Source of the DNA: Coriobacteriales bacterium | Lineage (GTDB): Bacteria > Actinomycetota > Coriobacteriia > Coriobacteriales > Atopobiaceae | Direction of reading: 5' to 3' | NCBI GenBank assembly: GCA_030529665.1 | Contig: JAUMWL010000008.1 | Location: 1 to 37,629 of the forward strand | DNA length: 37,629 nucleotides | Shown: one piece after another, positions 1 through 37,629 of the stretch | How positions within the stretch are numbered: position 1 is the stretch's first letter | Layout of the letters: every line of letters begins with the position of its first letter | Made by a program: the position numbers and the translations under genes | The notes under the pieces: generated by a model | Databases searched by the model: none | Told to the model about the DNA's origin: nothing | What the model saw: only the letters and a program-made list of their open reading frames with translations

Positions 1-37
1 CTGCCAAGGGGGCAGGCGGAGATAAGGGAAAAGAAAC

Positions 38-2236
38 ATGACAAAAGTTACGCACGAATTCGACCTCTACGGCAAGCACTACACCCTCGAGTCCGGTGAG
101 CTGGCCAAGCAGGCAACCGGTGCCTGCTTGGTGAGCTGCGGCGATGCCACCGTAATCGTCACTACGGTCGTCTCAAAGGAGCGGAAGGACTACGACTTCT
201 TCCCCCTTACGGTTGACTTCATCGAGAAGATGTATGCGGTGGGCCGCATTCCCGGTGGCTACCTCAAGCGCGAGTCGCGCCCCAGCGAGAAGGCCACCCT
301 TACGGCACGCCTCATCGACCGTCCGCTGCGTCCCTCCTTCCCCGAGGGCTTCCGCAACGAGGTGCAGGTGGTGGCCACGCCGCTCGTTGCCGACCAGGTC
401 AATTCTGTGGACACCATTTGCGTAATGGGCGCCAGCGCGGCGCTCACCGTGGGCGGCGTGCCCTTTGAGGGTCCGCTTGCCTGCGTGCGCATCGGTCGCG
501 ACATAGCCACGGGCGAGTTCATTGTGAACCCCACCTACGAGGAGCGCGACCACTCGGACCTCGACCTTGAGCTTGCGGGCTCTGCGACCTTCATCTCCAT
601 GCTTGAGGCTGGTGCGAACGAGATCAGCGAGGAGGACATGCTCTCTGCCATGGCCTTTGGTCAGGAGGCGATCGCGGCCTTCTGCGAGGAGCAGAAGAAG
701 TTCTTTGCCAAGTTTGAGGAGGCAAACGGCGCGATTGAGGTTCGCGAGTACATCTTGGACGAGCCCATCCCCGAGGTACACGAGCGCGTCTTTGCTCACT
801 TCGACCAGATGAGCGCCGCTCTCAAGGATGCAAACAAGGCCGCACGCGTGGCAAAGGTGGAGGAGCTTAAGGAGGCCATCCGCGCGGAGTTTACGCCGGA
901 GGAGCAGCTGGAGTGGGCACGACCCATCACCGTGGAGCTCAAGTCGCTGGAGAAGCACGCCATGCGCCTTATGGTGGTAGAGACCGGCGAGCGCGTGGAC
1001 GGTCGCGTTGCCGACGAGGTACGACCGCTCATGATAAAGGCCAACTACCTGCCGCGCGTGCACGGCTCGGGCCTCTTCCAGCGCGGCCAGACGCAGGTGC
1101 TCTCCATCTGTACCCTTGGCATGCTCAATGAGTGGCAGCGCCTTGATACCATCGAGCCGGTGGACGGCAAGCGCTATCTGCACCACTACAACTTCCCGCC
1201 CTACTGCACGGGTGAGACGGGCCGCATGGGTGCGCCCAAGCGCCGCGAGCTTGGCCACGGTGCCCTGGCGGAGCGAGCGCTTCTGCCCGTCATCCCCTCC
1301 GAGGACGAGTTCCCCTATGCCATTCGCGTGGTCTCTGAGGTAATGGAGTCCAACGGATCGAGCTCCATGGCATCTACCTGCGGCTCCACGCTCGCGCTCA
1401 TGGACGCCGGCGTGCCGCTAGTGCGCCCAGTCTCCGGCGTCGCCATGGGTCTTATCCAGGAAGAGGGTAAGACCGTGGTGCTCACCGACATCCAGGGAGT
1501 CGAGGACTTCCTTGGCGACATGGACTTTAAGGTGTGTGGTACCACCAAGGGCATCACCGCCATGCAGATGGACAACAAGGCCACCGGCCTTACGCCCGAG
1601 ATCCTGCGCAAGGCACTCATGCAGGCGCACGAGGGTCGCATGTTCATCCTCGATGCCATGCTAGAGGCCATACCTCAACCGCGCGAGGAGACCAAGGAAT
1701 CCGCGCCAAAGATCATCTCGCTCACCATCCCCACCGACAAGATCCGCGAGGTAATTGGCTCTGGCGGCAAGGTGATTCGCGGCATCCAGGACGACACTGG
1801 TGCCACCATCGACATCCAGGAGGACGGCACGGTCTTCATCGCGGGCGTGGCCGAGGCGGCAACCGACGCCGCCGACCGTATTAAGGCCATCGTTAAGGTT
1901 CCCGAACCCGGCGAGGAGTACACCGGCCGCGTGGTTGGCATCCAGCCCTTTGGCGCGTTTGTGGAGCTTCTGCCTGGCAAGGACGGCCTGCTGCACATCT
2001 CGCGCATGGCCAAGGGCCGCGTAGAGAAGGTCGAGGACGTGCTGTCCGTTGGCGACGAGGTAAAGGTGCGCGTCCTCGAGGTTGACGAGAAGGGCAAGGT
2101 GAGCCTTGACCGCATCGACAAGCCCGAAGCGCCCGCAGCGGCAGGTGTCGAACGTGAGCCGCGCCCCAATCGTCGTACGCGCCGTCCGGGCGATGGCGGC
2201 GAGCGCAGGCCGCGCAGACGCCACGAGAATAACTAG
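38..2236 (+). CDS. pnp: Polyribonucleotide nucleotidyltransferase (PNPase)
   Basis: Phosphorolytic 3'-to-5' exoribonuclease of mRNA decay; the family forms a trimeric ring. Visible in order: first RNase PH domain (about residues 12-145, with [12 protein letters not shown] at 69-80), an all-helical linker, second RNase PH domain (about 320-540, with [15 protein letters not shown] and the acidic GDMD at 493-496 beside the catalytic site), a KH domain with its GSGG loop at 574-577, an S1 domain from about 625 to 693, and a short Arg/Pro-rich basic tail. The length of 732 aa is normal for the family. The ATG follows a purine-rich GGGAAAAG ribosome site. The gene stands alone here and is followed at once by two hairpins. 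Together with RNase J and RNase Y further on, the window carries three central RNA-decay enzymes. Identification is secure. Confidence 0.98.
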
Positions 2237-2237
2237 C

Positions 2238-2266
2238 CAAGTAAAGGGGATACTCCCCATTGTTTG
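2238..2266 (+). terminator. Hairpin directly after pnp (GGGGATACTCCCC type)
   Basis: Begins one base after the pnp stop. Stem GGGGA (2246-2250) and TCCCC (2254-2258) closes on a TAC loop. It is extended outward across one A/A mismatch by CAAGTAA against TTGTTTG, using G-U pairs. There is no clear U-run, so termination is inferred. The same loop core recurs at 4049-4073 and 37114-37141 with different outer stems. Confidence 0.6.
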
Positions 2267-2276
2267 ATGACCGAAC

Positions 2277-2311
2277 AAAGGGGACATGCCTCCCAGAGGT
2301 GTGTCCCCTTT
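2277..2311 (+). terminator. Second hairpin after pnp
   Basis: A perfect 10-bp stem, AAAGGGGACA (2277-2286) with TGTCCCCTTT (2302-2311), around a 15-nt loop. The 3' arm ends in TTT and the stem is A/T-flanked, so it could act in either direction. It is the second of two consecutive hairpins after pnp. Confidence 0.65.
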
Positions 2312-2321
2312 GCTTGGCAGC

Positions 2322-2501
2322 GTGCTGTGATCGCGAGCTGTGTGGCCCGCCCAACCGGATGCGTGCTGTCTTTGCGAGCAGTGTGGCTTACCGACCCTCA
2401 CTGGTCTCAAATACAGCACGTAACGTAGAGATAGACCCACACAGCTCGCGATCACAGCACACTCGATCCCACGCCACCCACACAGTTCGCAATCACAGCA
2501 C
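2322..2501. repeat. Inverted repeat array, 41-nt period type (array 1)
   Basis: Two 24-nt units in one orientation (2322-2345, 2363-2386), a 9-nt centre CTTACCGAC (2387-2395), then three units in the opposite orientation (2396-2419, 2437-2460, 2478-2501). Consecutive units are exactly 41 nt apart, as a 24-nt unit plus a 17-nt spacer. A unit reads GTGCTGT, about 8 variable bases, then GCTGTGTGG. Unit 1 is the perfect 24/24 reverse complement of 2437-2460, its symmetric partner about the centre. Spacers are unrelated. No coding function is seen. Array 5 (36942-37080) has the same geometry. Confidence 0.9.
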
Positions 2502-2815
2502 GGTTCCGCACTATCAATCCATACCGTCCAGGTGCCAGGTGTCAGTACCCTCCACCTTATTACCCCTTTTGCGTGGACCTATGTTCCATCGTGGAGTACT
2601 CGATGCCAAGGTCGGAGGAGAGCCCGCGAACGGTTAACTCGTTGCTGAGACCACGGATGGCCATGAGGAGCGTGTGCATGTTGAGGTCTGCCAAGGGAGG
2701 CTCCTCCTGTGGTCGGTGAAACGTTACGTGAATCATTGCAGAGCCGTGGAATGAGAGCTTGTGACACCGTTTGCGTTTCCGCAGGTAGAAGCCTTGCAAC
2801 CCAAAATGAGAGCAA
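2502..2815. other. Gene-poor stretch with a possible REP-like remnant
   Basis: Nothing firm. At 2528-2550 the string CAGGTGCCAGGTGTCAGTAC contains a short direct repeat (CAGGTG/CAGGTGTCAG) resembling repeat remnants seen near REP-type elements. This is only an impression. A short minus-strand reading frame (about 2560-2799) contains an AGGAGG-like site, but I cannot relate its product to any family. Confidence 0.3.
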
Positions 2816-3444
2816 ATGAGAGGTGTCCGACAAGCCCGCAGCCGTGCCAGCGTGGGCGTGGATGCCCGTTATCGCGATGAGGGATACCAAGGGCCCATTT
2901 TTCCGTGGCGTACGGTCGATGCGGATTTGATGATTAACCTTGACAACAGAATTAAGTCCGTGGTGTTCGAAGAAGGAGTGGTGCTGCCTCAAGACTGCAG
3001 TAATATGTTTAGCATGTGCGGATCGCTTGTGTCTGTTGACGCTTCTGGGTGCGATGCGTCAAACGTAGTCGACATGCGGGGATGTTATTGATGTGCAAAT
3101 CCCTTACCACGGTGTGTATTTCAAATTGGGATACGTCGAGCGTCAAGTATCTAGGTAGGTACGGAAGCTGGGGCGTGTTCTCGTACTGCAGCTCCCTCAA
3201 GTCTCTCGACCTGTCCGGGTGGGACACGTCGCACGTGGTGGATATGGACGAACTCTTTTATGCGTGCGAATTGCTGGAGTCCCTTGATCTCACTGGCTGG
3301 GACACGTCGCAAGTCGATGTCGATGGCTGGGGTAGAACGATGCACGACGAGTTCTGGCAACCTGGCGCCTTGGGAATGATGTTTGCCCGTTGTGATTCGT
3401 TGTCAGACACAACGTTTCTTCCCTCGGTCACAAAGTGCTGGTAG
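2816..3444 (+). pseudogene. BspA/DUF285-type leucine-rich surface protein relic, frameshifted
   Basis: Two overlapping frames encode successive repeats of the BspA-like DUF285 family, whose signature is an SLxSLDLSGWDTSxVxDM pattern. Frame 1 (2816-3091) has NMFSMCGSLVSVDASGCDAS. It then shifts to a second frame with CKSLTTVCISNWDTSSVK, SLKSLDLSGWDTSHVVDM and LLESLDLTGWDTSQV, ending at a stop at 3442-3444. The join needs a one-base change near 3079-3083. There is no signal peptide, and neither the usual N-terminal half nor any C-terminal anchor is present, so both ends are missing. Family members are large secreted or cell-wall proteins. Lying beside repeat arrays in gene-poor DNA, this reads as the decayed remainder of an accessory surface-protein gene. 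Confidence 0.75.
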
Positions 3445-3771
3445 ATGGAGGCAAGCTGCAAAAGCTCATACGATGCTTTTCTTCGTTTTCGGCAGTTTTG
3501 GACACTTTGGCATTCTTTTGCAACGGTTGGCCTCGCGGGCGCGTGGTTCGTGTGCACCTGTTGGCAGCTCGCAACCTAGAGTGCATTTTGGCGGGCAACG
3601 CAGAATCGGAACTATCTTCTCGAATCTGGAACGAAAGCTCCGAAACTGCGTACGTAAGGTAGCTGAATACGCAAACGTGGAACTTTACAGCCCAAAATCG
3701 GCGAAAAAGCTCCAAAACTGCGCAGATAAGGTTACTTAAAACGCAGTCCCCTTGCGAGCGGCGCGTGTGCA
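3445..3771. repeat. Gene-free stretch with a two-copy 72-nt repeat
   Basis: No credible gene. Two imperfect direct copies start at 3635 (AAGCTCCGAAACTGCGTACG) and 3707 (AAGCTCCAAAACTGCGCAGA), 72 nt apart, and share AAGGTNRCTNAANACGCA about 25 nt later. A degenerate opposite-strand version (GGCAGTTTTGGACACTTTGG) is at 3491-3510, so this may be another, more decayed inverted repeat. Confidence 0.5.
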
Positions 3772-4010
3772 TTTGCTGGGATCGGGAGCCTTGGCAATGG
3801 ATTTGCTGGAATGCGGATCAGTGACTCCAGGTTTGCCGGGATTGAGACCAGTGGCAATGTATTTGCTAGGTTTTGGAACTGTGGCGCTGAATTTGCTGGA
3901 TTTCAGATCTGTGGCACTGCGGTGGTGCCACAGCTCCAAAAATCAGCAAACGCCGCGCCACAGCTCCAAAAGTCAGCAAACCCGACGCCACTGGTCTCAA
4001 TCCCAGCAAG
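3772..4010. repeat. Inverted repeat array, 30-nt period type (array 2)
   Basis: Five 24-nt units start at 3772, 3802, 3832, 3862 and 3892, exactly 30 nt apart (24-nt unit plus 6-nt spacer). They read TTTGCTGG, a variable middle, then CTGTGGC or CAGTGGC. An 11-nt centre ACTGCGGTGGT (3916-3926) follows, then three units in the opposite orientation (3927-3950, 3957-3980, 3987-4010), starting GCCAC and ending CAGCAAA. The third forward unit matches the reverse complement of the third inverted unit at 22 of 24 positions, against 16 of 24 for non-partners. A further degenerate unit may follow to about 4040. The array lies between the surface-protein relic and the rnj promoter. Confidence 0.92.
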
Positions 4011-4048
4011 TTCCGCCCCGCCGCTCCGCCAACATAGACGGCGATGCG

Positions 4049-4073
4049 AGCGAAGGGGATACTCCCCATCGCT
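4049..4073 (+). terminator. GGGGATACTCCCC-type hairpin upstream of rnj
   Basis: AGCGA-A-GGGGA-TAC-TCCCC-A-TCGCT is a near-perfect 25-nt palindrome with one A/A mismatch. The core and loop match the hairpin after pnp (2238-2266), but the outer stem is different and still paired. There is no U-run. It may insulate the rnj promoter from upstream transcription. Confidence 0.5.
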
Positions 4074-4087
4074 TGACCCTATGTCCT

Positions 4088-4118
4088 TTGCGTGCATGAG
4101 GGAATAAACAAGTACAAT
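4088..4118 (+). promoter_or_regulatory. Candidate rnj operon promoter
   Basis: TTGCGT (4088-4093) and TACAAT (4113-4118) are separated by 19 nt, slightly long for a housekeeping promoter. The -10 is good and the -35 is weak. It would give an untranslated leader of about 70 nt before rnj. Confidence 0.4.
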
Positions 4119-4136
4119 GGACTTCTCAGACGTAAC

Positions 4137-4154
4137 GCCTCGCGATGACGAGGC
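4137..4154 (+). promoter_or_regulatory. Leader hairpin before rnj
   Basis: GCCTCG (4137-4142) pairs with CGAGGC (4149-4154) around the loop CGATGA, about 40 nt before the rnj start and outside the ribosome site. RNase mRNAs are sometimes autoregulated through leader structures. Here that is only a possibility. Confidence 0.35.
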
Positions 4155-4196
4155 TGATAGATATGGAACCACATCTACGAAAGGACTCTTCTTAGC

Positions 4197-5858
4197 ATGG
4201 CAAAAAAGATGACGCCGCTCAGGGTCATCCCACTGGGAGGACTCGACGGCATCGGTAAAAACATGACTGTGTTCGAATACGGTGACGACATGGTTCTGGT
4301 TGACGCCGGCCTCATGTTTCCAGATGACGAGCAGCTTGGCATAGACCTCGTGCTTCCCGACTACACCTATGTGTTGGAGAACGAGGACAAGCTTCGCGGC
4401 ATCATAATCACTCACGGGCACGAGGACCACACAGGCGCGCTTCCGTACTTGCTCATGGACCTTCAGCCCAAGGTGCCCATCTATTCGAGCAAGCTCACGC
4501 TTGGCCTCATAGAGGGCAAGCTCTCGGAGCATCGCGTACGGTCGCCAAAGTTCCATGAGGTAGGCGACGGCACGCAGCTTACGCTCGGTGCGTTTAGCAT
4601 TGGGTTCTTCTCTATGACGCATTCGATCCCCGCCGCCCTTGGCGTGTGCATGAGCACGCCTGCCGGTACTGTGCTGCACACGGGCGACTTTAAGCTCGAT
4701 CAGACGCCCATAGACGGCAACACGCCCAACTACCTGGCCATAAACCATTATGCCGCCAAGGGCGTGGACCTGCTTTTGTCCGACTCCACCAATGCCACCT
4801 ACCCTGGGTTTACGCCCAGCGAGGCAGCCGTGGGTCCGGCCCTGCGGCACATAATAAAGAACGCGCCGGGTCGCGTGTTCGTTGCGTCGTTTGCCAGCCA
4901 CATACATCGACTCCAGCAGGTGTGCGACGCCAGCGTGGCGGTAGGCCGCAAGGTGGTGGTAACCGGACGGTCCATGGTCACAAACACGCGCATCGCCCGC
5001 GAGCTGGGCTATCTGCACATAAAGGACGAGGACATCATCGATGCCTACGAGGTGGACGACATCCCGGACGACAAGATCGTGGTGCTGTGCACGGGCAGCC
5101 AGGGCGAGCCGCTCTCGGCGCTTTCGCGCATGGCCAACGGCGAGCACAAGTCGCTGTCCATCACCTCGCGCGATACGGTAATAATCTCGGCAACGCCCGT
5201 TCCCGGCAACGAGAAGAGCGTAGCGGGCATTGTTAACGCGCTCTCAAAGATCGGGTGCTCCATCTACGACAAGAGCCAGACGCTGGTGCACGTGTCTGGT
5301 CACGGCAGCCAGGAGGAGCTCAAGCTCATGATCGCCATGGTAAAGCCCTCCTACTTTATGCCCGTGCACGGCGAGGCCATGCATCTGCGCGCCCACGCAA
5401 AGCTCGCGCGGCAAATGGGCTTACCCAAGGAGAACATCTTCCTCGCAGACAACGGCGACACGCTGGAGATGCAAAACCACAAGGTTCGTCTGGGCGAGCC
5501 GGTGGACTCTGGCGTGGTGTATGTGGACGGGCTTTCGGTAACGGACGCAGACCCCGTCGTCCTGAGGGATCGTCAGAAGCTCTCCAAGGACGGCATCGTA
5601 ACGTGCGTGGTAACGGTGTCGCATCGTTCGCACAGGACGCGCGACATAGAAATCTATAGCCGTGGCGTCTCGTTTGCAAACGACGACGAGCTCAACCGCG
5701 ACGCGCAGGACATCGTGCGCAATCGCATAGAAAAGAACACCGACGCAGACGTGGGTGTGGACCAACTACGCAGGGGCGTCCGCAACGGGCTATCCAACTT
5801 CCTTTGGAACCGAACACACACGCGCCCCATGGTAATACCGGTCGTCATGGAGGTATAA
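4197..5858 (+). CDS. rnj: Ribonuclease J
   Basis: Metallo-beta-lactamase/beta-CASP ribonuclease combining 5'-to-3' exonuclease and endonuclease activity, acting in mRNA decay and rRNA maturation. The di-metal motif HGHEDH is at residues 73-78, followed downstream by the beta-CASP insert, the HVSGHG motif and the FMPVHGE motif typical of RNase J, and a C-terminal domain. The length of 553 aa is standard. The ATG follows GAAAGGA. The stop codon directly abuts the ftsK start, so rnj heads the operon rnj-ftsK-rodZ-rimO-pgsA. In many Gram-positives this gene sits between dapA and ftsK; dapA is not present here. Identification is secure, but J1 versus J2 cannot be decided. Confidence 0.96.
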   Translation: MAKKMTPLRVIPLGGLDGIGKNMTVFEYGDDMVLVDAGLMFPDDEQLGIDLVLPDYTYVLENEDKLRGIIITHGHEDHTGALPYLLMDLQPKVPIYSSKLTLGLIEGKLSEHRVRSPKFHEVGDGTQLTLGAFSIGFFSMTHSIPAALGVCMSTPAGTVLHTGDFKLDQTPIDGNTPNYLAINHYAAKGVDLLLSDSTNATYPGFTPSEAAVGPALRHIIKNAPGRVFVASFASHIHRLQQVCDASVAVGRKVVVTGRSMVTNTRIARELGYLHIKDEDIIDAYEVDDIPDDKIVVLCTGSQGEPLSALSRMANGEHKSLSITSRDTVIISATPVPGNEKSVAGIVNALSKIGCSIYDKSQTLVHVSGHGSQEELKLMIAMVKPSYFMPVHGEAMHLRAHAKLARQMGLPKENIFLADNGDTLEMQNHKVRLGEPVDSGVVYVDGLSVTDADPVVLRDRQKLSKDGIVTCVVTVSHRSHRTRDIEIYSRGVSFANDDELNRDAQDIVRNRIEKNTDADVGVDQLRRGVRNGLSNFLWNRTHTRPMVIPVVMEV

Positions 5859-8411
5859 ATGCCGCAAAAACGCGGACAGAACGTAGCAAACAACAACGCA
5901 AAGGCACAAGCGGCACAAAGGCAGGCTCAAGGAGCACCGGGTGGAGTCACCCAGAAGAACGACCTTGTTGGGGTACTGTTTATGGTCATCTCGCTGGCAC
6001 TGTTTGTGCTGCTGGCCATACCTTCGTCTGCCCCCGTGGCCGCAGGCGTAAAGGAGTTCTTGGAGCTGAGCTTTGGCATTGGCGCCGTGCTCTGCCCCAT
6101 AGCCCTTCTGCTGTACGCCCTGAGCTTCTTTGTGGGAGGAGACGAGCCCTTGGGTGGTCGCGTCGCCCTGGGAATCGTGCTGGTATGCGCATCCGTGCTT
6201 GCGCTCATCTCTATCTTTGTGCCCGAGGCGCCTCTGTATCCCTCCATCGTTTTGGAGGCAGATACCCTAAGGATCGCAGGCGGCTATGTGGGTGGAGGAA
6301 TCTCGTGGGTTCTTCTTAACTCAGTGGGAAAGCCCGTGGGCATCGTCCTTTTGTGCGGGTTGGCCGCGCTGGGCGTCATAGTGTGCGGGTTCTCGGTGTC
6401 GGGCTTCGTTGCGCGCATGCAGGCGCATGCCGAGGGCATGCGCGAGGTGCGTGAGTCTGCACGCGAGCAACGTGCAGACATGCGCGCAAACGTGCGAGAA
6501 GAGCAAAGGAACGCCCCCCAGCGAGTCAGAGTGGCATCGGAGGCCACCAGCTTTATTGGCGACAGGACCAAGACGGTCCTTACCCGAAGGGGCAAAAGAA
6601 AGGCCGAACCCCAGCCCGCACCCGCAGTCGAGGAGGCACCGCAGACGCAGGTGATCACCGAGGTCGCAAAGACGCGCGTCAGCACAAAGAGGGCAAAGCG
6701 CCTGGCAGGCAAGCAGGGACAGGCACAGATGGAGCTTGCGGGCCCTGCCCACAAGTCGCAGACAGATGCTACGGGTTCGAGTGAAGACCAAGCGCTGGTG
6801 GTGCCCGACTTCCTCAAGCATCCGCGCGGCAACGCCAAGCCCGCACAAAAGACCAAGGTGGTAAAGCGCGCGACCAAGCGACCAAAAAAGAGGCTGGCCG
6901 CAAGCTCGGCGACGCCAAAGCGGCCGGGTGATGGGCAGGATGGCTACGAGCTCCCGCCAATGGACATGCTTAGCTCCAACCCCAACTCGGCTGGCACGGC
7001 AAGCAGCCATGAGGAGCTGGAGGAGACCATGGAGAGGCTCCAGGGCACCCTCCACGAGTTTGGGCTCCAGAGTCGCGTCATAGACTATGTGACGGGTCCC
7101 ATCGTAACGACCTTTCGCGTTGAGATGGGGGAGGGCGAGCGTGTAAACAGGATCCGTAACCTGGAGGACGACATCGCGCTTACGCTTGCGGCGGAGAAGG
7201 TGCGCATCTTTGCCCCCATTCCGGGAACGTCGTACGTGGGAATCGAGATCCCAAACAAGACGCGGCAAAACGTCCATCTGGGAGACGTGCTCCCCTATGC
7301 CAGCGGAGGTCCGCTGGAGGTGGCCATCGGGCGCGACTCGAGCGGCAACCCCGTTATCGCCGACATTGCAAAGATGCCTCACATGCTCGTTGCGGGAACC
7401 ACGGGCTCGGGCAAGTCGGTCATGATCAACTCCATGATCATGTCGCTTCTTATGCGAACCACGCCCAAGCAGGTGCGGCTCATCATGATCGACCCCAAGC
7501 GCGTTGAGTTTAGCTGCTACAACGGACTGCCGCACCTCTACGTGCCCGTGGTAACGGAGCCCAGGCAGGCCGCAAGCGCGCTGCAATGGGCCGTCTCCGA
7601 GATGGAGCGGCGTCTCAAGGTGTTTGAGCGGGCCGGCGCGCGCGAGATAAAGGTCTACAACCAGATGTGCCTGTCGGGCAAGTTTGACGACCAGCCAAAC
7701 CCGCCCGAGCCCATGCCCTACCTGGTGGTGATCATAGACGAGCTTTCGGACCTCATGATCGTTGCGGGCAAGGACGTGGAGTCGTCCATCGTGCGCATAG
7801 CGCAGCTTGCGCGTGCCGCGGGCATACACCTCGTCATCGCCACGCAGCGACCGTCCGCAAACGTCGTCACGGGCCTCATAAAGTCCAACATCGACAACCG
7901 CATCGCGCTCAAGGTGTCCTCGGGCATAGACTCGCGCGTCATCCTGGACGAGACGGGCGCCGAGCGGCTGCTGGGCAACGGTGACATGCTCTTTAAGTAC
8001 CGTGGACTAAACATGAGGCGCGTGCTGGGCTGCTATACTTCGGACAACGAGATCAACGAGGTGGTTGACTTCATTCGCGAACAAGCCGAGCCGGACTATC
8101 ACGAAGAGATACTCTCGGCGGTCGTGCCCGGCCAGACAACCGCAGGCTTGCGTGCGGCAGGCGAGGATGACGACGATCCCCTGGTGTGGGAGGCCGCGCA
8201 GATCGTGGTGGAGATGAAGCAGGGATCCACGTCGGGCATCCAGCGGCGCCTCAAGGTTGGATACGCACGGGCCGGCCGCATAATGGACATGCTCGAGGCC
8301 AAGGGCGTCGTGGGACCACCTGACGGGTCAAAGCCTCGCGAGGTCTTGCTGGACGAGGCGGGCCTGGAAGAGCTCAGAATACAAGAGTCGACATATCGAG
8401 AGGTCGTGTAG
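5859..8411 (+). CDS. ftsK: DNA translocase FtsK/SpoIIIE
   Basis: Septum-anchored motor that pumps chromosome ends through the closing division septum. The N-terminus has four to five membrane segments (about residues 36-56, 72-93, 101-121, 140-180). A charged Lys/Arg/Gln-rich linker (about 190-370) follows, then the alpha domain. The RecA-like motor has Walker A GTTGSGKS at 513-520 and Walker B VVIID at 623-627 followed by E628. The C-terminal winged-helix gamma domain that reads KOPS-like guide sequences begins at about 775. The 850-aa length is typical. The ATG starts on the base after the rnj stop, with its ribosome site (GGAG) inside the rnj end, implying translational coupling. Identification is secure. 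Confidence 0.97.
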   Translation: MPQKRGQNVANNNAKAQAAQRQAQGAPGGVTQKNDLVGVLFMVISLALFVLLAIPSSAPVAAGVKEFLELSFGIGAVLCPIALLLYALSFFVGGDEPLGGRVALGIVLVCASVLALISIFVPEAPLYPSIVLEADTLRIAGGYVGGGISWVLLNSVGKPVGIVLLCGLAALGVIVCGFSVSGFVARMQAHAEGMREVRESAREQRADMRANVREEQRNAPQRVRVASEATSFIGDRTKTVLTRRGKRKAEPQPAPAVEEAPQTQVITEVAKTRVSTKRAKRLAGKQGQAQMELAGPAHKSQTDATGSSEDQALVVPDFLKHPRGNAKPAQKTKVVKRATKRPKKRLAASSATPKRPGDGQDGYELPPMDMLSSNPNSAGTASSHEELEETMERLQGTLHEFGLQSRVIDYVTGPIVTTFRVEMGEGERVNRIRNLEDDIALTLAAEKVRIFAPIPGTSYVGIEIPNKTRQNVHLGDVLPYASGGPLEVAIGRDSSGNPVIADIAKMPHMLVAGTTGSGKSVMINSMIMSLLMRTTPKQVRLIMIDPKRVEFSCYNGLPHLYVPVVTEPRQAASALQWAVSEMERRLKVFERAGAREIKVYNQMCLSGKFDDQPNPPEPMPYLVVIIDELSDLMIVAGKDVESSIVRIAQLARAAGIHLVIATQRPSANVVTGLIKSNIDNRIALKVSSGIDSRVILDETGAERLLGNGDMLFKYRGLNMRRVLGCYTSDNEINEVVDFIREQAEPDYHEEILSAVVPGQTTAGLRAAGEDDDDPLVWEAAQIVVEMKQGSTSGIQRRLKVGYARAGRIMDMLEAKGVVGPPDGSKPREVLLDEAGLEELRIQESTYREVV

Positions 8412-8414
8412 CAT

Positions 8415-9839
8415 ATGGAGCGAGCGATGTTTGGTGACATGCTCGCCGAGAGGCGCAGACAGCTTGGTTTCTCTATTAGTCAGGCGTCGCGTGTTCTTAG
8501 GCTGAGGGAAGACGTAATCATAGCCTTTGAGGAAGGCGACTTCGAACGCATGCCAAAGAGCGGCTATGCCCAAGGAATGCTCTCGTCATACGCGCGTTAC
8601 CTTGGGCTCGATGCAAACATGGTGGTAGAGGCATACGTGCAGGACTTCGAGCGATACAAGCGCGAGGGAAGGCGTCGTGCAGCTAGCTCGCGCAGGGGCC
8701 CCGATGGCCTGCCGCAGCAGACGCACGTGCAGCCGCATATGCCCAAGCGAGGTCTGCTGCCCACGTCTGGCGGACTTGCCGGCGACATGGGGTCGTTTGC
8801 CACCACACGCGTAAGAACGCGAGGCTCTTCGGGCAGCGTTGAACATGAGGATTCGTTGGCAGACTACACGCAGGTGCGTCCGTATACCGACCTGTCGCAA
8901 AATGCCAACCCAAACAGGCAGCGCTACGGAACGGGCGTGGACGCAAGGCAGCCAAGCGACGACGTGCGCTACCAGCGAAGCTCATCCGGTCGCATAGACA
9001 CGAGCTATGGCACCCCGCAAGACTCGTCTCGTCGCAACACGTCACAGCGTCGCAACCCATCGCGTGGGAGGTCCGGCTCGTCCAGTCGCGGCTCTAACGG
9101 GCGAGGAGGACAGCGGCAAAAAAGGCGTCGGACTACCAGGCGAGGCATCGTTCCGCCGCAGGTGGTTCTTGCAATAGGAATCGTTGTCGTGGTGGGCATC
9201 GCCCTGCTGCTCGTTCTCTCCATTGGCTCATGCGTGCGCCACGAACCAAGCTCCAGCCACACCATTCCGGTTGCATCGTCTGAGGAGGCCACCACCACAA
9301 AGGACACCTCCAGCACAAAGAGCGAGTCGTCAACAAAGACAAAGAAGATGGAGACCACCAGCTCCACCAACACCAAGAGCACGACGACCACGACGACCAC
9401 CGGGTCGAAGGACAAAAGCAAAGTCCAAGAGGGGCAGTCGCCCGATACAAACGTGGCCGTATCGGTTACGGATGGGTCGGTAACCTGGCTGGAGATCGAG
9501 TGCGACGGGTCAAGCAAGGTGGCCGAGACCATAACCGGTCCGTGGCACAAGACCTACACGGTAAAGGAGTCCATCACCATCCAAGCCGGCGACACCAGCG
9601 CGGTGTCGGTGGTTCAGGACGGGCAACAGGTACAGTTTGAGTCAATGGCATCTGGTTTGGGGACCATTCGCATAGACGTGCCCATAGCGCAGACGAGCGA
9701 GACCGCCAAGAAGACCCAGGACTCGGAGGACGAGAGCGAGTCAACAACCGGCTATACCTCCGACTACGATGAGTACGACCAGACGAATGACAACGGCCAA
9801 TCATACTACGAGGAGAGCTATGACTACGACCAATACTAA
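8415..9839 (+). CDS. RodZ-like membrane protein (HTH_25 plus DUF4115)
   Basis: RodZ/YmfM-type protein, which in other bacteria links cytoplasmic MreB or shape machinery to the envelope. Domains in order: helix-turn-helix (about residues 5-75, MFGDMLAERRRQLGFSISQA), a basic low-complexity cytoplasmic linker, one membrane helix (about 249-270), a Ser/Thr-rich stretch of about 70 residues, a DUF4115 extracytoplasmic domain (about 343-425), and an acidic Tyr-rich tail rich in DYDEYDQ-like patterns. An alternative ATG at 8427 is preceded by GGAG and begins at the HTH. It follows ftsK by 3 nt and overlaps rimO by 20 nt. The same gene sits before pgsA in Bacillus (ymfM). Whether it binds DNA is unknown. 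Confidence 0.85.
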   Translation: MERAMFGDMLAERRRQLGFSISQASRVLRLREDVIIAFEEGDFERMPKSGYAQGMLSSYARYLGLDANMVVEAYVQDFERYKREGRRRAASSRRGPDGLPQQTHVQPHMPKRGLLPTSGGLAGDMGSFATTRVRTRGSSGSVEHEDSLADYTQVRPYTDLSQNANPNRQRYGTGVDARQPSDDVRYQRSSSGRIDTSYGTPQDSSRRNTSQRRNPSRGRSGSSSRGSNGRGGQRQKRRRTTRRGIVPPQVVLAIGIVVVVGIALLLVLSIGSCVRHEPSSSHTIPVASSEEATTTKDTSSTKSESSTKTKKMETTSSTNTKSTTTTTTTGSKDKSKVQEGQSPDTNVAVSVTDGSVTWLEIECDGSSKVAETITGPWHKTYTVKESITIQAGDTSAVSVVQDGQQVQFESMASGLGTIRIDVPIAQTSETAKKTQDSEDESESTTGYTSDYDEYDQTNDNGQSYYEESYDYDQY

Positions 9840-11181
9840 CCTCAGTGGCATACGGTGTCTGTTCGTCACGCTTGGCTGTGCCAAGAACGAGGTGGACACC
9901 GACCGCATGCGTGCCCTGCTCCTAGATGCCGGTGCCAGCGAGTGCTATGAGGTGGACGAGGCGGATGTGGCAATCGTCAACACCTGCTCGTTTTTGGCAG
10001 CTGCCACGCAGGAGTCTATAGAGACCACGCTCCAGATAGCCGACCAGGCAAAGGCGGGGATAGGGCACCTCCCAATCGTCATGTGCGGCTGCATGCCTTC
10101 TCGCTACGGGTCGGAGCTTGAGGCCGAGCTGCCCGAGGTGGCGGCTTTCGTGCGCGCAGACGAGGAGGATGGCATCCAAAGCGTGGTCGCACGGGTTACG
10201 GGACGTGCGGATGCGGATCCCCAGCCGCTTGGCAACGAGGTGCTCCGCACCATACAGGGAGCCTCGGCATACGTAAAGATCTCCGACGGTTGCGACCGCT
10301 TCTGCGCTTTCTGCGCCATCCCATACATTCGTGGCCGCTACTGGTCAAGGGAGCCGGAGGAGATAGCACGTGAGGTGCATGCCCTCATGGAGGGCGGCGT
10401 GCGCGAGATCGTTCTCATTGGGCAGGACACTGGCGTGTGGGGTTGTGATCTTGGGGACAATCTGGACCTGGCATGGCTCTTGCGACGCCTCGCGCGTGAG
10501 GTGAGGCCCTATGGCGGCTGGATTCGCGTTCTCTACCTCCAGCCGGAGGGCATGACGGACTCCCTCGTCGAGGTGCTGCGCGACGTAGACGAGGTCTTGC
10601 CGTATGTTGACATACCCATTCAGCACTGCAACGAGCGGGTGCTAAGGAGCATGCGTAGGACCGGCTCAGCACAAGAGTTCAAGGAGCTCTTCCAGCGGCT
10701 CAGGGACCAGATACCCGGCATGGTTCTGCGCTCCACTGGCCTCGTTGGGTACCCGGGCGAGACCGAGACGGAGTTTGAGGAACTGGTGGACTTTGTGGAC
10801 CAGGTGGGGTTTGACTACACCTCGGTTTTTGCGTACTCGCAGGAGGAGGGGACCGTTGCCGCAAGGCTTCCCCAACAAATCGAGGAGGACGAGAAGGTAT
10901 ATCGAACCCAGCGTCTGCTTGACGTCGCAGAGCAACTGGGGTTCGCGGCTACGGCGAGCCATGTTGGCGAAGTGGTGGATGTCATAATCGATGGGGTGGA
11001 AGAGACCGACCAAGGCGCAGAACTCGTTGGGCACGCATGGTTCCAGGCTCCAGACTGTGATGGTGCGGTGCATATAGAGTCTGGTGAGGCAGCCGTGGGT
11101 GACAAAGTGCGCTGTCGTCTTGTAGACTCTTTCTGTTATGAGCTTGTTGGAATCATGTTGAAAGATGAGCAAAGGGGATAG
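9820..11181 (+). CDS. rimO: Ribosomal protein uS12 methylthiotransferase RimO
   Basis: Radical-SAM enzyme that adds a methylthio group to an aspartate of ribosomal protein uS12. The N-terminal UPF0004 domain has cluster cysteines in TLGCAKNEVD, NTCSF and MCGCM. The radical-SAM loop is C158-x3-C162-x2-C165, followed by IPYIRGRYWSR, the RimO-type variant rather than the MiaB type. A C-terminal TRAM domain ends the protein. The start chosen (9820) has AGGAGA a few bases upstream and overlaps the end of the RodZ-like gene by 20 nt; the open frame extends further upstream but without a ribosome site. The predicted length is 453 aa. Identification is strong. Confidence 0.93.
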   Translation: MTTTNTNLSGIRCLFVTLGCAKNEVDTDRMRALLLDAGASECYEVDEADVAIVNTCSFLAAATQESIETTLQIADQAKAGIGHLPIVMCGCMPSRYGSELEAELPEVAAFVRADEEDGIQSVVARVTGRADADPQPLGNEVLRTIQGASAYVKISDGCDRFCAFCAIPYIRGRYWSREPEEIAREVHALMEGGVREIVLIGQDTGVWGCDLGDNLDLAWLLRRLAREVRPYGGWIRVLYLQPEGMTDSLVEVLRDVDEVLPYVDIPIQHCNERVLRSMRRTGSAQEFKELFQRLRDQIPGMVLRSTGLVGYPGETETEFEELVDFVDQVGFDYTSVFAYSQEEGTVAARLPQQIEEDEKVYRTQRLLDVAEQLGFAATASHVGEVVDVIIDGVEETDQGAELVGHAWFQAPDCDGAVHIESGEAAVGDKVRCRLVDSFCYELVGIMLKDEQRG

Positions 11182-11186
11182 GTCAC

Positions 11187-11789
11187 ATGGTAAAGAGCAA
11201 GGTCGGCGGCGGCGTATGGACGCCGGCAAACATCGTTACGGTGCTGCGCATCTGTCTTATGCCGTTATGGCTGCTTGTGGCCGAGTTCTCGGTACCGGCG
11301 CAGACGAGCATATCGGTAAGCGCACTCGTGGTGTTTCTTGGGTTCATGTTCATATCGCTCACCGACAAGCTTGATGGGTATCTGGCACGCAGCAGGGGAG
11401 AGGTTACCACCTTTGGCAAGTTTCTCGATCCCATTGCAGACAAGCTGGCGGTAGTGGTCGCCTTCTGCTATTTGCTGGAGATTGGCATGTCGAGCTCTTG
11501 GGTGCTCCTCATAGTCGTTGCAAGGGAGTTCCTGGTAAGCGGGCTGCGCATGGTGGTGGCAAACGAAGGGGTAGTTGTTGCCGCGTCCAACTTGGGAAAA
11601 TGGAAAACGGCCATCACCATGATCGCCATATGCGGACTGCTCTTCGTACGCATCTTTGTGCCATCCCCGTTTGTCGACGCCCTTTTGCTGCTGTCCAACA
11701 TCCTTGTGGTCATCTCGGTAATCCTTACCGCTTGGTCTGGCATAGACTACTTCATTCAGTGCTGGCCCTACGTCGCCGAGAAGAAATAG
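11187..11789 (+). CDS. pgsA: CDP-diacylglycerol-glycerol-3-phosphate 3-phosphatidyltransferase
   Basis: Integral membrane enzyme making phosphatidylglycerophosphate, the precursor of phosphatidylglycerol. The CDP-alcohol phosphotransferase signature D-x2-DG-x2-AR-x8-G-x3-D-x3-D is complete (D60, D63, G64, A67, R68, G77, D81, D85), and several hydrophobic helices follow. At 200 aa it is typical. It lies 5 nt after rimO with AAAGGGGA as ribosome site and closes the operon before the hairpin at 11850. A second enzyme of the same family is at 29483-30223; substrate specificity of each cannot be read from the sequence. Confidence 0.92.
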   Translation: MVKSKVGGGVWTPANIVTVLRICLMPLWLLVAEFSVPAQTSISVSALVVFLGFMFISLTDKLDGYLARSRGEVTTFGKFLDPIADKLAVVVAFCYLLEIGMSSSWVLLIVVAREFLVSGLRMVVANEGVVVAASNLGKWKTAITMIAICGLLFVRIFVPSPFVDALLLLSNILVVISVILTAWSGIDYFIQCWPYVAEKK

Positions 11790-11849
11790 CCTTAAGCCAA
11801 AATTCCCAAATCGGTCCCAGCATTTTGGAATGGTTTCAATACTATGTGT

Positions 11850-11887
11850 AAACGCGCAGGTCAGCATATGTGTGACGTGCGCGTTTT
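11850..11887 (+). terminator. Terminator after pgsA
   Basis: AAACGCGCA-G-GTCA, loop GCATATGTG, TGAC-G-TGCGCGTTT: a 13-bp stem with one mismatch, followed by TTTT. It ends the rnj-to-pgsA operon. A weaker stem (CCAAAA/TTTTGG) lies just before it, at about 11798-11827. Confidence 0.8.
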
Positions 11888-11965
11888 GCTCTATGCGTGC
11901 AAGATTTGTGCAAGCTGGCTGCAAAAGTGCGAAATTCCAACTTGATAGAATTACAAAACGTCCAC

Positions 11966-11994
11966 TTGCAACGAACGGTTGTTCGTTGTATGAT
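11966..11994 (+). promoter_or_regulatory. recA promoter with a perfect SOS box in the spacer
   Basis: -35 TTGCAA (11966-11971), a 17-nt spacer, and -10 TATGAT (11989-11994). The spacer holds CGAACGGTTGTTCG (11972-11985), an exact CGAAC-N4-GTTCG LexA operator of the Gram-positive/actinobacterial type. LexA bound here would block polymerase, so recA and recX should be SOS-induced. Confidence 0.9.
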
Positions 11995-12020
11995 GCAACA
12001 CGACGATCAGGGAGGAAACC

Positions 12021-13115
12021 ATGGCTCGAAGCAAAAACGTAAGCAGGGAGATACGTCCACGCACCTATGGCGAGGAGCGGACCCAGGTTATTGAATCAAC
12101 AACCAAGGACATCGAGAAGCGGTTTGGCAAGGGCGCCATCATGAAGTTTGGCGATGGTGGCCCCGAGCTTGAGGTGGAGGGAATACCCACGGGGTCCTTG
12201 GCGCTCGATGCCGCCTTGGGCATAGGAGGCGTGCCACGCGGACGAATCATAGAGATATATGGTCCCGAGTCCTCTGGCAAGACCACGCTTTCTCTGGAGA
12301 TACTTGCCGAGGCTCAGGCACTCGGTGGCGTGGTGGCATTCATCGATGCCGAGCATGCGCTCGATCCCGGCTATGCCGCACGCATTGGCGTGGATATCGA
12401 CGAGGTACTTATATCGCAGCCCGACACCGGCGAGCAGGCGTTGGAGATCTGTGACATGCTGGTGCGATCGGGTGCCATAGACGTGGTGGTAATAGACTCG
12501 GTACCGGCGCTCGTTCCGCGAGCCGAGATAGAGGGAGAGATTGGCGACACTACTGTGGGTCTGCAGGCACGCCTTATGAGCCAGGCGCTGCGCAAGCTTG
12601 CCGGCTCTCTGTCCAAGTCGCGTACCACCTGCATCTTTATCAACCAGTTGCGCGAGAAGATCGGTGTGATGTTTGGCAACCCCGAGACCACGCCGGGCGG
12701 ACGCGCCCTGAAGTTCTTTGCGTCGGTCCGCATGGACATTAGGCGCATAGACAGCATCAAGCGCGACGGCGAGATCCTTGGTTCCCGCGTGCGCGTAAAG
12801 GTGGTAAAGAACAAGGTGGCTCCGCCCTTCAAGCAGGCCGAGTTTGACATCATGTATGGCACGGGCATCTCCAAGGAAGGCTCGCTGCTCGACATGGCGG
12901 TGGAGTACGAAATCGTAAACAAGGCGGGCTCGTGGTTTACCTACGGTGACGAACGCCTGGGGCAAGGGCGTGAGGCTGCCAAGGAGTTCCTCACCCAAAA
13001 TCCGGACCTCATGGAGGAGCTGGACCACAAGGTGCGTGTGGCATGCGGGCTCGAGCTTGGCGACGAGCGCGTGGGCGAACCTGAGTTCACTGAGCTTGCG
13101 GGCGACGAGGCGTAA
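12021..13115 (+). CDS. recA: Recombinase RecA
   Basis: Strand-exchange protein for homologous recombination, and co-protease for LexA self-cleavage. Walker [10 protein letters not shown] is at residues 81-89. The [21 protein letters not shown] and [13 protein letters not shown] blocks and the [11 protein letters not shown] loop 2 region are all present. The length of 364 aa is normal and no intein is seen. The start follows a strong GGGAGGA site. It sits behind the SOS promoter at 11966 and overlaps recX by one base (TAATG). Unlike the usual pgsA-cinA-recA order, no cinA lies between pgsA and recA. Confidence 0.99.
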
Positions 13116-13783
13116 TGGCAGACTCGTTTGCTTGGGAGATATGCCAGCCTGACAGGAGGCGAACGAAAGCATACGGTGTCACAAATCCAAAGGCATCTGT
13201 CCTCATATCCAAGGAGGGGGACCAACCCGAGTTCGTGGAGGTGCCAATGGCATTGGGCCGTGAGCTCGCTCGTCTGAAGAAGCAGAACGAGGCCAATCCA
13301 CGCACAAGGCAAGAGGTCTTAGCTCTCATAGATTCGGTTGAGGCAAAGGTGGCATGGCAGCAGCTTGTTAGAATGATCGAATCGCGCGATCGCACCGCCA
13401 ACGATGTTGCAGAGAAGCTCAAGCAACAGGGCTTTGGTGCGCATGTGGCACATGAGGTCGTACAAAGGGCCGAGGACTCTGGGCTTATATCCAACAAGAG
13501 GTTTGCGAGTGCCTTTGTTCGCAGCAAGATCTCTGCGGGATGGGGCATTCAACGAATTGAGCAAGAGCTCAAAAGGCGAGGGGTGGACGTATCCTCGCTC
13601 GAGGGGTGGCCATACGAATACCTTGACCCAGATGACGAGCGTGCGCGTGCGACACGAATCGCCTCAAAAAAGGTCGTAAAGGAGCCCAACCGGTATGCAA
13701 AGATGGTGCGGTTTCTCTTGGGTCGGGGATTCTCGTATGGCATCGCAACCTCGGTTGCCGACGATGTCGTCTCGCGACACTAG
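13115..13783 (+). CDS. recX: Regulatory protein RecX
   Basis: Small helical protein that binds RecA filaments and modulates recombinase activity. Three-helix repeats typical of RecX are recognisable: RDRTANDVAEKLKQQGF (about residues 90-106), EDSGLISNKRFASAFVRSK with GWGIQRIEQELKRRGV (about 123-157), and a final KMVRFLLGRGFSYGIA block (about 191-206). The N-terminal ~80 residues, with a GREL-ARLKK segment, are the variable extension common in this family. The ATG overlaps the recA stop, so it is translationally coupled and shares SOS control. A strong hairpin follows. Confidence 0.93.
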   Translation: MADSFAWEICQPDRRRTKAYGVTNPKASVLISKEGDQPEFVEVPMALGRELARLKKQNEANPRTRQEVLALIDSVEAKVAWQQLVRMIESRDRTANDVAEKLKQQGFGAHVAHEVVQRAEDSGLISNKRFASAFVRSKISAGWGIQRIEQELKRRGVDVSSLEGWPYEYLDPDDERARATRIASKKVVKEPNRYAKMVRFLLGRGFSYGIATSVADDVVSRH

Positions 13784-13795
13784 GCAAGATATCTA

Positions 13796-13850
13796 AGGTG
13801 GCGTCCGTATATGCGGATAGTGAGGACGCCACCTCTTAATTGCGTTTTTT
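13796..13850 (+). terminator. Terminator after recX
   Basis: An 11-bp perfect stem AGGTGGCGTCC (13796-13806) with GGACGCCACCT (13824-13834), and a six-T run at 13845-13850 after an 11-nt gap. The gap is longer than usual. Confidence 0.75.
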
Positions 13851-13881
13851 CTGTAATCTTGGCACGTCTGTTCCCAACCGT

Positions 13882-13964
13882 TTGACAGTCTCAAAAATCA
13901 AACCTAGGATAAATCCTGTCATTTGAGCATTCCACTGCCGCAAACGGCAGCAACGTTTTTGTTT
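13882..13964 (+). ncRNA. Promoter plus short terminated leader upstream of rny
   Basis: TTGACA (13882-13887), a 17-nt spacer, and TAGGAT (13905-13910) form a good promoter. Only about 25 nt later a textbook intrinsic terminator occurs: CTGCCG-CAAA-CGGCAG (13935-13950), then a T-rich run CAACGTTTTTGTTTT. The result would be a transcript of about 45-50 nt, or an attenuated leader for rny. No start codon with a ribosome site is seen inside. Confidence 0.5.
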
Positions 13965-14024
13965 TATCCATAACAGACAGATTCGCTCTGCATAATGGCC
14001 GTGAAAGGCCTCGGATGGCGGGTT

Positions 14025-14043
14025 CTGCATGCGATGCATGCAG
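14025..14043 (+). promoter_or_regulatory. Palindrome in the rny leader
   Basis: A perfect 8-bp inverted repeat CTGCATGC-GAT-GCATGCAG, 40 nt before the rny start and followed by the AAAGGAG site. It could be an operator or leader hairpin. Nothing else supports a role. Confidence 0.35.
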
Positions 14044-14083
14044 TCTCCAGAACTTATACACAAAAAATCATAAAGGAGCCGCC

Positions 14084-15640
14084 ATGGTACAGATCATTGT
14101 TGGAGTGTTGGTAGGATTAGTGGTAGGAGGAATCGTTGCGTACATGTATGCAACGAACAAGAACAATGCATCGGTACTTGAGGCAAGCCAAAAGGTTGAC
14201 GCCGCTCGCATGGAGGCAGACCGCATAGCCAAGGAGGCCCAGTCGGTTGCCGAGACGGCACGCAAGTCGGCGATACTGGAAGCCAAGGAAGAGATCCTGC
14301 AGCTCAAGCAGGAGTCCGAGGCGGACGAGAAGCGTCGCAAGAGCGAGCTGCAGCGCATGGAGAATCGCATCTTGCAGCGCGAGGAATCGCTCGACAAGCG
14401 AAACGAAGCGCTCGACAAGCGCGAGAGCCAGATTTCCAGCATGCAGAGCTCGGTAGATCGTCGCCGCAACGAGGTGGAGAGCCTGTATGCGGCACAGGAA
14501 GCCGAGCTAGAGCGCATATCTACACTTACCCGTGAGGACGCCCACAAAGAGATCATAGAAAAGGTGAGGGCAGAGACCATACGCGATGAGGCCCAGATCC
14601 TGCGTGAGTCCGAGCAGCGCATTCGCGCGCAAGCCGACAAGACCGCTCGCGAAATCGTGTCAACGGCAATCCAGCGCTGTGCCGCCGATCAGGCGGGCGA
14701 GATTACCGTCACCTCGGTGCACATTCCCTCTGATGACCTCAAGGGTAGGATCATTGGCCGCGAGGGCCGAAACATTCGTACCTTTGAGCAGGTGACCGGC
14801 GTAACGCTGGTAATAGACGACACGCCCGAGACGGTGATTCTGTCCAGCTTCAATCCCGTGAGGAGGGAGACGGCACGCGTTGCCCTCGAGAACCTCATCG
14901 CGGATGGCCGCATACATCCCGCACGCATAGAGGAGATGTATCGTAAGGCCGAGCGCCTGGTTAACGAGAGGATCCAGGAGGCGGGCGAGCAGGCTGCGTT
15001 TGACGCGGGCATTCACGACCTGCACCCAGAGCTCATAAAGACCCTTGGTGCGCTTCGCTATAGGACATCGTTTGGCCAAAACGTGCTGCAGCACTCCGCA
15101 CAGGTATCGATGCTCTGCGGAATCATGGCATCCGAGCTGGGAATGGATGCGGGCCCCGCCAAGCGCGCGGGATTGCTCCACGACCTTGGCAAGGCCATCG
15201 ATCACGAGGTTGAGGGTCCGCATGCCGTGCTCGGAGCCGATTTGGCCAGGCGCTATGGCGAACGTCCCCTCATAGTGCATGCCATCGAAGCCCACCATGC
15301 CGACGTGGAGCCATACACCGTGCTGGACGTGTTGGTGCAGGCGGCAGACGCCATCTCCGCTGCACGCCCTGGCGCAAGGCGCGAGTCTGCAGAGGCATAC
15401 ATAAAGAGGCTCGAGAAGCTCGAGGAGATCTCGAATGCACACGATGGAGTGGAGCGCACGTATGCCATGCAGGCTGGACGCGAGCTGCATGTTATGGTGG
15501 AGCCCAGCAAGATTTCCGATGCGCAGGCAACGGTGCTCGCGCACGACATCGCAAAGCAGATCGAGGACGAGATGGAATACCCCGGTCAGGTGCGCGTGGT
15601 GGTCATACGCGAGTCGCGCGCGGTAGACATCGCAAAGTAG
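14084..15640 (+). CDS. rny: Ribonuclease Y
   Basis: Membrane-tethered endoribonuclease that starts mRNA decay in many Gram-positives. One N-terminal membrane helix (about residues 2-22) is followed by a long charged coiled coil (about 25-190). A KH domain has its IIGREGRN loop at about 222-229, and an HD domain has the H366-D367 metal pair in LLHDLGKAID. The C-terminal domain is complete; the length is 518 aa, as in Bacillus. The start is fixed by AAAGGAG upstream and by the membrane helix beginning directly after the Met. It is followed by a GHKL ATPase gene 15 nt away. Confidence 0.97.
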   Translation: MVQIIVGVLVGLVVGGIVAYMYATNKNNASVLEASQKVDAARMEADRIAKEAQSVAETARKSAILEAKEEILQLKQESEADEKRRKSELQRMENRILQREESLDKRNEALDKRESQISSMQSSVDRRRNEVESLYAAQEAELERISTLTREDAHKEIIEKVRAETIRDEAQILRESEQRIRAQADKTAREIVSTAIQRCAADQAGEITVTSVHIPSDDLKGRIIGREGRNIRTFEQVTGVTLVIDDTPETVILSSFNPVRRETARVALENLIADGRIHPARIEEMYRKAERLVNERIQEAGEQAAFDAGIHDLHPELIKTLGALRYRTSFGQNVLQHSAQVSMLCGIMASELGMDAGPAKRAGLLHDLGKAIDHEVEGPHAVLGADLARRYGERPLIVHAIEAHHADVEPYTVLDVLVQAADAISAARPGARRESAEAYIKRLEKLEEISNAHDGVERTYAMQAGRELHVMVEPSKISDAQATVLAHDIAKQIEDEMEYPGQVRVVVIRESRAVDIAK

Positions 15641-15655
15641 TGTTTGAGGTTACCC

Positions 15656-16684
15656 TTGGGTGATGATTTGTTGCAGTTCGTCTCCTCCTTCGAAGGGGGA
15701 GACGGACTTCGTGTTGAGGAGACGCTTGGTGGAGGCTACGTGCGCCTGCGCGTATCCGAGGCCGAGCGTCGTCAGGCGAAGCATGACATACGCTGCGTAG
15801 AGGACGCGGTGATTGAGCTGTTGCGAAACGCGCGTGACGCTGGTGCGCACCACATATTCGTCGCCACCAGCCGCGAAGGTGACGTGAGGACGATCTGCGT
15901 AATAGACGATGGCTCAGGCATACCGCAAAGCATGCATCAGAGGGTCTTTGACGCGCGCGTTACGTCCAAGCTTGACAGCATGCTCATGGACCGTTGGGGA
16001 GTGCACGGACGTGGCATGGCCCTTTATTCCATAGCCCAGAATGCCTTGGAAGCCCGGGTGATGTCCTCAGGCGTGGGGATGGGTACCTCGTTGCGTTGTA
16101 CCTTTGACGTGTCCACGATTCAAGAGCGTGCGGACCAGTCCACATGGCCAACCGTCACGAACGCAAACGGCGACTTTGCTGTTCGTGGGCCACGCAACAT
16201 CTTGCGTGCGTCCGTGGAGTTTGCCTTGGAGGCCAAGGACGTATGCAACGTCTATGTTGGCTCGCCTTCCGAGATAATAGCGACCTTGCGCACCCATGGC
16301 AATTGCGGCATGGATGCGGCTCGCATTGTGGATGGACCCTCCATGGCAAAGGACGCAAGGGAGCTGCGGCACGTCTCGGAGGCGCTCGGCATAGAGATGT
16401 CCCAGAGAACCGCGCATAGGATCATGAAGAACCAAATCGCACCACTCGTAAACGTGAGGTCAAAGCTCATAGGCACCAGAAGGGCAAAGGCGATTGATTC
16501 TTCCACAGTCATGGAAAGGACGCTTTCGCTATCGCAGGAGGACAAGGAGCTGTTCGCGCACCTCATGGAACAAGACTTTGCAGCAATTGCAAAAAAGTAT
16601 TATGTAATACCAACGGGAAGACCACGCATAACCGCTGGCAAGGGCCGCATAACGGTGACCTTTGAGTACCTCGACGACGATTAG
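15656..16684 (+). CDS. GHKL-type ATPase of unknown function
   Basis: The ATP-binding fold of the Hsp90/MutL/histidine-kinase group is visible. N-box ELLRNARDAGA has the Mg-binding Asn at 58, G1-box DDGSGIP is at 84-90, and a glycine-rich lid GVHGRGMAL is at 115-123. No phosphoacceptor His domain, receiver or membrane helix is present. The C-terminal ~150 residues are unfamiliar, with a final AKKYYVIPTGRP segment. The start is probably TTG at 15656, preceded by GAGG; a TTG at 15644 is in the same frame but lacks a site. It lies between rny and spoVS, probably cotranscribed with rny. MutL-like DNA repair or a chaperone-type role are possible, and neither is shown. Confidence 0.75.
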   Translation: MGDDLLQFVSSFEGGDGLRVEETLGGGYVRLRVSEAERRQAKHDIRCVEDAVIELLRNARDAGAHHIFVATSREGDVRTICVIDDGSGIPQSMHQRVFDARVTSKLDSMLMDRWGVHGRGMALYSIAQNALEARVMSSGVGMGTSLRCTFDVSTIQERADQSTWPTVTNANGDFAVRGPRNILRASVEFALEAKDVCNVYVGSPSEIIATLRTHGNCGMDAARIVDGPSMAKDARELRHVSEALGIEMSQRTAHRIMKNQIAPLVNVRSKLIGTRRAKAIDSSTVMERTLSLSQEDKELFAHLMEQDFAAIAKKYYVIPTGRPRITAGKGRITVTFEYLDDD

Positions 16685-16710
16685 GGATCCGCTGACGCCC
16701 AAATACACAA

Positions 16711-16754
16711 CATACGGTATTATTTAGAGCAATATGACGCAATATTTCCGTATG
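16711..16754. promoter_or_regulatory. Dyad upstream of spoVS
   Basis: CATACGG (16711-16717) and CCGTATG (16748-16754) form a 7-bp inverted repeat around an A/T-rich 30-nt interior. It may be a weak terminator for the preceding operon or an operator for spoVS. No U-run follows, and I see no convincing -35 in this 166-nt gap. Confidence 0.3.
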
Positions 16755-16850
16755 ATGCTTCTCATTTGCTCAAGGAATAGGTAGAATCTTTAAGCAGCTT
16801 TTAAGTAGCACCAACGATGCATGGACGTCTTGACGTCTAGGAGTAGAAAC

Positions 16851-17159
16851 ATGGATTTTCTAAAAGTATCCAGCAAGTCATCTCCGGCCTCCGTGGCCGG
16901 TGCCATTGCTGGTATGGTAAAAGATGGCGTTGACGTAAACATACAGTGTGTTGGCGCTGGTGCCGTAAACCAAGCAATAAAGGCGATCGCCATTGCTCGT
17001 GGCTTCCTCATTCCCACGGGCATCGACATTTCGTGTGCCCCCACGTTTTCCGACATCACGATTGGCGGTGCATCCCGCACGGCGATTCGCATAGCCATTT
17101 ACGTGCATGCCTTGGGGTCACAAACACCATCCTCTATGGTTAGCATCGAACAGGCGTAG
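16851..17159 (+). CDS. spoVS: Stage V sporulation protein S-like (SpoVS)
   Basis: Small Alba-like fold protein, very conserved in sporulating Firmicutes and also found in non-sporulating bacteria, where its role is unclear. Nearly the whole sequence follows the family pattern: DFLKVSSKSSPASVAGAIAG, then GAGAVNQAIKAIAIARGFL, then a TFSDITIGG-RTAI block. At 102 aa it is slightly longer than Bacillus SpoVS. The chosen ATG has AGGAG 7 nt upstream. It precedes miaB by 7 nt, matching the rny-spoVS-miaB neighbourhood known from Firmicutes. Nothing else for sporulation is seen. Confidence 0.93.
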   Translation: MDFLKVSSKSSPASVAGAIAGMVKDGVDVNIQCVGAGAVNQAIKAIAIARGFLIPTGIDISCAPTFSDITIGGASRTAIRIAIYVHALGSQTPSSMVSIEQA

Positions 17160-17166
17160 CGGATAC

Positions 17167-18534
17167 ATGGGCATGCAAGACAATCTGGTCGGCAAGACCT
17201 ATTTTGTTAAGACATTCGGATGTCAGATGAACCTGCACGACTCCGAGCGTGTTTCGGGTCTGCTGGAGTCACAAGGCTGCATTGAGGTCGCAACGCCCCA
17301 AGAGGCGGACATCGTGGTCTACATGACCTGCTGCGTTAGGGAAAACGCCGATACGCGTCTTTATGGACAGGTATCTGCCATGGTAAGCGCGCCACCGCCA
17401 CCAAGCGGAAAACGCGTCATCGCCATTGGGGGCTGCATAGCACAGCGCGACGGAGAGCGCATTCGCACGCACATACCCAATGCCAACGTGGTGTTTGGCA
17501 CGAGTGCGCTTTCTTCGGTGCCAGACCTTCTTAGACAGGCGTTTGCTGCAGACGATAAGCAAATCCTCGTCGACACCCAAGAACAAGGGCGAGGCTTCTC
17601 CACCGAGCTCCCCACGCACCGCGAACAGGCCTTCCACGCCTGGGTGCCCATCATGACGGGCTGCAACAACTTTTGCACGTATTGCATTGTCCCCCATGTG
17701 CGCGGTCGCGAGAAGAGCAGGACATTTGAAAGCATCGTTGCGGAATGCAAGTCGCTCGTTGGGGACGGGACGAGGGAGATTACCCTTTTGGGGCAAAACG
17801 TTAACTCGTACGGTCGCGACCTCTATGGCGAGCCGCGCTTTGCCGATCTTTTGCGTGCCGTGGGGCAAACAGGAATCGAGCGCCTGCGGTTTACGTCGTC
17901 CAATCCAAAGGACCTCACCCAAGACGTAATCGATGCCATGGCGCAGACTCCCTGCGTTATGCCCCATCTGCACCTTGCCGTTCAGAGCGGCTCCACGCGC
18001 ATCCTCAAGGCAATGAACCGCAGCTATACGCGCGACCAATACCTCCAGCTTGCGCATGACCTTAAGAGCGCCATGCCAGGGCTTGCCCTTACCACCGACA
18101 TAATCGTGGGATTTCCGGGCGAGCAAGAGGAGGACTTTGAGGACACCCTCTCGCTCGTACGAAAGGTGGGATTCTCGGCGGCATATACGTTTATCTATTC
18201 CAAGCGCCCGGGGACGCCCGCCGCAAAGATCGTGGACAACACCCCACACGAGGTAATACAGCAACGGTTTGACCGTTTGGCGGATTTGGTTGCGGAGCTT
18301 GCGCACAACGCGAATCAAAAGGACGTGGGCTCTGTGTCCGAGGTGCTGGTTGAGGGCACCTCAAAGCGCTCGGGCACGGTAATGGTGGGACATAGCAAGA
18401 AGAACCAAACCGTGCACTTTGAGGTGCCACAGGGACACGAGGCGTCCGAGCTTGTGGGCAAGATCGTGGACGTGAGTGTTACCGAGGCGCGAACCTGGTA
18501 CTTGTCTGGCGAGGTATTGGGCGATCCTCGATGA
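17167..18534 (+). CDS. miaB: tRNA-2-methylthio-N6-dimethylallyladenosine synthase MiaB
   Basis: Radical-SAM methylthiotransferase acting at A37 of tRNAs on the i6A that MiaA makes. N-terminal domain cysteines are visible in TFGCQMNLHDSE and TCCVRENA. The radical-SAM motif is C166-x3-C170-x2-C173 followed by IVPHVRGREKSR, the MiaB-type variant. A TRAM domain ends the protein at about residue 455. The start is uncertain between Met codons at 17167 and 17173; no strong ribosome site is seen, consistent with coupling to spoVS. The stop overlaps the miaA start (ATGA), so the two steps of the same modification are coupled. Confidence 0.95.
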   Translation: MGMQDNLVGKTYFVKTFGCQMNLHDSERVSGLLESQGCIEVATPQEADIVVYMTCCVRENADTRLYGQVSAMVSAPPPPSGKRVIAIGGCIAQRDGERIRTHIPNANVVFGTSALSSVPDLLRQAFAADDKQILVDTQEQGRGFSTELPTHREQAFHAWVPIMTGCNNFCTYCIVPHVRGREKSRTFESIVAECKSLVGDGTREITLLGQNVNSYGRDLYGEPRFADLLRAVGQTGIERLRFTSSNPKDLTQDVIDAMAQTPCVMPHLHLAVQSGSTRILKAMNRSYTRDQYLQLAHDLKSAMPGLALTTDIIVGFPGEQEEDFEDTLSLVRKVGFSAAYTFIYSKRPGTPAAKIVDNTPHEVIQQRFDRLADLVAELAHNANQKDVGSVSEVLVEGTSKRSGTVMVGHSKKNQTVHFEVPQGHEASELVGKIVDVSVTEARTWYLSGEVLGDPR

Positions 18535-19457
18535 GCGCGCAGCGGGTTCTTTGCGTTGTGGGCCCTACGGCTGTTGGCAAGAGCGGCATAGCAGAGGGCG
18601 TTGCCTTGTGCCTGCATGGTCAAATCGTATCGGTGGATTCCATGCAGGTGTATGTTGGCATGGACATCGGTACCGCCAAGGTGGCAGAGGATAGCAGAAG
18701 GTGTCCTCTCCACATGGTCGATGTGGTTGAGGTCAATCGTCCGTACTCTGTGTCGCAATTCCAAGCTGACGCACGCAGATGCGTGGACGACTTGCTGGCT
18801 GCCGACGTGGTACCCGTTCTATGTGGCGGAACGGGTCTGTACCTGGATGCCGTAATAGACAAGATGGAGTTTCCTCATGGGGAGACCAACGGCAAGGGGC
18901 GCGAGCCCTACGAGCGCATTGCCAAGGAAGAAGGCGCCGAGGCGCTTCATCAGCTGCTTGCGAGCCGCGATGCGCGAAGCGCGAGCATAATACATCCCAA
19001 CAACGTAAGGCGCGTTGTACGCGCCCTCGAGATGCTTGACGAAGGCGTGTCGTATGCAAAGCAACACGAGGGACTCCTGGCCAGGCCCATGCACTACGAC
19101 GCCACCATCTGGGCCCTTGTGCTTCCTCGTGAGGAGCTCTACGAGCGCATAAACCGTCGCGTGGACCAAATGTTTGAGCAGGGGCTGGTAAAAGAGGTGC
19201 AAGACCTCAGGCAACGGGGCCTGGAGTCGTCCATAACCGCGCAAAAGGCCATTGGATACAAAGAGGTGCTGCTGTACCTACAAGGCCACATGACGCTCGA
19301 GCAGGCTCAAGAGGCCATAAAGAAGAACACGCGAAGATATGCAAAGCGACAGCTCTCGTGGATTCGCAGGGATGGAAGGGCCCGTGTCATTGACCTGAGT
19401 ACCGTTAGCTCGGATGAGGCCACACGTATGATCTGTGAGGATTGGAGGACCGCTTAG
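18531..19457 (+). CDS. miaA: tRNA dimethylallyltransferase MiaA
   Basis: Transfers the dimethylallyl group to A37 of tRNAs reading UNN codons, providing the substrate for MiaB. P-loop GPTAVGKS is at residues 11-18, followed by VDSMQVYVGMDIGTAK, GGTGLYLDA and the terminal KRQLSWIRRD block that binds tRNA. The length of 308 aa is typical. The ATG overlaps the miaB stop by 4 nt. hflX follows after 3 nt, as in many bacteria (miaA-hflX linkage). Confidence 0.97.
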   Translation: MSAQRVLCVVGPTAVGKSGIAEGVALCLHGQIVSVDSMQVYVGMDIGTAKVAEDSRRCPLHMVDVVEVNRPYSVSQFQADARRCVDDLLAADVVPVLCGGTGLYLDAVIDKMEFPHGETNGKGREPYERIAKEEGAEALHQLLASRDARSASIIHPNNVRRVVRALEMLDEGVSYAKQHEGLLARPMHYDATIWALVLPREELYERINRRVDQMFEQGLVKEVQDLRQRGLESSITAQKAIGYKEVLLYLQGHMTLEQAQEAIKKNTRRYAKRQLSWIRRDGRARVIDLSTVSSDEATRMICEDWRTA

Positions 19458-19460
19458 CAC

Positions 19461-20747
19461 ATGGCTCGAACTCAATCTACCGCCATACAGAAGGAACGGG
19501 CGCTCTTAGTCGGGGTGGACAGACCCGGCTTGGATTGGCCCATAGAGGAATCCCTGGCGGAGCTTGGCAGGCTTGCCCAAACAGACGGTGCCGAGGTGGT
19601 GGCACAGGAGGTGCAACGTCTGGACAAGCCCATACCAAAGACGTTTATTGGTTCGGGCAAGGCCAAGGGCATCGCCGAGCAGGCACAGGCGCTCGACGTG
19701 GACGTGGTCATATTTGACGACGAGCTGTCTCCCTCCCAGCAAGCCAACCTCGAGAGGATAATGGGGGAGGACACAAAGGTAATAGACCGCACCGCACTTA
19801 TTCTGGACATCTTTGGGCGTCATGCGACCACGCACGAGGGAAGGCTTCAGGTACAGCTTGCACAAAACCAATACCTCCTTCCAAGGCTGCGAGGCATGTG
19901 GAGCCATCTGGTGCGCGAGCAGACCCGTGGCGGCATTGGCAGCAGGTTTGGTCAGGGAGAGAGCCAGCTTGAGGTCGACAGGCGATTGGTAAGAAATCGC
20001 ATCTCCACGCTCAAGAGCGAACTCACGCAATTGGAGAAGCGCCGCAAGGTGCAAAGCAAGGCGCGCTGGGACTCCGGCGTCTATCGCGTTGCGTTGGTGG
20101 GGTACACCAATGCTGGGAAGTCCACCTTGCTCAACGCCCTCACGGGCTCGTCTGCCTACGTTAGGGACGAGCTCTTTGCGACCCTGGATCCCACCACGCG
20201 CACGCTGGACTTGGAAGAGGGGAGAAGGATCACCCTCACCGACACGGTTGGATTCATCCAAAAGCTGCCCACCATGCTTGTGGAGTCGTTTAAGTCAACC
20301 CTTGCGGAGGTAATGGCCGCCAACCTCATATTGCTGGTGGTGGATGCCAGCGACAAGAACGCCTCCATGGAGATACAGACAGTGCGGGAGGTCCTAAGAG
20401 ACATCGGTGCGGCGCAGATTCCGTCGGTGGTGGTCTACAACAAGTGCGATCTGTTGAGCAACGACGAGCTCATGCAGCTCAAGGTTGAGCAAAAGGGCGC
20501 CGAGTGCATCTCTGCCCTACAAAAGAAGGGCCTCAGGGGGCTTATGTATCGCATAGCGACGGAGGCTTCTGCAAACGAGGTGACGCTTACCGTATGCGTC
20601 CCGTACCAAAAGGGCATCTTGGTACGCATGATCCACGAGAGGTGCCAAGTGCTGCGCGAGCAATACTCGCAGGACGGCCTTTTGGCCACGGTAAAGGCAA
20701 ACGAGCACATGGCTGCCACGCTCGAGCCGTATAAGGTCAAAGAATAG
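19461..20747 (+). CDS. hflX: Ribosome-associated GTPase HflX
   Basis: GTPase that binds the 50S subunit and splits stalled ribosomes. An N-terminal HflX domain (about residues 10-200) includes the Gly-rich RGGIGSRFGQGESQLEVDRR segment and a helical hairpin. The G domain has G1 GYTNAGKST at 214-222, G3 DTVGFIQKLP and G4 NKCD. A short C-terminal domain follows, for 428 aa in total. It closes the spoVS-miaB-miaA-hflX operon and converges on the next gene with only 4 nt between stops. No terminator is visible in that gap. Confidence 0.96.
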   Translation: MARTQSTAIQKERALLVGVDRPGLDWPIEESLAELGRLAQTDGAEVVAQEVQRLDKPIPKTFIGSGKAKGIAEQAQALDVDVVIFDDELSPSQQANLERIMGEDTKVIDRTALILDIFGRHATTHEGRLQVQLAQNQYLLPRLRGMWSHLVREQTRGGIGSRFGQGESQLEVDRRLVRNRISTLKSELTQLEKRRKVQSKARWDSGVYRVALVGYTNAGKSTLLNALTGSSAYVRDELFATLDPTTRTLDLEEGRRITLTDTVGFIQKLPTMLVESFKSTLAEVMAANLILLVVDASDKNASMEIQTVREVLRDIGAAQIPSVVVYNKCDLLSNDELMQLKVEQKGAECISALQKKGLRGLMYRIATEASANEVTLTVCVPYQKGILVRMIHERCQVLREQYSQDGLLATVKANEHMAATLEPYKVKE

Positions 20748-20751
20748 CGCG

Positions 20752-21480
20752 CTACGAGCTTACCCTGCATATAAGCAGGAGCAGTGGTTGGTGCAGCACG
20801 TATATAAGCAGGGGATGCCTCCCCACGGCCTCAAGCGGCCCGAACTCAAGCGAGGCAAACCATGTGGGATACCCGCGCTCAGCAAACCACCAACCCAAGG
20901 CGCTCCCACTCAAGAACAGAAGCACAAAGGGCACCAAGGGATAATAGTCTCCCGACACAAAGCCCGGTCCTGGAAGTCCGAGCCACGAGAGCCATTGCGT
21001 AGAATAGATCTCGCTGGGCAGACAGAGCCTTGCAGAACCCCAACCCACGTAGCCGTTTGGAACATGAAGACAGGTCACAAACAGCAAGAAGAGGACCAGG
21101 GCGGCCACAAGCCCCCAAGGCTTATGGCCAAGTCGTTCCAGCAGCCATTCCACAAACGTTGAGGCAGCCATGCAATAGATTATGCCAAAGCTTATGGGTG
21201 CGTCCACGGACGCAATCGTCGTGACCACATATATGGCAAGTGCGAGCGTGCCATAGCGCAGCGCACGCTTGAGGTTATTGCTGGAAAACGAGCACATGCA
21301 GCCAGCAATCAAAAGGAAGACCCACGATATGCTGGCACGCCAGACATCCTGCAACGGCGGCCTGAACCATGGCAGGTCGACTCCAGACAAATAGACAAGG
21401 TCGTAGCAGTAGTGGAAGCACACCATGGAGATAATGGCAAAGCCACGTGCGATGTCAAATGCCTGTATGCGCAAGGACAT
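20752..21480 (-). CDS. HGSNAT/DUF1624-type membrane acyltransferase-like protein
   Basis: Polytopic protein of about seven helices, beginning RIQAFDIARGFAIISMVCFHYCYDL. That start is typical of the heparan-alpha-glucosaminide N-acetyltransferase catalytic family (HGSNAT_cat, related to YeiB), in which early Asp and His residues are conserved. A late HPLLIYVLHQPLLL helix also fits this superfamily. Such proteins transfer acyl groups across the membrane to envelope glycans; the substrate here is unknown. It starts 8 nt after lexA on the same strand and so probably shares its SOS-regulated transcript. Confidence 0.7.
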   Translation of the reverse strand: MSLRIQAFDIARGFAIISMVCFHYCYDLVYLSGVDLPWFRPPLQDVWRASISWVFLLIAGCMCSFSSNNLKRALRYGTLALAIYVVTTIASVDAPISFGIIYCMAASTFVEWLLERLGHKPWGLVAALVLFLLFVTCLHVPNGYVGWGSARLCLPSEIYSTQWLSWLGLPGPGFVSGDYYPLVPFVLLFLSGSALGWWFAERGYPTWFASLEFGPLEAVGRHPLLIYVLHQPLLLLICRVSS

Positions 21481-21488
21481 GTATTCGC

Positions 21489-22139
21489 CTAGAACGAACG
21501 GATGAGCGCCGAGACACGACCAAGGATGGTGGGGTTCTTCACATAGATGGGCTCCATGAGGTCGTTCTCGGGCTGAAGGCGCACGTGGCCCTCCTCGCGA
21601 TAGAACGTCTTCACCGTTGCGGAGTCGTCTATGAGCGCAACGATTATCTCGCCGTCATGGGCATCGTGCTGCTCCTTTACCACGATGTAGTCACCGTCGT
21701 AGATGCCCACGTTGATCATGGAGTTGCCATGGACGCGAAGGATAAACGAACTTGCGTCCCCCACGATGCTGGTGGGCAGCGTGAGGTTCTCCTCTATGTT
21801 CTGCTCGGCCAGAACAGGCACGCCGGCCGCAACGCGTCCCACGAGCGGAAGCGAGATGGTGTTGGTGTCGAGGTTTTGCCTAACGCGCGCGAGCGGAGTG
21901 CCCTTTTCGGTGGAGGTGGTGTCCTCAACGACCTCAATGGTGCGCGGCTTCTTGGAGTCGCGATGAATGTATCCCTTGTCCTCCAAGGACTTGAGGTGCA
22001 TATGGACCGTTGAGGGGGATGCCAAGCCCACGGCCGTGCCTATCTCGCGAACCGACGGGGGATACCCATGGTCCCTTGTGTAGGAGCAGATGAAGTCGTA
22101 GATGCTCTGCTGGCGCTTGCTTATCTTCCCACGTGTCAT
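21489..22139 (-). CDS. lexA: SOS repressor LexA
   Basis: Transcriptional repressor and self-cleaving serine protease of the SOS response. The N-terminal winged helix (residues 1-70) has YPPSVREIGTAVGLASPSTV as recognition region. The autoproteolysis site is A105-G106 in GRVAAGVPV, the catalytic Ser is S140 (GNSM) and the catalytic Lys is K177 (ATVKTFYRE). The length of 216 aa is normal. It faces the YneA-like gene across a 178-nt region containing LexA-box-like sites (22167-22231), so it is probably autoregulated. The HGSNAT-like gene follows 8 nt downstream. Confidence 0.98.
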   Translation of the reverse strand: MTRGKISKRQQSIYDFICSYTRDHGYPPSVREIGTAVGLASPSTVHMHLKSLEDKGYIHRDSKKPRTIEVVEDTTSTEKGTPLARVRQNLDTNTISLPLVGRVAAGVPVLAEQNIEENLTLPTSIVGDASSFILRVHGNSMINVGIYDGDYIVVKEQHDAHDGEIIVALIDDSATVKTFYREEGHVRLQPENDLMEPIYVKNPTILGRVSALIRSF

Positions 22140-22188
22140 GGCTGCCTCCCAACCATAGAGAAATTAGAAACAAATGTACGTGTAACAC

Positions 22189-22231
22189 TTGACGGGAACT
22201 TCTGTACGTAGATAATTGTAACAGATGTTCG
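22189..22231 (+). promoter_or_regulatory. SOS operators and promoter for the YneA-like gene
   Basis: -35 TTGACG (22189-22194), a 16-nt spacer, and -10 GATAAT (22211-22216). The spacer holds GGAACTTCTGTACG (22195-22208), and GTAACAGATGTTCG (22218-22231) lies at the predicted start of transcription. Each is a one- or two-mismatch version of CGAAC-N4-GTTCG. A weaker candidate GAAACAAATGTACG is at 22167-22180. The lexA promoter on the other strand could not be placed with confidence. Confidence 0.65.
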
Positions 22232-22317
22232 CATACAAGTGTACGAGAATTTAATTCTTGTCTCGAGCTTACAGTATAACCGTCACAAAGGGTCCATGGC
22301 CAGAAGAGGTGGCAACA

Positions 22318-22746
22318 ATGAGGAACATAGCTTTGGTAAACGGCACGTCCGCCCTCGCAACCAAAAGCGAGCGGCATCTGCGCGTGGTAGATGGAACGCG
22401 GCGGGCACAGCGCAAGAGGCAAGAGCCGTGCAGGCGCAACGACCACTCGTTTTTTGTGGGGGTTTGCGGCATCATCGTCGCCATTGGGCTCATGTCGTTC
22501 ATCCTTGGTGACATGGCGCGCCACAACGCCACCCTGGCCCTCTCGCAAGCAAGAACCGAGGTCGTGCACGTTATTTATGGAGACACGCTTTGGAACATAG
22601 CCCAGCGGCACGCCATACCCGGGTGCAGCACAAAGGACGTGCTCTCGTGGGTGATGCAGCACAACGACCTCTCGTCGGCTCGTCTCAGGCCAGGGCAATG
22701 CCTTGTGGTGCCATGTGCGGAATACGACTTGCAAGAAGTTTTGTAA
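22318..22746 (+). CDS. YneA-like SOS cell-division inhibitor (TM plus LysM)
   Basis: A 142-aa protein with a basic N-terminus, one membrane helix (about residues 45-63) and a LysM domain (about 84-132, VHVIYGDTLWNIAQRH through LRPGQCLVVP). This architecture, the divergent position from lexA and the SOS-box-covered promoter match YneA/DivS-type proteins, which delay septation during DNA damage. The start at 22318 has AGAGGTGG upstream; longer starts at 22258 or 22294 in the same frame are weaker. Sequence similarity to YneA outside LysM is not obvious, so the name rests on architecture and context. Confidence 0.75.
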   Translation: MRNIALVNGTSALATKSERHLRVVDGTRRAQRKRQEPCRRNDHSFFVGVCGIIVAIGLMSFILGDMARHNATLALSQARTEVVHVIYGDTLWNIAQRHAIPGCSTKDVLSWVMQHNDLSSARLRPGQCLVVPCAEYDLQEVL

Positions 22747-22818
22747 ACCAATCACATGTTTTTACCACAATTGGAGGTGGCGTGTGATAATGTCCTATAT
22801 AGCTAGGTAGGGAGGATC

Positions 22819-23268
22819 ATGCGCTGTCCAAATTGTGGGTATGAGGAGTCAAAGGTCGTCGACTCCCGTCCGTCAGAGAATCACGAGGCCATTAGAAGAC
22901 GCCGCGAATGCACCAAGTGCGGCACACGCTTTACCACGTACGAGCGACGAGAGGAGACCCCTCTGCTCGTCGTAAAGAAGGACGGAACAAAGGAGACGTT
23001 TGACCGCCAAAAGATCATGAACGGGCTTGTGCGGGCCACGGTAAAGAGGAACATCGACATACGGACGCTCGAAGGTCTGATTGACAGCATTGAGTCGGAG
23101 CTTCGTGACAACGGTATTGGCGAGGTCTCCTCACAAGAGATCGGCAACATGGTCCTCAAGCGTCTCTTGGTCTTGGACAAGGTCGCATACGTACGGTTTG
23201 CGTCTGTCTATAGGGCGTTCAAGGACGTAGATGAGTTCTCGGAGGAATTGAGGAGCCTCGCACAATGA
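22819..23268 (+). CDS. nrdR: Transcriptional repressor NrdR
   Basis: ATP/dATP-sensing repressor of ribonucleotide reductase genes. A zinc ribbon has C3, C6, C31 and C34 ([17 protein letters not shown] through [13 protein letters not shown]), followed by an ATP-cone domain (about residues 49-139). The length of 149 aa is typical. GGGAGGA lies just upstream. The gene heads nrdR-dut-trxB, a compact dNTP-supply operon. Its stop overlaps the dut start by 4 nt. The upstream gap holds an imperfect palindrome CCTATATAGCTAGG (22793-22806), which could be an operator, though not a clear NrdR box. Confidence 0.97.
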
Positions 23269-23714
23269 GTCCAACGAGCATCGTGTTACCCATCAGGCGG
23301 CTTGACCCTTCCATAGAGCTTCCCTCGTATGCGTTCGAGGGAGATGCGGGGCTGGATTTGCACGCTGCGGAGTCATGCACGCTTGGGCCCTTTGAGCGCG
23401 CGCTGGTGTCTACGGGGCTTTCTGTGGCCATTCCGGAGGGCTACGCGGGCTTTGTGCAGCCGCGAAGCGGCCTTGCCATAAAGCAGGGGCTCACCGTGCT
23501 CAACACACCGGGACTCATAGACTCGCATTATAGGGGCGAGCTTAAGGTCATCCTCATAAACCTTGACCCCAACACGCCGGTTGATATACGCAAGGGCGAT
23601 CGCATAGCCCAGCTCGTCATACAGAGTGTTGCGAGTGTGAGTCTCGTGGAGGTTAGCGAGCTGGGGTCAACCGACAGGGGCGAAGGCGGGTTTGGTTCGA
23701 GCGGTACGCAATAA
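23265..23714 (+). CDS. dut: dUTP diphosphatase (dUTPase)
   Basis: Hydrolyses dUTP to dUMP, keeping uracil out of DNA and feeding thymidylate synthesis. The five trimeric-dUTPase motifs are present in order: [44 protein letters not shown] and the C-terminal P-loop-like [13 protein letters not shown]. At 149 aa it is standard. It overlaps nrdR by 4 nt and precedes trxB by 10 nt, so all three genes are probably cotranscribed. Confidence 0.97.
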
Positions 23715-23724
23715 GGAGGTCGTC

Positions 23725-24681
23725 ATGAGCGACGTGGCAGGGACTTGCAAGAAGGATCTTGTTATTGTGGGAGGAGGACCTGCGGGCCTGTCGGCAGCCA
23801 TATATGCGCAGCGTGCCATGCTCGACAGCGTCACCATAGAGCAGGAGGCCGTTGGCGGCCAGGTGTTGCTCACGAGCGAGGTGGACAACTATCCCGGCGT
23901 TCCGCATACGGATGGCTTTACGCTGGTGGATGCAATGAGGTCGCAGGCCGAGGACCTAGGTGCCCAAATAGTGATGAGCGAGGTTTCCTCCATCACGAGG
24001 GACAATGAGATCGGTGAGTTCTGTGTTCGCACGAGCGAGGCCACCTACCTCACAAAGACGGTGATCCTTGCCGGTGGGGCGACCCCTCGTCACGCAGGGT
24101 TCGAGGGCGAGGAAGAGTATGCCGGCAGGGGCGTCTCGTATTGCGCCACGTGCGACGGCATGTTCTTTAGGGGCCGCGAGGTGTTTGTGGTGGGCGGAGG
24201 CAACTCGGCCGCCGAGGAGGCGCTGTTCCTCACCAGATTTGCCTCGCACGTTACCATGGTCGTGCGCAAGGACCACCTGCGTGCCCAGGCGGTCGTGGCG
24301 CAAGAGGTGGAGCAGAATCCCAAGGCCTCGATTCGATTCCTCACGTCCATCGTGCGCGTTGGTGGCAACGACGCCATAACTAGCATAACGTTTAGGAACA
24401 ACGCGGACGGCTCCGAGTACACCGAGGAGTTTGAGTCTGGTGTGGGCGTGTTCGTGTTCGTGGGACGCGTGCCCGCTTCCAAGCTGCTCGAGGGTCTGGC
24501 AGACTTTACGCCGGTGGGTTACGTGGTTGCAAACGAGCGCATGGAAACGCGCACGCCTGGCCTGTTCGTGGCGGGCGACGTACGTGACAAGCCACTGCGT
24601 CAGATAGTCACGGCGGCAAGCGATGGCGCCATAGCGGCAACGTGCGCGTCTGCGTATCTTGGCCACCCCGTCGAGGGATAG
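23725..24681 (+). CDS. trxB: Thioredoxin-disulfide reductase
   Basis: NADPH-dependent flavoprotein that reduces thioredoxin, which in turn feeds ribonucleotide reductase. FAD-binding GGGPAG is at residues 16-21, the redox-active C140-A-T-C143-D, the NADPH-binding GGGNSA at 157-162, and the second FAD motif GLFVAGDVRDKPLRQ near 275-289. The 318-aa length is standard. The start at 23725 has a strong AAGGAGG site; the same frame runs upstream into dut, but without such a site. A terminator follows within 5 nt of the stop. Confidence 0.97.
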   Translation: MSDVAGTCKKDLVIVGGGPAGLSAAIYAQRAMLDSVTIEQEAVGGQVLLTSEVDNYPGVPHTDGFTLVDAMRSQAEDLGAQIVMSEVSSITRDNEIGEFCVRTSEATYLTKTVILAGGATPRHAGFEGEEEYAGRGVSYCATCDGMFFRGREVFVVGGGNSAAEEALFLTRFASHVTMVVRKDHLRAQAVVAQEVEQNPKASIRFLTSIVRVGGNDAITSITFRNNADGSEYTEEFESGVGVFVFVGRVPASKLLEGLADFTPVGYVVANERMETRTPGLFVAGDVRDKPLRQIVTAASDGAIAATCASAYLGHPVEG

Positions 24682-24685
24682 GACA

Positions 24686-24710
24686 AAAGGCGGTCTTGTC
24701 GACCGCCTTT
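24686..24710 (+). terminator. Terminator after trxB
   Basis: A perfect 10-bp stem AAAGGCGGTC (24686-24695) with GACCGCCTTT (24701-24710), loop TTGTC, followed by CTCTCT. It is symmetrical enough to work from both sides and also lies 94 nt beyond the CLC gene stop. Confidence 0.85.
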
Positions 24711-24804
24711 CTCTCTCCCCCTTATTGTATGATAAACACCATTATGTAAAGTAGAGAGATAGAAGCCAAAGGCATCCTGTCCCCCATGACCACATAATCG
24801 CATC

Positions 24805-26367
24805 TTAGTCGCGCGTGACGCACAGAAGCCGGATTCTCTTATCGTAGCGAGGCTCCGCTACCTCGTCCATGACCACGCTTATGACATCAAGCGCCTCGAG
24901 CACCGTGGAGCCGTTTGCCACCACGTTTTGTCCGGCCTTCCTAACCGTTACCACAAGCGTGTCCGGCGGCCAGTCAAGCTGCGATATGGCTTGTCCCTCC
25001 GCAACCGAACCGGTGCCTATGACGTAGTTGCGTATCACCTTGTGCGACCTTGTTCCCGCATGCGGCTCGCGGGTATGACCTGCGCCAATCATGCGTTCGT
25101 ACAGGTGCTCGTAGTATGGCTCCGTTCCTAGAACCGTTGCTACCACGTAGGCCACGATGGACACCACAGAGGTGGCCAGCAGTGCTTCCAAGCTCCCCGT
25201 TAGCTCAAAGACCAGCACTACGGCGGTGACAGGCGCCTGTATCACCGCCGAGAACAGCCCCGCCATGCCAAGCACTATAAAGCTGTTGACATAGGCGTCT
25301 GGAACGCCCGCAAACGTCGCAAGCCCCATGCCAAAGGCGGCTCCGGCCACAGACCCCATTACCACCAAGGGAAAGAGCGTTCCTCCCGGAGCGCCAGAAC
25401 CAAAGCAGATGGCGGTGAACACGTACTTGCCCAACAGTAGGACTACCAGACCCAGAAACGTCGTCTGTTGCACATGGAGGATGCGCTCTACTATGGCATC
25501 CCCACCGCACAGAATCTCGGGCCACGCAAAGGCAACGACGCCTGCCACCGCAAACGGTATGGAAAGCCTCACATACGGCGCAAAGTCGCTCAGAGGGTCA
25601 AACAGGAGCTCCTGAACGCAAAACATTCCCTTGTTGTGAAGATAGCCCAGCACGCCACAGATGACGCCAATCGTAACGACCGCAAGATACAGCCTATGTG
25701 GCAGCGTCTGGAACTCCACAAAGTGAATGAGCGGTGCCACTCCAAGAATCTGCGAGGATACGAAGTCCGCAAAGATGGATGACGTCATAACCGAGATTAC
25801 GAGTGGTGCGGAGAACTCGCGGTGAATCTCCTCTATGGCAAACAACACGCCCGTAAGCGGTGCGTGAAAAGCGGCGGACATGCCTGCAGCTGCGCCGCAG
25901 GTTACCAGGAGCCTCTCGCGAGAACGTTCGTTTCCACCAACGCGCGAGACGCCCTTTGCCGTCATGGCACCAAGCAACACCGAGGGACCCTCGCGGCCCA
26001 AGGAGAGCCCCGCAAAGGCACACGCCACGCCCTCCACAAACTTGACGGGTAGTACGCGCTGCCAGGGCATGTCCACTCTTCCCGCCACCTCGGCATCCAC
26101 CTGGGGAATGCCGGATGCCTGCGTGTATGGCTCAAAGAGCATGAGCTTTCCCACGACCACAAGAATGATCGCGAGCACGAAGAACCACAGCAAGGCAACC
26201 ACTCCCCTGTCGGCAAGAGAGTCCACGACGAACCTCATCGCGTCCTCGGCATGGGAGAGGCAGAGCCTATACAACGATATGACCACCCCGGTGGCAATGC
26301 CCACCAAGGCACCCTCTAACACCAACAAAAACCTATGCCTGCGCGAGAGATGCAACTCCATGGGCAT
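24805..26367 (-). CDS. CLC-family chloride/proton antiporter with TrkA-C domain
   Basis: Membrane protein of about 430 residues with CLC signatures: the SGIP loop (S85-P88), GREGP with the gating glutamate E126, and GSGAPGGTLFP. An IEE motif has E180 at the place of the internal proton glutamate, which favours an H+/Cl- exchanger over a channel. A C-terminal TrkA-C-like regulatory domain (about 435-515) replaces the CBS pair of many CLC proteins. The length is 520 aa. The start is not well supported by a ribosome site, and the nearby Met at 26361 is an alternative. It is the last gene of the minus-strand block, 53 nt after apt. Confidence 0.9.
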   Translation of the reverse strand: MPMELHLSRRHRFLLVLEGALVGIATGVVISLYRLCLSHAEDAMRFVVDSLADRGVVALLWFFVLAIILVVVGKLMLFEPYTQASGIPQVDAEVAGRVDMPWQRVLPVKFVEGVACAFAGLSLGREGPSVLLGAMTAKGVSRVGGNERSRERLLVTCGAAAGMSAAFHAPLTGVLFAIEEIHREFSAPLVISVMTSSIFADFVSSQILGVAPLIHFVEFQTLPHRLYLAVVTIGVICGVLGYLHNKGMFCVQELLFDPLSDFAPYVRLSIPFAVAGVVAFAWPEILCGGDAIVERILHVQQTTFLGLVVLLLGKYVFTAICFGSGAPGGTLFPLVVMGSVAGAAFGMGLATFAGVPDAYVNSFIVLGMAGLFSAVIQAPVTAVVLVFELTGSLEALLATSVVSIVAYVVATVLGTEPYYEHLYERMIGAGHTREPHAGTRSHKVIRNYVIGTGSVAEGQAISQLDWPPDTLVVTVRKAGQNVVANGSTVLEALDVISVVMDEVAEPRYDKRIRLLCVTRD

Positions 26368-26420
26368 CTCATCGCGCAGGCTCTTGGCATCACGTGCTGT
26401 TGACGTCTTTCTCGCCGCCC

Positions 26421-26951
26421 CTAGTTAATCTGAATGAGCGTGTAGACCTCTTGGTCGAACTCCTTGCCAATGGTTTCGCGGGGATTGAGGAAGCCAAGCT
26501 CAAGCAGGAACCCAAAGCCAACCAGCGTGGCACCGGCGCGCTCGACGATCCTTGCCTGTGCCACGGCCGTGCCTGCGGTGGCAACGAGGTCATCCACAAT
26601 GAGCACACGGTCGTCGGGAGTAAAGGCGTCCCGGTGGATCTGCAACTCGTCGGAACCATACTCCAAGGCGTAGGACTCGGTGTACACGCTGCGCGGAAGC
26701 TTGCCTGGCTTGCGGGCGGGAACAAAGCCGGCGCCGAGCTTGTAGGCCACAGGCGCGCCAATGAGGAACCCACGAGCCTCGGCACCAACGACCTTGGTGA
26801 TGTGCTCCTTCATAAAGTGGTTTGCGATGTCGTCAATCACCGACGTGAATCCCTGCTCATCATTAAGCAGAGGGGTAATGTCCTTAAAGATGACCCCAGG
26901 CTCCGGATAGTCTGGAATGTCTACGATGTAGTCCTCGTAATTAATTGCCAT
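26421..26951 (-). CDS. apt: Adenine phosphoribosyltransferase
   Basis: Purine salvage: converts adenine and PRPP to AMP. Type-I phosphoribosyltransferase fold with the PRPP loop VDDLVATAGT (residues 119-128). Also present are the N-terminal DIPDYPEPGVIFKDITPLL block and the ARGFLIGAPVAYKLGAGF segment characteristic of Apt. The length of 176 aa is normal. GAGGAAGGG precedes the start. It lies between merR and the CLC gene on the same strand. Confidence 0.97.
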   Translation of the reverse strand: MAINYEDYIVDIPDYPEPGVIFKDITPLLNDEQGFTSVIDDIANHFMKEHITKVVGAEARGFLIGAPVAYKLGAGFVPARKPGKLPRSVYTESYALEYGSDELQIHRDAFTPDDRVLIVDDLVATAGTAVAQARIVERAGATLVGFGFLLELGFLNPRETIGKEFDQEVYTLIQIN

Positions 26952-26987
26952 GTCAGTCCCTTCCTCTTTGTTGCATATAGACGCGCA

Positions 26988-27743
26988 TTACGCGTTATGG
27001 CCCTTGAGGCTGCGTCTGATGAGCTTGTCGCGCAACGAGTTGGTTAGCAAGATCATGTGCGTGAGCGCCTGCTCGTAGCGATCGCGCTGCTCCTCGGTTT
27101 GGGTGGCGTTGCCAGAGGCGTTGGTGCCAAACACCGTGAGAGCCTGCTCAAACATGCCGCTCTCACGATTCGCTGCCTGCACATATTGCCTGAGGTTCTT
27201 TGGTCCAATGCCAAATCGGCGCAGCTCCTCACAGGTACGTATAATGTGGAAGTCATGACCATCCACCATGTCGCGACCGCGCGGGGACGTGCGCATGCGA
27301 ATGACGCCGGCCTCGGAGAGCTCGCGAACAAAGCTTACGGAGACGCCCAAGAGCTCGGGCATATGGCTGATGGGGTGGAACTTGTCAGCCTCCTCCGAGT
27401 CCTGCTCCATGTCGTCCGGCACTGCGGGCATGCCATAGGAATCCGGCGGCGTCGTGAGCGCGCGACCCTCTTGCGAGGATTCGCGCAGCAGCATGGCCTC
27501 TCCCTTTGCCAGCTCGTCCTTAATGACCTGGAGCGGAAGGAAGCGGTTCTTCTGCAGGTAGAGGATGGTCTCCAGACGGCGCACGTCGTGCTGCGAATAG
27601 AGCCTGTATCCGCCAGGTGTGCGCGAGGGGGTAAGGAGCCCCTCGTCCTCCAGATACCTGACCTTGGATACCGACAGGTCTGGATACTGCCCCTGGAGCC
27701 TCTTTACAACCTTTCCTATGGTAAGGTATCCCGCATCGGGCAT
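26988..27743 (-). CDS. MerR-family regulator next to an FHA gene (Rv1828-like)
   Basis: MerR-type DNA-binding domain at residues 5-75: YLTIGKVVKRL, then KVRYLEDEGLLTPSRTPGGYRLY. A second winged-helix-like region with ISHMPELLGVSVSFVREL at about residues 127-144 and a helical end follow. There are no metal-binding cysteines in the usual MerR positions. Actinobacteria carry a two-domain MerR regulator (Rv1828 type) next to garA, and the arrangement is the same here: 5 nt after the FHA gene. The effector is unknown. Confidence 0.85.
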   Translation of the reverse strand: MPDAGYLTIGKVVKRLQGQYPDLSVSKVRYLEDEGLLTPSRTPGGYRLYSQHDVRRLETILYLQKNRFLPLQVIKDELAKGEAMLLRESSQEGRALTTPPDSYGMPAVPDDMEQDSEEADKFHPISHMPELLGVSVSFVRELSEAGVIRMRTSPRGRDMVDGHDFHIIRTCEELRRFGIGPKNLRQYVQAANRESGMFEQALTVFGTNASGNATQTEEQRDRYEQALTHMILLTNSLRDKLIRRSLKGHNA

Positions 27744-27748
27744 TTGCT

Positions 27749-28171
27749 CTACCCCGTTTCCACGCGCTTTGATCTTCTGTTGGTATGGAATACCATGCGG
27801 AACGTGCCAATTTGGATGGTGGAGCCATCCTTTAGCACGGCTTTGTTCACTATGGCTCCGTCAACCCACGTGCCGTTGAGCGATCGCAAGTCCTCTATCA
27901 CCGCATAACCCGTGGCTATGCCCGAGAGGTCTATGCGGGCATGGTGGCGAGAGACGGTCATGTCGTTGAGGAACACGCTGTTCTTGGGATCTCTGCCAAG
28001 CGTGATGCTGGAGTCTTCCAGCTCGAAGGTCTCTCCCGACATGGGACCCTTAACGATGGTTACCGTTGGCCTGGCTATGACTGACCCGCCCATGAGGTCG
28101 GGTATGGTGGAGTCGGATGACGGCATGCGAAAAATCTCGGTAGCATCCATGGATGATTTGGCAGGCTGCAT
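27749..28171 (-). CDS. FHA-domain protein, GarA/OdhI-like
   Basis: Phosphothreonine-binding FHA domain (about residues 48-135) with GR at 59-60, SRHH at 74-77 and SLNG at 97-100, all key pThr-contact positions. The N-terminal tail carries MDATEIF with Thr at 11. GarA and OdhI carry a phosphorylatable Thr in a similar short N-terminal ETTSVF motif, which when phosphorylated folds back on the FHA domain and switches control of TCA-cycle/glutamate enzymes. The length of 140 aa is close to GarA. It overlaps no neighbour but is 5 nt from the MerR gene. The kinase and target enzymes are not in this window. Confidence 0.85.
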   Translation of the reverse strand: MQPAKSSMDATEIFRMPSSDSTIPDLMGGSVIARPTVTIVKGPMSGETFELEDSSITLGRDPKNSVFLNDMTVSRHHARIDLSGIATGYAVIEDLRSLNGTWVDGAIVNKAVLKDGSTIQIGTFRMVFHTNRRSKRVETG

Positions 28172-28219
28172 GTACTCTCCCCTCTTAACACATATCTAAT
28201 CATAATACTTTATCGCCCG

Positions 28220-28600
28220 TTATCGACATGCAACGCAGTCCATTTCTACGAGCGCGCCCATTGGAAGGGCAGAAACCGCCACGACGGCCCTTGCGGGAGC
28301 CGGAGTGGTGAAGCGTCTGGAATAGACCTCGTTCATCTTGGGCATGTCGTCTATGCTCGCCAGGTACACGGTGGTTTGCGCCACGTCCGCGAGCGTGCAG
28401 TCGACCTCGCCCAAGATGAGCTCTATTATGTCGATGATCCTCTCGGTCTGCGCCGCGGCATCGCCCTTGAGAAGCTTTGTGGAATCGTCTGGGTCGTACG
28501 CAATTTGTCCCGAGGCAAACACGAGCCTTCCCGCCGTGGTGCCCTGCGAGTAGGGACCGTGTGCCTCTGGAATACCCAATCCGTTTATGGCGTACTTCAT
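28220..28600 (-). CDS. ridA: RidA-family deaminase
   Basis: YjgF/YER057c/UK114 family; RidA hydrolyses reactive enamine/imine intermediates formed by PLP enzymes. The substrate-binding Arg (R104, in APARAVVAVSALP) and E119 are present, as is the N-terminal GPYSQG signature. The length of 126 aa is standard. AAGGAG precedes the start. It follows the GcvT-like gene by 18 nt. Subfamily assignment to true RidA is likely but not certain. Confidence 0.93.
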   Translation of the reverse strand: MKYAINGLGIPEAHGPYSQGTTAGRLVFASGQIAYDPDDSTKLLKGDAAAQTERIIDIIELILGEVDCTLADVAQTTVYLASIDDMPKMNEVYSRRFTTPAPARAVVAVSALPMGALVEMDCVACR

Positions 28601-28618
28601 GTTTGCTCCTTGTGGTCG

Positions 28619-29461
28619 TCAGCCAAAAAGCGCGCGTGCGCCAACGTAGTCCTGGTCCTTGCGCAACAGGTCGTGCCCCATAAGTGCTTTAGAGCTTAGG
28701 CGGACGGCGTCTGTTGACGTAAGGTAATCCATCCATGGGAACTCTGAGGCGAGCAGCTTGTTGATGGTAGCGTTTCCCACGGGAATGACCTCGGTAAACG
28801 AGAGGAAGCTCCTCCAAAGCGCGACGGCGGTGTGCGGAGGCGCCATGATGAGGTAGCACGGCTGCGATGCCGTGGGAAGACGCAGGACGATTGCGGGAAT
28901 GCGGTCAAGCCTGCATGAGGCCACGCAACCCTTTCCAGGAAGCGGCTGATCGCCAACGTAGTCTAATAGCACGACCGTGGCGTCCTTGCCGCCAAGCAGC
29001 AGAAGCACGTGCGACGCACTCACGTCCTGCACGTCCGCATGCGCGTAAGGCTCGTATCCGTCTTGGGATATGGACGATAAGAACGCCAACCAAGCGTGCA
29101 GCACCTCCGCGCGCGGGGAAGTGTCCAGCATGACGTATTCGTTTTGGCCCGTACGCGCAAGCAGTGGGATGGAGGCAATGCCGCCATCGCCAGTGAGCGC
29201 AGGCTCATACCTGCACTCCCCCACCTCGAGCTTCCTTCCCGCAAACGCGGCTTGCGCCAGGGCAGGTGAGTCCTGCCCGCTCAACAGCGTCAGACGAGCG
29301 TACGTAAGGTCACAAAGATACGTCGCGTTCATGAGGCTTGGCGCATCCAAGGACTCGGACTCGTAGCGAAGGACCCTCGTACCGTCCTCAAACGATGCGC
29401 CGAGCAAGAGGTGCTCGGCATAGAGCGGACCGAGCCGCTTGATGGTGTTGTCCTCAGCCAT
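28619..29461 (-). CDS. GcvT/YgfZ-like folate-binding fold protein
   Basis: A 280-aa protein with a weak but consistent resemblance to aminomethyltransferase/YgfZ proteins. An N-terminal block reads MNATYLCDLTYARLTLLSG, comparable to the LxDLSxxGxxxVxG segment of GcvT. It is followed by a G-G-IAS turn and later a CRLDRIPAIVLRLP strand leading into a WRSFLSF region. The YgfZ signature KGCYxGQE is absent, although a GKGCVAS string occurs at about residues 178-184. No glycine-cleavage partners (gcvP, gcvH) are nearby. It is cotranscribed with pgsA-like and ridA genes. Function unknown; it could be a folate-dependent Fe-S assembly helper or a repurposed fold. Confidence 0.5.
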   Translation of the reverse strand: MAEDNTIKRLGPLYAEHLLLGASFEDGTRVLRYESESLDAPSLMNATYLCDLTYARLTLLSGQDSPALAQAAFAGRKLEVGECRYEPALTGDGGIASIPLLARTGQNEYVMLDTSPRAEVLHAWLAFLSSISQDGYEPYAHADVQDVSASHVLLLLGGKDATVVLLDYVGDQPLPGKGCVASCRLDRIPAIVLRLPTASQPCYLIMAPPHTAVALWRSFLSFTEVIPVGNATINKLLASEFPWMDYLTSTDAVRLSSKALMGHDLLRKDQDYVGARALFG

Positions 29462-29482
29462 AGGATGCTCCCCTTACACCCG

Positions 29483-30223
29483 CTAGTCCTCGGAGGACGC
29501 CTTCTCTGCCAAGATGCGGTCCCTCTCTGCAAGTCCACGGCGCTGGTATATTACCACGGCAATGCTGGAGCAGATTATGCCCGCATAGACCAAGAAGATG
29601 CCTGCCGCCACGGGCTCGTGGTTGAATCCGGGAAGCCAGCTTACATCCGTTATGCCCAAGCCCGGAACCACCGGAATTGCGAGCAGCATAAACGAGAAGC
29701 CAAACATCAAGAACGCCGTGGCTATCTTTCCAATGTATATGATGTCGAGCGGCCGCTTTGTGTAGCGCCTCAGACGCATGGCCGCACCGGTGAGATACAG
29801 GTCGCGAACGATGACGAAGACGGCGATCCAAACGGGCAGCTCGCGTACGGCAACCAGTCCCAAGACGCCCGTAACAAGCAGAACGCGATCCATTATGGGA
29901 TCCATTACCTTGCCGAGCCAACTCACCGTCTGGGTTCTGCGTGCGATCTGTCCGTCCAAAAAGTCCGTGATGGCGGCAATCGCATAGCACCAAAGAGCGG
30001 TCCCCCTGCTTGAGGGGTCGTTTTGCGCAAACACGAAGAGAAACACAAAGGTTAGGATAAACCTGCAAAAGGTGATGATGTTGGCGACGGTAAAGATAGC
30101 GTTAGAGGGGTTCTCGGGAGTTCCCAGAGGCGCAGTCACAGCGCCACTCTGTTGCTGCTCGGAAGCCTCGTGCGAAACAAAACCCTTTATGGTTGACTTT
30201 GCGCGCTCAACTCGCTCGCTCAA
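29483..30223 (-). CDS. Second CDP-alcohol phosphotransferase (PgsA-like)
   Basis: Complete family signature DFLDGQIAR-x8-G-x3-D-x3-D (GKVMDPIMD), with about five membrane helices. It is probably a phosphatidylglycerophosphate or related CDP-alcohol phosphatidyltransferase, paralogous to 11187-11789. The start is uncertain: TTG at 30223 has AAAGGGGTGG upstream and gives 246 aa. The frame runs back to TTG at 30268, but a TATAAT-like -10 (about 30258-30263) lies between, making the longer start less likely. A C-terminal tail extends beyond the usual end (YQRRGLAERDRILAEKAS). Two paralogues suggest separate lipid products. Confidence 0.85.
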   Translation of the reverse strand: MSERVERAKSTIKGFVSHEASEQQQSGAVTAPLGTPENPSNAIFTVANIITFCRFILTFVFLFVFAQNDPSSRGTALWCYAIAAITDFLDGQIARRTQTVSWLGKVMDPIMDRVLLVTGVLGLVAVRELPVWIAVFVIVRDLYLTGAAMRLRRYTKRPLDIIYIGKIATAFLMFGFSFMLLAIPVVPGLGITDVSWLPGFNHEPVAAGIFLVYAGIICSSIAVVIYQRRGLAERDRILAEKASSED

Positions 30224-30298
30224 TTCTTCCACCCCTTTCGTAGACGCTGAAAACTCAATTATAGGCAATTAAGCTTGGGATATACACCAGAATGCGCA

Positions 30299-33200
30299 CT
30301 ATTCGAAATCCTGGGACTCGTCATCCATAGCGTCAATGAGGCTGGCAAGCACAGGCGCGGACTCGTTGCTGTAGGCACAGGACGTATTGCCCGCCCTGTC
30401 GGTTATAGCTATGATGCCAACCTCCCTGCCGGCTGCCGTAGGCCGGAAGACTTCTTCGCCGTCCTGCCCCTCGACCTTCTCGAGGAGCCCCACCTTAACC
30501 AACGCCTGCACAACGAGACTTGCGGGGGGCATGCGCCCTATGTCGCCGCGCTCCCTGAGCGTTGCTATAAAGGTGGGCAGGGGCACGGGCAGGGCCCTGA
30601 GGTCAGGTTCAGGCTTAACCTCACCCACAGGTTCAGCCATAGGCTTCTTTGTGCGCTTGCGAGGCGACGAGAAGAGCCTGCCCACGCGCAACGCCCGTCG
30701 CATGGTGCGTATGGCCACCTCCTCCGCGCTCCTAAGCCAAGCTCCGCCACAGAACAGCACCACGGAGTCCCTTGCCGCGCAGGCGGTAACGCACAGTACC
30801 GTACGGGCACTTATGGTGCCCTCGTTTCTGAGGGCCGTTGGCCCGCATGTTGCACTGAGCACCACGATGGGCCACGTCTCTTGCTTGAGGTCCTTGAGCG
30901 CCACCACATCCCATATCACGTCTGAGTGCTGCCAGCCTGCGGCGAGCGTCTGCCTTATGAGGCGCGCCTGCGCCTCATAAGGGGCAACGATGGCAAGGGG
31001 ATGCGTGATATGGGGATACTCGTCGCGAATCTCGTCCAAGTGGTTGCCAAGCCACCGTTTGATGGCGGACGCCTCGGCAACGTTGTGTCTGTTTTGGCCC
31101 ACCTGCGCCCAAGAGGAATCGGGAACGAGCACGTATGAGAGCGGCGGAAGTATACCTCCTGCGACCTCGTGCCCCTCTGCGCTTGGCGACAATCGTACAC
31201 GCTCGCTCGGCATTAGGTCGTTTCTAAAGGCCAAGATCTCTTGGTTTGCGCCGTCCACGTCTGCGAGGCCCTGGCATGCTGGCCGTATTAGGTCTTGGGA
31301 ATAATCAAACAGGCTCACGCCGCTCGAGACGGCAAGCCTCGACCTCTGCAGCTCATGCCACATGTCGTAGCCATGCGCCTCTGTGGTTTGAAGCTCGTCG
31401 GAAGCCTTTCCCCACAACGGAGAGGTTCCCAAAGACGAGACCGAGCCCATGAGCACCAATTGGTTAGTCATGGCTGCCAAGGCCATGCCCCGCGGCACTT
31501 CGATCTTGTCGGCAGACACGACTACGACAAGGTCTGCGCCAAGGTATGCGTGCAGCGTGGCGACCGACGTGTCCGCGGGTACGAACCCAATGGGGCACAG
31601 ATTGCCCCAGAACGACAGCGACTCCTTGTCTGCCGACTGTGTGCAGAGCTCGAGCCAGCGCGCCTCATATACGTGTATGGCCAGCCAGAACTCCGCGGGA
31701 CGAACGGTTTGGTCCAAAAGGGTGTCGAGCGCCTCCAGGGTGACGTCGGTTCCCTTGCCCTCAAGTAGGTTGATGAGGGCATCGCCTTGCTCTTGGTCCA
31801 GACCGCAGTCCAGTATAAGACGGCCTACGAGCTCGGAGCACCTTCTGCTTGCGATCGTTGCTGGCTGCATGCGTCGGGTAAGGTTGGCAGATGCGCCGCG
31901 CAGCCTGTCCAGATCGGCCTCTATGCGATCGACCCTTGCGCGATACGCCGCGCACACATCCTCAAAGAGCGCACATCCCAGGGCAAGCTCTTCTCCCTCG
32001 ATCGCATGCTCCGCAATAAGGGCGGCCTGCGTCCTCTGTGGCCTTCCAAAGAGCCTGCGCCTTGTGGGATTGCTCCTTTGCAGCTCCTCCCATATGTGCA
32101 GGCGCTCCTTGCAGCTCGCATGCTCTTTTCGCAGCTCCTTTATGCCGTCGATTACGCCTTCGCGCTGCTTGTGTAGCTCCCATGCCTTGCATACCTCCGC
32201 AAACGAGTCGATGAGCTCGCAGCGGTCTTGGTCCACATGACGCAGCAGCTCCGATAGGCTTGCGGCCGCACCCTCGATTGTGTGGATGCGGTTTCCCACA
32301 AAGCTCGATACGCAGTCAAGGTAGTAGGTGGATGCCCTGGGCGTGTACCACGGGTCGGCATATTTCGTGGCAGTGCCCTCCTCCATCCGCTCCGAGGACT
32401 TGGTAAGGCAAGCGGCCATGTTGTTTCCACGGACGATGTTTGACCCCTGCGCGTGATACATGAGCAAGGCACCCAGAGGACCAAGTATCCTTCGCACTTC
32501 TGGGGTCTTGGCCACATGCCTTCCCCGGATGTCGTCTATGCGTGGAAGCCATCGGGACGTGAGCGCCACAAGCCCAGCCGATGGCCTAGAAGAGATGATG
32601 CTTGCCATGGACTCCAGGTCCTCTTGGGGGGCGACGCACACGAGGGCGGGCATGTTGTCGCCTCTGAGGGCATGCATGGTAACCGCATTGGCAAGTGTGG
32701 CGATGCTTACGCGATGGGCATGGGTCCCCTTTGGCGTACGCAGGACGGTTACGTCTGGAGCTTTTTGCATGGCGACGGTCGCAATTGCCCTTTGGTCGTC
32801 TTGCGTAAGGGGCGGCATGTGGTCGGGGATTCCGCACACGAGCTTATGCGTTATGAGGGCATCTTCTGTGAGGTCGCGCGTGCCATCGTCTGCGGCGTCT
32901 TGGACTGTGGCGTCGGATGCCATAAGCCTGGCGAGGGCACCCGGCATGGAGAAGCGGACAGCTTCGTCTTTGTCGTTGCTCGAATCGTCTTGTGGCTGGT
33001 TGCCTTGGCATGCCGCTAGGACACCTGAGGCGGCCCTAACGTCGTCGGCGTAGGGCCACAGGCACATAAGGCACCTATTGGTGTCGAAGCGCAGCCCCTG
33101 CTCCTTAAGCTCCTCGTCGTGCAGTTCGTTTACGGAGTCGAACAAGTCGATGGCCCTATCCACCGCAACGCTCCACGACCCGTCGTCGGGCAGCGTTGAC

Positions 33201-33625
33201 ATCGCCACCTGATGCGCGCGATATATGTCGATGCCACACACCACAACATCCTCGTTGTGGTACTCGTCGTTGCTCACCCTGCAAAGGGGAATCCAAGACC
33301 CTGCCTGTGGGTTTGCATGGAGCCTGCCCCTCTTGTCCAGATGGCCGGCCAGCATGAGCAAAGGCGCGCAGTGGCCACCGCTGAGTGCGCTTAGCGTCCT
33401 CAACGAGATTGCAACCGAAACGGTCTGTATGTCTGCTGCACCGGCAGAATTACGCAGGGCGGTACTAAAGACGCTCTTTGTAATTCCCTCGGGGATGCGC
33501 CCCAGACTGACGTCCTTGGACGATATTGACCAATAGGTGGAGGCATCGGCAAAGGACGCGTCGTTACCGCCCCCATAAGAGCTTGTTTCCGCAAGGTAGC
33601 GTATGGTTGACTCCGGGCAAAGCAT
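30299..33625 (-). CDS. Degenerate SF1 (UPF1/DNA2-like) helicase protein, probably ATPase-dead
   Basis: A 1108-aa protein whose order of blocks follows AAA_11/AAA_12 helicases. PPLTQDDQRAI precedes a motif-I position reading RTPKGTHAHRVS (296-307) where a GPPGTGKT P-loop is expected. A helical/coiled-coil insert spans about 430-590. The Walker B position DLVVVVSADKIEVPRG (698-713) lacks DEAS, followed by VLMGS where GDxxQ is expected. NQEILAFRNDL lacks the preceding HYR. Then come NVAEASAI, LAIVAPYEAQARLIRQTL (motif IV, well kept), LKDLKQETWPIVVLSA (motif V without QG), and VTACAARDSVVLFCG (motif VI without its Arg). The C-terminus (about 990-1085) resembles a winged helix. The frame is intact throughout, arguing against a pseudogene. 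The start has GGGAGGGA upstream. Confidence 0.65.
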   Translation of the reverse strand: MLCPESTIRYLAETSSYGGGNDASFADASTYWSISSKDVSLGRIPEGITKSVFSTALRNSAGAADIQTVSVAISLRTLSALSGGHCAPLLMLAGHLDKRGRLHANPQAGSWIPLCRVSNDEYHNEDVVVCGIDIYRAHQVAMSTLPDDGSWSVAVDRAIDLFDSVNELHDEELKEQGLRFDTNRCLMCLWPYADDVRAASGVLAACQGNQPQDDSSNDKDEAVRFSMPGALARLMASDATVQDAADDGTRDLTEDALITHKLVCGIPDHMPPLTQDDQRAIATVAMQKAPDVTVLRTPKGTHAHRVSIATLANAVTMHALRGDNMPALVCVAPQEDLESMASIISSRPSAGLVALTSRWLPRIDDIRGRHVAKTPEVRRILGPLGALLMYHAQGSNIVRGNNMAACLTKSSERMEEGTATKYADPWYTPRASTYYLDCVSSFVGNRIHTIEGAAASLSELLRHVDQDRCELIDSFAEVCKAWELHKQREGVIDGIKELRKEHASCKERLHIWEELQRSNPTRRRLFGRPQRTQAALIAEHAIEGEELALGCALFEDVCAAYRARVDRIEADLDRLRGASANLTRRMQPATIASRRCSELVGRLILDCGLDQEQGDALINLLEGKGTDVTLEALDTLLDQTVRPAEFWLAIHVYEARWLELCTQSADKESLSFWGNLCPIGFVPADTSVATLHAYLGADLVVVVSADKIEVPRGMALAAMTNQLVLMGSVSSLGTSPLWGKASDELQTTEAHGYDMWHELQRSRLAVSSGVSLFDYSQDLIRPACQGLADVDGANQEILAFRNDLMPSERVRLSPSAEGHEVAGGILPPLSYVLVPDSSWAQVGQNRHNVAEASAIKRWLGNHLDEIRDEYPHITHPLAIVAPYEAQARLIRQTLAAGWQHSDVIWDVVALKDLKQETWPIVVLSATCGPTALRNEGTISARTVLCVTACAARDSVVLFCGGAWLRSAEEVAIRTMRRALRVGRLFSSPRKRTKKPMAEPVGEVKPEPDLRALPVPLPTFIATLRERGDIGRMPPASLVVQALVKVGLLEKVEGQDGEEVFRPTAAGREVGIIAITDRAGNTSCAYSNESAPVLASLIDAMDDESQDFE

Positions 33626-33671
33626 TGGTCCCTCCCTCGTCTAGTGCGTATGCGCGACGATTTGGACCGAC

Positions 33672-33680
33672 ATTGTACCA
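33672..33680 (-). promoter_or_regulatory. Extended -10 promoter for the helicase-led block
   Basis: TGGTACAAT on the minus strand is a TGn extended -10, lying directly after the T-run of the terminator at 33680-33714 and about 47 nt before the helicase start. No good -35 is seen, as is common with extended -10 promoters. Confidence 0.5.
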
Positions 33681-33714
33681 AAAAACCCGCCCTTTGGGAG
33701 TGGTACCCAGCGGG
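33680..33714 (-). terminator. Intrinsic terminator of the MBG relic
   Basis: On the minus strand CCCGC, inner stem TGGG/CCCA, then GCGGG followed by TTTTTT. The U-run is immediate, so this is a textbook terminator. It still stands behind a gene that is no longer intact. Confidence 0.85.
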
Positions 33715-33751
33715 CGATGGGGATGCCCCTTTGCGTGGTTCCCCATCGCCC
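33712..33751 (-). terminator. 12-bp hairpin at the end of the MBG relic
   Basis: GGGCGATGGGGA (33712-33723) pairs perfectly with TCCCCATCGCCC (33740-33751). It precedes the U-run terminator. It resembles the other GGGGA/TCCCC hairpins of the window. Confidence 0.6.
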
Positions 33752-34811
33752 TTGTGAACTTGGAGGCGTTGTTGGGGGTGACGGTAACCTTTCGGCGCTT
33801 GATGGTAAAGGTACCTTCCTTGTAGTCGACCTCGTAGTTTCCCTGCGTCGTATTGCCCAAGGCACGCACGGTATACTCGCCTGCGTCCTCGCCCTTTTGG
33901 TGGGAAAGCTTGTAGGTGGCCGTATCCCCGTTGAGGGTGCCCTTTACCGTGGCGGTAAACTGGGGGTCCTTGTTGCCGAAGGTCTTGGAGCGGTTCTTTG
34001 CGGTAACGGTAACCTTCTTGCGGTTTATGGTGAGGGTGCCAGTACCAAACGCGACGGCATAGTTACCCTGAGACTCCTTGCCCGCAGCGTGGATGGCATA
34101 GTCGCCCACGTCTTTTTTGGGTGATGGTGAGCTTGTCTTTGATAAAGGTGACGTTGTAGTTGCCCTGCACTTCTTGCATTGTGTTCTTTATGGTGTAGGT
34201 GCCAACGTCCTCGCCTGGCGTGCGGGAGAGGTTGAACCTAATCTCGTCATTGGAGATATGGCCCCTGTCACCATTCCGTGCTTCGTACTCAACCTCAAAA
34301 TCGGGGTCCTCATCGCCATAGACCTTTTCGGCGTCCTTAATCGTAACGTCGACGGACCTCGGGTAGATGTCAGCCTTGGTCTCGGTCTGGGCCTTAATCA
34401 GCTTGGTTTTATCCAGGATTTCCATCTCCTGGGACACCAGCCATCGTACACCTTGCTCTTGGCCTCGATGCCGCCGTCAACGACGACCTCCCTAGGGGTG
34501 ATGGTGAGCGTACCGGTCACGAGCGTGTAGAGGGTCTCGTCCTTTGTTACGCGAACCGTACCGTCGGGAAGGTGCTCGCCTTCCACGTCGTCGAAGGTGA
34601 TGGGGTACTTGCCCACGTTCTGTACCCACTGTTGACTCACGTCACGGGTCGGCACGAATTCGGATGCCGGCGTGGTGGTGAAGTCAGGATCGCCATAGCC
34701 GTAGACCTTGGTCTAGTCGTCGGCCTTTACGGTTACGAGCTTGTTTGCGATGGCAAACCCACCCGTGAGCGTTTGGTACGCGACCTCATAGTTGCCCTGA
34801 ATCTTTTTTGG
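33752..34811 (-). pseudogene. MBG/YDG-repeat surface protein relic with several lesions
   Basis: Three or four degenerate MBG-type repeats (VYGDEDPDF, KTFGNKDPQF, QGNYEVDYKEGTFTIKRRKVTV) are spread over different frames. Lesions read on the minus strand: an in-frame TAG at 34713-34715 within the repeat KADD-stop-TKVYGYGDPDF; a frameshift near 34430-34440 after AKSKVYDG; and a frameshift with loss of most of one repeat near 34110, between KLTITQK and DVGDYAI. The N-terminal part is missing at 34811, exactly where repeat array 3 begins, and the C-terminal anchor is missing at the hairpin. Intact members are large adhesin-like wall proteins. Confidence 0.8.
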
Positions 34812-35109
34812 ATCAGTGGCGTGGCGTTTGCTGGCTTTCGGAGCAGTGGCAGAACGTTTGCTGGCTTTTGGACCAGTGACGCGGCGTTTGCTGGCTTTTT
34901 GACCAGTGACCCGGTCGCCGCGCCACAGCTCCTAAGGTCAGCAAATTCAGCGCCATTGGTCCAAATCTCGGCAAATCCAGCGTCACAGCCCCCAAACCCA
35001 GCAAACCTGGTGCCATAGATCTCAAATCCGGTTAAATCGATTGCCACAGGGCTTAATCCCAGCAAACGCCGCGCCACAGTCCCCAAACCCAGCAAACCGA
35101 ATCCCACAA
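34803..35109. repeat. Inverted repeat array, 30-nt period type (array 3)
   Basis: A truncated unit (34803-34820), then full 24-nt units at 34827, 34857 and 34887, exactly 30 nt apart. An 11-nt centre CCGGTCGCCGC (34911-34921) follows, then inverted units at 34922, 34952, 34982, 35012, 35043 (one extra base in the spacer) and 35073, with a partial unit running into the next gene's end. Unit ends TTTGCTGG and GTGGC or GTGAC are kept; middles vary. The array abuts the MBG relic on one side and the stop codon of the nuclease-like gene on the other. Confidence 0.92.
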
Positions 35110-36243
35110 TCACGAGTAGCGCGTGACGGGCGGAAGCATCCTCGATACCAGCACCGCTTGCCGATGCGCAAATTCCTCGTCCTTGAAAAGCCGTTGCAGC
35201 CTGTACGGCTCGAACTTCTTCCCGTTCTTCGCAAACTCATGCGCAAGCATCATGGCCGTTCGGTTGAGTGCGGACACACTCTTTACGTCGTCGAACATCA
35301 GGAAAAACGGCTTGTACCCGGAGCTCACGTAGTCCTGCATGCGGTTCTTGTCCTCCACGCGCGCGTCATGAGACGCATGGCCTTCATCACCCAGGTACTC
35401 AACGAGCGTTCGCAGCTCGGGCCATTGCAGGTCGGGGCGCAGCGAGCCCGAATGCTTCATGAGTATATTGCCTAGCAAATCATTTATCACGAGCTGCCTA
35501 TTTACGAGTGGTTCCGGCATCGACAGGCCGGCTAGACGAGGGGGAAGCGTAAAGGCGTGGTTTATGTAGGTCTCCATGGGAGAGCCCGACCCGTCGATTG
35601 CGAATTTCGCAACGTAGCGTGCCAGAGTAAGCCCGTCAAGCGAAGGGGCGGAGTCAAGAAAGTCTCGCATCTGTTGGAGGCTAGTAAACCGCTCACATTC
35701 TTTTAGATCATCAAAGCACGCGCGTCCCGTATGGGGCCTCAGAGGGTCTCGGGCATAACTTCCGCAAAACTCGCTTGCCAGCGCAATAAGACGAAGCTTC
35801 GCTTCGAGCTCTCCCATGCTCGACCTGGTGACTCGGTGCCGTAACTCTTCCGAAGCATGAATAAGGGCTAGCGGAGGTGCGTCTATTACCACTCGTGTGG
35901 ACGGATCAAGTTCGATTGCGTCTTTCCCGGTCCCGTTTGATAGTTCAAGGAACGCTCCATGGGGCACGTCTCTCGAAAGTATAGAGCACCTTACACCAGC
36001 AGTCCTTGTCCTTTCCCCGACGCTCCCAACAAGTACCTGCAAAGGATTCTTTGGACCAATATCCAGCCATGACAGCAGTTCGTCTATCCCGAGGTTTCCA
36101 AGAGAGCTCGTAGAGAGGCATGTGGGTTGAACACGTGTGTAGTCGCACGGAATGGCGGTCACTACGTTCTTTGCCCTTGCTGCCCTCAACAGCTTGATGG
36201 CATGACTTCCGGAAATATGTAAGCATCTTGTCTCCATGTTCAT
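35110..36243 (-). CDS. DUF559/Vsr-like nuclease-fold protein (tentative)
   Basis: 377 aa from the preferred start. Near the N-terminus ISGSHAIKLLRAARAK. In the middle EFCGSYARD and SPMETYINHAFTLPPRLAGL. At the C-terminus RPDLQWPELRTLVEYLGDEGH followed by D-x3-R and a GYKPFFLMFDDV strand. The last block matches the order D, E, H, DxxR, Gy of DUF559-type PD-(D/E)XK folds; the catalytic Lys position is Tyr. I associate such proteins with multicopy families in Coriobacteriia, where they resemble the nuclease or toxin-like halves of defence genes. The frame extends upstream to 36477 without credible coding character. It is flanked by repeat arrays 3 and 4. Function unproven. Confidence 0.5.
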   Translation of the reverse strand: MNMETRCLHISGSHAIKLLRAARAKNVVTAIPCDYTRVQPTCLSTSSLGNLGIDELLSWLDIGPKNPLQVLVGSVGERTRTAGVRCSILSRDVPHGAFLELSNGTGKDAIELDPSTRVVIDAPPLALIHASEELRHRVTRSSMGELEAKLRLIALASEFCGSYARDPLRPHTGRACFDDLKECERFTSLQQMRDFLDSAPSLDGLTLARYVAKFAIDGSGSPMETYINHAFTLPPRLAGLSMPEPLVNRQLVINDLLGNILMKHSGSLRPDLQWPELRTLVEYLGDEGHASHDARVEDKNRMQDYVSSGYKPFFLMFDDVKSVSALNRTAMMLAHEFAKNGKKFEPYRLQRLFKDEEFAHRQAVLVSRMLPPVTRYS

Positions 36244-36634
36244 ACCATAGCCTGAGTCAAGCCTACTGGACACATCTTTTTGATGCCACATAGCACCAAT
36301 CTTGCGCATATTTCGCACCATTCTCGCGGTTTCCAACGTTTCCGCAGGAATAGAATGGTGTTTAGAAATGCAATTCGTCGCGCGAGAACCTCCAATTCGC
36401 AAGAATAAGGTCAATAATCGCGTTCCCGGAGGCTTTTTATGCAAAGCCATGTTGGGACATGCGCGAACGTGAAGCAAACAAGTGCGCTGTCATTGCTTTA
36501 GTATTCTTTGGCCCGGTGCCATAACCTTCCGCCTTGGTCATGGGCAGTCACGACGAATCCGAGGTCAATCTCGGTGGTCCCAAAACACGCGTCGCGGGGC
36601 AAGATGGCGTGGTTCTGGTGTGTTATGGCGTGCG
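36244..36634. other. Intergenic stretch upstream of the nuclease-like gene
   Basis: No convincing gene. It contains a hairpin: CACCATTCT (36316-36324) pairs with AGAATGGTG (36352-36360), with an inner GCGG/CCGC pair. This could lie in the leader of the minus-strand gene. Base composition is more A/T-rich than the core genes. Confidence 0.4.
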
Positions 36635-36885
36635 TTTGCGGAAATTACGACCAGTGGCGAAGCATTTGGAACGGCGTTTGCTGACTATTGGACCCGTGGC
36701 AGAACGTTTGTTGGAATAACGATCAGTGGCATTCGATTTGCCGAGATTTGGACCTGCGACGCAGTGTTTGCTGAAATCAAGACCAGTGGCGCGGCGGTTG
36801 CTGAGAATTGGAGCTGTGGCGCGCCAGTACTGTCACAGCCCCAAAAGCCAGCAAATGCCGTGCCACAGCTCGCAAAGCCAGCAAA
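36635..36885. repeat. Inverted repeat array, 30-nt period type (array 4)
   Basis: Forward 24-nt units start at 36635, 36677, 36707, 36737, 36767 and 36797. A unit shortened to 6 nt (TTTGGA, 36665-36670) explains the first irregular step. The 11-nt centre GCGCCAGTACT (36821-36831) follows, then inverted units at 36832 and 36862. Forward and inverted arms are very unequal (seven positions against two). The string GTGGCAGAACGTTTG is shared with array 3, so spacers are partly conserved between arrays. Confidence 0.9.
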
Positions 36886-36910
36886 CGGACTCCCCTCAGG
36901 CGCTAGTGTA

Positions 36911-36926
36911 ACCCACTTTAGTGGGT
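36911..36926. other. Small hairpin between arrays 4 and 5
   Basis: ACCCAC-TTTA-GTGGGT, a perfect 6-bp stem with a 4-nt loop. It has no U-run. Confidence 0.4.
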
Positions 36927-36941
36927 GGGACGGCCGATGGT

Positions 36942-37080
36942 GTGCTGTGATTGCGAGCTGTGTGGGTCAACCCACCCCGAGAGTGCTGTCTTTTGGAGCT
37001 GTGTGGGTCGGCAAGCCACACTGCTCGAAAAGACAGCACGCAATGGTCCGCTCAAGCCACACAGCTCGCAAAGCCAGCAC
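36942..37080. repeat. Inverted repeat array, 41-nt period type (array 5)
   Basis: Units at 36942-36965 and 36983-37006, a 9-nt centre GTCGGCAAG (37007-37015), then inverted units at 37016-37039 and 37057-37080. The step is 41 nt on both sides. The centre is the reverse complement of the centre of array 1 with one difference, so the two arrays are opposite-orientation copies of one design. The second unit contains CTTTTGGAGCTGTG, which is also found in the 30-nt type units and links the two subfamilies. Confidence 0.92.
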
Positions 37081-37113
37081 GCTACCGCGCCTTGAGCGCT
37101 ACCCGTAGGTTGA

Positions 37114-37141
37114 CAAGCAAGGGGAGTATCCCCCTTGCTTG
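37114..37141 (-). terminator. GGGGGATACTCCCC hairpin after the SPFH gene
   Basis: A perfect 11-bp stem CAAGCAAGGGG/CCCCTTGCTTG around GATACT (minus strand), starting on the base after the SPFH stop. It is the third case of this core (see 2238-2266 and 4049-4073), again without a long U-run. Confidence 0.75.
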
Positions 37142-37629
37142 CTACTTGCGTGCCTCGGTCGTCTTTTGCGCGGCGAGGACCTGGTCAAAGGTGCTCGACC
37201 CCTCAAAGCTGTTGGGCAACACCACGGTGGATGCGCTGCCCTCGGCAAAGCGCGTCATCATGTCGATCCACTGCGTGTACTCAAAGAGCCTGTTTGCCTC
37301 GTCGGAGGACATCTCTGCCGTGCGGATGGTGTCTATGGACTCCTTAATGCCCGTGGCTATGGCGATGCGCTGGTTTGCGATGCCGCGACCCTCCGCCTCC
37401 ATGGCCTCCGCCTTTGCCTGGGCCGCAATAACCGTCTTTGCCTTGGCGGCGTTGGCGTCGTTGGTTGCCGACTCCAGGTTGTTCTTTGAGGTGGTGATGC
37501 GGTTCATGGACTCCTCGACATCCTTGGGAAGCCGTATGCGGGTGATGAGGGTGGTAACGAGCACGTAGCCATATCCCAGCATCTTTGCGCTCACCACGTC
37601 GTCCACCGACTTGGCGATCTCGTCCTTCT
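37142..37629 (-). CDS. SPFH/band-7 family protein, 3' part only
   Basis: The frame stays open to the window edge, so the N-terminal part lies outside. The visible ~160 residues are the end of the SPFH domain (KMLGYGYVLVTTLITRIRLP), then a charged Ala/Lys-rich coiled coil (NDANAAKAKTVIAAQAKAEAMEAEG), then a helical C-terminus. The first part resembles plant hypersensitive-induced-reaction/stomatin-type members. Such proteins form membrane-bound oligomeric scaffolds. It ends in a hairpin terminator. The subfamily cannot be decided from this part. Confidence 0.85.
   Translation of the reverse strand, partial: KDEIAKSVDDVVSAKMLGYGYVLVTTLITRIRLPKDVEESMNRITTSKNNLESATNDANAAKAKTVIAAQAKAEAMEAEGRGIANQRIAIATGIKESIDTIRTAEMSSDEANRLFEYTQWIDMMTRFAEGSASTVVLPNSFEGSSTFDQVLAAQKTTEARK

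Follow-up and report, generated by a model that had tools for sequence, protein, structure and literature searches.

The array at positions 3772-4010 of the window, by which we mean the whole 37,629-nucleotide stretch analysed, is real beyond chance, and on balance its sequence is best read as a row of duplex-DNA sites for one sequence-specific putative protein. The left arm (3772-3915, plus strand) consists of five forward 24-nt units that start at 3772, 3802, 3832, 3862 and 3892 and follow a type II motif like TTTGCTGGGATTGGGACC[A/T]GTGGC. The 11-nt centre ACTGCGGTGGT (3916-3926) separates these units from a right arm (3927-4010, minus strand) of three reverse 24-nt units at 3927-3950, 3957-3980 and 3987-4010. 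Every step is exactly 30 nt and every spacer 6 nt in both arms, and the unit coordinates bear out the layout proposed in the initial annotation (five units, an 11-nt centre and three inverted units). As context, the gene for polynucleotide phosphorylase (pnp; 38-2236, plus strand) lies upstream, and an ORF for an RNase J-like protein (4197-5858, plus strand; translation inspected) starts 186 nt past the end of the array. The ORFs overlapping the array had no Pfam match.

The unit pattern, searched at up to one mismatch, gave 50+50 matches in the window's genome compared with 8+6 for the reversed control pattern, and the pattern for two units at a 30-nt step gave 14+15 compared with 0+0 in the control. 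The other copies repeat both the periodicity and the inversion point, and the arrays did not arise as relics of a single duplicated gene. Two further type II arrays were observed in the window. That at 34797-35096 has four forward units, an 11-nt centre (34911-34921) and six reverse units; its first forward unit (34797) and one reverse unit are degenerate, and it includes a single 31-nt step (35012 to 35043). That at 36635-36885 has six forward units, an 11-nt centre (36821-36831), two reverse units and one 42-nt step (36635 to 36677). These two arrays had been described as alike in unit, step and centre length, which holds overall, apart from the 31-nt step, the 42-nt step and the degenerate units.

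Arrays of type II and of a sister type, type I, were located across the genome with a position matrix. There are about 13 type II arrays, 12 of them with an 11-nt centre; one of the two arrays on contig C308 has a 66-nt centre instead. The arrays beyond the window lie on contigs C7, C30, C48, C72, C96, C181, C242, C273 and C308 (two), and type II pieces were also detected at contig ends. Type I numbers 15 arrays (two in the window and 13 elsewhere) with the consensus CGTGCTGTGATTGCGAGCTGTGTG, spacers almost all of 17 nt (step 41) and an 11-nt centre in 15 of 15 cases. The first type I array in the window (2321-2502), downstream of pnp, has two forward and three reverse CGTGCTGTGATTGCGAGCTGTGTG-like units, 17-nt spacers (41-nt step) and the 11-nt centre GCTTACCGACC, and the second (36941-37081) has two forward and two reverse units, 17-nt spacers and the 11-nt centre GGTCGGCAAGC. 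In all arrays, of both types and of their relatives, the units have one polarity and are directed at a single centre.

Several other features of the window were recorded. A 39-nt hairpin-like sequence at 2275-2313 (AAAGGGGACATGCCTCCCAGAGGTGTGTCCCCTTTGC) is terminator- or REP-like and has 95% identity to G012 and G008. The region 2500-3440 contains degenerate repeats (3030-3066, 3200-3236 and 3278-3314) whose sequence resembles that of a leucine-rich or DUF285-type repeat protein and which are probably what is left of a gene; the repeats at 3200-3314 were considered as an array and rejected, since they look like a degenerate repeat-protein gene. On the minus strand, a fragment of an MBG_2-domain surface protein (33564-34720) adjoins an array and is likely a pseudogene because of an apparent in-frame stop upstream of it, near 34713. 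A protein of about 400-455 amino acids with no Pfam match is encoded between two type II arrays (35110-36477, minus strand).

Related arrays were found in three congeners, G001, G002 and G015. Thirty array loci in G001 combine 24-nt units with 39-nt composites, in each of which a forward and a reverse unit overlap by 9 nt. G002, a near relative of G001, has two loci of the G001 kind and four loci of its own array version, with a centre of 10-11 nt. Nine arrays were observed at eight sampled loci of G015, and there the units abut (centre 0). A general two-unit pattern that detects the 30-nt step only was scanned against 398 genomes of the class, a sample with 11 of the 16 genus members, the remaining members being covered by stricter patterns. 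Matches numbered 48 in G000, 76 in G001, 17 in G015 and 7 in G002, and the remaining class genomes gave two or fewer each, like the control. Exact-pattern scans gave 29 single matches in the named genomes and two in viral contigs, numbers consistent with chance, and inspection of the two viral matches revealed no array. Matches to TTTGCTG in G011 were rejected as arrays, being 15-nt repeats without inverted partners that are probably coding. When the pnp-rnj region was used as a similarity query, both of its coding flanks turned up in most congeners, with no array there.

The spacings in these arrays fall into few classes. With the TGCTG end of a unit taken as its head, the gaps in five subfamilies from four species measure 5-7 or 15-18 nt (tail-head), 2 or 11-12 nt (head-head) and -9, 0 or 10-11 nt (tail-tail). 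Within a subfamily the tail-tail distance does not vary: it is 11 in all 13 type I arrays counted outside the window and in the two inside, 11 again in the 12 type II arrays whose centre is intact, and 0 in nine of nine in G015. A turn of B-DNA is 10.5 nt. When periods between 6 and 16 nt were scanned freely, with each distinct recurrent gap counted once per subfamily and a free phase for each class, the peak fell at 10.5 nt (score 0.916), and because it is broad (10.0 and 11.0 each score 0.90) the period should be taken as about one turn, not exactly 10.5. None of 4000 random draws reached this score, but the random model draws each gap independently, so the real significance is less extreme than that number implies. 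Spacers of equal length are mostly unrelated in sequence, except that some spacers within one array are copies and that spacer ends are part of the unit consensus. Lengths that are quantised in sequences mostly unrelated are the signature of a rotational constraint around B-DNA, and steps of about one or more whole 10.5-bp turns, combined with spacer sequences that vary, are what a helically phased array of protein sites would show. The suggestion of the initial annotation, that a 30-nt step is close to three turns of duplex DNA and could phase protein sites, is thereby strongly supported.

The centres at which the arms meet have sequence constraints of their own. When either orientation was allowed, type I centres shared the consensus GCTTGCCGACC and type II centres the consensus ACAACCGCAGC. 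Information content was 14.0 bits for the type I core (null 11.7, sd 0.3) and 12.6 bits for the type II core (null 9.4, sd 0.3), the null being obtained by shuffling the middle five bases. The reverse complement of the centre at 3916-3926, ACCACCGCAGT, agrees with the type II consensus. When the base at the centre was used to orient the G001 composites, their arms too proved unlike. The core is asymmetric within a dyad of sites and usable in either orientation. The centre sequences in the window had been described as different, which is correct only in part: across the family, an asymmetric consensus read in either direction is shared, and the array at 3772 fits it, while the two other type II arrays of the window fit it poorly.

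The tabulated arrays lie between predicted genes, whatever the orientation of these; many are no more than about 100 nt from a 3' end, and most are at least 70 nt from a start codon. These locations come from a simple gene caller, and the few ORF overlaps were taken as over-calls or start-codon errors. Arrays turn over fast and in a lineage-specific manner. Two G001 array sites have no array at the orthologous positions in G002; one array is kept between these genomes with a single difference, and another measures 371 bp in G001 and 87 bp in G002. The near absence of the arrays from close relatives indicates that they are dispensable. At locus L263 (G002 C4:9800-10600) a different nested palindrome (ACCGTGCGCACAAATCGGCCATTTGTGCGCACGGT) stands at the position where G001 has an array, perhaps as another repeat family at the same intergenic site.

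If the units are protein sites on duplex DNA, each 24-bp unit would be a separate asymmetric binding site, with sites three turns apart (30 bp) in type II and four turns apart (41 bp) in the sister type. At whole-turn distances bound proteins would all lie on one face of the helix, where they could touch, and their binding would be cooperative; with two rows pointing at the conserved asymmetric 11-bp core the complex would be bipolar, its assembly perhaps nucleated at the core. Such a complex might organise or insulate intergenic DNA, or serve the spread of the repeat itself. This proposal has several weaknesses. The evidence for the period comes from a handful of length classes in each subfamily, and some of these classes may go back to single events; phased binding by itself does not call for strict polarity; and a neutral repeat that spreads by copying at constant lengths could give rise to some of the same features. 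No array-binding protein was found, and the Y1 transposase loci inspected lacked arrays. A broader suggestion, which we make tentatively, is that the arrays represent a new class of chromosomal nucleoprotein element with bipolar asymmetric sites in helical register, an asymmetric core, a dedicated co-evolving protein and intergenic spread within the genus. Were this so, the dedicated protein would co-evolve with the species-specific unit versions.

Some copies have demonstrably been carried by another element. A longer repeat encloses at least nine of the type II copies, and the complete carrier copies on C273, C96, C308 and C72 have the TIR CAGGACGTACG(C/A)A and a 9-bp TSD. The left and right TSDs, given on the contig strand, are CCCTTTGCT and CCCGTTGCT in C273, CCGCACCAG and CCGCACCAG in C96, and GTGTTACAC and GCGTTACGC in C72; in C308 they are of the GGGCCAGGC type and identical. 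A MITE in G008 has the same ends as the carriers and a 9-bp duplication around another interior. Members of this MITE family in G000 and G008, with TIR and 9-bp TSD, were placed at L061:1068-1440, L059:7373-7750, L062:7632-7932, L058:6103-6389 and L126:1500-1808. The family also occurs with an array-free interior (C55), and no autonomous partner was seen. Similar TIR ends were noted at L105 and L107 (G000 C241 and C306) beside another inverted sequence, of the GCGCCATTTCGG...CCGAAATGGCGC type, that seems to represent a different foldback interior. A scan of viral contigs for the TIR gave 16 single matches.

These carriers lend weight to a neutral or selfish origin, in which the array is a minisatellite-like foldback spread by MITE transposition and slippage, with no bound host protein and with fixed lengths that reflect copying, not selection. 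The absence of arrays from the two orthologous sister-species sites and the length difference of 371 versus 87 bp fit such an origin, and repeat-bearing MITEs are known (BrickBuilt, PMC4596501). The carriers exist, yet models of their flanks gave no match to any of the window's three type II arrays, and the flanks of type I and G001 arrays are unique, with none shared. In one species the MITE serves as a vehicle for some copies, but it does not define the array, and it was rejected as the whole explanation. Type II units are about 75% alike; likeness is no greater within an array than between arrays (20.2 versus 20.3 of 24 for type I, 18.0 versus 18.0 for type II), nor is it greater for adjacent units of one arm, which means that the units do not stem from recent tandem copying. 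Spacer lengths, moreover, stay on 10.5 nt as spacer sequences vary. A neutral or selfish origin is accordingly judged unlikely.

An arrangement of ordered, inward-facing sites of about 24 bp, variable in number and with lineage-specific copy number, also recalls transposon ends. The ends of Tn7 and Mu carry arrays of TnsB or MuA sites, several of about 22-24 bp, set at ordered spacing and in opposite orientation on the two sides. The arrays share with them several sites of about 24 bp, the inversion between two sides and the ordered spacing, and the units could be conceived as sites for a transposase of this kind that flank a minimal core, in a micro-element moved in trans. We consider this quite improbable. 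Past the unit the outer ends have no conserved terminal sequence such as Tn7 and Mu ends have, and no obvious target duplication was seen by eye; the two sides of an array are at most 11 bp apart; the carrier MITE has a different TIR; and no cognate transposase was found.

Movement of the elements as REPs or BIMEs by a RAYT (REP-associated tyrosine transposase) is very doubtful. The arrays are extragenic, with dozens of copies in both orientations, and 15 of 16 congeners have Y1 transposase genes, many of them RAYT-like in length; arrays, however, occur in four congeners only. The unit TTTGCTGGGATTGGGACC[A/T]GTGGC is not a self-complementary hairpin, and only the 39-nt composite of G001 is palindromic, with arms that under-match. 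Around those Y1 loci of G000, G001 and G002 that were inspected, motif searches gave no flanking unit array, and an informal look at the unit consensus revealed no GTAG or CGTC tag. At L331 in G001 (about 2455-2700), a RAYT-like Y1 gene seems, as read from the translation, to be preceded by a different short repeat, the hairpin-like GGGACAAAGGGGACTGTCCC, which is a candidate REP of that transposase.

Finally, the inverted arms could pair into a long broken helix and act as RNA or as extruded DNA, as the initial annotation had considered in proposing a rod of 24-bp helices. The 24-nt units and equal spacers of both arms suit such a rod, and the array at 3772-4010 can indeed fold as RNA (-128.5 kcal/mol, z -10.5 versus shuffles), which must hold for any inverted array. 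There is no sign that the pairing is selected. Left unit i matched right unit i at 20.25 (type I) and 18.39 (type II) of 24 positions, with no excess over the baseline from other arrays (20.27 and 18.03), and the 17-nt spacers of opposite arms showed no complementarity (6.35 versus 6.96 of 17). Arm complementarity in the G001 composites was below chance (z -4.0) in a profile search, and again (z -4.1) when the composites were located with their 13-nt core alone; arrays of G015 and G002 showed no excess arm pairing. The arms are unequal (5/3, 4/6 and 6/2), nothing about a rod with internal loops would call for a 10.5-nt quantisation, and the whole window had no match in Rfam 15 at the gathering threshold. 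Given neither a pairing excess nor a likeness between neighbours, the arms are neither held by pairing nor fresh tandem copies, and each unit looks like an independent site kept to a motif. The lack of compensatory changes between arms and the under-matching in G001 speak against an RNA or cruciform rod, which was rejected on these covariation tests and has very little probability left, and in favour of phased sites on duplex DNA. CRISPR was dismissed, as the units vary where CRISPR direct repeats are near-identical, the spacers are 6 nt (unique and about 25-40 nt in CRISPR) and the second half is inverted.

We know of no described element that combines non-palindromic sites in helical register with a common polarity and an asymmetric core. 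A search of the open-access literature found none, and within that literature the initial annotation was right that no element with such a layout has been described. REPs are single palindromic hairpins of 20-40 nt that bear a tag and have a cognate RAYT; in BIMEs the orientation alternates (PMC2817692, PMC3116915, PMC3733652). Like REPs, BIMEs and REPINs, the arrays are extragenic, lineage-specific and present in many copies, and form regularly spaced composites that are proposed protein sites (PMC2817692, PMC3116915, PMC3733652). Unlike REPs and BIMEs, they have non-palindromic units in same-orientation runs that meet at an asymmetric core, are spaced in helical turns and do not lie beside the Y1 genes inspected. 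Foldback and Galileo of Drosophila likewise have inverted arms of internal repeats around a centre, with variable arm length, but are eukaryotic and much longer, and their repeats are the terminal inverted repeats (PMC3573991); here the TIR that carries arrays is outside them and unrelated, and many arrays have no TIR. BrickBuilt of Porphyromonas gingivalis is a MITE with a 23-nt minisatellite of direct repeats and resembles the arrays as a bacterial, intergenic MITE with short tandem units inside, variable in number between strains; the excerpted account mentions neither bipolar arms nor a fixed core nor helical spacing, and, compared with BrickBuilt as described there, most arrays here are free of any MITE (PMC4596501). 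Were an array-binding protein found, the arrays would offer a natural series of architectures (three turns, four turns and three core spacings) for the study of cooperative assembly and repeat spread. Bacterial interspersed repeats are usually explained as hairpins; here the spacers of four species share one 10.5-nt ladder, which turns a repeat family into a geometrical, testable prediction about a protein-DNA complex.
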